This document shows positions 1-64,000 of a stretch of DNA of 64,000 nt, in pieces (the first letter of the stretch is position 1; every line of letters begins with the position of its first letter). The stretch is from Corynebacterium sp. CNJ-954. Its GTDB lineage: Bacteria; Actinomycetota; Actinomycetes; Mycobacteriales; Mycobacteriaceae. The notes beneath the pieces were generated by a model that saw only the letters and a list, made by a program, of their open reading frames with translations, was not told where the DNA came from and did not search any database. The stretch is from assembly GCF_001942345.1 (NCBI RefSeq), contig NZ_MKKI01000011.1, positions 124,001 through 188,000 of the forward strand, in the 5' to 3' direction. Both the position numbers and the translations under genes were made by a program.

Positions 1-191
1 TGTTGTCGCACGACGCCTCCTGCTACTCGGACTTCTACAGCATCGAGGACGTCACCACGGCCCTACCCAACTGGCACTTCACGCATATCCACGATGACGT
101 GCTCCCGGCGCTGCGGGAGCGCGGGGTCACCGACGACCAGATCGAGACCATGATGGTGCACAACCCACGGAAGTACTTCACCAAGCCCTGA
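1..191 (+). CDS. Phosphotriesterase-family metal-dependent hydrolase, C-terminal fragment
   Basis: Only the last 62 or so codons are inside the window; the reading frame is already open at base 1, so the start lies upstream. The tail LPNWHFTHIHDDVLPALRE followed by GVTDDQIETMMVHNPRKYF looks like the C-terminus of the phosphotriesterase-homology (Php/PTE) TIM-barrel hydrolases, whose last helix carries a conserved N-P-R segment. The metal-binding residues of the family are upstream and cannot be checked. Substrate unknown. The gene is convergent with rplS, with a strong hairpin between them. Confidence 0.6.
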   Translation, partial: LSHDASCYSDFYSIEDVTTALPNWHFTHIHDDVLPALRERGVTDDQIETMMVHNPRKYFTKP

Positions 192-237
192 CCTCTCCAC
201 GCGACGCGCCCCTGATGAGGCGAAGGCCAGGAGACAC

Positions 238-277
238 GCAGAACGCCCCGGAGCTGAGATGCTCCGGGGCGTTCTGC
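238..277. terminator. Bidirectional hairpin terminator between the hydrolase and rplS
   Basis: A perfect 17-bp inverted repeat (arm GCAGAACGCCCCGGAGC, 6-base loop TGAGAT) lies between two convergent genes. There is no long T-run on either side, so termination would rest mainly on the very stable stem. It probably serves both the upstream plus-strand gene and the rplS transcript. Confidence 0.75.
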
Positions 278-337
278 CGGTTCGGCGTAAGTCCTGCACC
301 CTCCACCGTCACTCGTACGGTGGAGTCACAGTGATAC

Positions 338-679
338 TTAGCGCTTCTCCTTGATCTTGGCTGCCTTACCACGCAGGTCGCGGAGGTAGTACAGCTTCGC
401 ACGACGGACCTTACCGCGGGTCAGGACGTCGATGTGATCGATGTTCGGGGAGTGGACCGGGAAGGTACGCTCCACGCCGACGCCGAAGGAAACCTTGCGG
501 ACCGTGAAGGTCTCGCGGATACCGGAGTTCTGACGGCGGATGACGACGCCGCGGAACACCTGGACACGGCTCTTGGTGCCCTCGATGACCTTGACGTGGA
601 CGTCGAGGGTGTCGCCGGGACGGAAGTCGGGGATGTCGCTACGCAGCTGTGCGGCGTCGACCTTGTCGAGATAGTGCAT
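338..679 (-). CDS. rplS: 50S ribosomal protein L19
   Basis: A 113-residue protein of normal L19 length. It has the family segments [21 protein letters not shown] and [10 protein letters not shown], and a basic tail ending AAKIKEKR. The start is the ATG at 679, preceded by the ribosome-binding site AAGGAAA; the frame stays open further upstream, but that extension has no L19 similarity. L19 sits at the 30S-50S interface. The gene lies immediately downstream of tex on the same strand, but a 157-bp gap with a plausible promoter suggests its own transcription. A strong hairpin follows the stop. Confidence 0.97.
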
Positions 680-817
680 GTTAGTTTCCTTGCTGTGTCT
701 TCGATCGGACAGAGGACCCACGACCTGCTCAGACGAGCGGTACGCGTTCATGCCCACACCATTGAATTTTGGCACGTCCCCGCCCCGGTGAGGAGGCGGA
801 GTTCACGCAACCCAGCC

Positions 818-836
818 ATTATGCCAGCGTCAGACC

Positions 837-847
<11 letters not shown>
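818..847 (-). promoter_or_regulatory. Candidate rplS promoter
   Basis: On the minus strand a TTGGCC element (847-842) is followed after 18 bp by CATAAT (823-818), a reasonable -35/-10 pair overlapping the end of tex. It would give a leader of about 130 nt for rplS. Assigned by eye only. Confidence 0.35.
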
Positions 848-3190
<2,343 letters not shown>

Positions 3191-3194
<4 letters not shown>

Positions 3195-3583
3195 TCGGAT
3201 GATCGTAGCGTGGAGGTCTGTCCGAACCAGAGCCCGGGCGACCCGTCGGGAACACCCGGCAGACACGCTGCGATGACGCGGGTGACATCGGCGGTGTTCA
3301 GCGCCTTGTCCTGCCCGTGCGAATCCTGCCAGCAGGCGGTTACCGTCAGCCGGTGCACCTGTTCGCCGATCGGCGGCGTGTCGAATCGTTGCTGGTATTC
3401 GGCCACGAGCATGTTGTCCGGTTCACAGGCTGACTCGATACCGGTCAACCTCACCTCGACACCAGTGGCACCGTGGTCGCCGAGCGCATGTTTGATCGCG
3501 TCAGCCAGCGCCGCGACATGATCCGGGCGGACCAGGACATTCATGTCCGTTGCAGTGGTGACGTTTCGCCCGGGTGTTGTCAT
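3191..3583 (-). CDS. Hypothetical protein translationally coupled to tex
   Basis: A 130-residue protein I do not recognise. It contains ALADAIKHALGDHGATGVEV and LTVTACWQDSHGQD, consistent with a small alpha/beta fold, with no signal peptide or membrane segment. The start is placed at the ATG at 3583; an internal ATG at 3544 is also possible. Its TGA overlaps the tex ATG by four bases, so the two are probably translated together. The upstream gene ends 49 bp before it. Confidence 0.6.
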
Positions 3584-3632
3584 GGCCACCACGCTAGTCG
3601 CGTTCACAGCCCCGCGCCGCCGGGTGTCCGTT

Positions 3633-4358
3633 CTAGAACGGATGCGTGGAGGCGTCCGGATGCGCCGGACTGCCCTGCTGTTCATAGGCCTCGCGGTTGG
3701 CGAGGTCGTCGTCCACGGCCGCATCGACGACTTCACGGAGCCGGTGGATCGTCACGGTGGACCTGGGTATCAGTGAGCCGGCACCAGAGGAGGTGATCAA
3801 CCGGTGTGGACATGCCAGCAGCCAGTCGGTGACCGCCTGTTCCACGGACCGGTCCGCCGAGGGGCAGTACGGGCTTTCGACGTCCGGGAAGCGACGTCGC
3901 CACGGAGCATCGTTGACCTCCCACGGCACGGGCTCCCCGTAGAAATCCTCCTCCCCGGAGCCACCGGTACCGCAGCTCGTCCCGTCCTCCCCGTCGTTCT
4001 CCCGGCCCGCCAGGTCCCGTTGCCGTTGCAGTTCAGCCTCCTGATTCTCGATCCTCGCCCGCAGCCCCGCATGGCGGTCGATCCGGCGCCAGACCGCGTC
4101 CATATGTTCCAGCGTCATCCGGCCGTCCTCGACAGCCGACCAGTACATCTCCGGCATCCTCCACGACAGTTCCGCGGCGTGACGGAACCGCGCAGCGTAC
4201 GCTGCCCCACGCGTGCGCACCATCTCTGAGATGGCGGCGCGCTCGGCTGCGGAGCGACCCCGCAGGCCACTCTGTGCCATCCTGAGTTCCATCCTGTTGA
4301 ACGGATAAACGGTGAGTTCCTCCACCGACGGACTGTTCACCGGTTCGGTGACTGGCAT
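3633..4358 (-). CDS. Uncharacterised protein, weakly 13E12/DUF222-like, no HNH domain
   Basis: A 241-residue protein starting at the ATG at 4358 after a strong GGGGGAG ribosome-binding site. The segment MYWSAVEDGRMTLEHMDAVW resembles the helical DUF222 (13E12) repeats found many times in corynebacterial genomes. The C-terminal HNH nuclease domain that usually follows is absent, so this could be a truncated or divergent member. It contains a charged low-complexity stretch around residues 120-150. Codons look normal for the region. It precedes the tex-coupled gene on the same strand. Family assignment is tentative. Confidence 0.55.
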   Translation of the reverse strand: MPVTEPVNSPSVEELTVYPFNRMELRMAQSGLRGRSAAERAAISEMVRTRGAAYAARFRHAAELSWRMPEMYWSAVEDGRMTLEHMDAVWRRIDRHAGLRARIENQEAELQRQRDLAGRENDGEDGTSCGTGGSGEEDFYGEPVPWEVNDAPWRRRFPDVESPYCPSADRSVEQAVTDWLLACPHRLITSSGAGSLIPRSTVTIHRLREVVDAAVDDDLANREAYEQQGSPAHPDASTHPF

Positions 4359-4521
4359 GATCTCCCCCTTCTCCCGTGGCCGGAAACATATCCGGCCGTC
4401 CAGGAGAACAGTAGCCACGGTGGGCCCCTCACCACCCTCCGCTCCCGGAGAATCGCCAGGACGTTGTGGACAGAACCACTCCTGGGGACAACCCGCCCGC
4501 GACACAGGGCCGTCTATGGTG

Positions 4522-5385
4522 CTACTCCCCCGTCGAGTCCACCGTCGAGTCCACCGTCGAGTCCAGGACGCTGCGGTCCCTGGCGTCCAGCGCACCCTCT
4601 TGCCGCAGAGCCTCGATCAGCTCAGGTCGGGTTGTCGCGGTGCGCAACAGTGCCTGGTCCCTGCGCCACCGGTCCACCTTCGCGTGATCTCCTGAGAGCA
4701 GCACCTCAGGGACCTCCCGTTCCCGCCAGATCCTCGGTTTCGTGTAGCTGGGGCCTTCGAGGAGGCCGTCCTGGAAAGAATCCTCCTCATGACTCCGGCG
4801 GTTGCCCAGAACACCAGGAATCAGCCGTACCACCGCCTCTGCCATCACCAGCACCGCGACCTCCCCGCCGATCAACACGTAGTCGCCGAGGGACACCTCC
4901 TCCACCCGGTACCGCGCCGCTGCGTCGTCGAAGACCCGCTGGTCAATCCCCTCGTAGCGACCACAGGCGAAGACAAGCCGATCCTCCGCCGCCCATCGTT
5001 CAGCCGTGTCCTGGGTGAAGGGTGCCCCGGCGGGGGTCGGGACGACCAGTACGGGTCGGTCATCGTGATCGGCGTGAGCCTGCCCGGTATCCAACGCGTC
5101 GGCCGGTACATGTGGTTGGGCGCTCTCCAGCCGTCTCACAGTGGCTGCCGGGCCGGAAAGGGCCTCGACGTCGTCGAGCGCGGGGCCCCACACCGTCGGT
5201 TTCATGACCATTCCGGGTCCACCACCATAAGGGGTGTCATCCACCGCCTTATGCACGTCATGTGTCCAGGACCGCAGGTCGTGGACGGCGACGTCGAGGA
5301 TTCCGCGCTCGATGGCCCTCCCCAGCAGAGCGTGCCGTAACGGGTCCAGGTACTCGGGAAAGATCGTGATGACGTCCAGACGCAT
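4522..5385 (-). CDS. trmD: tRNA (guanine-37-N1)-methyltransferase
   Basis: TrmD methylates G37 beside the anticodon using S-adenosylmethionine, which prevents +1 frameshifting. The 287-residue product begins MRLDVITIFPEYLDPLRHAL and has the trefoil-knot SAM-binding motifs DDTPYGGGPGMVMKP, GRYEGIDQRV and SLGDYVLIGGE. It is about 40 residues longer than usual: there is an insertion near residues 80-115, and the tail ends in three STVD units encoded by a 12-bp tandem repeat. It starts 11 bp after the rimM stop, the usual rimM-trmD arrangement. Confidence 0.97.
   Translation of the reverse strand: MRLDVITIFPEYLDPLRHALLGRAIERGILDVAVHDLRSWTHDVHKAVDDTPYGGGPGMVMKPTVWGPALDDVEALSGPAATVRRLESAQPHVPADALDTGQAHADHDDRPVLVVPTPAGAPFTQDTAERWAAEDRLVFACGRYEGIDQRVFDDAAARYRVEEVSLGDYVLIGGEVAVLVMAEAVVRLIPGVLGNRRSHEEDSFQDGLLEGPSYTKPRIWREREVPEVLLSGDHAKVDRWRRDQALLRTATTRPELIEALRQEGALDARDRSVLDSTVDSTVDSTGE
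4532..4565 (-). repeat. 12-bp tandem repeat at the trmD 3' end
   Basis: Three near-perfect copies of GTCGAGTCCACC lie head to tail and encode the repeating tetrapeptide STVD at the extreme C-terminus of TrmD. The unit length keeps the frame, so copy-number change would only lengthen or shorten the tail. Confidence 0.9.
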
Positions 5386-5396
5386 GGGGGTTGATC

Positions 5397-5990
5397 TTAC
5401 CCCAGGTCGAGCAGCCCCTCCGGCGGGGTCAGCACCAGCGCACCGTTGTCCAGATCGACGATCGGGACGATGGCGTGGCGGAACGGGACCAGAATCGTCC
5501 CGCCGGCCGTAGACAACGGGGCATCCGTGTCCACCGACACCTCGAGCAACGTGCCGGCGGGACCGTGAGTGACCCCACTGACCACACCGATATCAACCGG
5601 TTCCGGACTGGCGCCGTCGTAGGCCCTGGCGTTGGCGGTCTCTTCGTCGACCTGGCCGCAGTCGAGCACACGCAGGCCCTCGAGCTGATGGTCGTAGAAC
5701 CCGTCCTCCCCCGGTTCTGTCACGGGATCACCGAAGAAACGCAGACCCCGCAACGTTTCTGCCTCGGTACGGTCCGTGACCTCCTCGACCGTGACCAGCA
5801 ACCGGCCTTGGTGGGGCCGCGTCGCCGCCACGGTGAGGGACCGCTCGGTCCCCCGGTGCCGCCCGGTCAGCACGGTACCTACGGCGAACCGTCCCGCCGG
5901 GTCATCGGTGGTCGCATCGACCACCAGCTCCCCCCGCACACCGTGCGGCTTGATCACCCGGCCGATCTGGAGTTGTTCAGTACCTGACAT
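5397..5990 (-). CDS. rimM: 16S rRNA processing protein RimM
   Basis: A 197-residue maturation factor for the 30S subunit head that binds ribosomal protein S19. The N-terminal beta-barrel begins with LQIGRVIKPHGVRGELVV, matching RimM, and a C-terminal PRC-barrel ends with IVPIVDLDNGALVLTPP. The frame is open far upstream as an antisense shadow of gdhA, so the start is set at the ATG at 5990. It is followed 11 bp later by trmD. Normally rpsP lies just upstream; here gdhA has come between. Confidence 0.95.
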   Translation of the reverse strand: MSGTEQLQIGRVIKPHGVRGELVVDATTDDPAGRFAVGTVLTGRHRGTERSLTVAATRPHQGRLLVTVEEVTDRTEAETLRGLRFFGDPVTEPGEDGFYDHQLEGLRVLDCGQVDEETANARAYDGASPEPVDIGVVSGVTHGPAGTLLEVSVDTDAPLSTAGGTILVPFRHAIVPIVDLDNGALVLTPPEGLLDLG

Positions 5991-6022
5991 GGAGGTCAGC
6001 GTACCGCACAGAACCCCGTACC

Positions 6023-7431
<1,409 letters not shown>

Positions 7432-7626
7432 CAGGTTCGCCACATCAGTGACCCAGGACACACCATCTGACCTGCTTTGTTTCAAGGTCGGCCTGCGCAG
7501 GAAATAATGTCGAAACACCTGCGAAATCTATGTCAGCCGACCAGGGGTCACTGACCTCACCCCCGTGGGCCACCCCCAACGGCGCATATAGCTATCACCA
7601 TTACCGCCCGGTCCTGACAGACGGAA

Positions 7627-7662
7627 GCGCCGTCTCCACCGCGTGTGCGGTGGAGACGGCGC
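7627..7662 (-). terminator. rpsP terminator hairpin
   Basis: A perfect 16-bp stem (arm GCGCCGTCTCCACCGC) with a 4-base loop lies 57 bp beyond the rpsP stop. On the minus strand it is followed by TTCCGTCT, a weak T-rich stretch. It separates rpsP from gdhA. Confidence 0.75.
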
Positions 7663-7718
7663 CCCGGAAGTTACGCTCGGAGTCTCACGGGACTCCGACA
7701 AGCGACGAAGAAGACAGA

Positions 7719-8198
7719 CTACTCGGCCTCAGCAGCCTCGTCTGCTTCCTTCTCAGCAGCCTTGTCGGCCGCCTCAGCCTCAGCGGCAGCCTTGGCTTCC
7801 GCCTCTTCCTTGGCCTTCCGCTTCTTCTCGGTGATGGCCTCGGCGGTCGGTGCATCGGCAGCTTCTGCCAGTGCGGCATTGAAGAGATCCAGCTTGGATG
7901 CCTTCTCCGGCTGTGCCTTCAGGGTTCCCTCGGAGCCCGGGAGACCCTTGTGGGCCTGCCAGTCGCCGGTGACCTTCAGCAGGGCGAGGACCGGCTCGGT
8001 CGGCTGTGCGCCGACGCTCAGCCAGTGGCGTGCGCGCTCGGAGTCGATCTTGATGACGGACGGCTCGGCCTTGGGCTCGTAGATGCCGATGTTCTCGATC
8101 ACCTTGCCGGAACGACGGGTACGGGCGTCAGCGATGACCACGCGGTAGTGCGGGGTGCGGATCTTGCCGAGACGCTGGAGCTTGATCTTGACGGACAT
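7719..8198 (-). CDS. rpsP: 30S ribosomal protein S16
   Basis: The first 80 or so residues are classical S16: [20 protein letters not shown], then [18 protein letters not shown]. The remaining half is an Ala/Glu/Lys-rich, probably helical extension ending [11 protein letters not shown], common in actinobacterial S16. Total length is 159 residues. The ATG at 8198 follows AGAGGACC. The ffh stop is 228 bp upstream. Confidence 0.97.
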
Positions 8199-8426
8199 GA
8201 AAGGTCCTCTTTCCTGTTGACGGTCACCGGGCAGTACGGACACCCGCATCCGACGGCCCCACGTAGGGGCGCATGGCTGCGGGCCGGTTCAACCCTTGGA
8301 TTTATCCTGCGCGTGACCACCGGACGACCGGGGTCGTGATCGGTGTTACGCAGACCGTTCGACACTACAGGGAAGCAGGTCATACGAACAAATCCGGCAC
8401 ACACCAGAACGGTTCAGACGGATCAG

Positions 8427-10034
8427 CTACCGCCCTTTGCCGAAGTCGAGGTTGTTCATGTCGATGTTCTCGAAGCCTTCGGGCATCTGCTGCTGCATCT
8501 TCTTCAGGTCGGCCATCGAGGGCATTCCGCCACCTCCGGGCATCCCCGGCATTCCGCCCATGCCCGGCATTCCAGGCATGCCCTGCGGTGTCTTCGGCTG
8601 CGAGGGGCCCTTCTTCGCTGGCTTACGCTTACCGTTCTTACCCTTCCGCCCCTTGGGCTTCTTCTTCGTCGCGGACCGCCCCATGCCACCACCCATGCCG
8701 AACTGTCCTGCCATCTTGCCCATCATCTTCTTGGCCTCGTGGAACCGGCTGACCAGCTGGTTGATGTCGGCGACGGTCACACCCGAGCCAGCGGCGATGC
8801 GCTTACGCCGCGAGGCGTTGAGGATGTTCGGGTTCTCACGCTCGGCGGGAGTCATACCGCGGATGATTGCCTGGATCCGGTCGAGTTGCTTTTCGTCGAC
8901 CATGTCAGCCATGTCGTTCATCTGCTTGCCGCCGGGGAGCATCTTGAGCACGTTGCCCAACGGCCCCATCCGACGGATCATGAGCATCTGGTCGAGGAAA
9001 TCCTCCAGCGTGAGTTCACCAGAGGCCATCCTGGCCGCAGAGTCCTCCGCCTTCCTCTGGTCCATGACCTGTTCGGCCTGCTCGATGAGACTGAGCACGT
9101 CACCCATGCCGAGAATACGGTTGGCCATCCGGTCGGGGTGGAAGACGTCGAAGTCCTCGAGTTTCTCACCGGTGGACGCGAACATGATGGGTTTGCCGGT
9201 GACCTCACGGATCGACAGTGCCGCACCACCTCGTGCGTCACCGTCGAGTTTGGTGAGCACGACACCGGTGAAGTCCACGCCGTCGCGGAAGGCCTCGGCG
9301 GTGGTCACGGCGTCCTGCCCGATCATCGAGTCGATGACGAACAGCACTTCGTCCGGGTTGACCGCATCGCGAATGTTGCGGGCCTGGGTCATGAGGGTCT
9401 CGTCGATACCCAACCGGCCCGCGGTGTCGATGATGACGACGTCGTGCTTGGTGCGCCCGGCCTCTTCGATACCCGCCTGGGCCACGGCGACGGGATCACC
9501 GTGGCTGGTCCCCATCTCATGGTCGAGGGAATCGAGCGAGGTGCCCGGGTCCGGGGCGAACGTCGGCACCTCCGCGCGCTCACCGACGATCTGCAGCTGC
9601 TGTACCGCACCAGGACGCTGCAGGTCACACGCCACGAGCATCGGGGTGTGCCCCTGCTTGGACAGGTGCTTCGCGAGTTTTCCGGCCAGGGTGGTCTTAC
9701 CCGCGCCCTGGAGACCGGCGAGCATGATCACGGTCGGCGGGTTCTTGGCGAGGTTCAGTCGCCGGGTCTCGCCACCGAGAATGCCCTGCAGTTCCTCGTT
9801 GACGATCTTGATGACCTGTTGTGCAGGGTTGAGTGCCTCGGAGACAACGACACCGTTGGCGCGCTCCTTGATCCTCTTGATGAAGGCACGGACGACCGGC
9901 AGGGAGACATCCGCCTCGAGGAGAGCCAGACGGATCTCACGGGCGGTGGCGTTGATGTCCGCCTCGGTCAGCCGTCCTTTCCCGCGCAGGCCCTTGAGGG
10001 CGCCGGACAAGCGGTCGGACAAGGACTCAAACAC
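8427..10034 (-). CDS. ffh: Signal recognition particle GTPase (SRP54)
   Basis: A 535-residue SRP protein that binds signal sequences of nascent chains and 4.5S RNA, and docks with FtsY at the membrane. The N domain (residues 1-90) is followed by the G domain with GLQGAGKTT (about 107-115), DTAGR and TKLDG motifs. The methionine-rich M domain includes GSGVTVADINQLVSRF. The tail is a low-complexity Gly-Met-Pro stretch (PGMPGMGGMPGMPGG) before the conserved-looking end. Start ATG at 10034. Its partner ftsY is encoded about 1.7 kb upstream on the same strand. Confidence 0.97.
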   Translation of the reverse strand: MFESLSDRLSGALKGLRGKGRLTEADINATAREIRLALLEADVSLPVVRAFIKRIKERANGVVVSEALNPAQQVIKIVNEELQGILGGETRRLNLAKNPPTVIMLAGLQGAGKTTLAGKLAKHLSKQGHTPMLVACDLQRPGAVQQLQIVGERAEVPTFAPDPGTSLDSLDHEMGTSHGDPVAVAQAGIEEAGRTKHDVVIIDTAGRLGIDETLMTQARNIRDAVNPDEVLFVIDSMIGQDAVTTAEAFRDGVDFTGVVLTKLDGDARGGAALSIREVTGKPIMFASTGEKLEDFDVFHPDRMANRILGMGDVLSLIEQAEQVMDQRKAEDSAARMASGELTLEDFLDQMLMIRRMGPLGNVLKMLPGGKQMNDMADMVDEKQLDRIQAIIRGMTPAERENPNILNASRRKRIAAGSGVTVADINQLVSRFHEAKKMMGKMAGQFGMGGGMGRSATKKKPKGRKGKNGKRKPAKKGPSQPKTPQGMPGMPGMGGMPGMPGGGGMPSMADLKKMQQQMPEGFENIDMNNLDFGKGR

Positions 10035-10169
10035 AGTGGAAAATCTCCCTTACACAATGACTTCTGACCCCTCCACCGTACCCGGTGTCCGTGGGCCTGC
10101 CTACTCACACATGGTTCGGAGACAGACTTTGTCACGTGCCCGGCGGATTCGGACTGTGAGGGTACGACC

Positions 10170-11584
10170 TCAGTTCTTCTGGTGTGCCCCGTCGGCAAGG
10201 TCGTTGGCCCGGTGTGCGTCCCCCTGCGCGGAGTCGAAGTCGGTGACCTCCTCGAACTCCTGGTCGTTGTCGTCGGTGTAGGAGTACGCACTCTCCGCGT
10301 GCTGGGTGCTGTCGATTCCGGCGTTCTCGTCGTCGCCGGAGATCCTCCACCCCATGGTGTACTTCAGTGCCAGCCCGATGACAGCGGTGACCACGGCACA
10401 GAACACCACCGCGACCAGTGCGATGACGATCTGGACGATGAAGAGCTTGAACCCGTCCGAACCTCCGCCGGTGAGCAGACCACGGTCCGTCGCCAGAAGT
10501 CCGATTCCCATCGTTCCCCAGATTCCGGCGACCAGGTGCACGCCGACGACGTCAAGGGAGTCGTCGAACTTGAAGCGGTACTTCAGACCCACACCGACAG
10601 CGGCCAGAGCACCACCGATCGCCCCCAGGATGATTGCGGTGAGCGGAGTCAGGTCGCCTGCAGCCGGAGTGACGGACACCAGGCCTGCGACGACGCCGGA
10701 CGCCGCGCCCAGGGATGTGGTGTGGCCGTCGCGGAGACGCTCCACCAGCAACCAGCCCAACATCGCGGCACACGTCGCTGCAGTGGTGTTGAGCCACGCC
10801 AGGCCGGCTTCGCCGTTGGCCCCGAAGGCCGAGCCACCGTTGAAGCCGAACCAGCCGAACCACAGCAGGGCCGCGCCCAGCATCACCAGGGGCAGGTTGT
10901 GGGGCCTGGAGCCTTCCTTCATGAAGGTACGGGACCGCCCGATGATCAGTGCCAGCACCAGTGCCGCCACACCGGCGTTGATGTGCACGACGGTGCCGCC
11001 GGCGAAGTCGATCGGAGCGATTGCCGCGACGGTCTCGCCGTCCGCGGTCGCGGTCCCGAACATCATCGCAGCCAGTCCGTCCTCCCCGTCGGAGAGCAGA
11101 CCGCCGCCCCACACCATGTGTGCCATCGGGAAATAGGCCAACGTAGCCCAGATACCCGCGAACACCATCCAGGTGGAGAACTTCACGCGGTTGGCCAGCG
11201 AGCCGGAGATGATGGCGACGGTGATCACGGCGAACGTCAGCTGGAATCCGATGTCGATGACATTGGCGTAGCCTCGGCACCAGCGATGAAGTTGCCTTCC
11301 GCGTCCGTGACGGAGTCCTTCAGTCCGAAGAACTCGAACGGGTTCGAGAACAGTCCGCCGACTGTCTGGGTACCGTAGGACATCGACCATCCCCACAGCA
11401 CGTAGATGACACCGATCAGCCCGAGCGTGCCGAAGGACATCATCATCATGTTCAGGGCGGATTTCTGGCGCGACATGCCACCGTAGAACAGGGCCAGCGC
11501 CGGCGTCATCAACAGGACCAGCGCAGCGGACATGAGCATCCAGGCTGAGTCGCCTGTAGCTGCCGCCATTTCCTCGGGTGTCAT
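10170..11584 (-). pseudogene. amtB: Ammonium transporter of the Amt family, frameshifted
   Basis: Two overlapping frames together make one complete Amt channel. The N-terminal part (ATG at 11584) has the first helices, DSAWMLMSAALVLLMTPALA and YGGMSRQKSALN. The rest resumes in another frame at YANVIDIGFQLTFAVIT and contains the family signature IDFAGGTVVHINAG, then a hydrophilic tail ending DGAHQKN. The join is at about 11270, where GAGGC-TAC lacks one base; adding one restores GAEAYANVIDIG. This could be a sequencing error or a real lesion. In relatives glnK and glnD follow amtB; here ffh follows directly. Confidence 0.85.
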
Positions 11585-11705
11585 TTCGGGGAACTCCTCA
11601 GGGTTGCGGGGGTTGTCTCCGGCACCTCGCGCCGGTGTCTCACGCTGAGTAGTTAACTGCCCCGATGTTTCACCTGTTCATGCACCATGATTTCCAGCGC
11701 ATGAA

Positions 11706-11735
11706 AAACACCGCCGCAAGATTACGACGGTGTTT
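11706..11735 (-). terminator. ftsY rho-independent terminator
   Basis: On the minus strand AAACACCG and CGGTGTTT form a stem, extended with one mismatch, 25 bp after the ftsY stop. The stem runs into a five-T tract (CGGTGTTTTTCAT). This is a typical intrinsic terminator and separates ftsY from amtB. Confidence 0.8.
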
Positions 11736-11759
11736 CAGTGTCAGGGGGTCGTCGGACGG

Positions 11760-13283
11760 TCAGCCCAGTAGTGCGTCGACGAATCCCTCGACCTCGAAGG
11801 GGGCGAGGTCATCGGCACCCTCGCCGAGTCCGACGAGCTTCACCGGCACCCCGAGCTCCTCCTGGATCTGGAAGACGATGCCACCCTTGGCGGTGCCGTC
11901 CAACTTGGTCAGCGCGACACCGGAAATGTCGACGACCTCGCGGAACATCCGCGCCTGAACGAGCCCGTTCTGGCCGACCGTGGCGTCGAGCACGAGGATT
12001 ACCTCGTCGACCTTGGCCTTCTTCTCGACGACACGCTTGACCTTGCCCAACTGGTCCATCAGTCCCACTGAGGTGTGCAGTCGACCTGCGGTGTCGACCA
12101 CGACGACGTCGATACCGTCGTCGACGCCCTTGGCCACCGCGTCAAAGGCGACGGAGGCAGGATCGGCACCTTCCTTGCCCCGCACGGTCTCCGCGCCGAC
12201 CCGTCGGCCCCATGTCTCCAACTGGTCGGCGGCAGCGGCGCGGAACGTGTCTGCTGCACCAAGAAGGACGGAGTGGCCCATCCCGACAAGCACACGCGAG
12301 AGCTTTCCGGTGGTGGTCGTCTTCCCCGTCCCGTTGACCCCGACGACCATGATCACCGCCGGCTTGCCGTCGTACGGCATGGCGTGAATCGAACGGTCAA
12401 GATCAGGCTTGCACGCATCGATCAGGCAGGACCGCAACAGTGCCCGTGCCTCTGCCTCGCTGGAGACGCCCTGGGTGGTGATGCGCTCCCGCAGGTCTTC
12501 GACGACCGCGAGCGTGGTCTTGGTGCCCAGATCCGCCATGAGGAGGGTGTCTTCGATCTCCTCCCACGCATCCTCATCCAGATCTCCCGCGGAGAGGATG
12601 CCGAGCACACCGCGTCCGATAACGTTCTGCGACTTGGACAGATTGCCGCGCAACCGGCCGAGGCGCCCCTCCACCGGGGCGATGTCCTCGACAGATTCTG
12701 GCTCTGCCTCAGGTTCCGGAGTGTGCTCGGGCTCGGGGACGGGCTCCGGTTCGGGTTCTGGAGCAGGTTCAGGTGTGGGCTCTGGTTCAGGGACGGCTTC
12801 TGGCTCGGGAGTTGGTTCGGGCTCCGGCTCCCGGGCAGGTTCAGGTGTGGGCTCCGGCTCCGGGGCGGATTCTGGTTCGGGAGTCGGCTCCGGTTCGGGA
12901 CTGGGCTCAGGCTCCGGCTCTGGCTCCGGGGCTGGTTCGGGTTCCGGCTCCGGGGCTGGTTCGGGTTCCGGAACTGAGGAAGGTGTGGAGGGTTCCGCTG
13001 GTTCCGTCGGTGCTGACGGGGCCGGTGTCGCTGCTCCGCCGAGTTCCTGGCCCGGAAGAACCTCCGGCTCCTTCTCCTCTACGCCAGCTGCGGTACCGGC
13101 GCTGAAGTTGAATCCACCCTGCGCCTGGTAGTTACCGGATGACGGCTTCTTCTCCTCGATCTCCGTCTTCTTCTCGAAGGAGATCTCCTTCTGCTTCCCG
13201 CGGCGCAGGCCGAGGATGATGAGGAGAGCGACGATGACTATGACCGCGACGGCGGCTATGACTATCCAGATAATCGGGTCCAT
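11760..13283 (-). CDS. ftsY: Signal recognition particle receptor FtsY
   Basis: A 507-residue GTPase that receives the SRP-ribosome complex at the membrane. Residues 3-26 form a single hydrophobic anchor ([20 protein letters not shown]). An acidic linker follows, and residues 93-200 are an unusually regular Pro-Glu repeat ([17 protein letters not shown] style). The NG domain begins near 205, with [21 protein letters not shown] and [10 protein letters not shown]. The start is the ATG at 13283, which places the hydrophobic segment at the N-terminus, as in other actinobacterial FtsY. A terminator follows the stop. Confidence 0.96.
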
Positions 13284-13422
13284 CCCACCAGTGAACCAAA
13301 TGTCTCCTCCGCTGTGTGCCGGAGGGCGAGGATTTCTCCGGCTGGTAGCCTTCGGCACTCCCGGAGCCATCCAGCGCGTCGACGTCCTGAGTCCCCCGAG
13401 TCACCGAGGACCCCGAAAGATC

Positions 13423-13462
13423 ACCTGAACGCTCACGGTACGGAAACCGTGAGCGTTCAGGT
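13423..13462 (-). terminator. Hairpin terminator after the smc-linked large gene
   Basis: A perfect 17-bp stem (arm ACCTGAACGCTCACGGT) with a 6-base loop lies 33 bp beyond the stop of the 1210-residue gene. On the minus strand GATCTTTC follows. It closes the acyP-smc-large gene transcript ahead of ftsY. Confidence 0.75.
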
Positions 13463-13495
13463 CATTCTGCGGCGTCGGCCCGGATCGGGGCGACG

Positions 13496-16400
13496 CTATT
13501 CGCTGACGACGGACTCGATCGCAGCCTCAGCAGCGCCAGCTCCGCCGCCACCACCTGCGGTACCTCCTGCCGGGTCCTCGTCCTCCCCCTCATCCTCCTC
13601 CTCGTCGGGGCCGAAGACACCGAGCACCATCGCATCAGCCGCCACGAGGTCGCCGGTGACCAGGTCCGGGACAATACGGGCAATCTCGGCCCACCCTGGG
13701 TACGCCGATGACAGCTGCCCTGTCGAGCCCAGCCGTCCGTGGGCGTGCATGCGCGCCGCTATCGCCAGGATCATACTGATCACCGGGGTCAGGGCCCAGC
13801 GGTTGTCGGGGTTGTCGGTGTCGACGTTGTCGAGCTTGTCGAAGCGAACCCGCGCCGAAGTGTACAGCTGCCGGTTGGTCTGACGGATCCGGCGCAGCAG
13901 CGCCAACGCCACGCGCAGCAGCCCCGGGTCGGCGAGTACCTGACCAAGCTCTTCACGGTGACGGAAGGTCTCGAACACCGCGATCAGCCGGGAGTTCTCC
14001 TCCGACAGGGCGCCGGGGACAACCTGGGACCCGGCGAAGAACGTGCTCAGCACGGCTTCCTGCTGTTCCGGCGACAACTGCGCGATCTGCACCGTGGTGG
14101 CGTCAATGCAGGACGTCTCCAAGGTCGCGTCTCGTCCGGTCTCGACAGTCTGGGACAGCGGCAGCCCGCCAATGGCGGAGAGCCGACGCCCGATCTCACG
14201 GCGTGAAGCGGTGTCCTCGTCATCGGTCGCGGCGAGTTCACCGAGGATCTCCAGCGCGGCGATCCAGGCGACACCGGGACGCGGGTCCGGCGTGGACGAG
14301 CGCAACGAGGCGTGGACCAGCCCGGACAGAATGAACTGAGCGGGACGATCGGTGGACGGCACCAGCGACCGGGACATCGCCCGGAGTGCCTCACGGGGGT
14401 GGCGTGCCAGCGCCGCATGCATTGCCGCGCTGGCATCCGCGGTGGCCTCCCCGGTCAACCAGCCGGCGAGGACGTCCCACAGTACGGTGAGGACGTCGGT
14501 GTCCTCCGGCAGTTCGTCCGACGCACCGGCGAGATAGGCCGAAAGCTGGGTCCAGGGGCCGCCGTCGTCCGGACGGGCATGCCCCGGGACGTCGACGCGC
14601 AGGGCACCCGGACCCGGCGACGCGGCCGGATGCAGCGGGCTGAACCGGTCGCGGTTGTAGAACTGGACACTGAGCGCACCGGCGTCGGTGAGCTCCTCGG
14701 GGAGTTCCGCGACCCCGTTGGCGAAGGACAGCACCCGCGCAGACATCCATGGCGCAGTCAGGGGCCACACCCATGCAGGCGAGTCGGTCTTCGGTTCCAC
14801 CGTCAGGCTGGCGGCCGAACCGTTGTCGGAGGCGGCCGAGTAACTCAGCGTCCGCTTCTCTGCGGGACGCATGGTGACCAACCGCACGCTGTGGCTGCGC
14901 CCGTCGGCGACGAACTCGAGTTCGCAGGAACCTTCGGTCAGCTGCGGCAATGATGCACGGACCGAGGACAACGACACCGACCACGTCACCTGGTCGACGG
15001 TGCCCAGACGGAGAGTGCGTACCGGCGCACCGTGGCGGTCACGGATCACCAGCCGGGGTGATTCGACCGGCATACCCGGCCGGATACGGAACCGGGTCGC
15101 AGAATTGATCTCCACCGCCGGCGCGACCAATGACTCGGTCCGCCACATCGGGTCCTCCCCGATCAGCGGAAGCTGGAACCGCAGGCGTGGCGGTTCCACG
15201 ACCAGCGGCAGTGCGTCGCCGGCGTCAGTCTCTGCAATGACCTGGACGGACTTCTCCTCGGCCGTGATGTCCACGGACTTCGGGATGAAGAGTTGCTTCT
15301 CCCCCGGGAACAGGGAGACGGTCACCGGAGTAAGACCGGCGGCCAGGCCCAGTCGGGGGCTGGCCGGCGCTTCGATGTCCAGGCCCTCCACGATGGCGAA
15401 CTCGTGCCGGAACGATTCATTACGGGGCCCGCGCAGGCGGACCAGGTACTCGCCTACCCACGGGGTCTCATACGCCTCCGGGTCGAAGACGTCGAACATC
15501 CCGCCTTCGGCGGGGACCTCCAGCGGCTCCTCCTCAGTGACTTCTTCGCCGGTCTCGTCGGGCCCGGCCCAGGAGCTGACCGAGAGGAACCAGATCTCCG
15601 GTGCCCCGGACACGGTGGCAGGAAAGACCGCCTGCAGGCTGGAGGCGTGCACGGGCAGGCCACCGAGGGTCCGGATCGCCGGGAGCACGTCCTCCGGTTC
15701 GCGGAACCAGACTCGCTGTCGGGCGTCGACACACCGCACCGTGCCCATCGGCGGCCGTGCGACACCGGGTCGGTCGACGTGCAGAGCCCTGGCTGCGGAC
15801 AGGTCCAGGTCACGGATGACCCAACCGTCCCAGGCCTTGACCTGCCACTCCCCCAGCACCGGGAGTTCGCGGTCGGCGACCGGATCCACGGCGGTGGAAT
15901 CCTCGGGGCAGACGACGAGCACACGGGAATGATGCAGGGACACCCGGTCGGTGAGTTCCTTGCCCCGACGGGTGAAGACCATGACCGGGTCGGCGTCGTC
16001 GACGACCGGCAGTACCCAGGATTCCCCGTGGGTCAGGTCCCGCACGCCGATCTCACGGACGGGTCGGCGGACCGGCAGATCCAGTGTCTCGGTGACGGGG
16101 CGCCCGGGCGCATCGGAACGGCGGGTCCGGAAGCCAGCCGGCCGCCCGTCGACGTCCACATGCCAGCGGACCTCGCCCTCCGCAGCGTCGCTGTCGTCTC
16201 GTTCGTCTCCGGCTCCCCGGACAGACTCCAGCGGCTGCTCGGGCAGTCGCAGGACGACACGTTGGCGGGCCAGGTCGATCGCCAGACGTGGGCGGTCCTC
16301 ACGGGTGCCGACTCCGACACGGTGCCGACGCGCAGTCGTCCCGGCGGGACGTTCACGCAGCTCCTCGATGACGTCCTCGAGCACCAGAGGCGCCACCTGT

Positions 16401-17128
16401 GCTTCCTCGCCGGCGTCCACGAGGGAGTTGACCCAGTGGTCGGGGTGTTCCGCAGCGAGCTGCACGACCCGGACCACCGGGGTGATCAGCCGGACAGCGA
16501 GGTCCGGCAACGCTGCACACAACGGCCCCGCCTGAAGCGATTCCTCGGCGAGGACGGCAACCACTGCGCCAGCTTCTTCAGCGGGGGTGGGCAGGGCATC
16601 GCCGGCGAGCCTACGGGTGTCGATGAGCTCGATGAGCTCGGGGACCCAGTCGGTCGCGATACCGACATGGGCGAACAGACGTCCCTTGTCACCGTCGGAA
16701 CCTGCTGCGGCGGCGTCCATGGGGTCGAGCCCGGCACGGGTGAGGATCTCCGCGTAGTCGATCAGTGAGACGCGTGCGTCCGTCGGCTCCAGACCGAGCC
16801 CCGTCCAGAACTCCGATTCGAGTTCGCCGACGACGTTGAGACGTGCCGCACGGAACAGCAGTGTGGTCGCGGTCAGTGCGGGGCACGTCCGCAACAGGGC
16901 GTCCTCGTCAGCGCCGGCGCGGATCTGGCGGGAGAGGAACTCACCGAAGAAAATCGTGATGCGTTCCAGCTCATCACCGGTGATGTCGAGGTCCACGAAG
17001 ACCGCAGGGTCGCCGCTCAGTTCACCCAGACGTCGGGAAAGGTCGATCTCGGTACTGGATGCCCAGGCGAGGAGGTTGTCGGACAGGTCGGCGATGGGCC
17101 CCTGTGCGGGGCTCGAGGTGTTGCTCAC
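13496..17128 (-). CDS. Very large uncharacterised protein in the smc operon
   Basis: A 1210-residue protein with no signal peptide or clear membrane helix, so probably cytoplasmic. The start is a GTG at 17128, 11 bp after the smc stop, suggesting co-transcription with smc. I cannot name the family. Residues 1-260 are helical; the middle (about 290-830) is rich in short beta-strand patterns with W-G-x-W-type motifs such as LGEWQVKAWDGWVIRDLDLS, and Ig-like repeats (WVGEYLVRLRGP). The last third is helical again and ends in an acidic, Gly-rich tail. No nuclease, ATPase or protease motif is visible. Codon use and GC resemble the neighbours. A hairpin follows the stop. Confidence 0.85.
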   Translation of the reverse strand: MSNTSSPAQGPIADLSDNLLAWASSTEIDLSRRLGELSGDPAVFVDLDITGDELERITIFFGEFLSRQIRAGADEDALLRTCPALTATTLLFRAARLNVVGELESEFWTGLGLEPTDARVSLIDYAEILTRAGLDPMDAAAAGSDGDKGRLFAHVGIATDWVPELIELIDTRRLAGDALPTPAEEAGAVVAVLAEESLQAGPLCAALPDLAVRLITPVVRVVQLAAEHPDHWVNSLVDAGEEAQVAPLVLEDVIEELRERPAGTTARRHRVGVGTREDRPRLAIDLARQRVVLRLPEQPLESVRGAGDERDDSDAAEGEVRWHVDVDGRPAGFRTRRSDAPGRPVTETLDLPVRRPVREIGVRDLTHGESWVLPVVDDADPVMVFTRRGKELTDRVSLHHSRVLVVCPEDSTAVDPVADRELPVLGEWQVKAWDGWVIRDLDLSAARALHVDRPGVARPPMGTVRCVDARQRVWFREPEDVLPAIRTLGGLPVHASSLQAVFPATVSGAPEIWFLSVSSWAGPDETGEEVTEEEPLEVPAEGGMFDVFDPEAYETPWVGEYLVRLRGPRNESFRHEFAIVEGLDIEAPASPRLGLAAGLTPVTVSLFPGEKQLFIPKSVDITAEEKSVQVIAETDAGDALPLVVEPPRLRFQLPLIGEDPMWRTESLVAPAVEINSATRFRIRPGMPVESPRLVIRDRHGAPVRTLRLGTVDQVTWSVSLSSVRASLPQLTEGSCELEFVADGRSHSVRLVTMRPAEKRTLSYSAASDNGSAASLTVEPKTDSPAWVWPLTAPWMSARVLSFANGVAELPEELTDAGALSVQFYNRDRFSPLHPAASPGPGALRVDVPGHARPDDGGPWTQLSAYLAGASDELPEDTDVLTVLWDVLAGWLTGEATADASAAMHAALARHPREALRAMSRSLVPSTDRPAQFILSGLVHASLRSSTPDPRPGVAWIAALEILGELAATDDEDTASRREIGRRLSAIGGLPLSQTVETGRDATLETSCIDATTVQIAQLSPEQQEAVLSTFFAGSQVVPGALSEENSRLIAVFETFRHREELGQVLADPGLLRVALALLRRIRQTNRQLYTSARVRFDKLDNVDTDNPDNRWALTPVISMILAIAARMHAHGRLGSTGQLSSAYPGWAEIARIVPDLVTGDLVAADAMVLGVFGPDEEEDEGEDEDPAGGTAGGGGGAGAAEAAIESVVSE

Positions 17129-17139
17129 GTCATCCCATT

Positions 17140-20100
17140 CTAGGAGGGGTCCGCGGGTTCGGCTGGCTTGGGGTCCATGCGTTGCGAGATGACCCTGGTG
17201 ACCCCGTCACCGCGCATTGTGACCCCGTAGAGGACATTGGCCACATCCATGGTCGGCTTCTGGTGTGTGATCACGATGAGCTGGGAATCCTCGCGGAGTT
17301 CCTCGAACAGTGCGATGAGCCGACGCAGGTTCACGTCGTCCAGCGCCGCCTCCACCTCGTCCATGACGTAGAAGGGGCTGGGACGGGCCCGGAAGATCGC
17401 GACGAGCAGCGCCAGCGCGGTGAGGGACTTCTCCCCGCCGGAGAGCAGTGAGAGCCTCTTGACCTTCTTGCCTGGCGGTCGGGCCTCGACCTCGATGCCG
17501 GTGGTGAGCATGTCATCCGGTTCGGTGAGGATCAGTCGGCCGGCACCGCCGGGGAAAAGCGTGTTGAACACACGGGGGAACTCGTCCTCGACGTCGGTCC
17601 AGGCGTCGGTGAACAGGGCGAGGATCGTGGCGTCGACGTCCTTGATCACCCCCTCGAGGTCGTCCCGCGCCTTCTCTACGTCGTCGAGCTGGGTGGCCAG
17701 GAAGCGGTGACGTTCCTCGAGCGCCGAATACTCCTCCAGCGCCAGCGGGTTGACCTTGCCCAGGGAGCGCAGCGACTTTTCCGCGGCCTTGAGGTCACGG
17801 GTGGCGGCATCTCGGTCGAAGTCGTCTCCGGGAGCCTCGTCCAGTAGTTGGGCGGCGGTCATACCCAGCTGGTCCATGGCCTGTTCCAGCGCCTGTTCGA
17901 TGCGCAGCTGTGCCTGGCTACGGGCGATCTCAGCGGAGTGTGCGGTGTTGGTGAGATGGTTGAGACGCAGTGTCAAGGTGTTGACCTTGTCCTTGCGTTC
18001 GTTCAGCGCCGCCTGCCACTGACGGTGGGCCTCGTCGGTGCGGGCACGGGTTCCCTCGGCGCGGTCCAGGGCGTCCCGGATGCGTACGCCCACCCTCCGC
18101 GCCTGCTCAGCGACGACGCGGGCGCGTTCCCGGGCAGCCCGACGCTTCGCGGCGGCACGGTTGAACTGTTCCCGGGCCGCAGTTTCCTGACGTGCCTGGC
18201 GACGCAGCCCCTCAGCACGTCCCCGGTGGTTGCCGGCGCGTTCTTCCGCGGTGCGCAGGGCGAGACGGGCCTCCATCTCCATGGCACGGGCCTGGGTGAG
18301 CGCCTGAGCGGTGGAGTCACGCTCGGCGGTGGACGGCTCAGCCCCGCTTCCGTCCTCGTCACCGTCAGCGTCCAGGCGCGCGAGCCGGTCGGCGATATCG
18401 TCGGCCTCGACAGCCAGGGCATCACGCCGTTTCTCTGCCTCATCACGCTGGGCCACCGCCTTCTCGAGAAGTCGACGGGCCTGACCTGCGGTGCGTTCGG
18501 CGGCCTCCACACGCTGGCGGGCGGCGGTGAGCCTGGTGCGGTGGTCCTGCACGGCTGCCGTCGCTCCGGCTGCCGCGGTGCGCAGTTCCTCTGCAGCCTG
18601 CTCTGCACCGCTGAGTGTCGCCTGCAGATCGGCCAGCTCGGCCGTGCGTGCGCTGATATCGGCAGCGGCCTGATCGATCCTGGTGGACAGCTCAACCGGA
18701 GTCGTGCCACCCGACCCGGCCGCTACCCATCCCGCACCGACGACCACTCCGGCGGGAGTGACCGCCCGGAGCCGTTCATCGGCTGAGACCGTCCGGCGCC
18801 CCTCCTCCACGTCAGAGACGGCGACAACGTCGACGAGCAGGGCAGTGACTGCAGGAACAACCGCATCGGCGATGTCGATGTGGTCGAGGAGCCAGTCGGT
18901 GGACGGGGTTCCGGTGCCACCGGCGCCGCGGTCCAGACGCCATGACTCCGCGGTGGTGCCGGCACCGTCCCCGGCCAGCAGGACGGTCCGCCCCTCCGCC
19001 GCGTCGACGAGCGCGTCGACCAATGTGTCGAGTGCCTCGGAATTCTCGCCGGCGAGTCCAGCCGGCAGGACGGCTGCCACCGCCTTCTCCCACCCGTCGC
19101 GCACGGTCAGCAGCTCGGCGAGGGGGCGGAGTGCCTCCATACCCCGTTCCTCAGCGGCGCGCACCGCCACCGCCGCCCCGTCCGACGGACGCAGTCGGTC
19201 ACGCCATGCCTCCACGGAAGCCTCCAGGGACGCGATGGTGCGTTCCAGGTCGCGTTCTGCGGCACGGAGTTCAGCGACGCGTCGTTCCGCCCCGGTGGAC
19301 TCCTCGGCGGCCCGGGCAGCGGCGTCTTCCAGGCCCGATCCCTGATTCTGCAGTTCGGCGAGCGCGTCGGCCGCGTCGGCTTCCTCAGAGCCGGTGGTGG
19401 CCTCCAGTGCCTCACGTTGTTCCTCCACGGACTGCTGGAGACGGTCGATCTCCTCGCCTGCCGCGCGGCGGCGTTGGTCCACCGCCTCCTGCTGTGCCAG
19501 GAGACGGACGATACCTTCCCGACGGTCGGCAATCGCCCGCACCTGCGCGAGGTGCTCCTGTTCAGCGTCACGCGCCGCCTCGTCCCGGGCAGCGACGTCG
19601 TCCCGGATGTTCTCCAACCGCTCCGTGGCGACCTCGACCTCCTCGTCGAGCAACGCCTGCTCTTCGTCAGCCTGTTCTGCACGGGCGGTCAGCTCGTCGG
19701 GGTCCTGACCGGTCCAGGTAGTGTCTGCGCCGGAGTCCTCCGCGCGGTCGGAGGCGATCCGCAGAGTTGCGGCATTCTTCTCGGCGATCGTCGACAGACG
19801 GAACCACAGCGACTTCGCCGCCTCCGCGTCCTCGAGGGCGGTGCGTAGCTCTTCCTCGGTCACCGCCAGTTCGCCGGTGTGTTCCTCGAGTGCCTCCTTG
19901 AGCTCTGCGATGTCGGATTCCAGGACTTTCGCCTGGGCGTCGGCGTCGTTGAGTTCATCAGAGAGACGACGGACCTTGTCGGCGGTCAGCAGCAGCCGGT
20001 TCGACCGGATGGTGGCCTGCACCTGCTCGGCACGCTGGGCCGCCTCGGCCTGTCGCGCGAGCGGTTTGAGCTGTTTGGCCAGTTCATCGGTGAGGTCATG

Positions 20101-20673
20101 CAACCGGTCCAGGTTGCCCTGCATTGAGACAAGCTTGCGCTGTGCCTTTTCCTTGCGCCGCCGGTGTTTGAGCACGCCGGCGGCCTCTTCGATGTAGGCG
20201 CGCCGCTCCTCGGGCCGCGACTCAAGAATCTGTGCCAGGCGCCCCTGACCCACGATCACGTGCATCTCGCGGCCGATGCCGGAGTCCGACAACAGTTCCT
20301 GGATGTCCATCAACCGGGCCTTGGCCCCGTTGATCTCGTATTCGCTGGCCCCGTCGCGGAACATGCGACGAGTCACCGATACTTCGGTGTAGTCGATGGG
20401 GAGGGCACCGTCGGCGTTGTCGATCGTGAGGGTCACCTCGGCGCGTCCCAACGCCTTACGGTCGCCGGCACCGGCGAAGATGACGTCCTCCATCTTGCCG
20501 CCACGCAGGGTCTTCGCACCCTGCTCCCCCATCACCCAGGCGAGGGCGTCCACGACGTTCGACTTCCCCGACCCGTTCGGCCCGACGACCGCACAGATAC
20601 CCGGTTCGAGTTTCAGGGTCGTCGCCGACGCGAAGGACTTGAAACCCTTCAGGGTCAACGACTTGAGGTGCAT
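17140..20673 (-). CDS. smc: Chromosome segregation ATPase SMC
   Basis: A 1177-residue structural-maintenance-of-chromosomes protein. Walker A is GPNGSGKSNVVDALAWVMGE near residue 32. Two long coiled coils flank a hinge around residues 500-640. The C-terminal head has the signature LLSGGEKSLTALALL and Walker B FYVMDEVEAALDD. It acts with ScpA/ScpB, not encoded here, in chromosome compaction. The start is the ATG at 20673 (MHLKSLTLKGFKSF), the normal SMC N-terminus; a 16-codon upstream extension has no similarity. acyP lies 16 bp upstream and the large unknown gene 11 bp downstream. Confidence 0.97.
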   Translation of the reverse strand: MHLKSLTLKGFKSFASATTLKLEPGICAVVGPNGSGKSNVVDALAWVMGEQGAKTLRGGKMEDVIFAGAGDRKALGRAEVTLTIDNADGALPIDYTEVSVTRRMFRDGASEYEINGAKARLMDIQELLSDSGIGREMHVIVGQGRLAQILESRPEERRAYIEEAAGVLKHRRRKEKAQRKLVSMQGNLDRLHDLTDELAKQLKPLARQAEAAQRAEQVQATIRSNRLLLTADKVRRLSDELNDADAQAKVLESDIAELKEALEEHTGELAVTEEELRTALEDAEAAKSLWFRLSTIAEKNAATLRIASDRAEDSGADTTWTGQDPDELTARAEQADEEQALLDEEVEVATERLENIRDDVAARDEAARDAEQEHLAQVRAIADRREGIVRLLAQQEAVDQRRRAAGEEIDRLQQSVEEQREALEATTGSEEADAADALAELQNQGSGLEDAAARAAEESTGAERRVAELRAAERDLERTIASLEASVEAWRDRLRPSDGAAVAVRAAEERGMEALRPLAELLTVRDGWEKAVAAVLPAGLAGENSEALDTLVDALVDAAEGRTVLLAGDGAGTTAESWRLDRGAGGTGTPSTDWLLDHIDIADAVVPAVTALLVDVVAVSDVEEGRRTVSADERLRAVTPAGVVVGAGWVAAGSGGTTPVELSTRIDQAAADISARTAELADLQATLSGAEQAAEELRTAAAGATAAVQDHRTRLTAARQRVEAAERTAGQARRLLEKAVAQRDEAEKRRDALAVEADDIADRLARLDADGDEDGSGAEPSTAERDSTAQALTQARAMEMEARLALRTAEERAGNHRGRAEGLRRQARQETAAREQFNRAAAKRRAARERARVVAEQARRVGVRIRDALDRAEGTRARTDEAHRQWQAALNERKDKVNTLTLRLNHLTNTAHSAEIARSQAQLRIEQALEQAMDQLGMTAAQLLDEAPGDDFDRDAATRDLKAAEKSLRSLGKVNPLALEEYSALEERHRFLATQLDDVEKARDDLEGVIKDVDATILALFTDAWTDVEDEFPRVFNTLFPGGAGRLILTEPDDMLTTGIEVEARPPGKKVKRLSLLSGGEKSLTALALLVAIFRARPSPFYVMDEVEAALDDVNLRRLIALFEELREDSQLIVITHQKPTMDVANVLYGVTMRGDGVTRVISQRMDPKPAEPADPS

Positions 20674-20689
20674 GGGCGTGGATTTTACC

Positions 20690-20980
20690 TCAGCGGGTCT
20701 CGAACCCGGTGTAGTCGCCACGCGGGCCCGTCACCGAGTCCACCACCTGGTCCACATGCCCCGGGGTCTCACCCGAACGCAGCCAGGCTAACAGCGCGCC
20801 TGTCGCGTCGCCCGACCCCTCGGCTACCACCAGCACACGGCCGTCCGGGTAGTTTGACGCGAAACCGACGAGGCCGAGTTCAAGGGCCTTCGTCCTGGTC
20901 TTCCAACGGAAGCCGACACCCTGGACATGGCCGTGTACCCAGGCGGTCAGTCGGGTGGTCGGTGCATCAGCGCGGCTCAT
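20690..20980 (-). CDS. acyP: Acylphosphatase
   Basis: A 96-residue enzyme hydrolysing acyl phosphates. The active-site loop HGHVQGVGFRWKT contains the phosphate-binding arginine, and FASNYPDGRVLVVAEG contains the catalytic asparagine. It has the family's normal length. It lies 16 bp upstream of smc, a conserved actinobacterial pairing, and 9 bp after the stop of the AGCS transporter gene. Confidence 0.95.
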   Translation of the reverse strand: MSRADAPTTRLTAWVHGHVQGVGFRWKTRTKALELGLVGFASNYPDGRVLVVAEGSGDATGALLAWLRSGETPGHVDQVVDSVTGPRGDYTGFETR

Positions 20981-20989
20981 GGGGCCAGC

Positions 20990-22468
20990 TTAACCGCGGA
21001 GCGTCTGCGCCGGAACCGCGTTGAAGGACTCGTCTTTGTCATCCCAACACTCGATGTTCTTCAGCTCGGGAAGCATGCTGCGACGGAAGACCGGGTCAAG
21101 TCCCTGCTTCTTCTGGTCGGTGTAGTTACGCAGCAGTTTGAGCGCAACCGGGCACAACGGGATGATGGCGCACAGGTTCACCACGACCATGATCGCGGTG
21201 AACGTGTCTGCCAGCGCCCAGATGACCGGGACGTTGACGATGGCTCCGAGGAAGACGCACAGGACGACGAGCAGCCGGAAGCCGAACATGACCGCCGGGT
21301 TCTTCGTGAAGTACTCCACGTTGGACTGGGCGAGGTAGTAGTTGCCGATCACCGAGGAGAACGCCAGGAAGAACAGGATGAACGTGACCGCGTGGATTCC
21401 CCAGTCACCGACCTGGGAGGCCATCGAGTCCTGGGTGAGGCTGGCTCCCTGAATCTCTTCACCGAACGGCGGATTGGACAGCAGGATGATGAAGGCGGTC
21501 ACCGAGCAGACGATCAGGGTGTCGAAGTAGACGCCGAGGGTCTGCACGAGGCCCTGCTTGACCGGGTGCGAGACTGCTGCAGTTCCGGCTGCGTTGGGCA
21601 CGGAACCCTGACCTGCCTCATTCGAGAACAGTCCCCGCCGCATCCCGTTCATGAATGCTGCACCGACTGCCGCACCAGCGACCTCACGGAAGCCGAGGGC
21701 ATGGCAGACGATCTCGGCGAAGACACCTGGAATCTCGGACAGGTTCATCAGGACCACGATGAGTCCCAGACCGATGTAGGCCACCGCCATGAACGGGACG
21801 ATTACCTGGGTGAACGATGCGATGCGCTGGACTCCACCGAAGACGATGACCGCCGTGAGTGCGGCGACGGCGAGACCGATGATGATCTTGAGGGTCAGTC
21901 CGTCATTATCCGCGGAGCGGCCCATGGACTCGACGATCGAGTTGGTCTGCAGTGCATTGTTGATGAACCCGAAGGTCAGGGTGATGACGATGCCGAAGAT
22001 AACGGCGAGGACGGGTTTGTTCAGACCGCGGGTCATGTAGTACGCAGGACCACCACGGTAGGCGTTGTTGGCGTAGTCGCGTGTCTTGTAGAGCTGCGCG
22101 AGTGTGGCCTCGACAAACGAGGTGGCGCCACCGAGAATCGCGATCATCCACATCCAGAACACCGCTCCGGGGCCGCCGAGGGTGATGGCCACCGCGACCC
22201 CGGCAACGTTCCCCGTGCCCACACGTGATGCCGCGGAGATGGTGAAGGCCTTGAACGGAGAGATGCCCTTCTTCGAGGCTGCGTCGGAATCTCGACTGAG
22301 CATCTCGTCGTCCTCGTACGGTGACTCGGCGACCGCACCGAACATCTGGGGAAACAATCGCAGCTGGACCAGGACCGTACGGACACCGAAGTACAGGCCG
22401 GCGCCGACGAGTGCCCAGACGACGACGCTCCACACGCCGTCGTTCATGGAGGTGATGAAATCCGTCAT
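20990..22468 (-). CDS. Sodium:amino-acid symporter of the AGCS family
   Basis: A 492-residue integral membrane protein that probably imports alanine or glycine with sodium. It carries AGCS features: GISPFKAFTISAASRVGTGN near the first third, AIILGGATSFVEATLAQLYK-like helix content, and NEAGQGSVPNAAGTA in the later half. About ten hydrophobic segments are visible. Start ATG at 22468. It ends 9 bp before acyP, so it may read into the acyP-smc transcript. The substrate cannot be decided from sequence. Confidence 0.9.
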   Translation of the reverse strand: MTDFITSMNDGVWSVVVWALVGAGLYFGVRTVLVQLRLFPQMFGAVAESPYEDDEMLSRDSDAASKKGISPFKAFTISAASRVGTGNVAGVAVAITLGGPGAVFWMWMIAILGGATSFVEATLAQLYKTRDYANNAYRGGPAYYMTRGLNKPVLAVIFGIVITLTFGFINNALQTNSIVESMGRSADNDGLTLKIIIGLAVAALTAVIVFGGVQRIASFTQVIVPFMAVAYIGLGLIVVLMNLSEIPGVFAEIVCHALGFREVAGAAVGAAFMNGMRRGLFSNEAGQGSVPNAAGTAAVSHPVKQGLVQTLGVYFDTLIVCSVTAFIILLSNPPFGEEIQGASLTQDSMASQVGDWGIHAVTFILFFLAFSSVIGNYYLAQSNVEYFTKNPAVMFGFRLLVVLCVFLGAIVNVPVIWALADTFTAIMVVVNLCAIIPLCPVALKLLRNYTDQKKQGLDPVFRRSMLPELKNIECWDDKDESFNAVPAQTLRG

Positions 22469-22595
22469 TTTCCGGACGTTACTGGGCAGTGGAGCAATGT
22501 CCCATATCAACACGCTTGGAGGTGGCACAGATCACTTTGTGTGGCTCACCATGTTACGGCCGTGTTTCCTGGACCGGCTGTCGCCGCCGCAGTGA

Positions 22596-23650
22596 CTAGG
22601 AGTCATCGGCCTGCGCAATGACATCGGCTGCTCCGTCGACGCCGACGGCGGCATCCGACAACATGATGATGCCCTCGCCCGAGTCCCGGTCGAAACCGAG
22701 GTACGAGCGGTAACCGCCCGTCCCGCCGTTATGCCACGTCACCGCTGGAGTGGTTGTTGTCGTGAACCAGGCCCAGCCGATGTCATCATGATCATCGAAG
22801 CTCTCACGCGGTACCGCCGCATCCGCCCCAGGAGCATGACCTTCTCTGACTGCGCGGAGCCAGGCACTCAGATCGTGCGCGGTGGAACGGACAGCACCGG
22901 CAGGCGCTGTACCCGCCAGGGTCCAGGGGGCCGCGGGCAGACCGGACGCACTGTAACCGTGAGACAACCCGTAGGCACCCCCAGGCACGTAGGTACTCTC
23001 CATGTGCAATGGCTCGGTGATGCGTTGTCGCACGAGGTCAGCATAGTTCTGGCCGGTCACCTCGGACAACGCCTGGCCCAGGACCGCAAAACCGTAGTTG
23101 GAGTACTCCGGAACCTGCTCACCGACCGGGGCATCCGCAAGCGACTGCACAACCTCCTCATCGCTGGCACGGTAAGGATCCTGCAGGGCCAGCGATGACA
23201 TCACCGACATGGTCGCATCCACCGCGTTGGCATGGGGCATCATGGCCGGGAGCCTGGACCGCTGCATGGCAATGGACTCCAGGTCGACCGGTCCCGCCTC
23301 CTTCCCATGGAGCTCCGGCCAGATCTCGTCCAGCCTGGTGGACGGCGTTACCTCGCCCCGCCCGACGGCGTCGGCGAACAGTGCCGCGGTGAAGGTCTTC
23401 GTGATCGATCCGATCTCGAACTCCGTATCCTCGTCGGCACCCTGCCCTGCCCATGTCACCTCGTCTCCCGTGACGTGCGCAGCAGAATAATGCTGCTAGT
23501 GACCTGGTCCGACGGATGACGTCACCTCCGCAGCCAGTTCCGGATCACCGGTCGGCTCACCCTGAAAACCCCGTGGGGCAGGTGCAGCAGCGATCAGTGT
23601 GCCGGCTACCAGCACCGCGCCGACCAACACTGCGGCGTCGGTTTTTTCAT
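22596..23650 (-). pseudogene. Broken secreted serine hydrolase (beta-lactamase/PBP-like)
   Basis: The intact part (22596-23459, 287 codons) is a beta-lactamase-fold hydrolase with the catalytic SITK (S-x-x-K), the YSN motif and an HNGGTGGY box. Upstream in the same frame are a signal-peptide-like stretch AVLVGAVLVAGTLIAAAPAP and SSVGPGH, then an in-frame TAG at 23498-23496, after which the frame continues QHYSAAHVTGDEVTWAGQG. A good start (ATG at 23650 after AGGAGAA) leads into six A residues and is one base out of frame; a seventh A would give MKKTDAAVLVG. Two lesions suggest real decay. A GTG at 23459 could start a leaderless cytosolic remnant. Confidence 0.8.
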
Positions 23651-23686
23651 TGCCGTCTTCTCCTTGCCTTATGAGGTACGGAATCG

Positions 23687-24235
23687 TCAGTGGGTGCCGA
23701 TGAGAACGAGAGTGAGAAGCGGGATGATCCGCTGTGCAGGTATCCTCCAGTGCCCGCGTCGGGTGTTTTCGAGCCATCCCGCGCCCGACAGCGCATGGAG
23801 ATGGTGGTAGATCTGGCCCGTTGTACCGAAGCGCTCATCGGCACCGAGCTGGGCTGCAGTCGTCTTCCCCTCGTAAATCGCCTGAAGCAGCGAGAGTCGG
23901 ACGGGGTGACCGACAGCAGAGAGAATCTCAGCGGCTCCCGAGAAATCGGTGTCCTCGAGGTCAGCGGCCGCCAGTCCCATCTGCCAGGACACCGGCGAGT
24001 CGCTGCCTGGTGGTGTCACATGGCCGGTGTAGGTCACTCCGCCGGACTGCCCCATCTGGTCGACGAGCCCGTTGAGCGCCCAGAACGTGTCGTTGTCATC
24101 GGGCCCCGCGGCATCAGACTGTGGTGCTGCAGCCTCACCAGGATCCGGCTTGTTGCCGGCACACGCGCGTTCCAGATCCCGGACCCGGCTTTCGAGTTGG
24201 GAAACCCTGTCATTCAAGGAGTCACGATCGGCCAT
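23687..24235 (-). CDS. ArsR-like winged-helix transcriptional regulator
   Basis: A 182-residue putative repressor. The N-terminus is a short coiled coil (DSLNDRVSQLESRVRDLERA). The C-terminal half is a winged helix-turn-helix: AAEILSAVGHPVRLSLLQAI, then TTGQIYHHLHALSGAGWLE, closest to the ArsR/HTH_5 type. No metal-binding cysteine pair is visible. It lies 36 bp upstream of the broken serine hydrolase on the same strand, so it probably controls it. No Shine-Dalgarno is seen; a TATCCT -10 box 7 nt before the ATG suggests a leaderless mRNA. A 16-bp palindrome just upstream is a likely self-regulatory operator. Confidence 0.85.
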   Translation of the reverse strand: MADRDSLNDRVSQLESRVRDLERACAGNKPDPGEAAAPQSDAAGPDDNDTFWALNGLVDQMGQSGGVTYTGHVTPPGSDSPVSWQMGLAAADLEDTDFSGAAEILSAVGHPVRLSLLQAIYEGKTTAAQLGADERFGTTGQIYHHLHALSGAGWLENTRRGHWRIPAQRIIPLLTLVLIGTH

Positions 24236-24253
24236 GGTCGAGAGGATAGCACA

Positions 24254-24269
24254 TTTACGTAATTACGTA
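24254..24269. promoter_or_regulatory. Palindromic operator upstream of the ArsR-like gene
   Basis: The sequence TTACGTAATTACGTAA is a perfect 16-bp palindrome composed of two copies of the 8-bp palindrome TTACGTAA. It lies 18 bp before the regulator's ATG, just upstream of its TATCCT -10 box, inside the presumed promoter spacer. It is strikingly AT-rich for this genome. Autorepression is inferred. Confidence 0.6.
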
Positions 24270-24292
24270 ATAGCGAAATATTGTTCTCGGCG

Positions 24293-25126
24293 TCAGCGCA
24301 TTGTCTGGCACACCGGACAGAAATGCGAGGACCGGTTCATCCACTGTTCCCGCACCAGCGGCGTCCCGCACCGGTGGCACGGCTCCCCCGTCCGTCCGTA
24401 GGCGTTCAGAGACCGGGAGAAGTACCCCGATGCGCCGTTGACGTTGACGTAGAGGTCGTCGAAAGACGTTCCGCCCGCCTCCAGAGCACGTGCCATCACC
24501 TGGCGTGCCGCATCGAGCACCCGCAGGACGTCCTGCTGGCGCATCGCGCTTGCCCGCTTGCGAGGGTGCACCCCGGCAGCCCACAGCGCCTCATCCGCGT
24601 AGATGTTGCCGATACCGGAGACCACAGTCTGGTCGAGCAGCACCCGTTTGATCTCGGACCGACGACGACGTACCGACCTGGCGGCCCCGACCGGATCAAA
24701 CGCCGGGTCCATCGGGTCACGCGCGATATGCGGTACCGGGTCGGCCGTAGTCAGTTCCCAGCGTCCGAAGGTCCGCTGATCCACGAACGTCAGCTCCAGT
24801 GGCTCCCCCGGCGCTGTCGTCAGCCGGGACCGGATCCGGACGTGCGGCGACACGACCTGTCCCGGTTTCCCGAGCAGCATCTGGCCGGACATGCCCAGGT
24901 GCACCAGTAGGTTGCCTCGTTCTGCAAGGTCCAACCACAGGTACTTCCCGCGTCGGCGTACATCGCCCACACGGGCCCCACGCAGCCCCGCGACGACCGC
25001 CGCCGCCCCGCCGTCCTGCCCGCGGACCGCACGCGGATGGAGGACCTCGGTGTGCTCGAACTCGGCTCCGAGGATGTGCTCAGCCAGACCTCGTCGGACG
25101 ACCTCGACCTCAGGGAGTTCGGGCAT
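24293..25126 (-). CDS. mutM: Formamidopyrimidine-DNA glycosylase
   Basis: A 277-residue base-excision repair enzyme removing 8-oxoguanine and formamidopyrimidines. It starts MPELPEVE, giving the catalytic Pro2 and Glu3 after methionine removal. It has the conserved GKYLWLDL and VSGIGNIYADEALW segments, and a C-terminal zinc finger C-x2-C ... CPVC (CHRCGTPL to FCPVCQ). It lies 3 bp downstream of rnc, as in mycobacteria (rnc-fpg). Start ATG at 25126. Confidence 0.97.
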   Translation of the reverse strand: MPELPEVEVVRRGLAEHILGAEFEHTEVLHPRAVRGQDGGAAAVVAGLRGARVGDVRRRGKYLWLDLAERGNLLVHLGMSGQMLLGKPGQVVSPHVRIRSRLTTAPGEPLELTFVDQRTFGRWELTTADPVPHIARDPMDPAFDPVGAARSVRRRRSEIKRVLLDQTVVSGIGNIYADEALWAAGVHPRKRASAMRQQDVLRVLDAARQVMARALEAGGTSFDDLYVNVNGASGYFSRSLNAYGRTGEPCHRCGTPLVREQWMNRSSHFCPVCQTMR

Positions 25127-25129
25127 GCG

Positions 25130-25861
25130 TCAGCTCAGGGCCTTGTAGGCTTCACGGGCGGCGTTGTGTTCCGCTTCCTTCTTTGTGTGGCCGCTCCCCT
25201 GCCCTCGCACGGTGTCGCCGATGGTGACGGTGGCATGGAATGTCTGGTCGTGAGCCGGCCCCTCCGCGGCAGAGGCGTATGCCGGGTCGCCGGAGATGCG
25301 GAGATCGCTGAGCTTCTCCAGCAGTACGGTTTTCCAGTCCATCGTCAGACCGGTGGACGGTGCCGTGGTGATGCGGTCCTCGAAGATCCGCAGGACGGCC
25401 TGGCGAGCCGTCTCAAATCCGTGGACGAGGTAGATCGCCCCGAGCATGGCCTCCACCGAATCGGCGAGGATCGAGTGCTTGTCGCTGCCACCGGTGAGCA
25501 TCTCGCCGCGACCCAGCAGGATGTTGTCACCCATGCCGAGCTCGCGGGCGACGTCCGCGAGGGCGTACATGTTGACCACGCCGGCGCGCATCTTGGAGAT
25601 GTCCGCCTCCGAGCGTTCCGGGAACTGCACGTAGAGCTGTTCGGCCACACTCAGCCCCAGAACGGCATCGCCGAGGAACTCCAGACGCTCGTTGTTGGGC
25701 AGATTTCCGTTCTCGTTGGCGAAGGAACGGTGAGAGAGAGCCAGCCGGAGCATGTCGTCCGGCAGGTCCACGCCCCACGCCTCAAGCAGTGGGGCGTGGT
25801 CGGTCTTCGAGTAAGCGGCCTCGAGTGCGGCCTCACCGGTGAGACGGCGTTTGCGTGCCAT
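25130..25861 (-). CDS. rnc: Ribonuclease III
   Basis: A 243-residue double-strand RNA endonuclease for rRNA and mRNA processing. The signature is NERLEFLGDAVLGLSVAEQL; the second acidic cluster is ILADSVEAMLGAIYL. A C-terminal dsRNA-binding domain runs from MDWKTVLLEKLSDL to KKEAEHNAAREAYKAL. The ATG overlaps the last base of the upstream DUF177 gene, so the two are translationally coupled. mutM follows 3 bp later. Confidence 0.97.
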   Translation of the reverse strand: MARKRRLTGEAALEAAYSKTDHAPLLEAWGVDLPDDMLRLALSHRSFANENGNLPNNERLEFLGDAVLGLSVAEQLYVQFPERSEADISKMRAGVVNMYALADVARELGMGDNILLGRGEMLTGGSDKHSILADSVEAMLGAIYLVHGFETARQAVLRIFEDRITTAPSTGLTMDWKTVLLEKLSDLRISGDPAYASAAEGPAHDQTFHATVTIGDTVRGQGSGHTKKEAEHNAAREAYKALS

Positions 25862-26427
25862 CAGGCATCCTCGTCCGAGTCAGACGGAGCATCCTGCCCC
25901 GCACCGGGGAATTTGTCGGCGAGGGCCGCCCACCGCGGGTCCACGATCTCCTCTTCCCCCGAGACACCGTCAGGTGCCGGGGTCGCGTCGGAACAGGACT
26001 GCCCGTAGTCCTCGCACACCGGATTGAACGGCAGGTTCAACCCTGCCTCGTCCACGAGCAGCTGGGTGATGTCCACCCGGTCGTCCTGCACCATGTGGGG
26101 CTCGTCGCCCTCGTCCGCGTCATCACCGGAGATGAAGTCGGGTGTCGTCCCGAAGACGTCACTGACATGGAGCGAAACCTCCTGGCTGATCTCGCTGAGA
26201 CACCGCGAACACTGGCCGCTGACCTGGGCATATGCCGTTGCGTCCACCAGCAGCGACTCCCCCAGGTTCGTGATGTCGGCCACGACCTCGACCGGTGCCC
26301 CCTCAGCGACGCCGAGCATTTCACCGCCCAGGCGGACGGGAGCTGCCCCGGAAGTCGTCACATGGTGCGGCGCACCCACGGACACGAGCGGCTCTCGGAC
26401 ATCAAGGAGAAAAGGATCGTTACTCAC
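25861..26427 (-). CDS. YceD/DUF177 family protein
   Basis: A 188-residue protein of the DUF177 family, whose members pair with 50S ribosome biogenesis genes and usually sit by rpmF or rnc. It has the family's paired cysteines: QCSRCLSEI in the middle and CEDYGQSC near the C-terminus, plausible metal ligands. The C-terminal tail is acidic. It overlaps rnc by one base (TGATG). Family role in 23S rRNA metabolism is known from plants and bacteria; function here is inferred. Confidence 0.88.
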   Translation of the reverse strand: MSNDPFLLDVREPLVSVGAPHHVTTSGAAPVRLGGEMLGVAEGAPVEVVADITNLGESLLVDATAYAQVSGQCSRCLSEISQEVSLHVSDVFGTTPDFISGDDADEGDEPHMVQDDRVDITQLLVDEAGLNLPFNPVCEDYGQSCSDATPAPDGVSGEEEIVDPRWAALADKFPGAGQDAPSDSDEDA

Positions 26428-26464
26428 ACCATGTTTCTACCCTTGAGACCGGGGGTTGTGCGAA

Positions 26465-27247
26465 TCAGTCGCGGTAGCCGTCCCGGTACTCCTCGCGGTA
26501 CTCACCACGCGACTCCCGTCGCACAGCGTCCCGTCCCCCGTTGTCACTCTGGCGAACCCCCGACACACCGGCACCCTTGCGCAGGGCCGACCGGTCACGG
26601 GAAACAGTGCGCAGCGTCCCGGTGAGCGACTCCTCGAACTGGGCGAGCGTGGAGTCGACGTAGTGGTCGCACTCGCGCCGCAACCGGTCGGAGTCGGAAT
26701 GTGCCGACTCGACGATCCTGCGGGCTTCCTCTTCCGCGACACGCACAACCTCCGACTCGCCGACGAGCCGCTGCTGCTCGGCGATACCCTCGTTGACCGA
26801 CCGGTCGTAGGACTCGTTACCTGCCGTGACAAGGCGTTCGGCCTCCGCCTCGGCGCGTGAGGTCGTCTGCTCGTACTCGGCGCGGGCGTCAGACACCAGG
26901 CGGTCCGCCTCGGATTCAGCACGTGCCACCGTGGAGTGGGCACGTTCCTCAGCGTCATTGACCATGTCCTCGGCCTGACGACGTGCGTCTTCAAGGATAC
27001 GGTCCCGCTGTGCCTCAGCGTCGCGGACGAGTGTGTCCGCCTCGTCCTCTGCGTTGGCGATGATGCCGTCACGGTGGTCGAGGACATCCTGGGCGTCGTC
27101 CATCTCGACCGGGATAGCGGTGCGGACCTCGTCCAGCAGGTCCTGGACCTCGCGGCGCGGGACCATGCAGTTGGACGTCATGGGAACGCCGTACGCCTGG
27201 TCAACCATGTTCTGGAGATCATCGAGGCCCTGGAAAGTCTTGTACAT
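26465..27247 (-). CDS. sepIVA: SepIVA-like DivIVA-domain septation protein
   Basis: A 260-residue coiled-coil protein. The N-terminus (MYKTFQGLDDLQNMVDQA, then VPRREVQDLLDEV and AIPVEMDDAQDVLDHRD) matches the mycobacterial septation factor SepIVA, which also sits beside DUF177 and rnc. Residues 60-210 are a long Ala/Glu/Arg coiled coil with repeated EAEADRLV-type heptads. The tail is basic with repeated EYREEYRDGYRD. I chose the ATG at 27247, preceded by GGGA, over one four codons upstream. Likely role: septum and polar growth organisation. Confidence 0.8.
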   Translation of the reverse strand: MYKTFQGLDDLQNMVDQAYGVPMTSNCMVPRREVQDLLDEVRTAIPVEMDDAQDVLDHRDGIIANAEDEADTLVRDAEAQRDRILEDARRQAEDMVNDAEERAHSTVARAESEADRLVSDARAEYEQTTSRAEAEAERLVTAGNESYDRSVNEGIAEQQRLVGESEVVRVAEEEARRIVESAHSDSDRLRRECDHYVDSTLAQFEESLTGTLRTVSRDRSALRKGAGVSGVRQSDNGGRDAVRRESRGEYREEYRDGYRD

Positions 27248-27329
27248 GCGTCCCAGCATGCCAGAAATGTGGCGGACGGTACGGATGTGACACGCAGAGC
27301 CGGGACGAGACCCGTCGGCGCAGCTTCCG

Positions 27330-27818
27330 TCAGTTGCCGTACTTGGTCGCCACCGCAGTGGCGACGTTCTCCGGCAACAGGCCGTTGACGTCACCGCCGT
27401 ACTTGGCAACTTCCTTGCAGATCGTCGAGGAAACGTAGCCGTACTCTGGATTCGTCAGCAGGAAGAAGGTCTCCACCCCGGAGAGACGCTGGTTCATCTG
27501 CGCCATCGGCAACTCATACTCGTAGTCGAGCGAGCTTCGTAGTCCCTTGACCATGGCCGGAATACTGTTGTCGGCGAGATAGTCCACCAGGAGCCGGTCC
27601 CAGGTATCCACCGTTATTCTCTCGGCCTCCGGCGCACCGCTGGCGTCGAGCGCTTCGCGGATCAGTATCATCCTCTCTTCTGCGGTGAACAGACCGGACT
27701 TATTCGGATTGTAGGTGACCAGGACAGTCACCTCGTCAAAGTTCCGCGCAGCACGCGTGAAGATGTCGAGGTGACCATTGGTGACGGGGTCGAATGACCC
27801 GGGGCAGCAGACTCGCAT
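27330..27818 (-). CDS. coaD: Phosphopantetheine adenylyltransferase
   Basis: A 162-residue enzyme of normal length making dephospho-CoA from ATP and 4'-phosphopantetheine. The nucleotidyltransferase motif is GSFDPVTNGHLD. KGLRSSLDYEYELPMAQMN binds substrate, and YVSSTICKEVAKYGGDV is the C-terminal ATP-binding motif, with the lysine typical of actinobacteria. The frame is open upstream, but the ATG at 27818 gives the standard N-terminus MRVCCPGSFDP. Confidence 0.97.
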   Translation of the reverse strand: MRVCCPGSFDPVTNGHLDIFTRAARNFDEVTVLVTYNPNKSGLFTAEERMILIREALDASGAPEAERITVDTWDRLLVDYLADNSIPAMVKGLRSSLDYEYELPMAQMNQRLSGVETFFLLTNPEYGYVSSTICKEVAKYGGDVNGLLPENVATAVATKYGN

Positions 27819-27905
27819 GGGGTTGATCCTACCTTCCGGGCTCTCCCTCAGTATCCCGCAAGTGTGCCGGAACTGTGCTGACGGACACCGGTAAGGTGGC
27901 GGGTC

Positions 27906-28289
27906 ATGCTTTCTACGATTTTCGACGCCCTCACCGGATTGATCACAAGTAGCCTGGGAGATCTCGCCGGACGGTCCGCGCATATTCGGCTGCGGTGGAG
28001 AGCCGGTGGCCGTGGCACCGGTGACGTGGCTTCCATCGCCGAGTCTCTGGTCCGTAATCCTGCCGACGTGTGGCCGGGTCGGGTCGCCCGAGCCGAGGTA
28101 ACCGACGTCGACGACGGCGTCCGGGTCACGTGGCGTCGTATCCGCAGGAATGGCCCGTCATGGGACAACTACGTCCGCGATACGACCAGGGCGCTCACGA
28201 ACCGGTACCCGGGGCTCGACGTCGACATCGACAGAATCCGTCGGCCGTCGGTGATCGGACATGAACGCGAGCGTCCGTCCGGTGGCTGA
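27906..28289 (+). CDS. Hypothetical protein between coaD and rsmD
   Basis: A 127-residue reading frame on the plus strand, divergent from coaD and convergent with rsmD. The ATG at 27906 has AAGGTGG upstream. The protein begins with a short hydrophobic segment (MLSTIFDALTGLITSSLG) and then has a compact region with RVARAEVTDVDDGVRVTWRR and NYVRDTTRALTNRYPGLDV. I do not recognise it. It fills an otherwise empty gap and has normal codon bias, so it is probably real. Confidence 0.5.
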   Translation: MLSTIFDALTGLITSSLGDLAGRSAHIRLRWRAGGRGTGDVASIAESLVRNPADVWPGRVARAEVTDVDDGVRVTWRRIRRNGPSWDNYVRDTTRALTNRYPGLDVDIDRIRRPSVIGHERERPSGG

Positions 28290-28319
28290 GCGCCCCGCCC
28301 CTCCCGTACCCGGGTGTGT

Positions 28320-28889
28320 CTAGGCGGTCCCCCGCCAGATGGCCATGTCCATGCGGGCGATCCCGTAGGTACGCTTCTTGAGTTTCTGGTTGGTCTTCTC
28401 GAAACCGTCCGGCCACGTGACCTCGGCGGAATCGACGTGACGCTCGACGACGACGACAGCATCCTTCATCAAGGTCGGCACCAGCGCGACGACCATCTCA
28501 TCGACCGCCTCGTCGGCGAGTTCGTACGGAGGATCTGCCAGCACCATGGTGAAACGGTTGTGTGGGGCGGTCGTGAGGAAGCTGGAAGCCTTCGATTCAA
28601 CGACGTGCACGTTGGGATGACCGACCACGGCGGCATTGGACCGGATCGTCTCGCACGCCCGGTGGTTGTCGTCGACCAACGTCACCTCGGCGGCTCCCCG
28701 CGAACCTGCTTCGAGCCCGAGCGCGCCCGACCCCGCAAAGAGGTCCAGGACCACCTCTCCCTCGAACCCGAAACGAACCTGCAGAGAAGAGAAGAGGCCT
28801 TCCCTCGCGCGGTCGGCGGTCGGACGTGTGACGTCGGCAGGCACCCGGAGCTTCCGTCCACGGGCGGTGCCCGAGATAATACGTGTCAC
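28320..28889 (-). CDS. rsmD: 16S rRNA (guanine-966-N2)-methyltransferase
   Basis: A 189-residue SAM-dependent methyltransferase. It begins with TRIISGTARGRKLRVP, typical of RsmD. SAM motif I is VLDLFAGSGALGLEA and the catalytic motif is LADPPYEL. It follows the small biotinyl-domain gene by 6 bp and recG, as in other corynebacteria. Confidence 0.95.
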   Translation of the reverse strand: MTRIISGTARGRKLRVPADVTRPTADRAREGLFSSLQVRFGFEGEVVLDLFAGSGALGLEAGSRGAAEVTLVDDNHRACETIRSNAAVVGHPNVHVVESKASSFLTTAPHNRFTMVLADPPYELADEAVDEMVVALVPTLMKDAVVVVERHVDSAEVTWPDGFEKTNQKLKKRTYGIARMDMAIWRGTA

Positions 28890-28895
28890 CGGAGA

Positions 28896-29108
28896 TCAGT
28901 CCTCCCCGAGGCTCAGCAGCAGGTCGCCGCCGTCGACACGGGCAAAATCCTCAACCACGCCGCGGTGCACGACACCGGGGCCCGGTGCGTCTACGGCGCT
29001 CTCGAGTTTGGTGGCTTCGACAACGGCGAGCCGGTCGCCGGTGGCGACGGTCTGACCGTCGGCGACAGCGAATCTGACGATCCCGGCAAAGGGGGCGTGA
29101 ATGTCCAT
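28896..29108 (-). CDS. Small biotinyl/lipoyl-attachment domain protein
   Basis: A 70-residue single-domain protein. It starts MDIHAPFAGIVRFAVADGQT and has VVEATKLESAVDAPGPG where biotin carriers have E-A-M-K-M. The modifiable lysine is present, but the flanking methionines are replaced by Thr and Leu, so biotinylation is uncertain. It lies between recG and rsmD. It could be a carrier for an acyl-CoA or pyruvate carboxylase encoded elsewhere, or a non-modified relict. Start ATG at 29108. Confidence 0.75.
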   Translation of the reverse strand: MDIHAPFAGIVRFAVADGQTVATGDRLAVVEATKLESAVDAPGPGVVHRGVVEDFARVDGGDLLLSLGED

Positions 29109-29130
29109 GCCCCGGATTCTATCGTGCCGG

Positions 29131-31398
29131 TCAGCTCCGCTCGATGTACTCCTGGTCGCCTTCGGTGAAATCCGCGACCAGGGCCCTGGCCAGGGCCTCG
29201 TCATAGTCCACGAGGTCCTCCGCGTAGCGCCGGGCCTCAGCGACGATCTCACCGTCGGTGGCCAGGTTGAGCAGCCGGGCGCGTCGCACCCGTGCGCCCG
29301 ACTGGCTTTCACCGAGGACGTCTCCCTCGGTACGGGTCTGCAGGTCCAGTTCCGCCAGGGCGAAACCGTCAGTCGTCCCGGCGACAGCCTCCAGCCGTCG
29401 GTACGATGCCGCGGCCGTCGGCGTCGTCTCCTCCGCCTCCGGGTTGATCATGGTGGTCAGGAAGCACAACGAGGCATCCGATCCACGGCCGACCCGTCCC
29501 CGCAGCTGATGCAGCTGACTGACTCCGAAGTTCTCGGCGTCCATGACGACCATGACCGTTGCCTCGGGGATGTCCACCCCGACCTCGACGACGGTGGTCG
29601 ACACGAGAACGTCGATCCCTCCTCTGGCCAGGTCATCCATGACCTCGCTCTTCTCCGACATCTTTCCGTGGAGACGCCCGATCCTCAGCCCCTGCAAGGG
29701 GCCGGACTCCAGCCGGTCAGCGACATTGTCGACTCCACCGAAGCCCTCGATCTTCGGCACCACGATGAACACACGGTGCCCGCCCTCGACCTGCTCCCGG
29801 ATCACGGCGAACAGCCGGTCGACCCAGGCGGGTTTCCACATCGGGACGACGTGGGACTGCACCACACCGCGTCCGACCGGGGACGTGTCGAGCGTGCACA
29901 CCGACAGATCCCCGAACATCGTCATCGCCACCGTGCGGGGTATCGGCGTCGCGGTCATCACCAGCAGATGCGGAGTCCTGTCGACCGGCGACTCCTCGCG
30001 TAGTTTGTCACGTTGCCGCACGCCGAAGCGGTGCTGCTCGTCGACCACGACGATGCCCAGGTCGTAGAACTCCACGGCATCCTGGATCACCGCGTGGGTG
30101 CCGATGACGATGTCGGTGGTTCCGGAGACGATGTCGAGCAGTGTGTCACGTCTCTCGGACACCGACTGGGAGCCGGTGAGCAGGGACACCGTCACCCCGG
30201 TTCCCTGGAGCAGACCGGTGAGCGTCTTGTAGTGCTGTGCAGCCAACACCTCCGTGGGCGCCAGGAACGCACACTGGGCCCCGGAATCGACGACGCGCAG
30301 CATCGACAACAGCGCGACAATTGTCTTGCCCGACCCGACATCACCCTGTAGCAGCATGCTCATGGGAGTGTCGGTGCCCATCGCCTGCCCGATGGTGTCG
30401 AGCGCCGCCTGCTGTGCCTCAGTCAGTTCGTAGGGTAAGGCCCTGACCAGGGTCGAGTAACGTGATTCGTCTTCAATGTCGACCACCGCACGTCCCTGTC
30501 GGGCGGTGGTGTCTGCCCGCCGCAACGCCATGACGAGCTGCAGGGCAAGTGCCTCATTGAAGATCAGGCGGTTCCGGGCTTCCTGCGGCCCGTCTTCAGG
30601 CGGGCGGTGGATGTCATGGAGCGCGGTGGCGAAGTCCACGAGCGGGAGTCCGTCGACAGTCGGCCATGCGGGTGCACCGGTGACCTCCGTTGGAGCAGGC
30701 AGCATGTCCGACGGTCGTCCCATCGCCTCGAGGACATGTCCGGTGACAGCGAGGACCTCCGCCCCGGTGGTGCCGGTCCTGCGCGGATAGGTCGGCAGCC
30801 ACGGGACCGAGAGCAGCTCCTGCGCGGCACGCATTCCCCCGGCGACCTCGACGATGGTCTCCAGTGGACCGAAAGCACCGAAAGCCGCGTCATAGGCTTC
30901 ACCCTCAAGCTGTTGACCGTCCGGGCCGGGCCCGGGGTGCAGGGTGATGTAGCTCGGGTTACGCAACTGCCACTCGTCGCGGAACAGCTTGAGTTTGCCG
31001 GAGAGCATCAGTTTCGCGCCGACGGTGATGAACGGCTGGTGGCTCCGGGCAGCCCCGAACAGTGCGGAAGAGAAATCCTCCCCGTCGACCCTGAATCGAA
31101 ACGCGAGAATCTCCCGGGGCCCCTTCCTCGCCCGGTTGTCCTGCAGCTGGACCCACGTCACCTCACCGAGACAGGTGAGGAGCTCCCCCTCGATGAGGGC
31201 ATCGGTCCAGACCCCACCGTGGACCGCGTCGGTGTCGTCGCCGGTCATCGTCCCGGTGCCACTGGTGTGGACATATCCGGTCGGAAAGTTCATCAGCGCC
31301 TGTCCGAGCGTCGCCAGCCCGGGTTTGCCGGCGAGCTTGCGCGCCCGCTCCGGGGAGATGACCAGGCTCAACGGCCGCGGATCGTCCCACCCGAGCAT
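29131..31398 (-). CDS. recG: ATP-dependent DNA helicase RecG
   Basis: A 755-residue branched-DNA helicase that remodels stalled forks and Holliday junctions. The N-terminal wedge/OB domain is followed by helicase motifs: Walker A LLQGDVGSGKTIVAL, FLAPTEVLAAQH, DEQHRFGVRQRDKL, and VMTATPIPRT. Motif VI is HQLRGRVGRGSDASLCFL. It begins right after the stop of the DAK2-domain gene and shares its strand, so it is in one operon with thiL, ung and that gene. Confidence 0.96.
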   Translation of the reverse strand: MLGWDDPRPLSLVISPERARKLAGKPGLATLGQALMNFPTGYVHTSGTGTMTGDDTDAVHGGVWTDALIEGELLTCLGEVTWVQLQDNRARKGPREILAFRFRVDGEDFSSALFGAARSHQPFITVGAKLMLSGKLKLFRDEWQLRNPSYITLHPGPGPDGQQLEGEAYDAAFGAFGPLETIVEVAGGMRAAQELLSVPWLPTYPRRTGTTGAEVLAVTGHVLEAMGRPSDMLPAPTEVTGAPAWPTVDGLPLVDFATALHDIHRPPEDGPQEARNRLIFNEALALQLVMALRRADTTARQGRAVVDIEDESRYSTLVRALPYELTEAQQAALDTIGQAMGTDTPMSMLLQGDVGSGKTIVALLSMLRVVDSGAQCAFLAPTEVLAAQHYKTLTGLLQGTGVTVSLLTGSQSVSERRDTLLDIVSGTTDIVIGTHAVIQDAVEFYDLGIVVVDEQHRFGVRQRDKLREESPVDRTPHLLVMTATPIPRTVAMTMFGDLSVCTLDTSPVGRGVVQSHVVPMWKPAWVDRLFAVIREQVEGGHRVFIVVPKIEGFGGVDNVADRLESGPLQGLRIGRLHGKMSEKSEVMDDLARGGIDVLVSTTVVEVGVDIPEATVMVVMDAENFGVSQLHQLRGRVGRGSDASLCFLTTMINPEAEETTPTAAASYRRLEAVAGTTDGFALAELDLQTRTEGDVLGESQSGARVRRARLLNLATDGEIVAEARRYAEDLVDYDEALARALVADFTEGDQEYIERS

Positions 31399-32955
31399 CT
31401 ACTCCACCCCGACCTGCGCCCGGGCACCCAGTCCGGGGACGCGGTAGCAGTGGACCTCCACCGACGGGTGGAGCGACCGGAGTGACTCGACCATGTCGGC
31501 GACAGGATCATCGGAGTCACCGGCGTCCGCGGGGCTTTCGTCCCCGTCACGAAGCCGGTCGTAGAGGACCGTGACGAGTTCTCCCCCGTCAGCGAGCAGA
31601 TCTTCGACGATCGCGTTGAGCGCTCCAGGGCCACCGTCAGTCTCCCTCCACCGCTGTGCGGACACTGCATCGGCCATTTCCTCTGCGTTCTCGTCCAGGT
31701 CGGAGGTGGGACTGTAGACCGCCAGTGCGGCCAGTCCGCCGACGAAGGACTCGGTGTCAACCACCGTCGCCTCTCCCGTCGATGAGGACAGGCGGCCGAA
31801 GAGTTCGGTGGTGTCCTGCCCGTTGGTCAACACAATGCACCCAGTACCCCGGCGCTCGAACTCGGCGATGATCGTCTGGGTGTCGCCGGCCGTGGCGCCG
31901 GCACCCGCGAACATCTCGCGCAGGCCACCCTCCGGAGCCAAAGCCAGGACGGGGGCAGTGCCCCGGGACGGCTCAGGTTCCTTCACTTCCGGCAGGACTT
32001 CCAGGACGAGGTCACTGACCGTACCGGTACGGTAGGCCAGCTCGATCAGGGCACCGCCGTGCACGGTATGCACGTGCACCCGCCACGTCCCGGTGGCCTC
32101 TCCGGGGACGATCACCACGCTGTTCCCCCGCAGATTGAGTTGCTCACGCAGCTCATCGAGCTGACGGTCATCGGCCTGGTAGGTGAACATGACCTCAATC
32201 TCGGCGACCGGAGTCCGTCCCGCGCGGCCTGTGACCTGCACGTCATCGACATCGTCACCAGCCCTGCCAGACCCGTCGTCACCATCGGATGACACCGGTT
32301 CCTTCCCGGACAACGCATCGACCAGGGCGTCCAGGATCACCACCAGCCCTCGTCCGCCGGCATCGACGACTCCGGCGGACGCGAGTTCCGGAAGCTGGGA
32401 CGTGGTCTCGGCAAGCGCCTCCATGGCGGCGTCGCGGGTGGCCCGGACGACGTCGGCGGCGGTGACCGGTTCCTGGGGGTCGGCGGACTCCAGGCTCTTC
32501 GAGGCCTGCTCCGCCGCTGCATGCAGAACCGTGATGATTGTCCCTTCCACGGGGACCGACACTGCCCGCCGGACGAGCTTCTCCGCCCGGTGCAACATTC
32601 CGGGAAGGGCTGTGACCGGTAGTTCATCCCGGCGCGAGGCCGCAGCAGAATCGGCCAGTGCCCGGAGGAACTGGCTCAGCACCAGACCCGAGTTTCCTCG
32701 GGCACCGGTGACTGCCCCGGCCGCCAGGGACCCTGCGATATCAGCGACACTCGTCCGGGTCACGGCAGCGGACCGCGCGTCCCCGTGATCCTGGTGCATA
32801 CGGTTGACCGCCGCCTCCATGGTCGCGGTCATGTTCGACCCGGTGTCTGAATCCGGGATCGGAAAGACATTGAGTTCGTTGATCTCGTCCTTGTGCCGGC
32901 TCAGACCGGCTGCGGCCTGCTCCGCCCAGGAGGCGACGTGCGCTCCTGTCAGCAT
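31399..32955 (-). CDS. DAK2-domain protein, FakA/YloV-like
   Basis: A 518-residue cytoplasmic protein. The N-terminal DhaL (Dak2) domain has INELNVFPIPDSDTGSNM and GAVTGARGNSGLVLSQFL, with the nucleotide/Mg-binding aspartates. A C-terminal DegV-like region follows (SVVIVPGEATGTWRVHVH). The architecture matches FakA-type fatty-acid kinase subunits and the Mycobacterium Rv2974c ortholog. Whether it phosphorylates fatty acids here is inferred from the family. It overlaps the ung 3' end by 7 bp and abuts recG. Confidence 0.9.
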   Translation of the reverse strand: MLTGAHVASWAEQAAAGLSRHKDEINELNVFPIPDSDTGSNMTATMEAAVNRMHQDHGDARSAAVTRTSVADIAGSLAAGAVTGARGNSGLVLSQFLRALADSAAASRRDELPVTALPGMLHRAEKLVRRAVSVPVEGTIITVLHAAAEQASKSLESADPQEPVTAADVVRATRDAAMEALAETTSQLPELASAGVVDAGGRGLVVILDALVDALSGKEPVSSDGDDGSGRAGDDVDDVQVTGRAGRTPVAEIEVMFTYQADDRQLDELREQLNLRGNSVVIVPGEATGTWRVHVHTVHGGALIELAYRTGTVSDLVLEVLPEVKEPEPSRGTAPVLALAPEGGLREMFAGAGATAGDTQTIIAEFERRGTGCIVLTNGQDTTELFGRLSSSTGEATVVDTESFVGGLAALAVYSPTSDLDENAEEMADAVSAQRWRETDGGPGALNAIVEDLLADGGELVTVLYDRLRDGDESPADAGDSDDPVADMVESLRSLHPSVEVHCYRVPGLGARAQVGVE

Positions 32956-33671
32956 GACGCCTCCTCACCGTAGGAACCGCCGTCCCGTTGGCCGGAGAGA
33001 TCCCAGTTGACCGGGGCTGCACCCTGCGCCTCGAGAAGTTCATTGGCTCTGGTGAACGGTCGGGAGCCGAAGAAACCCCGGTACGCCGACAGCGGTGACG
33101 GATGCGGCGACAGGATGCACCGGTCGCGACCGATGACCGCAGCCATGTCCTGAGCCTGTTTACCCCAGAGGATCGCCACCATCGGACGTTGTGCAAGGTG
33201 TTCGACCACCGCCCCGGTGATGCCCTCCCATCCGTGGCCGCGATGACTGTTCGCTGCACCGGCCCGCACGGTGAGCACCCGGTTGAGCAACATGACACCG
33301 GCATCTGTCCACGGCGACAGGTCAGCCGAGCTGGGCCGTGGCAGGCACAGGTCAGACTCGTACTCGGTGTAGATGTTCACCAGTGACTTCGGCAGCGGGC
33401 GGGTCTGCGGTGTCGATGCGAAGGACAGTCCCACCGCATGGCCGGGGGTGGGGTACGGGTCCTGCCCGAGGATCAGGACCCTGGTCTCGGACACAGGGCG
33501 TGACAGTGCCCGGAAGATGTTCTCCGGGGCGGGCTGGACAGGCTCCCCCTCCGCGAGCCTGGCAGCGGTCCACTCTGCCGCGGACTCCACGGACGAGGCG
33601 TCAAGCACGTTGCGCCATGACGCGTGGATCGTCGCGAGGATCCGCCCGGCGACGGTGTCGGATTCAGCCAA
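32949..33671 (-). CDS. ung: Uracil-DNA glycosylase
   Basis: A 240-residue family-1 UDG removing uracil from DNA. The catalytic water-activating motif is GQDPYPTPGHAVGLSF. Other motifs are LLNRVLTVRAGAANSHRGHGW and the minor-groove loop HPSPLSAYRGFFGSRPF. No ATG is available in frame; the TTG at 33671 is chosen because GGAGG lies about 11 nt upstream and it overlaps the thiL stop by 8 bp, giving tight coupling. Confidence 0.95.
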   Translation of the reverse strand: MAESDTVAGRILATIHASWRNVLDASSVESAAEWTAARLAEGEPVQPAPENIFRALSRPVSETRVLILGQDPYPTPGHAVGLSFASTPQTRPLPKSLVNIYTEYESDLCLPRPSSADLSPWTDAGVMLLNRVLTVRAGAANSHRGHGWEGITGAVVEHLAQRPMVAILWGKQAQDMAAVIGRDRCILSPHPSPLSAYRGFFGSRPFTRANELLEAQGAAPVNWDLSGQRDGGSYGEEASC

Positions 33672-34647
33672 GGGAATCCCATCCTCCGGTGTAGATCGGT
33701 GGCTGACCGTCCACGGTGACCGCCGGTGCCTCCCCGGCCTCACGCACGGTTCCGAGCGTCCGGTAGCCGGCCGGCACCTGTTGCGCGGTGGTGCCAATCA
33801 GGGTGTGGTCCTCACCGCCGGTGAGCACCCACTCCCACGGGTCCACTCCGAGCACCTCTCCGGCGTAGTAGAGCTGGGCGTCCGGGGTCAGGGCAGCCCC
33901 GTCCAGGTCCAGGTCGACCTCCGAACGGGTCGCGAGTGTCGTCAGGTCCCGCAGCAGGCCGTCGGAGTTGTCCGTCATCGACGACACACCGGCGGCACGC
34001 GCCACCGAACCTCTCCCGACCACGAGTTCCGGTGCACAGTGCCGTCGCACCAGGTCCTGCAGCACAGCGTTGTCCGGGACGGCGTCCCGCGAGCCGAAGT
34101 AACGCAGGATCGCCTCCCCGGCAGCAGCATGCCCGATCACCCCGCTGGCGATCACCTCATGACCGGGGAGGGCGCCGTCAATGGTCATTGCCGGATCCGG
34201 CCCCGCCAGTACACCGATCGCGGTCAACGACACCACGAGCTGGGTCGAGGAGACCACATCGCCTCCGACGAGCTCCACGGCCCACGGTGCGGCACATTCC
34301 CCGACTCCACGGGCGATCTCGGAGACGATCTCCAGCTCCAGGTCCGCAGGCGCAGCCAAGGACATCAGCACAGCCGTCGGCCGTCCGCCCATCGCCTGGA
34401 TGTCCGCGAAATTCTGGGTCACCGCCTTCGCGCCGACCTCGAACGGGCTCGACCAGTCGAAACGGAAGTGCACGCCCTCCACGAGGACGTCCGTGGTCGC
34501 GAGATGGCGGGAGTTCGGCGGTGCAGGGTCAAGCACCGCCGCGTCATCACCGTTGATCTCACTGGGGGCTGCTTCACGAATCGCCGCGATCGTCGCCGCC
34601 TCGCCCGCCTGCGCCACGGTGAGCTTCCCTGGTGCCTTTCCCGTCAT
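33664..34647 (-). CDS. thiL: Thiamine-monophosphate kinase
   Basis: A 327-residue enzyme making thiamine diphosphate from thiamine monophosphate. It has the AIR-synthase-like motifs NGDDAAVLDPAP, TTDVLVEGVHFRFDW (substrate and Mg binding) and FADIQAMGGRPTAVLMSL. The ATG at 34647 follows GAGGAG. The ung start overlaps its stop. It is divergent from the DUF3515 gene, across about 100 bp that must hold both promoters. Confidence 0.96.
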   Translation of the reverse strand: MTGKAPGKLTVAQAGEAATIAAIREAAPSEINGDDAAVLDPAPPNSRHLATTDVLVEGVHFRFDWSSPFEVGAKAVTQNFADIQAMGGRPTAVLMSLAAPADLELEIVSEIARGVGECAAPWAVELVGGDVVSSTQLVVSLTAIGVLAGPDPAMTIDGALPGHEVIASGVIGHAAAGEAILRYFGSRDAVPDNAVLQDLVRRHCAPELVVGRGSVARAAGVSSMTDNSDGLLRDLTTLATRSEVDLDLDGAALTPDAQLYYAGEVLGVDPWEWVLTGGEDHTLIGTTAQQVPAGYRTLGTVREAGEAPAVTVDGQPPIYTGGWDSLG

Positions 34648-34750
34648 CGGTCTCCTCGAATCGTCACGCACCGTGCCTGGCCGACAGCGAGCGGGTCCAC
34701 TTCACCCCGGGGATCGGGACTTTCGCCCCGGGGGCCGTAGAATCATCCGC

Positions 34751-35743
34751 ATGTCTTCACGGTCTAAGGTCACCGATCAGGGTAGCAGCACCGACGGACA
34801 AGGAATCGTCCGACGCAGGGGAGCCGTCCTGGCACTGTTGATCGCGGTAGTGTTCGTCGTCTTCGTTCTTGTCGGGGCGAAGATCCTGGTGGACCGCAGC
34901 GTCTACACCCCGGTGGCCATGGGACCGGTGGATGCACCGGACGCCGACACGTCCGTCTGCACCGACATCACCGACGATCTACCTGACCGTCTCGGGGACT
35001 ACCGGGACGTCGGCGTGGCCGACCCCGCGCCGGACGGAACCGCCGGCTACCGGGACAGCGGCGGTACAGAACTCTCCCTGCGGTGCGGCGTCAACGCCCC
35101 CGCCCAGTACACCCTGCTGAGTTCGGTCGAGGACAATGGTGGCGAACAGTGGTTGCAGGTCGCCGATGCAACACCGGGGTCCGAACTGACCACGTGGTAC
35201 TCCGTCGGGCACTCCCCCGTCGTCGCCGTCACCACCGACGGCCGGATCACCGCCAGTGACCTGAGTGACCTGGGCGAGGTCATCGCCCGTCACGGCGACA
35301 GCGACAACGCCCCCACGCCTGGAGATGTCCCCCTGGCCGACCAGCCCGCCGCGCACAGCCCCGACTGCTCGGCACTGGAAGACGCACTGCCGGACGCTCT
35401 CGGCGACTACCGCCGCCTTGACCCGGACACGATGGATCCGGAGACCGCCGACGCAGTCGACGGCTCTCTGGTCTGGGTCGCCGAGGGCCGTGAACCGGTC
35501 GTCCTACGGTGCGGTGCGGAACTTCCGGACAGCTACGAGGCCGGCGCACAGCTGACCCAGATCGACGAGGTCCCCTGGTTCCAGGACACCGCCCTGGCGG
35601 AAGGGTCGACCGCAGGAGTCTGGTACGCGCTGGGATACGCCGACACGGTGGCGATGTCCCTGCCACTGGACGCGGGGAACAGCGTGCTCACCGCTGTCTC
35701 CGAGGCCATCGACGACAATCTGGAGCGCACCGCCGAACAGTAG
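34751..35743 (+). CDS. Membrane-anchored protein with two tandem DUF3515 domains
   Basis: A 330-residue protein with a cytoplasmic N-terminus, one membrane helix (about residues 24-45, AVLALLIAVVFVVFVLVGAK) and an extracytoplasmic part. That part holds two homologous units: residues 70-185 (LPDRLGDYRD, ELSLRCGVNAP, TWYSVGHSPVVAV) and 210-325 (LPDALGDYRR, PVVLRCGAELP, VWYALGYADTVAM). DUF3515 is usually single, about 180 residues, in the mycobacterial counterpart between thiL and ddl. Each unit has two cysteines, suggesting one disulfide each. Function unknown; envelope location inferred. Confidence 0.85.
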   Translation: MSSRSKVTDQGSSTDGQGIVRRRGAVLALLIAVVFVVFVLVGAKILVDRSVYTPVAMGPVDAPDADTSVCTDITDDLPDRLGDYRDVGVADPAPDGTAGYRDSGGTELSLRCGVNAPAQYTLLSSVEDNGGEQWLQVADATPGSELTTWYSVGHSPVVAVTTDGRITASDLSDLGEVIARHGDSDNAPTPGDVPLADQPAAHSPDCSALEDALPDALGDYRRLDPDTMDPETADAVDGSLVWVAEGREPVVLRCGAELPDSYEAGAQLTQIDEVPWFQDTALAEGSTAGVWYALGYADTVAMSLPLDAGNSVLTAVSEAIDDNLERTAEQ

Positions 35744-35790
35744 ACGGGGCCCGGGTCCGGCGGCGTCATCGGCGACGGTACGCGCCGTCG

Positions 35791-36929
35791 TTACGTCGCC
35801 AGCGCCTGAGCGATCAGGATGTCCAGCAGGTCGGGGTAGTCCACGCCACTGGCGGCGAACATCTTCGGGTACATGCTGATCGGGGTGAAGCCGGGCATGG
35901 TGTTCGGCTCGTTGAGGACCGGCCCCTCAGCTGTCACGAAGAAGTCGACCCGTGCCAGGCCGGAGCAGCCCAATGCCCGGAAAGTCTCCACGGCGAGACG
36001 ACGGACCTCGGCGACCTGGTCGTCCGGCAGTGGCGCCGGGATCTCGTAGGTGATGATGTCGTCCAGGTATTTCGTGTCGAAACCGTAGAACCCCTCAGGC
36101 CCGTCCTCGGTGCCCATCAGCATCGAGGGGTAGGACGCCTGGATCGTCCCGTCCGGGTACTGCAGCACGCCGCACTCGACTTCCGGGCCCTGCAGCATAG
36201 ATTCGACCAGGACCTTGCTGTCTGCGGCCAGGGCGGTCTCCAGGGCGGCTGGGAAATCCTCCCAGTCACTGACCTTCGAGATCCCGATCGACGACCCACC
36301 CCGCGCCGGTTTGACGAACACCGGCAGTCCCAACGATTCCTTCTCGTGGTCTGTGAGGATCCGGCGTTCAGTGACGATCACCTCTCGCCCACCGGAATTC
36401 CGGCATGCCGGGCGACGGCCTTGGTGTACTGCTTGTCCATGCACGTCGCTGAGGCGAAGACACCGTTGCCCACGTAGGGGACGTTCGCCAGCTCCAGCAA
36501 CCCCTGGACGGTGCCGTCCTCACCGTTGACGCCGTGCAGGACGGGGAAGACGACGTCGACCTCGGCGTACAGGGAACCGTCACCGAAACGTAGCTGAGCA
36601 CCACGCGTCCCTCCGAGGTCGAAGGTGACGGCACGCCCCCGGGAGACTTCCGGGAGCTCACGGCCGTGGGCACGCAGCTGTTCCACGTCGGTGGTCCCCT
36701 TCACCCAGACCCCGTCGCGGGTGATGCCCACCGGCACGATGGTGTAGCGCTCAGGATCCAGGTGGGCCATCACCGCACCGGCGGAGATGCAGGACACGCT
36801 GTGTTCGGTGTTCTGACCTCCGTAGAGCACCGCCACAGTGGTACGGGTGTGTCCTGCGGAGGTGTCGCCGGCCGGGGTCGCGGGGGTATTCACGGGGAGA
36901 TTCACGGGGACCAAGTGTAGCGGTCGCAC
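35791..36929 (-). pseudogene. ddl: D-alanine-D-alanine ligase, frameshifted
   Basis: Ddl makes the D-Ala-D-Ala dipeptide of peptidoglycan. The N-terminal half (to 36378) has TTVAVLYGGQNTEHSVSCIS and FPVLHGVNGEDGTVQGLLEL. The C-terminal ATP-grasp half (to 35791) has LPVFVKPARGGSSIGISKV and VLNEPNTMPGFTPISMYP. The frames change near 36387-36391, where one G appears to be missing from a G-run: restoring it gives AGIPVGREVIVTERR. Ddl is normally essential, so sequencing error is likely. The start is uncertain; several GTG codons lie between 36929 and 36890. gpsA ends 12 bp upstream. Confidence 0.85.
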
Positions 36930-36941
36930 CCGGATCCCGGG

Positions 36942-37979
36942 TCACTCGGCTTTCTTGGTACGGCCCATCAGGGCCCGGATCGCGGTCTGCACGTCCCCAC
37001 CGTGGTGGCACACCCTGACAACCTCGCGCGTGATCGGCATCTCCACGCCGTGTGCCTCCGCCAGCTCGGCGACGGACATGCTCGAGATCACGCCCTCGGC
37101 GACCTGCCCCTTGGTCGCACCACTGGCCTGCTCCAGAGACTCGCCCATACCGAGACGCTCACCGAAGGTGCGGTTACGTGACAGCGGCGAGTTACACGTC
37201 GCCACCAGGTCTCCCATACCCGCCAGTCCCGCCATGGAACGTTCCTGTCCGCCGAGCGCCACGGTCAGCCGGGTGATCTCCGTGAGTCCGCGGGTGATCA
37301 CCGTGGCAATGGTGTTATGGCCCATCCCCATCCCTGCGGCCATGCCGCAGGCCAGGGCGATGACGTTCTTGCAGGTTCCACCGACCTCGCAGCCGATGAC
37401 GTCGTCGTTGGTGTACGGACGGAAGTAGTCGGTGGCCAACGCGGACTGCACCAGCCGTGCACGACGGTCGTCGGTGCAGGCGACCACACTCGCCGCAGGC
37501 TGCTGCTGGGCGACCTCGACAGCCAGGTTGGGCCCCGACAGCACCGCAACACGACCAGGGTCAACCTCGGCCACCTCCGCGATGACCTCGCTCATGCGTC
37601 TACCTGTCGAGTGTTCGATGCCTTTCGCGAGACTCACCAGGGTAGCGTCCGCCGGGATGAGGTCGCGCCACTGCTCCAGGTTCTCCCGCAGGGACTGTGA
37701 CGGAACGCCGAGAAAGACGACGTCGACGCCGTCGAGCGCCGCGGCGGGATCCGTCGTGGCGGTGACCGACGGCGGCAGGACGGTCCCCGGCAGGTAGGTC
37801 GAGTTCCGGTGCTCGTCGTTGATCTCCGCGGCGATCTCCGCCCGCCGAGCCCACAATGTCACCGACGGGCTGGCCGCGGACCCTGTCGGCGCCGGGCGCA
37901 CCCCGATCTCGGTGTCGGCACAGACCTTGGCCACCGTCGTCCCCCAGGAGCCCGACCCCATCACCGCTACCCGAACCAT
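36942..37979 (-). CDS. gpsA: NAD(P)-dependent glycerol-3-phosphate dehydrogenase
   Basis: A 345-residue enzyme making sn-glycerol-3-phosphate for phospholipids. The Rossmann motif is [16 protein letters not shown]. Substrate-binding features are [15 protein letters not shown], and [18 protein letters not shown] with the catalytic lysine, followed by [12 protein letters not shown]. The ATG at 37979 follows GAGGAG. It is co-oriented with ddl, 12 bp away, as in mycobacteria. Confidence 0.96.
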
Positions 37980-38082
37980 TCTTGTGCGCTCCTCTGTCTC
38001 GTCTATTACGTTCTCCGCGACCATCACCGCTACGCTGGTGGACGGAAAAAGTTCCGGCACTTCTGCTCCCCAACATTGAACC

Positions 38083-39231
38083 ATGACGCACCCGGTCCGT
38101 GGTGACGGCTCGACCGGACCGGTGTGCTCGGGAAGGCGTCCCCCCTTGATCAGCCACACCGGCACCGGAGACCTGTCAACCTCCCTGGCATCGAGAAACC
38201 TCGACAAGGAGACGTCCAATCAGACCACCGGGACGGGGGACGCCCCGGTCGGCCACGTCGCCCGGATCGGCAGCGCACCTGCCGATGAGTTCGAGCGTCC
38301 CGTCTTCGCCGCCGGCGCCGTCCTGTGGCGCCGCACGAGGCCCGCCGGGCCCGGCACCCCCGAAACCGCCGGCAACGGTGACGACGGCGACGCGATAGAG
38401 ATCGCCGTGATCCACCGCCCCCACTACGACGACTGGTCCCTGCCGAAAGGCAAGGTCGATCCCGGGGAGAACATGATCGCCACCGCCACCCGGGAGATCG
38501 CCGAGGAAACCGGGTACACCCCCACCCTGGGATGGTTGCTCGGTTACATCCACTACCCGCTCGGCAGCAAGACCAAGGTCGTCTATTACTGGACCGCCGA
38601 GGTCACCGACGGCCGTTTCCAGGACAACAACGAGGTCGACGAGTTGTGCTGGCTGTCCCCCGATGACGCCAAAGCGAAGGTCAGTTACGACGCTGACCGG
38701 GACGTCATCACAGCCGCCGAGGAGGTGCTCTCCCTCGGGTGCACCCGGCGGGTGCTTTACGTGCGTCACGCCAAGGCGATGTCCCGGGACAACTGGGAAG
38801 AGGACGATGCTCTCCGTCCCCTGACGAAGAAGGGACACCGCCAGGCCACCGCCCTTCCCACGGTGCTGGAGGGGTACCAGCCGAAGTCTGTGTTCACCGC
38901 CGTGCCCGAACGGTGCCGTGCCACGGTGGAACCGACGGCGGACCAGCTCGGCCTCGACATCGAGACCGACGTCAACCTCGGCGATGCCGCGCTGCAACAC
39001 TCCGCCCGTACCGTCATGGAGGCGCTGGTCCAGGCCAGCTCCGCGCCGGTGAGCGTGGTGTGTTCCCAGGGGGAGATCATTCCCACCGTCGTCGCCGGTC
39101 TGGCGGAGGACGCCGGCTTCGAGATCGAGGATCTGCGCACGAAGAAGGGCAGTGTGTGGGTCCTGCACTTCGGAGCAGACGACACATTGCTCGGTGCAGA
39201 CTACCTGGCCTCACCACTGCCGGTGCGGTAG
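38083..39231 (+). CDS. MutT1-like NUDIX hydrolase fused to a histidine phosphatase
   Basis: A protein of up to 382 residues with two catalytic domains. The NUDIX box is [20 protein letters not shown] within the first domain (residues about 75-210). The second domain begins [14 protein letters not shown] and has the phosphohistidine fold. The combination matches mycobacterial MutT1, which degrades 8-oxo-(d)GTP and diadenosine polyphosphates. The first 60-70 residues lack similarity, and no ribosome-binding site precedes the ATG at 38083; a TTG at about 38147 after GGAAGG is an alternative start. Divergent from gpsA. Confidence 0.88.
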
Positions 39232-39271
39232 CGCCTCCAGCTTCCCGGGCTTCTCAGCCATGTCAGTCGGC

Positions 39272-40149
39272 TCAGCCGTCGGTCAGAACCGGCTCCCACC
39301 TCACCCCGAAGCGGTCCAGGCCTGCACCGTCGAGGCCGAGTTCACGTCGTAGCATCTCCGCCTGCACGGGAGTGTCGCAGTCGACCCGGAATGTCACGGC
39401 GTCGGTGAAGGTGAAGGGTTGCTCCGCACCGGAGTCCATCGCTGACACCCAGACGCCTGCCAGTTGGGCGTCACTGAACATCACCGATCCGGCGACAGCG
39501 GCCCGGTGTCGTCAGTGTAGGTGACCAGTGCCCCCGGACGGGACCGTCCGGAGGTGTCACCGTCGAATACCTCGCCGAAGACCCGCGTCCAGGTCTCCAC
39601 CGCCTCGCCCGCCTGGCTCTGTGCCGCGCCACAGAACAGGAAAGACGGGATCAGGGCCGGGCGGGGTGCACCGGCGGGATCGGTGAGCATGAGTTGCCAG
39701 CTCATCCCGAACTGGTCCTGCACCCACCCGTAGCGGGCGCTGAACGGGTACTCCCCCAGCGGCATCAGCACCGTCGCCCCGTCGGCGACAAGACCTTCCC
39801 AGACTGTCTCCAGGACTGCCCGGGCCCGGGCCGAGGCGGCACGACGATCATCCTCGCTGCCGTCCGCGGACCAGCCGAAGAACAACGGGTCCATATTCAC
39901 CAGGAAGTTCGTCGCCGGTGTGACCGGTGCCCCGTCGCGGCTGTCAGCGGCATCGGTGAGGTGGAGTCGGAGCCCCGCAACGGCGAGCTCCACACCACCG
40001 TCGGTCCCCACCACCCCGGCCGCGCCGAGCTCCAGGCCCGCCTCCTCGAAGGGGCGGAAGACGTCGGTGTAGAAGCGGGCGGCACCGACCACGCCGTGGT
40101 CCCCCGCCTGCAGGCGTATGCGCGGAATGATGTGCTGGTGACGTTCCAT
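39272..40149 (-). pseudogene. PhnB-like glyoxalase/VOC protein, frameshifted
   Basis: Two frames reconstruct a PhnB-type (VOC) protein. The first (ATG at 40149) starts MERHQHIIPRIRLQAGDHG and contains RYGWVQDQFGMSWQLML and FLFCGAAQSQAGEA. It stops at 39481. The adjoining frame gives AVAGSVMFSDAQLAG, then FTFTDAVTFRVDCDT, the expected second half. One C seems to be missing near 39501 (GGGCC before GCT). Members of this family have unknown substrates. Either a sequencing slip or a pseudogene. Confidence 0.75.
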
Positions 40150-40315
40150 ACTCCCTGAGCCTACGTCACTTTCGGTGGCGATATAACCTGGACGGCAGGG
40201 GCCGCAGAGGTGGCAGCGGAATTGGCCCGACGGCCGAGCCGCAGGTCGGATCTCCGACGGAAACCGACGCTTACCCCTGCCAGTCGGCCGAGTCCTCTGC
40301 CGCGGGCCCTACCTG

Positions 40316-40903
40316 CTACCTGATGACGGGTTTGAAGGACGGCCTGGTCGACTCGTAGTCGGAGATCGCCGTCTCGTCCTGCAGAGTGATGCCGATGTCG
40401 TCGAGGCCGTTGAGCAGACGCCACCGGGTGTCGTCGTCCACCTCGAAGGCGAAGACATACTCGCCCAGGGTGGCGGTGCGTGCCTCGAGATCAACGGTCA
40501 TCTCCACACCGGGCTGCTGTTCGATCAGTTTCCAGATCAGTTCGATGTCCTCTGGGGTCATCGTGGCAGCGAGCAGGCCGTTCTTGGCGGTGTTGCCCCG
40601 GAAGATGTCACCGAAGCGCGGGGAAAAGACGACACGGAACCCGTAGTCCAGCAGCGCCCACACAGCATGCTCACGGGACGAGCCGGTGCCGAAGTCGGGT
40701 CCCGCGACCAGTACCGTCGAGTCGGCGAAGGGCTCCTGGTTGAGCACGAACTCGGGGTCGCGCCGCCAGGACTTGAACAGGCCCGATTCATATCCGGTCT
40801 TCGTGACCAGCTTGAGGTACTCGGCGGGCACGATCTGGTCGGTGTCCACGTTCGACCGGCGCAGCGGGCAGGCGACACCGGTGTGTGTGCTGAACTTCTC
40901 CAT
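40316..40903 (-). CDS. leuD: 3-isopropylmalate dehydratase small subunit
   Basis: A 195-residue swivelling-domain subunit that completes the isopropylmalate isomerase active site with LeuC. Motifs are [19 protein letters not shown] and [20 protein letters not shown]. It begins 5 bp after the leuC stop, so the two are co-translated. A 166-bp gap without a recognisable gene follows its stop. Confidence 0.97.
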
Positions 40904-40908
40904 GGTGC

Positions 40909-42399
40909 TCAGGCTCCCTTCTCGACGCTGAGGGCGGGCAGATCGGACGGGCTGGCGAGGTGTCCCAGGACCGCGGTCGCCGCAGCGACGGGTGGTGAGA
41001 CCAGGTGGGTGCGTCCCCCCTTACCCTGGCGGCCCTCGAAGTTGCGGTTCGATGTCGATGCCGCCCGCTCCCCAGGGGCGAGCTGGTCAGGGTTCATACC
41101 CAGGCACATCGAACACCCCGCCGTACGCCACTCCGCGCCGGCGTCGAGGAAGACCTTGTCGAGTCCCTCAGATTCCGCCTGGGTCTTGACCGAGGTGGAT
41201 GACGGCACCACCATCATGTGCACCGACGAGGCGACGGTGCGGCCACGCAGCACCTCGGCGGCGGCCCGCAGGTCCTCGATCCTGCTGTTGGTGCACGATC
41301 CGAGGAAGACGGTGTCGATGCCGATCTCGCGCAGGGGCGTGCCCTGCTCCAGACCCATGTATTCCAGCGCGGCCTCCGCCGAGATCCGGGCGGTCTCATC
41401 GGTGATGTCCTCCAGGTACGGGACAGCGCCGTCCAACGGCAGCCCCTGGCCCGGGTTGGTGCCCCAGGTGACGAAGGGGGTCAGTGCAGACCCGTCGATC
41501 TCGACGACGGTGTCGTAGGTCGCGCCCTCGTCGGTCTGCAGGGAGCGCCAGTACTCGACCGCCTCGTCCCAGTCCTGGCCGGTCGGCGCGTACCTGCGAC
41601 CTTTGAGGTAGTCGAAGGTCACGTCGTCCGGGGCAATCATCCCGGCCCGTGCGCCTGCCTCGATGCTCATGTTGCAGATCGTCAGGCGACCTTCCATGGA
41701 CAGCTTGCGGATGGCTTCACCGCGGTACTCGATGATGTGTCCCTGCGCTCCACCGGTACCGATCTTCGCGATGATGGCGAGGATCAGGTCCTTGGCCGTG
41801 ACGCCGGGCTGCAGTTCACCGCTGACCTCGATCGCCATGGTCTTGAACGGTGCCAGCGGCAGGGTCTGGGTCGCCAGCACATGTTCGACTTCGCTGGTGC
41901 CGATCCCCATGCCGATGGAGCCGAAAGCCCCGTGGGTCGAGGTGTGCGAGTCGCCGCAGACGATGGTCATCCCGGGCTGGCTCGCGCCGAGCTGCGGGCC
42001 GACGGTGTGGACGATGCCCTGGTCGCCGTCGCCCATGGAGTGCAGGACGACTCCGTACTCCTCGCAGTTCTTGCGCAAGGTCTCGACCTGCAGCCGTGAG
42101 ACCTTGTCCTCGATCTCCAGGAGGTTTCCCGAGTGAACACCCAGGGTCGGGACATTGTGATCCTCGGTGCCCAGGGTCAGGTCGGGACGACGCAACGGCC
42201 GGTTGTTCTGCCGCAGTCCGTCGAATGCCTGTGGGCTGGTGACTTCGTGGATCAGGTGGAGGTCGATGTACAGCAGGTCCCGCCCGCCGTTCTCCCCTCT
42301 GGTCACGACATGGGAGTCCCACACCTTCTGCGCGAGAGTGCGCGGAGGCGCGGTGGTGGTCTTGTCGTCTGGTTGCGTCTGCCGGGTCACAGCATTCAC
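40909..42399 (-). CDS. leuC: 3-isopropylmalate dehydratase large subunit
   Basis: A 496-residue aconitase-family enzyme isomerising 2- to 3-isopropylmalate in leucine synthesis. It has [19 protein letters not shown], and the 4Fe-4S cysteines in [12 protein letters not shown] and [12 protein letters not shown]. The start is the GTG at 42399, preceded by GAGGAGAG; a longer frame upstream is GA-rich and lacks similarity. Divergent from ltbR across a 133-bp region carrying repeated TGGAA half-sites, so LtbR control is likely. Confidence 0.97.
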
Positions 42400-42495
42400 A
42401 GTTCTCTCCTCGGTCTCCACTTTCTCCACTGTCTCTTCAGCCTCTTCAGCCTTCCGGAGAATCCGGCGGTGCCCGCTCGTCACTGCGTGGCAGCC

Positions 42496-42524
42496 TGGAA
42501 GTTCCACTGGTTGGAATGTATAGT
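42496..42524. promoter_or_regulatory. ltbR-leuC intergenic operator and ltbR -10 box
   Basis: Three half-sites occur in a row: TGGAA (42496-42500), TTCCA (42502-42506) and TGGAA (42512-42516). They form two overlapping inverted repeats with spacers of 1 and 5 bp. The ltbR -10 box TATAGT (42519-42524) follows directly, 8 nt before the ltbR ATG, so a bound regulator would cover the promoter. Binding by LtbR is inferred from position. Confidence 0.6.
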
Positions 42525-42532
42525 ATCAGATC

Positions 42533-43297
42533 ATGGGAAACCCCACCTACACCGAGACGTCCTCGCCGAACTCTGCACCTGCGTCGGCCACGGCGTCCAC
42601 GACCACCAGCGGCATCCAGGTCCTCGACCGCGCTCTGCTCATCCTGGGCATCGTCGCGCGTCGGCCACACAGCCTGTCCGAGTTGTGCGAGACCACAGGC
42701 CTGCCCCGCGCCACCGCGCACCGGATCGCCGTTGCACTGGAGAAGCACCGCATGGTGACCCGCCTGGAGGACGGTCAGTGGACCGCCGGTCCGGCACTCG
42801 CCGAGCTGGCACCGAAGTCCTCCACGCGGCTCGACGAAGCCGCCGAGCATGTGCTGCCCGACCTGGTCGAGCGCACCGGCGAAGCCGTCCAGATCTACAA
42901 GCTGTCCGGACGGGAACGCGTGTGCATCGCCACGGCGGAACCCCGGCAGGGCCTGCGGGACACGGTACCAGTGGGAAACCGCCTGACCCTCACCGCAGGG
43001 TCCGCGGCGAAGGTCCTCGTGGCGTACTCCCCCAAGGTCTTCCAGGACGATATCCTCGCCAACGCGAACTACACCGCCGAGGACCTCGAACTCGTCCGTG
43101 CCGGCCAGATCGCCGAATCCGTCGGGGAACGCGACGCCGCCCTGGCCAGCGTCTCGGTGCCGGTGCGGGACGCCTCGGGTGTGATTGCCGCCCTGTCGAT
43201 CTCCGGGCCCGCCGAGCGTATGGGCCCCTCGCCGGCGGCACGGCACCGCGAGGCACTGCAGCACAGCGCCGCTGAACTGGAGCGTTACCTGCGCTGA
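42533..43297 (+). CDS. ltbR: IclR-family regulator of leucine and tryptophan genes
   Basis: A 254-residue IclR regulator. The N-terminal winged helix is VLDRALLILGIVARRPHSLS, then LPRATAHRIAVALEKHRMV. The C-terminal effector-binding domain has PVGNRLTLTAGSAAKVLVAY. It is divergent from leuCD, exactly as LtbR in C. glutamicum, which represses leuB, leuCD and trp genes. No Shine-Dalgarno is visible and the -10 box lies 8 nt before the ATG, suggesting a leaderless transcript. The first 27 residues are a Ser/Thr/Ala-rich extension. Confidence 0.9.
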   Translation: MGNPTYTETSSPNSAPASATASTTTSGIQVLDRALLILGIVARRPHSLSELCETTGLPRATAHRIAVALEKHRMVTRLEDGQWTAGPALAELAPKSSTRLDEAAEHVLPDLVERTGEAVQIYKLSGRERVCIATAEPRQGLRDTVPVGNRLTLTAGSAAKVLVAYSPKVFQDDILANANYTAEDLELVRAGQIAESVGERDAALASVSVPVRDASGVIAALSISGPAERMGPSPAARHREALQHSAAELERYLR

Positions 43298-43432
43298 GGG
43301 GGCCGGGTGACACGGGCGCACACCGCGGCGCGCTGAGACGGACACCGTGGGTCGGAAAATGGGGACCTGCCCACCCCTGAGCGTCTGTCCCAGCGCCACA
43401 CTGCTCTCCACCGCTCCCCGCGGACGCAGTAA

Positions 43433-43454
43433 AGCCCGGTCCGAAGACCGGGCT
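43433..43454 (-). terminator. Terminator of the first tRNA-Glu gene
   Basis: AGCCCGGTC and GACCGGGCT pair around a TTCG tetraloop (minus strand) and are followed by TTTACTG. The same hairpin recurs at 45716-45737 after the second tRNA-Glu. Confidence 0.85.
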
Positions 43455-43466
43455 GAACAAATTTGG

Positions 43467-43539
43467 TACCCCGTACGGGATTTGAACCCGTGTTACCGGC
43501 GTGAGAGGCCAGCGTCCTAGGCCGCTAGACGAACGGGGC
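43467..43539 (-). tRNA. tRNA-Glu (CTC anticodon), copy 1
   Basis: A 73-nt cloverleaf. The acceptor stem is GCCCCGT/ACGGGGT, the anticodon loop is centred on CTC in GGCCTCTCACGCC, and the T-arm is GGGTTCAAATCCC. The 3' CCA is encoded (43466-43464), unlike copy 2. A terminator hairpin follows. Identical in the body to copy 2. Confidence 0.97.
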
Positions 43540-43693
43540 AAGGACTTTCACATAGATTGACCAGCAGGACGTGTGTCCGCGCTGTGCAACGGGGAGAACT
43601 ATATAGGACTGTCGGAAGAAGCACATAATCACGTCCGTGACGTGCGAAGATCCTGTCTGAACCCCGGTCGGCCCCACCGACTACGCTGGACCC

Positions 43694-44722
43694 ATGACCA
43701 CGCTCAGTGCCGACCGTCTCCGAGGCCTCCGGCTCATCGCGCAACTGCCCGCACCGTCACGAGCCCGACCGTTCCCTGCAGCACCGGACATCCACATCAC
43801 AGCCGCCCACATGCTCGCCATGCAGGCGCAGAATCTCCGGGCGGGCGCCACCGCACTCGGCTTACGCACAGGAGTGACTGACCTCGACGTAGCCGCACTC
43901 GACGAGGTCGGGGTCGTCCGCAGCTGGTCCCAGCGCGGCACCCATCACCTGCTCGCCGCAGAAGACGTGCGGTGGATGACCCGCCTGTGCACGCCACGGG
44001 TCCAGGCCGCCTCAAAGAAGCGCCGGGGCGGCCTGGGGCTCTCCGACCGCGACGTCGACACGTGCCGAACAGCACTCCTCGCCCGGCTCACAACCGCCGC
44101 CGCTCCCCTGCCACGCAGCGAGGCCTACCTGGTGTTCGCGGAGGCAGGGGTGGACCCGGACGGCGGGCGAGGGCCGCACATGCTGCGCCATTTCGGCGGT
44201 GAAGGTGAGATCATCCAGGGACCGCGCTCCGCTCAGTCGGCGGGCACAGAGGGGACCTTCGGGACAGGGCGTAGCGAGGACACCTTCGTCCTCCACGACA
44301 CCGTCGTGTCCCAACCCCGCGACCTCACCGGGGAGGACGCACTGCGCGAGCTCGCCGTGCGCTACTACCGCTCACGCGGGCCCGCCACTGTCAAGGACCT
44401 GGCGTGGTGGTCGGGACTGACGCTCCGGGACGTACGCGCAGCGACCGCTCTCGCTCTCGACACCGGCACTGTCGTCACCGTCGACGGCCCAGACGGCCGG
44501 ACTCTTCACGTGGCCGACTGGCAGCCGGATGTCACCGACGCAGAAGTCGACAACGCACTCGGCACTCGACGGGACCTTCCCGCTTTCGACGAGTATCTGC
44601 TGGGCTACACGGACCGCTCAGACGTGATGACGGACGCCGTGGCAGCGGAGGTCGGCCCCACGAAGAACGGTCTCTTCCATGCCTTCCACATCGAGAACGG
44701 CACTGTGACGGGCCGGTCCTGA
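43694..44722 (+). CDS. Winged-helix DNA-binding (HTH_42/AlkZ-like) protein, short C-terminus
   Basis: A 342-residue protein resembling the family that includes the AlkZ/YcaQ DNA glycosylases and many uncharacterised actinobacterial winged-helix proteins. Recognisable parts are AAHMLAMQAQNLRAGATALG, VVRSWSQRGTHHLLAAEDVRW and LPAFDEYLLGYTDRSDVM. The end, FHIENGTVTGRS, stops where relatives continue through further beta strands, so some tens of C-terminal residues seem lost. It is convergent with the histidine phosphatase, with 4 bp between stops. Start ATG at 43694. Function unknown; a role in DNA repair is only a family-level guess. Confidence 0.75.
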   Translation: MTTLSADRLRGLRLIAQLPAPSRARPFPAAPDIHITAAHMLAMQAQNLRAGATALGLRTGVTDLDVAALDEVGVVRSWSQRGTHHLLAAEDVRWMTRLCTPRVQAASKKRRGGLGLSDRDVDTCRTALLARLTTAAAPLPRSEAYLVFAEAGVDPDGGRGPHMLRHFGGEGEIIQGPRSAQSAGTEGTFGTGRSEDTFVLHDTVVSQPRDLTGEDALRELAVRYYRSRGPATVKDLAWWSGLTLRDVRAATALALDTGTVVTVDGPDGRTLHVADWQPDVTDAEVDNALGTRRDLPAFDEYLLGYTDRSDVMTDAVAAEVGPTKNGLFHAFHIENGTVTGRS

Positions 44723-44726
44723 CCTC

Positions 44727-45539
44727 TTACTCCGACAGCAGGCGCGCCTGCTCCTCGGCCACCGCCAGCAGTTCCTCATTGCTGAGGTAGTCGCGGTCGA
44801 ATCGCTGCCAGGGCTGCTCCACCATGCGCCACTGTCCAGTGGTCTTGTCGCAGAACGGGTGCGCCGCACGGACCCACCGCATCCAAGGGGCCACCCCCCC
44901 GGTATCGGGGCTGATCCGCGTGTAGTGCAGCACCGTGCAGTTGAAGATGGTCATCTCCGGATCCTTGTCGTAGCGCAGGAACTCCTCGTCACTCCACCGC
45001 TCGAGGACCAGGCGGGTCGACCACATGAAGTCCCCGTGGGTGACCACCAGGACATTCTGCTCGCTGCTTTCCCGGTGCAGGGTGCTGAGCATGTTCCGCA
45101 CCCGGTTCTCGGCGACATTCGCGATCGACTCTCCCGCCGGCGGTGCCCAGTACAGCGGATCCTTCCTCCTCAGCAGGGCGTTGTGGGCGTACTGTTCCTC
45201 GAAGACCTTGCGCGGCAACGGGGAGATCTCGCCCCACGAACGCTCCCGGACCACCCGGTTCTCCTCCCACCGCGCACCCACCAGTCCGAGGTTCGCCGCG
45301 GTCTCCCGGGTACGGACGTATGGCGAGGTGATGCACCGGTCGAGGTCGTCGACATGGTTGGTGATCCACTCACCCGCCGCGTGGGCCTGGGAGACACCGG
45401 CATCGGTGAGCCGCCACGAGCGGTCGGCCACCAGCATCGTCTCTTCACTGAACAGCGCCTGGTCGCCGGCCTTGTCTGCACGTTGGATCACGTTGGCCTC
45501 GCTCTGGCCGTGGCGGACGAGGATCAGGTTCTTCGGCAT
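44727..45539 (-). CDS. Histidine phosphatase (phosphoglycerate-mutase-like) family protein
   Basis: A 270-residue protein. The phosphate-binding motif NLILVRHGQSEAN carries the catalytic histidine, and NVLVVTHGDFMW has the second. The frame is open further upstream; the ATG at 45539 follows GGTGGGGTG and gives the usual N-terminus. Substrate unknown. It lies between the two tRNA-Glu genes. Confidence 0.88.
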   Translation of the reverse strand: MPKNLILVRHGQSEANVIQRADKAGDQALFSEETMLVADRSWRLTDAGVSQAHAAGEWITNHVDDLDRCITSPYVRTRETAANLGLVGARWEENRVVRERSWGEISPLPRKVFEEQYAHNALLRRKDPLYWAPPAGESIANVAENRVRNMLSTLHRESSEQNVLVVTHGDFMWSTRLVLERWSDEEFLRYDKDPEMTIFNCTVLHYTRISPDTGGVAPWMRWVRAAHPFCDKTTGQWRMVEQPWQRFDRDYLSNEELLAVAEEQARLLSE

Positions 45540-45715
45540 GGTCACCCCACCCACCCTAGACCTTTCGTTCACGAACAGTTGAACCCCCTTTTGCTGCGAG
45601 GCAGGCGCGGATCAGAGCCCCCGCACCCGCGTCACGCAGCAACCCCGGAGGCCGGTCGGACCAACCTCCAGGATTGCTCCCTCACGTTGCGGTGGGCGGC
45701 CCCGGACATACGAAA

Positions 45716-45737
45716 AGCCCGGTCCGAAGACCGGGCT
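45716..45737 (-). terminator. Terminator of the second tRNA-Glu gene
   Basis: The same 9-bp stem and tetraloop as at 43433-43454 (AGCCCGGTC/GACCGGGCT), followed on the minus strand by TTTTCG. It ends the tRNA-Gln/tRNA-Glu transcript. Confidence 0.85.
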
Positions 45738-45755
45738 CTGCGCTCACATACCTTG

Positions 45756-45828
45756 TACCCCGTACGGGATTTGAACCCGTGTTACCGGCGTGAGAGGCCA
45801 GCGTCCTAGGCCGCTAGACGAACGGGGC
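45756..45828 (-). tRNA. tRNA-Glu (CTC anticodon), copy 2
   Basis: The 73-nt body is identical to the copy at 43467-43539, with the CTC anticodon and the same acceptor stem. Here the genome does not encode CCA (CAA follows), so CCA must be added enzymatically. tRNA-Gln lies 36 bp upstream on the same strand. Confidence 0.97.
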
Positions 45829-45864
45829 ATGAAAACAAACTGCACATCATATTCAGCGTTTCCG

Positions 45865-45936
45865 CTGGCCTACCAGGACTCGAACCTAGAACGACGGTAC
45901 CAGAAACCGCTGTGTTGCCAATTACACCATAGGCCA
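45865..45936 (-). tRNA. tRNA-Gln (CTG anticodon)
   Basis: A 72-nt cloverleaf. The acceptor is TGGCCTA/TAGGCCA, the anticodon loop is TTCTGGT giving CTG, and the T-arm is AGGTTCGAGTCCT. CCA is not encoded. It is next to tRNA-Glu and gltX, which fits indirect Gln-tRNA synthesis by GluRS and amidotransferase in actinobacteria. Confidence 0.95.
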
Positions 45937-45988
45937 TTCGTTGCTCTGTGCACCGCGTGTTCCCCGCGCTGCCTTGCAACGGTGGATA

Positions 45989-47548
45989 CTATAACCAGGA
46001 CGTGCTCCGAGTCGCAAATTGCGAGGTCAAAGCACCAATCCTGGCATCACCACCCGCATCACTCCGCAGCGACGTACGGCGTGACCGCGCGGGCCGCACG
46101 CAGGCGGGCGAGAGTGGACTCCTTCCCCAGCAGCTCCATCGACTCGAAGAGCGGCGGCGAGACCGCAGCCCCGGAAACCGCCACCCGCAGGCCCCGTAGG
46201 CCTTGCGCGGCTTGAGTTCCATCGACTCGATCAACCTGGACGACAGAGCAGCCTCGATCGTATCGGTGACGAACTCCCCGTCCCCGATCCGCTCGACCTC
46301 CTCGATGGCGGCGTCAAGGACCTCGACCGCGTCGTCCTTGAGATTCTTCTTCGCCGACTTGGGGTCGAGCTCGAGGTCCTCGTCCGCGGTAACCAGGAAA
46401 CGCAACAGGCCGTCCGCGTCACTGAGGGTCTTGATCCGGGTCTGCACCAGGTCTGCGGCGAAAGCGAACTTGTCGGACGGATAGTCCGTCGGGAACCCCT
46501 TGTACTCCTCCAGGTAGCTGCGCAGCCGCCCGGTGAAGTCCTCCAGATCCAGCAGACGGATGTGGTCGGCGTTGAGTGCTTCGAGCTTCTTCTGGTCGAA
46601 CCGGGCCGGGTTGGGCTTGACGTCCGCGACGTCGAAGTTCGCCACCAGCTGGTCGACACCGAAGACGTCCTCATCTGCCGACAGGGACCAGCCCAGCAGG
46701 GAGAGGTAGTTCAGCATGCCCTCCGGGATGATGCCGTTGTCCCGGTGGTTGAACAGGTTGGACTCCGGATCACGTTTCGACAGCTTCTTGTTGCCCTCAC
46801 CCATGACGAACGGCAGGTGGCCGAAGGTGGGGGTCGCCTCGGCGATACCGATGCGTACCAGGGCCTCGTACAGTGCGAGCTGGCGGGGGGTCGAGGGCAG
46901 CAGGTCCTCACCACGCAGCACGTGGGTGATGCGCATCAGGGCATCGTCGACCGGGTTGACCAGGGTGTAGAGCGGCTGACCGTTGGACCGTGCCACCACG
47001 AAGTCCGGCACCGTCGTACCGTCGACGACCATGTCACCGCGGACGAGGTCGGTCCAGGTCCAGGACTTCTGCGGCATACGCAGCCGCCACACCGGGGAGC
47101 GTCCCTCTGCCTCGAAGGCCGCGACCTGCTCGGGGGTCAGGTCGCGGTCGAAGTTGTCGTACCCCAGCTTCGGGTCGCGCCCGGCCGCGCGGTGGCGCTC
47201 CTCGACCTCGTCGGCGGTCGAGTACGCCGGGTAGACGTCGCCGGACGCCTTGAGCTTCTCGAGGACCTCCGTGTAGATCTCCATACGCTGCGACTGCCGG
47301 TAGGGGCCGTGCGGGCCTCCGGGCTCTCCGACACCCTCGTCCCAGTCCAGGCCGAGCCAGGTCAGGGAGTCGACGATCGCCTCGTAGGACTCCTCCGAGT
47401 CGCGGGCGGCGTCGGTGTCCTCGATCCGGAACACCAGCTTGCCGCCGGTGTGCCTGGCGTAGGCCCAGTTGAACAGTGCGGTGCGGACCATGCCGACGTG
47501 CGGGGTCCCAGTCGGCGAGGGGCAGAAACGTACGCGTACTTCACTCAT
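45989..47548 (-). CDS. gltX: Glutamyl-tRNA synthetase, with an apparent frameshift near the C-terminus
   Basis: A class I aminoacyl-tRNA synthetase charging tRNA-Glu and, in this lineage, probably tRNA-Gln. The HIGH-type motif lies in [20 protein letters not shown], and [12 protein letters not shown] is the KMSKS equivalent. As read, the last 75 or so residues (after LKPRKAYG) are an Arg/Ser-rich nonsense tail. In the neighbouring frame the expected ending reads [20 protein letters not shown] and stops at 46061-46059. One C is probably missing near 46190-46193. The gene should be essential, so a sequencing error is most likely; the intended span is 46059-47548. Confidence 0.92.
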
Positions 47549-47559
47549 GGTGCCCTATT

Positions 47560-48306
47560 TCACCACATCCACTCCCCCGCCACGTCGCCGGAGTACCCGG
47601 CGGAGCGCAGCGCACCCACCCAATCCTGCAGCGGCAGGGCGCCACTCCCAGGTGCACCACGACCGGGGTCGTCGGCAACCTGGACGTGCGCCGGGAATAC
47701 CGCGTCATCGTCGTCCGACGTCCCGAGCGCGTCCAGCCACGCCGAGACGTCGTCCGTCTGGCTGAGATGCCACAGGTCAGCCAGCAGTGCGGTGTTGGAG
47801 ATGCTGCTGATCACGGCACGCGCGTCAGTGACGGTGGCGATCGGGTAGTCGTCCACCCCGGAACTCGGCTCGATCAGGACCGTCCCCTGACCCCTCCCTT
47901 CCGCCGTGTGCGCCACCGCGGCGATGTTGTCGAGTTGATCGGGCCCGAGCTTCCCGCCTCCCCGCCCCACCAGCAGGTTGAAACGGTCGGCCCCGGTGGC
48001 GTCAGCCAGCCGCGACATCGCGTCGACGTGCCGTCGACTCAAGGGACGTTCGTGCAATACTCCCCGCTCACCTGCCGAGGTGTCGCCACCCCAGTAGTTC
48101 ACGGCGGTCAGGGTGAGTTCCCGACGCTTCAGCTCGCCCACCAGGTCGTCGATGTCGCGGTCGGTGGGTTCAGGGGTGGTCCACGGCCACCACAGCTCAA
48201 TCCTGTCCAGGCCGAGAGCTGCGGCCCGGCCCAGATCCGGGTCGCCCGGCGGCCTGCCGATGGAACAGTTCACCGAGTCCACCATGATGGTCAGATCCAT
48301 TGACAT
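47560..48306 (-). CDS. Hydroxypyruvate isomerase-like TIM-barrel protein
   Basis: A 248-residue xylose-isomerase-like (AP endonuclease 2 family) barrel. It has AAALGLDRIELWWPW, NLLVGRGGGKLGP, VLIEPSSGVDDYP and FPAHVQVADDPGRGAPGSG, the last resembling the HVQIAD-x-P-GR region of hydroxypyruvate isomerase. The substrate is not established. The ATG at 48306 follows GGAGAC. The stop-to-gltX gap is 11 bp upstream of the gltX ATG, so the two may share a transcript. Confidence 0.82.
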   Translation of the reverse strand: MSMDLTIMVDSVNCSIGRPPGDPDLGRAAALGLDRIELWWPWTTPEPTDRDIDDLVGELKRRELTLTAVNYWGGDTSAGERGVLHERPLSRRHVDAMSRLADATGADRFNLLVGRGGGKLGPDQLDNIAAVAHTAEGRGQGTVLIEPSSGVDDYPIATVTDARAVISSISNTALLADLWHLSQTDDVSAWLDALGTSDDDDAVFPAHVQVADDPGRGAPGSGALPLQDWVGALRSAGYSGDVAGEWMW

Positions 48307-48394
48307 GCTGTCGTCTCCGTTCTCCCGGGATAGTGCGCGGGACGGGTACCGGTTATCCCAACCTACCGTCCGGAGCCGTCAGAGATCAGGAAGA

Positions 48395-49186
48395 ATGGCG
48401 GACATGACTGGTTCAGAGACACCACCACACCTTGACCACCGCACCGCCGCCCGCACCGCCGTCATCACCGGTGCCGGCGGTGGCCTCGGCCGGACTTTCG
48501 CCGTCGCCCTGGCGGACGCAGGCTGGACCGTCGCCGCTCTGGGCCGTACACGACGGACTCTCGAGGAGACCGTGGACTCCTGCCCGGGCGAGGGCCACCT
48601 CGCCGTCCCGGGCGAGGGCCACCTCGCCGTCCCGTGCGACGTGACCGACCGGCGGTCCGTCGCCGCCGCCTTCGACCGTGTCACCGCGGAATCCGGACGG
48701 CTCGATCTTCTGGTCAACAACGCCGGTGTCCCCGGTCCCACCGGTCGCATCGACACCGTCGACCCCGGGGACGTCGAGACGACACTGCGCACCAATTTCA
48801 CCGGAACCCTCCTCTGCACCCGGGCCGCCTTCGCCTGGATGGCGGCCCACGGCGGTGGACGGATCATCAACAACGGCTCCATCGCAGCGCACGCCCCACG
48901 GGCGGGCGCCGCCGCCTACGCCGCATCCAAGGCCGCAGTGGCCTCACTGACGGTGTCGACGGCGTTGGACGGTCGCGACGTGGGAATCACCGCCACTGAA
49001 CTCGATATCGGGAATGCCCGCACCGCTCTGCTGGACACATTCACCACTAGTGCCGCATCCGAGCCCACCTTCGATGCCGCCGAAGCGGCCCGACTGCTGG
49101 TCAGTGTGGCAGAGATGCCGGCCGACGTCTGTGTGGACCGGGTGACGGTGACAGCCGCCGGAATGCCGTACCTCGGCCGTGGTTGA
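48395..49186 (+). CDS. Short-chain dehydrogenase/reductase
   Basis: A 263-residue SDR. The cofactor motif is TAVITGAGGGLGRTFAVALA, NNAG occurs in LLVNNAGVPGP, the catalytic serine lies in IINNGSIAAHAPRAGA, and the Y-x3-K pair in YAASKAAV. An in-frame duplication of GEGHLAVP (24 bp repeated twice) lies in the loop before the D-V-T cofactor strand. Start ATG at 48395 with AGGA upstream; an ATG three codons later is also possible. Substrate unknown. Confidence 0.88.
   Translation: MADMTGSETPPHLDHRTAARTAVITGAGGGLGRTFAVALADAGWTVAALGRTRRTLEETVDSCPGEGHLAVPGEGHLAVPCDVTDRRSVAAAFDRVTAESGRLDLLVNNAGVPGPTGRIDTVDPGDVETTLRTNFTGTLLCTRAAFAWMAAHGGGRIINNGSIAAHAPRAGAAAYAASKAAVASLTVSTALDGRDVGITATELDIGNARTALLDTFTTSAASEPTFDAAEAARLLVSVAEMPADVCVDRVTVTAAGMPYLGRG
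48584..48631 (+). repeat. 24-bp perfect tandem duplication inside the SDR gene
   Basis: Two identical 24-bp units lie head to tail, each encoding P-G-E-G-H-L-A-V. The duplication is in frame and adds eight residues to a surface loop. It looks recent because the copies are identical. Confidence 0.9.
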
Positions 49187-49262
49187 GTGCGCTGGCACTC
49201 GTACCCGCACATGTGGGGCCAGCAATTTCAGTTTGTTTCGCCCCCCTGAGTACGGTGGCTGT

Positions 49263-50405
49263 GTGATCAATAACGATCGCCCGTCAACAGCGCCGGACTT
49301 TCTCCTTTCCCGCGCGTCGGGCAGCATCCGCACCCAGGGGACACGCGCGTCCTACCCCGATCCGTTCGAGGCCGCCACGGCCCTGCGCGACGGTAGCGCA
49401 CGGCTCGTCGTCGGCGCCGTCCCCTTCGACACCGATAACCGTGCGGCACTGACGGTTCCTGGCACCGTCATTGAAACCGAAGGCCCGTTGGAACCACCCG
49501 CCCACTACCGTGGCCGGGATCTCGGCGACCGGCTCGAGGTCGTCAACGTCCATCCGTTGAGCAGCTCCGAGGAACACCAGTCCACCGTGGCGGCGGCCAT
49601 CGAGACGATGCACAACACCACCCTGCGCAAGGTGGTGCTGGCCAGGGCCGTCGACATCGAGTTCGCCGAGGAGGTCGATCCCCTCCTCATCGCCGCCCGG
49701 CTCATCGACCTGTCCGCGCACCGGGACGGTTTCGCGGTAGACCTGTCCGCCACCGGGCGCTCGGATGACCGTGGCACGATGCTGGTCGGTTCCTCCCCGG
49801 AGGTGCTGATCCGCAGGCGTGGCACCACCGTCGAAGCGCGCCCGCTGGCGGGCTCCGCCGCCCGTCTGGCGGACCGGCAGGCCGACGAGACCGTCGGCCG
49901 GATGCTGCGGGACTCCACCAAGGACCTCACCGAACACGAACTGGTCGTGGACCACTACCGGCAGGTGCTCAGCGGTGTCTGCTCCGAGCTCTCCATCCCC
50001 GACGCGCCCGAGTTGATCAAGACCAACGAGATGTGGCACCTCGCCACCCCGGTGCGTGGCACGCTGCCGGACCTCAACTTCTCCGCGCTGGATCTCGCGC
50101 TGATGCTGCACCCCACTCCCGCGGTCGGTGGCACGCCCACTGACGACGCCATCGGCATCATCAACGAGGTCGAGGAGCCCCGTTGCTTCTACGCCGGGTT
50201 CGTCGGATGGTGCAATGACGACGGCGACGGCGAGTACATGGTGAGTATCCGCTGTGCTGAGGTGGCCGGCGCCACGGCGAGGGCGTGGGCCGGCGGTGGC
50301 GTCATCGCCTCGTCGTCCCCCGCCGCGGAGGCGGCGGAGACGACCGCGAAACTGCAGACCGCCTTGCGGGCGCTCAATGTACCCGCCGCAATGCGTGCGG
50401 TCTGA
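49263..50405 (+). CDS. Isochorismate synthase (MenF/EntC type)
   Basis: A 380-residue chorismate-using enzyme making isochorismate for menaquinone or a siderophore. It has the family segments TTLRKVVLARAVDIEF, LVGSSPEVLIRRRG, RPLAGSAARLADRQ, LHPTPAVGGTPTDDAI and YAGFVGWCNDDGDGEY, with acidic Mg ligands. The start is the GTG at 49263, preceded by a weak GGTGG. It stands alone on the plus strand next to the FAH gene (convergent), so its pathway is not shown by context; corynebacteria use menaquinone. Confidence 0.9.
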   Translation: MINNDRPSTAPDFLLSRASGSIRTQGTRASYPDPFEAATALRDGSARLVVGAVPFDTDNRAALTVPGTVIETEGPLEPPAHYRGRDLGDRLEVVNVHPLSSSEEHQSTVAAAIETMHNTTLRKVVLARAVDIEFAEEVDPLLIAARLIDLSAHRDGFAVDLSATGRSDDRGTMLVGSSPEVLIRRRGTTVEARPLAGSAARLADRQADETVGRMLRDSTKDLTEHELVVDHYRQVLSGVCSELSIPDAPELIKTNEMWHLATPVRGTLPDLNFSALDLALMLHPTPAVGGTPTDDAIGIINEVEEPRCFYAGFVGWCNDDGDGEYMVSIRCAEVAGATARAWAGGGVIASSSPAAEAAETTAKLQTALRALNVPAAMRAV

Positions 50406-50451
50406 GCGCGAGTCCCCCTGGAATGATCCCGCCCATCGGGACGGGAACGGG

Positions 50452-51258
50452 TCAGTACGCCTCGATGGGGTTGACCAGATGTCCGAGACCGGGAATCTCG
50501 ATGTCGATGGTGTCACCCGGGACCATCTCGGCCGTACCGGCCGGTGAACCGGTGCAGATCACGTCTCCCGGGAGCAGCGTGAACGCCTGTGAGACCCACT
50601 CCACGATCTCCGGGATGGACTTGATCATCTGGTCCGAGTTGGAGTCCTGCTTGGTCTCGGTCTCCCCGTCGTGGGTCAGATGGGCCTTGATCGGCAGGTC
50701 CGTCAGGTCGGTGAAGTCCAGGTCGGTCTCGATCCACGGGCCCAACGGGCAGAAGCTGTCCAGACCCTTGGCACGTGACCACTGACCGTCGGCGAACTGC
50801 AGGTCACGCGAGGAGACGTCGTTGACGATCGTGAAACCAAGTACGACGTTCTTCCAGTCGTCACGCTTGACGTCCTTGCACGGCTTGCCGATGACGATCG
50901 CCAGCTCGCCCTCGAACTCCACCCGGGTCGCCCACTCCGGCTTCCGGATCGGCGCACCGGTACCCACGACGGCCGTCGGCGGCTTCAGGAAGAGCGTCGG
51001 CGGCAGGTGCTCCGCGGACTTGTTGAAGACCTCCTTGACGTGGTCGGCGTAGTTACGTCCCACGGCGACGACCTTGGAGGGCAGGATCGGGGCCAGCAGA
51101 CGGACGTCCTCGAACTTCCAGGTCCGTCCGGTGAACTCAGGCTCCCCGAAAGGGTGGCCGGCGATCTCACGGCAGGTTGCCCCGGTCCCGTCGGCCTCTC
51201 CCCCCTCCAGTGCCACGAAGGCCATACCTTCAGGGTGTGCAATGCGCGAAATTCTCAT
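50452..51258 (-). CDS. odx: FAH-family hydrolase, probable oxaloacetate decarboxylase
   Basis: A 268-residue fumarylacetoacetate-hydrolase-fold protein. It contains VAVGRNYADHVKEV, VEFEGELAIVIGKPCKDV and FTIVNDVSSRDLQFADGQW, with the metal-binding E-x-E and D residues, and PGDVICTGSPAGTAEMVPGD. Its position near gltX matches the C. glutamicum Cg1458 (Odx) oxaloacetate decarboxylase. Other FAH substrates are possible. The start is ATG 51258; a GTG two codons upstream is an alternative. Convergent with the isochorismate synthase gene. Confidence 0.8.
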   Translation of the reverse strand: MRISRIAHPEGMAFVALEGGEADGTGATCREIAGHPFGEPEFTGRTWKFEDVRLLAPILPSKVVAVGRNYADHVKEVFNKSAEHLPPTLFLKPPTAVVGTGAPIRKPEWATRVEFEGELAIVIGKPCKDVKRDDWKNVVLGFTIVNDVSSRDLQFADGQWSRAKGLDSFCPLGPWIETDLDFTDLTDLPIKAHLTHDGETETKQDSNSDQMIKSIPEIVEWVSQAFTLLPGDVICTGSPAGTAEMVPGDTIDIEIPGLGHLVNPIEAY

Positions 51259-51316
51259 GGTCACTTAGCTTACAGAGGAAAACAGGGGACACTGAGACCG
51301 CCCCCGCCTGTGCTCT

Positions 51317-51994
51317 CTATACCTGTGCGGACCGCAACGTCGAATAGGGTGACCGGCCGTTCGCCGGGGAGGTCATCGCGAGAAACAGCTCAGCACACGA
51401 CAGTGCATCGGTGACCGCCCGGTGCGGCGGGTAGGACGGCAGGCCGTAACGGTCCCGGATCCGCGGCAGTCGCAGGTCCTCCCCCCGGGGTTGCACGGAG
51501 TCCCGTTCCATCCGTCGCCGTTCCAGTGCATAGGTGTCCAGGGTGGGGACGACCAGCCTCGCGCCGAAGACGGACCGGCACGCCGCGGACAGGAAATCTT
51601 CCTCGATCATCGAGAAGTGCGCCAGCATCACCCGTCCCGGCAGCGCGTCAAGCAGTTCTCCGAGGGCGTCCGCCAACGGCATGCCGGCGTCGACCATGTC
51701 GTCGGTGAGACCGTGCACCGTGGCGGACTGGCCGACACCGTCCGCATCGTCCCGGGCCCCGGAGATGACCACCTCGCGGGCCCCCGCCAGGACGATCCTC
51801 CGTCCGTCCATAGGCACCCAACCGATCGACAGCAGCCGGTCGGTGGCCAGGTCGAGGCCGGTCGCTTCGACGTCCACGGCGAGCACCGGGAGATCGTCCA
51901 GCGGGGTGGAGCCGGACGGCGGTGCCACCGCGTAGAAGTCGGCGAGTGCACCGGCGGCCCGGCGTTTCTCCCACAGTCGGCGCAGCAGGCTCAT
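51317..51994 (-). CDS. DnaQ-like DEDDh 3'-5' exonuclease
   Basis: A 225-residue exonuclease of the DNA polymerase III epsilon family. Motif Exo I is VLAVDVEATGLDLATD, Exo II lies in RVMLAHFSMIEEDFL, and Exo III is HRAVTDALSCAELFL, giving the DEDD residues and the histidine. The ATG overlaps the stop of the cNMP/CBS gene (ATGA), so the two proteins are coupled; this pairing is widespread in bacteria. A role in nucleotide or RNA/DNA turnover is inferred. Confidence 0.88.
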   Translation of the reverse strand: MSLLRRLWEKRRAAGALADFYAVAPPSGSTPLDDLPVLAVDVEATGLDLATDRLLSIGWVPMDGRRIVLAGAREVVISGARDDADGVGQSATVHGLTDDMVDAGMPLADALGELLDALPGRVMLAHFSMIEEDFLSAACRSVFGARLVVPTLDTYALERRRMERDSVQPRGEDLRLPRIRDRYGLPSYPPHRAVTDALSCAELFLAMTSPANGRSPYSTLRSAQV

Positions 51995-53973
51995 GTGTTC
52001 CTCACCGGGTACTTGACGGCCAGCGACGTCTGGATGCTCTTGATGATGCCGAAGGCGTCACGGAGATTCTCACGGTCGAGCTTCCCCAGGCTATCCGGAT
52101 CGATGCGGTAGTCCGCCTCACCTCCGCTGCGGAGCTGGCTGGCCTGGTGCCGCAGCGAAAGAGCCTTGAGGAAGTTGAAGGCCTCCGTCAGGTCGCGGGC
52201 TGCTTTCTGGGTGAGCACCCCGGTGGACGCCGCCTGCGCGAGCCGCTGGTGGGTCCCCACCGCCTTGACCCCGCCCATCAGGGCGTACAGCCGGGCGATC
52301 TGGACGATCGGGGCGGTTCCGCCAGCTTTGACGTCGAGGGTGTTGCGGTAGTCACCGCCACGCTGGACGACGAGACCGCGGAAGATGCCGAGGGGAGTCT
52401 CCTTGCGGGCCACCAGGGCAGCCAGGCGGGCGTGGAACCGTGTGGAACTGCGGGCCAGTGCCACTGAATAGCGGTGAACCTGGTCGGCGAGTTCGCGGGC
52501 CCCGTAGATCGGACGCATGTCGAAGAAGGTCTGTGCGTGCAGCAGTGCATCCGGGTTCGGAGCGGTGACCCAGGTGTGGAATGAGTCCTTCCACTGGTCC
52601 ACCGTCATCCTCCACGCCGGGTTCATCGCCATCATGTCGCCCGGGCACAGTCGCTGTCCGGCCTCACTGAGACCGGTGCAGACCATCTGTCCGAGTTCCG
52701 CGAAATACTCGCCGTCACGGTCCTCGTCGTAGGAGTTGTGCAGGACCAGTCCGTTGTCCTGGTCGGAGGAGAAACCGACTGCGCGACGGGCCTGGGACCC
52801 GATCACGATAAAGGCGTACGGCACCGGAGGTGGACCGAGTTCTTCCTCTGCGAGCACCAGAAGCCGACGCGCCAGAGAGTCCAGACCGACCGTCAGGATC
52901 TCACTGACCTCCTCAGCTGATGCACCTCTGCCAATGAAACCGCTGGTCATCTCCGCAGTGTCGTTGAAGATACTGCGCATCTGCTCAGTGTCCGTGGCCT
53001 TCGCCAGATCCGCGGTGAGGTAGATCGGGTCATTGCGCAGCGCACGCATGATGTCCGACGCCGAGATCACACCGGTGACCCCGTCGCCCCCACCGTCCAG
53101 GCCGCCGACGACCGGCAGGTGGTGGACCCCCTGTTCACTCATCATCAGCATCGCCTCGAAGGCGGTGGTGTCCGCGGTCGTGGAGAACGGATCCCGCGTC
53201 ATGATGTCTGACACGGGAATGCCGGTCGACAGCCCCTCAGCAATGACCCGGGTACGCAGGTCCCGGTCGGTGATGATGCCGACCAGCTCATTTCCCGACA
53301 CCGGCGGGAGCCCGGCCGCGTCTGCCGTGCCTGCGGTGTCTGCGGTGTCTGCGGTGTCTGCGGTGTCTGCGGTGTCTGCGGTGTCCGAGATGACCGGGAG
53401 GCAGGAGATCCCGTTCCTGCTCATCAACTTCGCCGCGTCCTGCACCGTGGCCTCGCATCCCACGGACACCGGGTCCCGGTCGACCAGTTCGGCGACCCTG
53501 GTGCGCAGCGCGTCCGACCCGGAGCGCACGCTCAGCCGCTCTGCGGCGGCCCTGATTCGCTCCGACACCCCTGCGAAATAGCGGGCGACCTCCGGGTTCC
53601 GTTCAATCAGCCCACGGACCTCATCGCGTTCCATCGTCAGCAGAAGGCTGTCCTCCACCGCAATCATGGTGTACCGCGACGGCCCGGGCTCCGCGCCGAA
53701 CCCTCCCTTCGTCACGATGGTGGAGTGGCCGAAGAACCGGCCGGCGCCTCTCCTGTCCAGCAGAACGTCCTGACTGTCGAGGACGTCGACGGCACCCGAA
53801 CGGATGACGTACAGCGTGTCGTTCGGCTGTCCGGCAGTGATGACGGTCTCGCCGCGCCGCACGTAGATGATCTCCATCTTGCCGGGGAGCGAGTCGAGTT
53901 CCTCGTCCGGAAGATGACTGAAGGGCTCGTGCGCGCTGAGGAAGCGCCGGACCTCATCAAGTTCCACACTCAT
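51991..53973 (-). CDS. cNMP-binding/CBS/DUF294 nucleotidyltransferase protein
   Basis: A 660-residue multi-domain cytoplasmic protein. Residues 1-130 are a cyclic-nucleotide-binding-like domain (EIIYVRRGETVITAGQPND). Residues about 150-310 are two CBS domains. A DUF294 nucleotidyltransferase follows, with GSQARRAVGFSSDQDN supplying the G-S and D-x-D motifs. The last 180 residues are the DUF294 substrate-binding helical domain. A run of A-D-T repeats interrupts the first CBS domain. The ATG at 53973 is used; the frame extends upstream into the PadR promoter without similarity. Coupled to the exonuclease by ATGA. Probably a nucleotide-sensing transferase; target unknown. Confidence 0.88.
   Translation of the reverse strand: MSVELDEVRRFLSAHEPFSHLPDEELDSLPGKMEIIYVRRGETVITAGQPNDTLYVIRSGAVDVLDSQDVLLDRRGAGRFFGHSTIVTKGGFGAEPGPSRYTMIAVEDSLLLTMERDEVRGLIERNPEVARYFAGVSERIRAAAERLSVRSGSDALRTRVAELVDRDPVSVGCEATVQDAAKLMSRNGISCLPVISDTADTADTADTADTADTAGTADAAGLPPVSGNELVGIITDRDLRTRVIAEGLSTGIPVSDIMTRDPFSTTADTTAFEAMLMMSEQGVHHLPVVGGLDGGGDGVTGVISASDIMRALRNDPIYLTADLAKATDTEQMRSIFNDTAEMTSGFIGRGASAEEVSEILTVGLDSLARRLLVLAEEELGPPPVPYAFIVIGSQARRAVGFSSDQDNGLVLHNSYDEDRDGEYFAELGQMVCTGLSEAGQRLCPGDMMAMNPAWRMTVDQWKDSFHTWVTAPNPDALLHAQTFFDMRPIYGARELADQVHRYSVALARSSTRFHARLAALVARKETPLGIFRGLVVQRGGDYRNTLDVKAGGTAPIVQIARLYALMGGVKAVGTHQRLAQAASTGVLTQKAARDLTEAFNFLKALSLRHQASQLRSGGEADYRIDPDSLGKLDRENLRDAFGIIKSIQTSLAVKYPVRNT
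53331..53384 (-). repeat. 9-bp tandem repeat (six copies) within the CBS region
   Basis: Six perfect head-to-tail copies of CTGCGGTGT, with degenerate copies upstream on the plus strand, encode A-D-T repeated inside the first CBS domain. The nine-base unit preserves frame, so copy number may vary between strains without inactivating the gene. Confidence 0.92.
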
Positions 53974-54036
53974 GGTCGGCAAGTCTATGGGCCGGGTACC
54001 GCACGCCGTCCCCACCAACCCCGAACCGGGGGTATA

Positions 54037-54050
54037 TGAAACAAGTTTCA
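54037..54050. promoter_or_regulatory. Inverted repeat upstream of the PadR gene
   Basis: TGAAAC and GTTTCA are separated by two bases in the 133-bp region between the cNMP/CBS gene and padR. The site lies 57 bp before the PadR start, near where a divergent promoter could be. It may be the PadR operator. Inferred from symmetry alone. Confidence 0.45.
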
Positions 54051-54106
54051 CATCAATTCGTGTTCTAGTTCCCTCCTGGGGTGTGACGTGGATTACGCTC
54101 ACAGAC

Positions 54107-54718
54107 ATGGCACTGGAACACGCGATCATGATCTCCCTGGCCGAACGGCCAGGGACCGGTTATGAGCTGGGACGACAGTTCGCCACATCCCTGGGTCACT
54201 TCTGGCCCGCAACCCGACAGCAGATCTACCGCACCCTGGCCCGCCTGCACGACGACGGACTGGTGACATGTCGAGATGTCGCCCAGGACGGCAGGCCGGA
54301 CAAGAAAATCTACGCTCTCGCCCCCGCCGGCAGAACGGCGTTGCACACCTGGATTTCCGACCCGTCCGAGGTGACGAAGATCCGCGACGACCTGTCGGTG
54401 AAGATCCGCGGCGCCGAACACGGAGACCTCGATGACCTCCTCGCCGACATCGGACGGCATCGCGACACCCACGAAGAGCTGCTCCGGCTCTACCGGAACT
54501 ACGAGCGCACCCAGTACCCCGAAGTCGCAGGCACCACACCCGGCACGGAAGGGACGGGAGGAACCGAGAGAACGGAGGGGCCCACGGGAGTGCTCACCGG
54601 GCGACGACTGCACCAGCACCTCGTCCTGCGCCTCGGTATCCGGCTCGAGGACAGCTTCGTGGACTGGTGCACCGAAGTACGTGACGCCCTCACCCACGAC
54701 CACCGAGAAGGACAGTGA
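54107..54718 (+). CDS. PadR-family transcriptional regulator
   Basis: A 203-residue PadR regulator. The N-terminal winged helix is IMISLAERPGTGYELGRQF, then FWPATRQQIYRTLARLHDDG, and VAQDGRPDKKIYALAPAGRT forms the wing. The C-terminal helical part ends in a dimerisation segment, interrupted by a Gly/Thr/Glu-rich loop (GTEGTGGTERTEG). Start ATG at 54107; a TACGCT box 7 nt upstream fits a leaderless transcript. It ends 6 bp before the flavoenzyme gene, so it probably regulates that operon in response to a small aromatic or redox compound. Confidence 0.88.
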   Translation: MALEHAIMISLAERPGTGYELGRQFATSLGHFWPATRQQIYRTLARLHDDGLVTCRDVAQDGRPDKKIYALAPAGRTALHTWISDPSEVTKIRDDLSVKIRGAEHGDLDDLLADIGRHRDTHEELLRLYRNYERTQYPEVAGTTPGTEGTGGTERTEGPTGVLTGRRLHQHLVLRLGIRLEDSFVDWCTEVRDALTHDHREGQ

Positions 54719-54724
54719 CCGACC

Positions 54725-56827
54725 GTGACAGACACGACAGACACGACAGACGCAGTGACGACACCGACTACTCCCCCGTATCCCCACCTGTTCACTCCAT
54801 TGACGATCGGCGGGCTGACCCTGCCCAACCGCTCGGTGATGGGATCGATGCACACCGGACTGGAGGACCGGTTCTGGCACGCCGACCGTCTGGGCGAGTT
54901 CTACGCTGAACGCGCCCGCGGCGGGGTCGGGCTCATCGTCACCGGAGGCATCACCCCCACGCGCAGTGGTGACCTCTCTCCGCTCGGCGGCCGGATGGCG
55001 ACACCGCTGGCAGTCCTGCACCACCGACGGATCACCGACGCCGTCCACCGGGAGGGCGGACGTATCGCCATGCAGATACTGCATGCCGGTCGCTACGGGG
55101 TGACCCCGTTCAAGGCTGCCCCGGGTACCGAACCCTCCCCCATCCACCCGTTCAAGCACATCCGGATGACCGAGGGAATGATCCGGAGTACCATCCGTTC
55201 CTACGGGCGGGCCGCCCGCCTCGCGCGCAAGGCCGGGTACGACGCGGTCGAGATCATGGGCGGCGAGGGCTACCTCATCAACCAGTTCCTGTGCCCCCAC
55301 ACCAATGACCGTACCGACCGCTGGGGCGGGTCAACCACCAACCGGCAGCGTTTCCTGGTCGAGGTCATCGACGAGATCCGGCGCCAGGTTCCCCGGGACT
55401 TCCCGGTGATCCTGCGCCAGTCCATCGCCGACTTCGTCAAGAACGGCCAGACGTTCGACGAGATCGCGCTAATGTCCCGGCGGGCGGAACGTCACGGTGT
55501 CGACGCGATCAACACCGACATCGGGTGGCATGAGGCCCGCGTCCCGACCATCGTCACCTCGGTGCCCCGGGGCGCGTTCGTGAAGTTCACGGAGCGTCTG
55601 CGCGACGAGGTCTCGATCCCGCTCATCGCCTCGAACCGTATCAACACCCCGGAGGTCGCCGAGGGCATCCTGGCCAACGGCAAGGTCGACGCGGTGTCGA
55701 TGGCGCGGCCGCTGTTGGCGGACCCGCACTTCATGTCCAAGGCCCGCACCGGCCGTTCCGACGAGATCAACACCTGCATCGGATGCAACCAGGCCTGTCT
55801 TGACCACGCCTTCGCCGGGAAGCCTGTCTCCTGCCTGGTCAATCCGCGTGCCGGACGGGAGACGAAGCTGGTTCTCACCCCGACCCGCCACGCGAAGAAG
55901 GTCGCCGTCGTCGGTGCAGGTCCGGCCGGCTTGTCTGCTGCCGTATCCGCCGCCGAACGTGGGCACCATGTCGAGTTGTTCGAGGCCAGGGACAGTATCG
56001 GCGGACAGTTCTCCATCGCGGCCCGGATACCGGGCAAGGAGGAGTTCCACGAGACGATCCGCTACTTCTCCACCCAGCTCGACAAACTCGGGGTCACCGT
56101 GCACCTCAACACCCGCGCTTCCGTGACGGACCTGGTGGACGGCGGATTCGACCACGTGATCATCTCCTCGGGAGTCGCGCCCCGGGTACCTGCCATCGAG
56201 GGGGTCGACCATCCCAGCGTGATGACCTATGCCGAGGCCGTCCGTGGCGAACGTGAGATCGGTGGTCGGGTCGCTGTGATGGGCGCCGGGGGAATCGGTT
56301 TCGACGTCTCCGAATTCCTCACGACCCCGACCGGTGTGGACTCACCCTCGTTGAATCTCAAGGAGTGGGAGCAGGAGTGGGGCGTCGACGACGATCCCGC
56401 TGCCGTCGGGGCACTGACGAAACCACGCCCCTCGGAACCGCTGCGTCAGGTCTACATGGTGCAGCGTAAGGCGTCGCGCCAGGGCAAGACGCTGGGCAAG
56501 ACGACGGGATGGGTCCACCGGGCGGCGGTGAAGATGAAGAAGGTCGAGCAGATCAGCGGTGCCACCTACGAGAAGATCGACGATGCCGGGCTGCACCTGG
56601 CGTTCTACGAGGAGAAGGATGGTACACGGACGCTGACGGACCGTCGTGTGCTGGAGGTCGACTCCATCGTCCTGTGTACCGGCCAGGAGTCGGTCACCGA
56701 TCTCGTCAAGCCATTGCAGGAGGCAGGCATCACCTTCGACGTCGTCGGCGGTGCCGATCTCGCCGCCGAGCTCGATGCCAAGCGTGCGATCCGGCAGGGG
56801 ACGGAGGCCGCCGCCGCGATCGCCTGA
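54725..56827 (+). CDS. NADH:flavin oxidoreductase, 2,4-dienoyl-CoA reductase type
   Basis: A 700-residue enzyme with an N-terminal Old Yellow Enzyme-like TIM barrel (FMN) and a C-terminal FAD/NAD domain joined by a 4Fe-4S cluster. FMN-barrel segments are LQILHAGRYGVTPFK-type, and AVEIMGGEGYLINQFLCPHT. The cluster cysteines lie in CIGCNQACLDHAF and SCLVNPRAG. The FAD motif is VAVVGAGPAGLSAAVSAAER. The architecture equals FadH-type dienoyl-CoA reductases and related enzymes; the substrate is unsettled. Start is the GTG at 54725, after GAAGGAC; the N-terminus has a D-T-T repeat. In operon with padR. Confidence 0.9.
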   Translation: MTDTTDTTDAVTTPTTPPYPHLFTPLTIGGLTLPNRSVMGSMHTGLEDRFWHADRLGEFYAERARGGVGLIVTGGITPTRSGDLSPLGGRMATPLAVLHHRRITDAVHREGGRIAMQILHAGRYGVTPFKAAPGTEPSPIHPFKHIRMTEGMIRSTIRSYGRAARLARKAGYDAVEIMGGEGYLINQFLCPHTNDRTDRWGGSTTNRQRFLVEVIDEIRRQVPRDFPVILRQSIADFVKNGQTFDEIALMSRRAERHGVDAINTDIGWHEARVPTIVTSVPRGAFVKFTERLRDEVSIPLIASNRINTPEVAEGILANGKVDAVSMARPLLADPHFMSKARTGRSDEINTCIGCNQACLDHAFAGKPVSCLVNPRAGRETKLVLTPTRHAKKVAVVGAGPAGLSAAVSAAERGHHVELFEARDSIGGQFSIAARIPGKEEFHETIRYFSTQLDKLGVTVHLNTRASVTDLVDGGFDHVIISSGVAPRVPAIEGVDHPSVMTYAEAVRGEREIGGRVAVMGAGGIGFDVSEFLTTPTGVDSPSLNLKEWEQEWGVDDDPAAVGALTKPRPSEPLRQVYMVQRKASRQGKTLGKTTGWVHRAAVKMKKVEQISGATYEKIDDAGLHLAFYEEKDGTRTLTDRRVLEVDSIVLCTGQESVTDLVKPLQEAGITFDVVGGADLAAELDAKRAIRQGTEAAAAIA

Positions 56828-56902
56828 CCCGGGAGATAGGGTCGGGGAAGGTTTCCCCGACCCACGCCACAGCTTCCGCCGTCCCGAAAGGCCGTTCCCG
56901 TA

Positions 56903-58450
56903 GTGCCACTGTCCCGCCGTACATTCCTCCTGGGCGCTGGTGCGCTCGCATTGGCCACTGTGCCCCTCAGCGCATGTTCCGGTGACAGTTCCTCCGGTGG
57001 CGGCAGCGGTTCCGGAGGTGGCGAAGAACGCGCACGTCCGGCAGACGACACCGGTGTGACCGTCATCCAGGACGACCCGTCGGGTGTCGCCACCAGCAGG
57101 ATCTTGTTCACCTCCGCCGACATCGCCGTCCTCGTCGCCGCCTCGGCCACCGGCGAGCATCTGGAGGCAGGATGCGACCTCGCCCGTGAACACGGGGTCC
57201 CCGTCTTCGCGGACAGCGACTCCGCCACGGAGGAACTCACCGCGGAACTGGAACGTTTCGGAGTCTCCGAGGTCGTCCTCGTCGGCGGTACCGATAGTCC
57301 GTCTGCACCCTCGGACAGCACAGAGGGCGACGTCACCGTCCACACCACCGGCGGTGACGGCGGCACGGAAGTCGCCTGGCCGGACGAGGCATCCGGCGGT
57401 ATCCACGGTGACGACCGCGAGCGGTCAGGTGTCGCACTTGCCGTCCCCTCGTCGTCGCCGGTCAGCGTCGCCACCGCCACTGCAGCGGGTTTCACCCTGG
57501 TACCGGTCGTCGCCGCTGATCCGCGTTCCACCGACGAGTCCGTCGAAGCCACGGTCGACGAACTCAACGGTGCCGGCAACCTGGTCGCCCTCGGCAGCAG
57601 TTTCGGCAGCGACGACGACCTGCGACGCCGAGGTGAGCTCGCCGAGACCGTGGACGGACGCCTCCCCGGCGGTGGACAGGTGATGTTCCCAGGCAGGAAG
57701 ATCATCGCACTCTACGGGCACGCGAACGAGCCCCTGCTCGGTGTGATGGGTGAGCAGCCACCGAACGAGGCCGTCACCAGGGCGCAAAAGCTCGCGGAGC
57801 AGTACGGTCCGACCAGTGACGTACCGGTCATCCCCTCCTTCGAGATCATCGTGACCGTCGCAGCCGAGGATCCGGGCCCCTCGGGGAGTTTCAGCAATTA
57901 CAGCGACCCGGAGGAGGTCAGGCCCTGGATCGAGGCCATCGTCGACGCCGGTGGATATGCGATCATCGACATCCAGCCCGGTCGCGAGACGCTCCTGCAA
58001 CAGGCGCAGTACTACGCCGACCTGCTGAAGCATCCCGGTGTGGGTCTCGCTCTGGATCCGGAGTGGAGGCTCGGCCCCGATGACCAGCCGATGGTCGAAG
58101 TCGGGCATGTCGACGCCTCGGAGATCAACGAGGTCGCCGTATGGCTCGAGGGGCTGGTGGTGTCGGAGAAGCTCCCCCAGAAACTCCTGATGATCCACCA
58201 GTTCCAGCTGCAGATGATCCGCAACCGCGAGACCATGGTGACCGGCACGGATCATGTCAGCGTCGCCGTGCACTGTGACGGACACGGGCCCCAGGGCGTC
58301 AAGGCGGAGACCTGGGAGGTCGTGCGCCGGGGACTCGATCCGGCAATCGCCCTGGGCTGGAAGAACTTCATCGACGAGGATGAACCGATGCTCACCCCCG
58401 ACCAGACGGCGGCGGTTGAACCGACACCGGACATCGTCAGCTACCAGTAG
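56903..58450 (+). CDS. Tat-type lipoprotein of unknown function
   Basis: A 515-residue envelope protein. The N-terminus SRRTFLLGAGALALATVPLS carries a twin-arginine signal and then a lipobox (LSAC). A Ser/Gly-rich linker follows. Residues 50-270 resemble cell-wall-binding repeat folds (ILFTSADIAVLVAASATGE, EVVLVGGTDSPS). The C-terminal half looks like a TIM-barrel glycosidase-type domain (VPVIPSFEIIVTV, GGYAIIDIQPGRE, GVGLALDPEWRL, VSVAVHCDGHGPQ). I do not recognise the full protein. Start GTG at 56903. Its end overlaps the convergent ABC permease gene by 14 bp. Confidence 0.82.
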   Translation: MPLSRRTFLLGAGALALATVPLSACSGDSSSGGGSGSGGGEERARPADDTGVTVIQDDPSGVATSRILFTSADIAVLVAASATGEHLEAGCDLAREHGVPVFADSDSATEELTAELERFGVSEVVLVGGTDSPSAPSDSTEGDVTVHTTGGDGGTEVAWPDEASGGIHGDDRERSGVALAVPSSSPVSVATATAAGFTLVPVVAADPRSTDESVEATVDELNGAGNLVALGSSFGSDDDLRRRGELAETVDGRLPGGGQVMFPGRKIIALYGHANEPLLGVMGEQPPNEAVTRAQKLAEQYGPTSDVPVIPSFEIIVTVAAEDPGPSGSFSNYSDPEEVRPWIEAIVDAGGYAIIDIQPGRETLLQQAQYYADLLKHPGVGLALDPEWRLGPDDQPMVEVGHVDASEINEVAVWLEGLVVSEKLPQKLLMIHQFQLQMIRNRETMVTGTDHVSVAVHCDGHGPQGVKAETWEVVRRGLDPAIALGWKNFIDEDEPMLTPDQTAAVEPTPDIVSYQ

Positions 58451-60327
58451 CCGGGCTCCGTGGCCGGGACCGGGCCGCATCGACCAACGTCGGGGATGCC
58501 GTGCCTGCCACCCCTGCCAGAACGACCGTGCCCCACAGGCCGACCAGGAGGGCCCACGGCACACCGATCGTCGTGCCCGCCCCCACCTCCGAGAGCATCC
58601 CGGCCAGGGTACGGTGTGCCACCCAGAGTGACACCGCCGCCATCACCCCCGCCGCCAGACCGATGATCATCCCGAGACCGGCGAAAGCACCGGTGACCCG
58701 CGCCCAGGAGAAGCTGATGCGCCGCATCCTGGTGCGTGTGCCGCGACAGTCGGCGGCGAATCCGACCACCGCATGGACCAGGGCCACCACCGCCACAACG
58801 CCGATTCCCCCGACCATGCCGACCAGGGAACTCAGCTGTCCGGCCTGGGTGTCGGCGATCTGCTCATCTGTGCTGTGCCGTGGATCATCCCAACTGACGC
58901 CAGGCACCACGCCACTGGCGTCCGCCGGGCCCGACACATACGTCCTGTCAGTCACGGAGCCCTGCTGTCCACCGGAGCTGAGCGGGAAAGACCCGTCATC
59001 CACGGTGATCCCGCTGCCCAGGGCGGAATCACGGGCCAGCGTGGCAACGACAGTCACCTCCCGCTGCTCACCGTCATCGTCCCGGATGAGCACGGTGTCC
59101 CCCAGCATCCGACGCTCGTCGGCCGCAACATTGTCACCACCGAGGTCGCCCAGTGATCCGGACGTGACGGTACCGGGGACGAGGATTGTCCCGATGCCGG
59201 CCGGATCTACCCGATGGACCGGAACCGTGTCCACCGAGTCGTGTCCCTCCAACCAGCCGGAGTCGGTGTGCAACGGCGAGACCACCAGTCCAGCGTCACG
59301 GGCAGCATCGGTCTGCGAGGCCGTCAGTCTCTGCTCGGCGACGGCCGTGGCCTGCAGGGACGCCTCACTGCGGTACGCCTCTCCGGTGGTACTGGTGAGC
59401 GCAGCAAACGCGGAGGTGCCGCCGAGTACGATGACCGTTGACGCGACGAGCGACATACCGGCGACCCGGCGCGCGTGCTCGCCGGTGACACCACCGACGA
59501 CCATTCGACCGGTACCACCCCGCCGCAGCATCCACCCCAGGCTCCGTAGCGCCGGCGCAGTACACGCCCAGCCCACGAGCAGGGTGCAGAATGCGATGCC
59601 GAAGGCCATCTCATTGAAGTTGTCGAGGGTCATGTCAGCGTCATGCATCAGCCACAGTCCAACTCCGGCCGTAATGCCCACCCCGTAGCGGACGGGCACC
59701 GCAAGGATGTGACGGCTGCGCCGACACCGCGTCGACACCTTGGCGTCATCCGCAAGGCCGGTGAGGTGACGCGCCTGCCACCACACCGCCAGGATGCCCC
59801 ACACCATCAGACATGAGCCGGCTATCAGGGCAGGCTGTGGCATCCACGCGGTTCCGAAGCCAGCAGTGGACAACCCGATCCGGTCCAGGAGGGACCGGAA
59901 GCCCAGGGAGACCACCGGTGACAGCACGGTGCCGAGGGGGACGGCGAGAGCGCTGACCACCGTCGCCGCAGCCGTCAGTTGCCACCGTACGGCTCGCCGC
60001 GATGCCCCAAGCATACGGAGGGCGTCGACTCGTCGTACCGAAGCTGGCGACGAGGAACTGCGCCGCGGAAGCCAGCAGAATCATGCCGACGATGCACGCG
60101 ATCGCTGCGACCATGAAGGTGTAGTCTGCGACGCCCTGGTAGTTTCCCCACTCTGCGGCGGTGTCTGTGGTCACGACGTCCGCATCGCGGAGTTCGTCGG
60201 CGATGCCGGTGGCTCGCACAGCGGTTCCGATGATCCCACCGGCAAGACCGGTTAGTAGTGCGCCGACCGTCAGATACGCCATGGTCGCCGAGCGATGTCC
60301 GGTGGCGAGGAGTCGAAGTACCGTCAT
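58437..60327 (-). pseudogene. FtsX-like ABC transporter permease, frameshifted
   Basis: Two frames give one permease of about 629 residues. The N-terminal part (ATG at 60327) begins [20 protein letters not shown] and ends at LLASAAQFLVAS. The rest resumes as SVRRVDALRMLGASRRAV, the typical FtsX/MacB cytoplasmic loop, with further membrane segments and a large extracytoplasmic region near residues 320-480. One extra base is present near 60040-60043. The gene overlaps the upstream ATPase by ATGA. The layout resembles BceB-type permeases for antimicrobial-peptide resistance. Pseudogene or sequencing error. Confidence 0.8.
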
Positions 60328-61004
60328 CCGTGATCGACCATCCCGTCCCGAAGCATCAGGGTCCTGTCAGCCGCCGCTGCGATCTCCGGTTCATGGGTGA
60401 CCATGAGCACGCTGGCTCCTGCGTCCGCCAGTTCCCGCAGAAGCCGGACGACGGCCCGGCCGTTGGCCTCGTCGAGAGCGCCCGTCGGCTCGTCGGCGAA
60501 GATGACCTGGGGATCTGATGCGACGGCGCGGGCGATGGCGACGCGTTGGCGCTGTCCGCCGGACAGTTCGTCGGGGCGGGTGTTCGCGTAAGGTTCCATC
60601 CCCACTGTCGTCAGCGCGTCCCGGACTGCGTGACGTTCGGCGGGTGCGTGGGCCAGTCTCGTACCGAGGGCGATGTTCTCGCGGACGGTGAGGTAGTCGA
60701 ACAGGTTGTACTCCTGGAAGACCGTGGCCGTGGATGCGGCCCGCAACCGGGAACGACGGCTGTCGGAGAGCGCCCAGATATCTCTGCCGTCGTAGAGGAC
60801 ACGACCTGAGGTGGGCCGGACAATTCCGGCGAGCATGTTCAACAGCGTCGACTTACCCGACCCGGACGGCCCCATCAGCGCCAGAAATGACCCGGCGGGC
60901 ACCGTGAGGTCAATGCCGTCGACGCCGTGCCCGTCGGTGTCTCCGATGACCGGGCCATCCTGTTCCCGGTACGTCTTGCTCACGGCCTTCGTCACAATGT
61001 CCAT
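60324..61004 (-). CDS. ABC transporter ATP-binding protein (MacB/BceA type)
   Basis: A 226-residue ATPase partner of the downstream FtsX-like permease, to which its stop is coupled by ATGA. Walker A is [15 protein letters not shown], the signature is [14 protein letters not shown], and Walker B is [12 protein letters not shown]. The start is the ATG at 61004; a GTG three codons upstream is possible. Peptide or lipid export is inferred from the family. Confidence 0.92.
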
Positions 61005-61054
61005 GTCATCCACTGTGCGGGAGGACCGCCCTGGAGTTTAAGGGGCCCAGACGA

Positions 61055-62350
61055 CTACGGGAGTTGGCTCCACCCCCTCCCCGGCGATGTCGGTCGCACC
61101 AGACAGGACACGGCAGACATGAGAAGCCACATTGCCGCTGCGATGGCCCCGAAAGGCAACCACAGAATATCTGTCCACCAGCCGGGAGGCCATGGTTCAC
61201 CTCTGCACACCGCATTCGCCACGGCGACGCCGGGAACGGTGACTGCCAGTGTCAGCATCCCGGCGGTAACGACCACCACGAGGGAATCCCATCCGATCAC
61301 CCCGAGAAGGTGCCGTCGGCCTGCGCCGGCGCGGAGCAGGACGCGGGCATCGGTCCTCATCCTCGGCACCAGGACCAGTATCGAAGAGATTCCGGCAGCC
61401 AACGGTGGGATGAGCGCCGGTGCCAGCATCGGCACGAGGAGTTCCGCCCCTGTCAGCTCTGCGCCGTCGGCCCGCACCATCACCATCATCGGTGACCCGA
61501 TTCCGACGATCAGGCCTGCCAGAAGAAACCACGGGAGTACCTGGGCGTTCGTGAACGCCGAGCGAATCCGCGAACCGCCTGCGGCCACTCTCGCAGACGG
61601 TCCGAAGACGTGGAGCAGCCTCGTCCAGTGCAGCAGCACCAGCACCAACCAGCCTGTCACCGGAACGACAGTCAGCAGGACGATCACCTGGACGCCGAGG
61701 ACCGCACCATCTTCGTGGATGTCATCGGAGGTGAGAAACATGACCAGTGCAACCGTCATCATGAGGCTCCACCCGGTGGCGAGGATTCCTGGACGGGCTG
61801 TGGGGGCCACTGCCGTCCGGAGTGCGACGACCGGACGCACCCGGGACACCGCCAACACTTTTCCCAGGCTTCCCAGGACGACAGCACCCATGCAGACCAC
61901 GACCGCGATGACGATGACATCAAGCCCGACCTCCGGGTCACCGAGCGGGGCTCCCTGAACTGCGAAGTAGTCCGCTGCCCACGGGACCAGCGGAAAAGCC
62001 AGCAACGCCCCCGGAAGCACCGCGACCATCGTGACCGTGAGGACCTGGGCCATCACGACGGTGAATGCAGCGACACCTGACATGCCCACCAGCTTCCATC
62101 TGGCATAGGCGCGTCGACGCTCATTCACGACGAGTCCGGTGACGGACGTGGTCGCACTGACCGTGCCGATGAGCGCAAGGCCGAGAAGAGTGCCTCCGAC
62201 CTCCGCAGCGCCTTGTTCACCGTCAATGAGGAACGCCAACGAGTACGCGGTAGCCGCTCCCGCGGCCGTCAACGTGACCGCCACAGCGAACCAGGAGTAC
62301 CGGGTCGCACGGATATCGGACCACGCGGTCGTCAGGATGGCGCCGAGCAT
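61055..62350 (-). CDS. ABC transporter permease, FtsX-like
   Basis: A 431-residue membrane protein with about eight hydrophobic segments and no large extracytoplasmic domain. It contains VNERRRAYARWKLVGMSGVA, the FtsX-like cytoplasmic loop with arginines, then further helices. The ATG overlaps the stop of the upstream ATPase gene (TGATG). It probably forms an exporter with that ATPase. Confidence 0.85.
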   Translation of the reverse strand: MLGAILTTAWSDIRATRYSWFAVAVTLTAAGAATAYSLAFLIDGEQGAAEVGGTLLGLALIGTVSATTSVTGLVVNERRRAYARWKLVGMSGVAAFTVVMAQVLTVTMVAVLPGALLAFPLVPWAADYFAVQGAPLGDPEVGLDVIVIAVVVCMGAVVLGSLGKVLAVSRVRPVVALRTAVAPTARPGILATGWSLMMTVALVMFLTSDDIHEDGAVLGVQVIVLLTVVPVTGWLVLVLLHWTRLLHVFGPSARVAAGGSRIRSAFTNAQVLPWFLLAGLIVGIGSPMMVMVRADGAELTGAELLVPMLAPALIPPLAAGISSILVLVPRMRTDARVLLRAGAGRRHLLGVIGWDSLVVVVTAGMLTLAVTVPGVAVANAVCRGEPWPPGWWTDILWLPFGAIAAAMWLLMSAVSCLVRPTSPGRGWSQLP

Positions 62351-62967
62351 CAGGACCTGATCCGGGTGGTCGAACCGTTGACCACGTCCACCGTGCGGTC
62401 GACAATCCGCAGGTTGTCCCGCTGATGTGACACCATCACGACAGTCGCGCCGGAGTCGGCTACGGCGCGCAGACTCTGCAGCACCACTGACGTACTTGCC
62501 GGATCCAGCGCAGCCGTCGGTTCATCAGCGAAGACATAGGGAACCTCCGCAATCAGAACCCGGGCAACCGCCACCCTCTGCTGTTGGCCTCCCGACAACT
62601 GGTGAGGAAGGTGCCGTTGCAGGCCGTCGATGCCGAGCCTGCCGAAGACGGCGTCCACGTCCTTCTTCCGCGCTCTTTTCCCCACAAGGCGTCGCGTGAG
62701 CAGTGCATTGTCACGGGCGTTCATGGAGTCGAGCAGATTGTAGTCCTGGAAGATGAAGCTCCGTGTCCGTCTCCCGGGGGAGGAAACCACGCCGGAGGTG
62801 AGCCGTTCCAGCCCCGCCATCATGTTCAACAGCGTGGTCTTCCCTGCGCCAGACGGCCCGAGGAGTGCCGTGACCTCACCGGCCCTCGCTGTGACCGACA
62901 GTCGGTCGATGACGGTCCGGGAACCGAAACGTTTGGTCAACTCAGTGCATGTTATGTGATTGTCCAT
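62350..62967 (-). CDS. ABC transporter ATP-binding protein
   Basis: A 205-residue ATPase. Walker A is LLGPSGAGKTTLLNMM, the signature LSGGQQQRVAVARV, and Walker B YVFADEPTAALD. The ATG at 62967 follows AGGTGG. It starts the four-gene ABC operon and is divergent from the histidine kinase across 110 bp, where the kinase's response regulator probably binds. Confidence 0.92.
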   Translation of the reverse strand: MDNHITCTELTKRFGSRTVIDRLSVTARAGEVTALLGPSGAGKTTLLNMMAGLERLTSGVVSSPGRRTRSFIFQDYNLLDSMNARDNALLTRRLVGKRARKKDVDAVFGRLGIDGLQRHLPHQLSGGQQQRVAVARVLIAEVPYVFADEPTAALDPASTSVVLQSLRAVADSGATVVMVSHQRDNLRIVDRTVDVVNGSTTRIRS

Positions 62968-63077
62968 GACCACCTATCCCAGCCTCTCGGGCGCGACTCA
63001 CCCATGGCCCAGGCCCCCGGGAAAAGGTGGAGTCAGCTCTACCGCAGGGTGTCCGGGACACGGGTTACAGTCGAGGG

Positions 63078-64000
63078 GTGACCACGACGCCGATGACAGC
63101 CGACCCACCACGACAGTTCTGGCCGGGTGGTTTCAGCATTCGTCCCTGGAGGTTTCTGGTCGGCCAACCTGTATGGAGGGCATTCGGGTGGACACTGTGT
63201 CTTGCGGTGGCCTTCATCCCGGCCCTTGTGGCGACGGTGATCCTTCTGCCCTGGCTGCCGCTGAGCGCCAGAGTGGCGGACCTGACCGGACGGCTCGCCG
63301 CCCGGTGGATGAAGGTCCAGGTACCGCGACGACGGGCGAACCGCTGGTTCGACTGGCCGCAGGCGATGGAGTTACTTGCGCAGTTACTTCTCGCGTTCGC
63401 AGCCTTCGCCCTGGTGGTCGCGTTGGGCACCGTCACGGTCTTCCTCGCGATGATCCCGTTCTTCTACCGCGACTCGGTCGGAGGAGAACTCTCGTTCGGG
63501 TTCTGGGAGACCAGCTGGGCACCCGCTGTCTTCACTGTGTGTTGGATCCTGACCGTCTGCGGTGCCCTGCTGCTCCTCTATGCCTCGTGGCTGATCACCG
63601 GCTGCTCTGTCGCGTCCGCCGTCCTGTCCAACACCACGGCGTCGGAAGAAGTTGCTGAGCTCGCCCGCTCCCGCGCGGTCCTGGCTGATGCGTTCACCGG
63701 TGAGCGACACCGGATCGAACGGGAACTCCACGACGGCCCGCAACAGTACCTGACGGCACTGCAACTCAATGTCGCCACTGTCGAACTGACGGCGAGAAGC
63801 GGTGGAGACATCACCGGCGAGTTGGAGAACATCAAGGTCAACGCCAGGCGGGCGCTCGATGCACTCCGGACGACGGTCCGGGGAATCTATCCGCAGGTGC
63901 TGGCCGACAAGGGTCTGTATGAAGCGCTGCAGGAACTCATCGCCCACTCCGGCATCGAGGGTGAGGTTGTCGACCTGCGGGATGCTGCGGCTGAACATCT
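63078..64000 (+). CDS. NarL-type sensor histidine kinase, C-terminus beyond window
   Basis: At least 307 residues are inside the window and the frame is still open. Three or four hydrophobic segments (residues about 37-58, 95-125, 145-175) form a membrane sensor with short loops. The HisKA_3 dimerisation box is RIERELHDGPQQYLTALQL, with the phospho-accepting histidine at residue 218. The ATPase domain lies past the window. The GTG at 63078 has no good ribosome-binding site, but a TACAGT box 6 nt upstream suggests a leaderless transcript; an ATG at 63093 is an alternative start. Divergent from the ABC cluster; a LuxR-type response regulator is expected just downstream. Confidence 0.85.
   Translation, partial: MTTTPMTADPPRQFWPGGFSIRPWRFLVGQPVWRAFGWTLCLAVAFIPALVATVILLPWLPLSARVADLTGRLAARWMKVQVPRRRANRWFDWPQAMELLAQLLLAFAAFALVVALGTVTVFLAMIPFFYRDSVGGELSFGFWETSWAPAVFTVCWILTVCGALLLLYASWLITGCSVASAVLSNTTASEEVAELARSRAVLADAFTGERHRIERELHDGPQQYLTALQLNVATVELTARSGGDITGELENIKVNARRALDALRTTVRGIYPQVLADKGLYEALQELIAHSGIEGEVVDLRDAAAEH

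Follow-up and report, generated by a model that had tools for sequence, protein, structure and literature searches.

Druantia type III has been dissected only recently and DruH is its least understood part. The accessible text of PMC13192584 describes E. coli DruH as helical at both ends with Ig-like domains, as a nuclease whose activity depends on dimer formation, and as relying on an N-terminal surface for defence; it also reports that mass photometry showed no stable complex of DruH and DruE. In the accessible text of PMC13316683 the mycobacterial pair consists of MSMEG_1253 (DruH, 1132 aa) and MSMEG_1254 (DruE, 1667 aa; DEAD, Helicase_C and DUF1998). According to this text mycobacterial DruH binds SftH (MSMEG_6160) in a pull-down, can use SftH or M. 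tuberculosis MRA_3684 in place of DruE and, when present alone, inhibits the growth of M. smegmatis, an inhibition that is relieved by DruE, SftH or the M. tuberculosis homolog. As far as these two texts go, the mass photometry result from E. coli runs against the DruH–helicase interaction reported in mycobacteria.

The gene between smc and ftsY

The window, meaning the whole stretch of 64,000 nucleotides analyzed here, carries a gene for a protein of 1210 residues between smc and ftsY. Its reading frame is real and lies where the preliminary description puts it, behind smc and ahead of ftsY; it is read from the minus strand and opens with GTG:

17140..20721, minus strand: smc, directly upstream of the orphan gene (Pfam SMC_N and SMC_hinge)
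13496..17128, minus strand: predicted orphan DruH-like gene, 1210 aa, GTG start (open reading frame, intact in nearly all relatives linked to smc; profile match over the full length to DruE-linked partners)
11760..13370, minus strand: ftsY, downstream of the orphan gene (Pfam SRP54 and SRP54_N)

The smc stop and the orphan GTG are 11 bp apart, and 125 bp separate the orphan gene from ftsY. On the plus strand the span 13496-17128 contains six in-frame stops. The frame is open in nearly all smc-linked copies (homologs 41–98% identical; one copy, G040, is split), and together with dN/dS values of 0.033–0.214 in six close pairs this argues that it is more than a chance frame. A scan for promoters and terminators gave nothing above chance, so it is by spacing alone that smc and the orphan gene are judged to be probably co-transcribed.

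The protein had been described as belonging to an unrecognised family, which agrees with 0 matches of the window protein in Pfam, PADLOC and NCBIfam up to E 10 and with the lack of any PDB match better than chance level (best E 0.2 for the single protein and 0.98 for the family profile). A Pfam scan of 20 family members returned chance matches only (best E 0.078). No homolog of the window protein was found in phages, none in viral contigs, and none in plasmids with the DruE-linked L042 protein as query. A simple hydropathy scan of the window protein showed no transmembrane stretch (maximum 1.49).

Relationship to DruE-linked proteins and described DruH

Outside Corynebacterium 24 of the 25 examined homologs are encoded directly upstream of the gene for a DruE-type YprA helicase, the arrangement known from the two-gene Druantia type III (DruH-DruE). 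This number combines 14 of 15 loci from a gene-order search with 10 of 10 fetched from 23 further matches, all of one genus, probably Mycobacterium. The DruE neighbours of two scanned loci match PADLOC DruE1 with E 8.7e-188 and 1.5e-179, with each start set at the earliest possible site the two genes overlap by 4 bp in 10 of 20 pairs, and such pairs of a DruH-like gene and DruE also exist in at least four Corynebacterium genomes. The window protein shares full-length similarity with the proteins encoded beside DruE: in hhalign, 13 smc-linked proteins aligned with 14 mostly DruE-linked ones over 1078 columns (probability 100, E 9.8e-99), and 27 smc- or ilvA/dnaE-linked rows aligned with 22 non-Corynebacterium DruE-linked rows with E 2e-111, against E 0.34 for the reversed control. 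No DruE was detected in the window protein's own genome at E<=1e-30. From this end-to-end alignment and the missing DruE we assign the window protein, by sequence, as an orphan DruH-like protein. With the Druantia type III-like pairs of Mycobacteriales (DruH-like protein plus DruE-type helicase) it shares full-length homology, the length class and conservation at 53 columns in smc-linked and DruE-linked rows alike. It differs from them in having no DruE alongside or in the genome at that threshold, in its housekeeping locus and in the loss of conserved N-terminal columns; where DruE adjoins DruH in Druantia type III, the neighbours of the orphan are smc and ftsY.

In four pairs of DruE-linked loci the dN/dS of the DruH-like gene exceeded that of DruE each time (0.218/0.159, 0.149/0.089, 0.217/0.175 and 0.080/0.064). 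DruE-like matches of about 1700–2470 aa, present in 22 of 151 genomes, were set aside as Druantia candidates because their neighbours at L140 and L141, the two loci read, look like ARMADA type II.

Homology to classical E. coli DruH (YjiT) is suggestive. The PADLOC DruH3 models and NF038336 (YjiT_fam) did not match the orphan up to E 10, and the DruE-linked relatives scanned matched neither the PADLOC DruH models nor NF038336, whereas E. coli DruH itself does. A weak colinear profile match was obtained for the wider family, with probability 91.8 and E 7.5e-7 for row set A3 (one of whose rows, L145, was picked solely by its position and one, L132, is an orphan) against the E. coli-type DruH set A4. 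Other sets reached 77.8 (all 60 rows), 61.7 (DruE-linked) and 30.7 (non-Corynebacterium), with reversed controls at 0.1–0.3; the orphans alone gave no profile match to E. coli DruH, and a residue-by-residue mapping to it was not significant. Like E. coli DruH, the DruE-linked relatives are encoded ahead of a DruE helicase. The predicted secondary structure fits the helix–beta–helix layout of the DruH/YjiT superfamily, with helical ends around three Ig-like domains; an Ig-like centre, probable here, is published for E. coli DruH in the accessible text of PMC13192584.

The mycobacterial pair MSMEG_1253/MSMEG_1254, as presented in the accessible text of PMC13316683, has the same two-gene layout as our DruE-linked relatives. 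A Walker lysine stands at position 119 in 8 of 20 DruE-type proteins examined, as does the published K119, but the D225 given there has no counterpart in their DEAH box: residue 225 (K119 plus 106) falls into an LLTNYAMLEY stretch. In searches for M. smegmatis DruH in 198 and then 396 genomes of its genus group (overlapping draws), the proteins tested at a fixed offset agreed with at most 5 of 9 published residues; it may simply be outside the genomes sampled. An E-x2-E-x8-D spacing near the C-terminus occurs in only one smc-linked protein, L065, and was judged to be chance. The window protein's family and that of MSMEG_1253 are likely identical.

Distribution, inheritance and domain layout

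The family is present in 106 of 151 Corynebacterium genomes and was not detected in the remaining 45. At least 67 of the 151 have a copy downstream of smc in the same orientation and no more than 2 kb away, and in at least 66 of these the distance is within 550 bp as judged by match ends. These linkage counts are based on 109 family places (the main place per genome plus second copies, with minor fragments left out) and on the SMC positions in 147 of 148 genomes that gave a match, two family places lying outside the comparison. The 11 bp gap of the window recurs in 8 of 23 other loci measured, L035 and L051 of these being one contig. In at least three genomes, two of which were read, the family gene lies 9.5–9.9 kb from smc, and one such interval holds, by Pfam, glycosyltransferase, ABC-transporter, APH-like and UDP-sugar dehydrogenase genes. 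In two family-negative genomes that were read, ftsY comes after smc and the interval holds no family match. The suggestion that the gene is conserved beside smc, for which a survey of the smc–ftsY interval had been proposed, holds for one clade.

This clade is seen in a tree of 60 rows, which places the 21 smc-linked rows together with an SH-aLRT of 100 and in which the sister clade sits near ilvA/dnaE. The tree excludes near-duplicates (L031, L033, L035, L037, L051) as well as the partial L139 and the fragment L043, and it uses L041, L124 and L128-L130 with their N-termini trimmed. The smc-linked orphan has been inherited as a clade. For 19 taxa, with five near-duplicate loci left out, the family and SMC trees share 7 of 16 splits, compared to a mean of 0.33 and a maximum of 3 in 500 shuffles. 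In AU tests with 5000 replicates, too few by the program's own warning, the family tree is not rejected with the SMC data (AU 0.077), whereas with the family data the SMC tree is (AU 8e-7), so that occasional exchange at the locus is possible. The tree also allows several separate losses of DruE (in the smc plus ilvA/dnaE clade, in a short clade and in one orphan outside Corynebacterium), and domestication may therefore have happened more than once. Purifying selection on the orphan is about as strong as on smc in the close relatives tested, with SMC values of 0.042–0.165 in the six pairs mentioned above.

A role as an SMC accessory or in chromosome organisation, which would account for the place beside smc and have no functional tie to immunity, would fit the copies following smc in at least 67 genomes, the recurring 11 bp gap and the smc-like selection. 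We consider it unlikely, as no family member was detected in 45 of 151 genomes, the sister clade is found near ilvA/dnaE, the distance to smc grows to 9.5–9.9 kb in at least three genomes and adjacency can be mere inertia of a conserved locus. With SMC accessory proteins such as ScpA, ScpB, MukE and MukF the orphan shares the smc neighbourhood only and it has no Pfam match to any. Pfam HMMs found no kleisin or KITE domain in the window protein and only chance matches in 20 family members. Of the two roles proposed in the preliminary description, the one in chromosome organisation is unsupported beyond this adjacency, and that of a defence or stress component is supported as defence by descent, through the DruE-linked homologs.

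The protein itself can be divided as follows:

16343..17128, minus strand: N-terminal helical region, about residues 1-262 (predicted secondary structure from a poor model; residue analysis)
14564..16342, minus strand: beta-rich centre, about residues 263-855, probably Ig-like domains, with W433-D-G-W436 (predicted structure)
14543..15211, minus strand: residues 640-862 modelled alone, predicted beta-sandwich domains (AF2 pLDDT 76.2, pTM 0.65; VIA, Foldseek)
13607..14563, minus strand: C-terminal helical region, about residues 856-1174, with conserved W1111, S1118, R1126, P1154 and D1160 (secondary structure, residue analysis)
13499..13606, minus strand: acidic Gly/Ala-rich tail, residues 1175-1210, not conserved (composition, alignment)

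The predicted secondary structure (helices 11-259 and 858-1168, strands 289-845) is in line with the helical ends and the beta-rich centre noted before, though the whole model is of low quality (pLDDT 54, pTM 0.33). An acidic Gly-rich tail is present as well; an alignment of 13 smc-linked proteins consists mostly of gaps past about residue 1175, so the tail is not a conserved part. W-G-x-W motifs had been reported; there are none, and a single W-D-G-W stands at 433-436 instead, with W433 and W436 invariant in 20 of 20 aligned members. Foldseek gave no match at E<=1e-3 for the whole model and seven for residues 640-862, all to complement C3. With VIA, the first five rows for residues 645-756 were phage baseplate, neck and connector proteins (Z 7.3 to 6.2). 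The better model of 640-862 ranked translocon, filamin, TarS and S-layer beta-sandwiches first, with Z below 8 for its beta-sandwich matches, and a mycobacteriophage baseplate came at rank 9. We take these matches to reflect a common Ig-type fold and not to speak for kinship with phage baseplates.

Columns conserved in DruE-linked proteins have been selectively lost in the N-terminal helical region of the smc-linked copies, where 10 were kept and 16 lost versus 67 and 14 in the rest (Fisher p 3.4e-5). The same columns show no N-terminal bias in three Corynebacterium DruE-linked rows (20/6 vs 55/26, p 0.47), and the ilvA/dnaE-linked rows gave 14/12 in the N-terminal region vs 61/20 (p 0.05). 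That the orphan might be a decaying remnant of a defence system, as the absent DruE and the unconserved tail could suggest, is hardly credible in view of the open frame in nearly all smc-linked copies, the low dN/dS in the six close pairs and the 53 columns conserved across smc-linked and DruE-linked rows.

A candidate partner helicase and possible functions

The genome encodes a single protein with an MZB match, of 807 aa with DEAD, Helicase_C, HRQ1 winged helix and MZB domains, which is an SftH/MrfA-like helicase. An MZB match was found in 150 of 151 genomes of the genus and is so nearly universal that co-occurrence is uninformative on a partnership with SftH.

The orphan could still be an immune protein, giving phage resistance together with this core SftH-type helicase like the hybrid DruH–SftH built in mycobacteria. 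Kinship with DruE-linked partners, the near-universal MZB match and the replacement of DruE by SftH described in the accessible text of PMC13316683 are in line with this, but the housekeeping neighbourhood, the confinement to one clade, an evolution about as slow as that of smc (six pairs), the lost N-terminal columns and the higher dN/dS of DruH-like genes than of DruE in the four DruE-linked pairs make it rather doubtful. By analogy to the growth inhibition by DruH alone and its relief by DruE, SftH or the M. tuberculosis homolog, again in the accessible text of PMC13316683, one might also think of an addiction-like pair, in which the free protein would be harmful to the cell and restrained by SftH or another factor. 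This seems very unlikely: the orphan has no linked gene of this kind, and an MZB match occurs in all but one of the 151 genomes although 45 of them lack a detected family member.

We infer with about even confidence that the orphan is a domesticated DruH-type defence protein and that its partner is probably the one YprA/SftH-type helicase detected in the genome. Domestication would have taken place in the ancestor of the smc-linked Corynebacterium clade, with the beta-rich recognition core and the helical C-terminus being kept and the N-terminal region being retuned, so that the protein would probably no longer act as a DruE activator. In the likeliest mechanism its Ig-like centre would sense abnormal DNA–protein structures such as phage or stalled replication intermediates. 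With expression coupled to smc, the protein would act in trans with the cell's single detected YprA/SftH/MrfA-type helicase, and foreign or damaged DNA would be unwound or nicked near the chromosome-organising machinery. More tentatively, and with less than even confidence, the former phage-defence sensor may have become a stable, vertically inherited chromosome-maintenance protein that is expressed with SMC and works with the core YprA/SftH helicase.

A DruH-like protein kept beside smc for long without DruE indicates a scaffold useful without its helicase, and its long retention without the usual partner, in the manner of a housekeeping gene, points to part of a bacterial immune system having been recruited to a different role. 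The selective N-terminal changes point to a region that may couple DruH-like proteins to DruE, and the many Corynebacterium genomes with a lone DruH-like gene and a core SftH-type helicase offer a natural test of the published DruH–SftH hybrid. If the domesticated protein does serve chromosome maintenance, it would be a direct link between bacterial immunity and chromosome organisation.

The gene between smc and ftsY

The protein under study is encoded by one ORF:

13496-17128, minus strand, DruH-like gene, 1210 codons

In the direction of transcription smc is followed after 11 bp by this gene and after another 125 bp by ftsY, with both neighbours assigned as SMC and FtsY by Pfam. This ORF spacing bears out the preliminary description of a large ORF starting 11 bp past smc with ftsY next; the W-G-x-W motifs it placed in the centre of the protein did not hold, as the sequence instead has one W-D-G-W. 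The protein gave zero matches to the Pfam, PADLOC and NCBIfam models at a threshold of E 10, the best match of a PDB search was just E 0.2, and a transmembrane stretch was not found by hydropathy. It is the sole family member detected in its own genome (3.77-Mb assembly), which is close to Corynebacterium glyciniphilum, with 98% protein identity to strain DE0385. In the neighbouring FtsY the N-terminal extension contains a long stretch of Pro-Glu repeats (window 12696-13133).

The whole-protein structure model is poor (pLDDT 54) and shows helices, strands and again helices, a predicted layout that would resemble the one reported for E. coli DruH. Residues 640-862, modelled separately (pLDDT 76), are similar to beta-sandwich domains, the best Z of 7.9 lying below kinship level, and a Foldseek search with these residues gave seven matches at E ≤ 1e-3, every one of them complement C3.

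Kinship with the partners of DruE

DruE is the helicase of the two-gene Druantia type III system (DruH-DruE). When profiles of 13 smc-linked and 14 mostly DruE-linked proteins were compared using hhalign, they matched with probability 100 and E 9.8e-99 over 1078 columns, with two special rows among the 14: L145 from a Roseomonas plasmid, chosen by its place before a DruE-type helicase with kinship unchecked, and L132, an orphan without DruE. Omitting both, 27 smc- or ilvA/dnaE-linked rows matched 22 DruE-linked rows with E 2e-111 (reversed control 0.34), and we firmly place the window protein in the family of DruE partners. The match to classical E. coli DruH (YjiT, NF038336, PADLOC DruH3) was weaker, with probability 91.8 and E 7.5e-7 for a row set including L145 and probabilities of 77.8, 61.7 and 30.7 for other row sets (reversed controls 0.1-0.3), and the orphans alone did not match the E. 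coli DruH profile. On the grounds of family kinship and gene partnership we call the protein DruH-like, and it may belong to the DruH/YjiT superfamily.

A homologue was present in 39 of 101 genomes (own genome counted), and both genes were read at 24 loci with a smc-linked copy, two of them being the same contig. Some accessory copies stand immediately upstream of a helicase of 1541-1752 aa (ORF lengths), two of which are DruE by PADLOC (E 8.7e-188 and 1.5e-179). An order-wide profile search found the family in 18 of 348 genomes, four of the 18 being Corynebacterium, and at 14 of the 15 non-Corynebacterium loci (14 genomes) DruE adjoins the homologue on the same strand. The exception, L132 (9054-12305), is a full-length family member in a genome that also bears the DruE-linked pair L124. 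One genus, probably Mycobacterium, has the family in 25 of 396 genomes, 23 of them new to the survey, and DruE was adjacent in all ten loci fetched from these 23, giving 24 of 25 loci outside Corynebacterium. The two genes overlap by 4 bp in half of the 20 pairs measured (10/20, earliest-start rule). Within Corynebacterium at least four genomes have a DruE-linked pair (L039, L040, L041 and L139, the last truncated by the contig end). Locus L140 shows a long DruE-like match (3746-10138), and comparable long matches occur in 22 of 151 genomes. PMC12458937 sets the Druantia III-A and III-B helicases apart, and the pairs found here probably belong to the branch in which, by its account, a nuclease domain is most often missing.

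Distribution and descent within Corynebacterium

The family was detected in 106 of 151 genomes of the genus, with a copy downstream of smc on the same strand in 67 of them; by hit ends the distance is at most 550 bp in 66 and 1857 bp in the remaining one. Two genomes without the family gene have smc followed by ftsY and no family match in the interval. In three further genomes smc and the DruH-like gene are 9.5-9.9 kb apart; the intervening block spans 7157-16048 in L176 and 7739-15322 in L177, the third genome being equally spaced, and by Pfam one of the two loci read, L176, contains glycosyltransferases, an ABC transporter, APH-like kinases and a UDP-sugar dehydrogenase. Locus L052 has a fused phosphatidylglycerol lysyltransferase/lysyl-tRNA synthetase gene (3515-6652) between the DruH-like gene and ftsY, where L053 and L054 have ORFs of similar size. 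The dnaE-labelled loci show ilvA, dnaE and a treZ-like gene in the stretch read (6/6). Shortened relatives of about 700-900 aa without DruE (L044-L050) form a second orphan type, with leuS in the stretch read at five of seven loci.

In a tree of 60 rows, built by a quick method with midpoint root and long branches flagged, the 21 smc-linked rows form a single clade (SH-aLRT 100) with the six ilvA/dnaE-linked rows as sister, and next to these come the short type and the DruE-linked rows of Corynebacterium. Because DruE-linked members occupy both halves of the tree, we infer that the orphan derives from the defence pair and not the reverse. The family tree is not rejected by the SMC data (AU 0.077) and the SMC tree is rejected by the family data (AU 8e-7), both tests carrying a program warning of too few replicates.

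Selection, N-terminal changes and a candidate helicase

When the window sequence was paired with five relatives, the gene had dN/dS values of 0.033, 0.065, 0.057, 0.139 and 0.214, against 0.042, 0.064, 0.074, 0.149 and 0.165 for smc in the same order; in another pair, L032-L033, the two values were 0.090 and 0.092. In four pairs of DruE-linked loci the dN/dS of the DruH-like gene exceeds that of DruE. All these values come from a small sample of pairs.

As reference we took the 107 columns on which 80% or more of the 25 DruE-linked rows agree. Within residues 1-262 the smc-linked rows kept 10 and lost 16 of them, compared to 67 kept and 14 lost elsewhere (p 3.4e-5). The bias was weaker in ilvA/dnaE-linked rows (14/12 vs 61/20, p 0.05) and absent in the three Corynebacterium DruE-linked rows (20/6 vs 55/26, p 0.47). 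With the reference cut to the 22 other DruE-linked rows, the p values became 5.3e-6, 0.0048 and 1, respectively. P158 is found in 25/25 DruE-linked rows vs about 5% of smc-linked rows. In E. coli DruH a surface around residues 63-137 is needed for defence (PMC13192584), and the region of loss agrees with it only at the level of the N-terminal helical region; in hhalign the W and G-G/A-G motifs align between this family and that of E. coli DruH, which is not significant.

DruE was not found in the own genome at E ≤ 1e-30. Its single match to the MZB domain belongs to a protein of 807 aa that combines DEAD, Helicase_C, HRQ1 winged helix and MZB domains and resembles DruE across the motor motifs; its domains and size suggest an orthologue of SftH, the mycobacterial YprA-type core helicase. 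MZB matches occur in 150 of 151 Corynebacterium genomes, the missing one being 53% complete. In M. smegmatis, according to PMC13316683, SftH or its M. tuberculosis homologue can substitute for DruE, relieve DruH toxicity and confer phage resistance, and SftH binds DruH, whereas for the E. coli proteins a stable DruH-DruE complex was not seen by mass photometry (PMC13192584).

Among the matches listed from the open-licence PMC literature on Druantia/DruH, smc and Corynebacterium, no title was on a smc-linked DruH-like gene. The window protein is DruH-like, stands without DruE and is fixed next to smc in a single clade of Corynebacterium, and the domestication of a defence protein is well supported. 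We propose that this orphan may work together with the core helicase.
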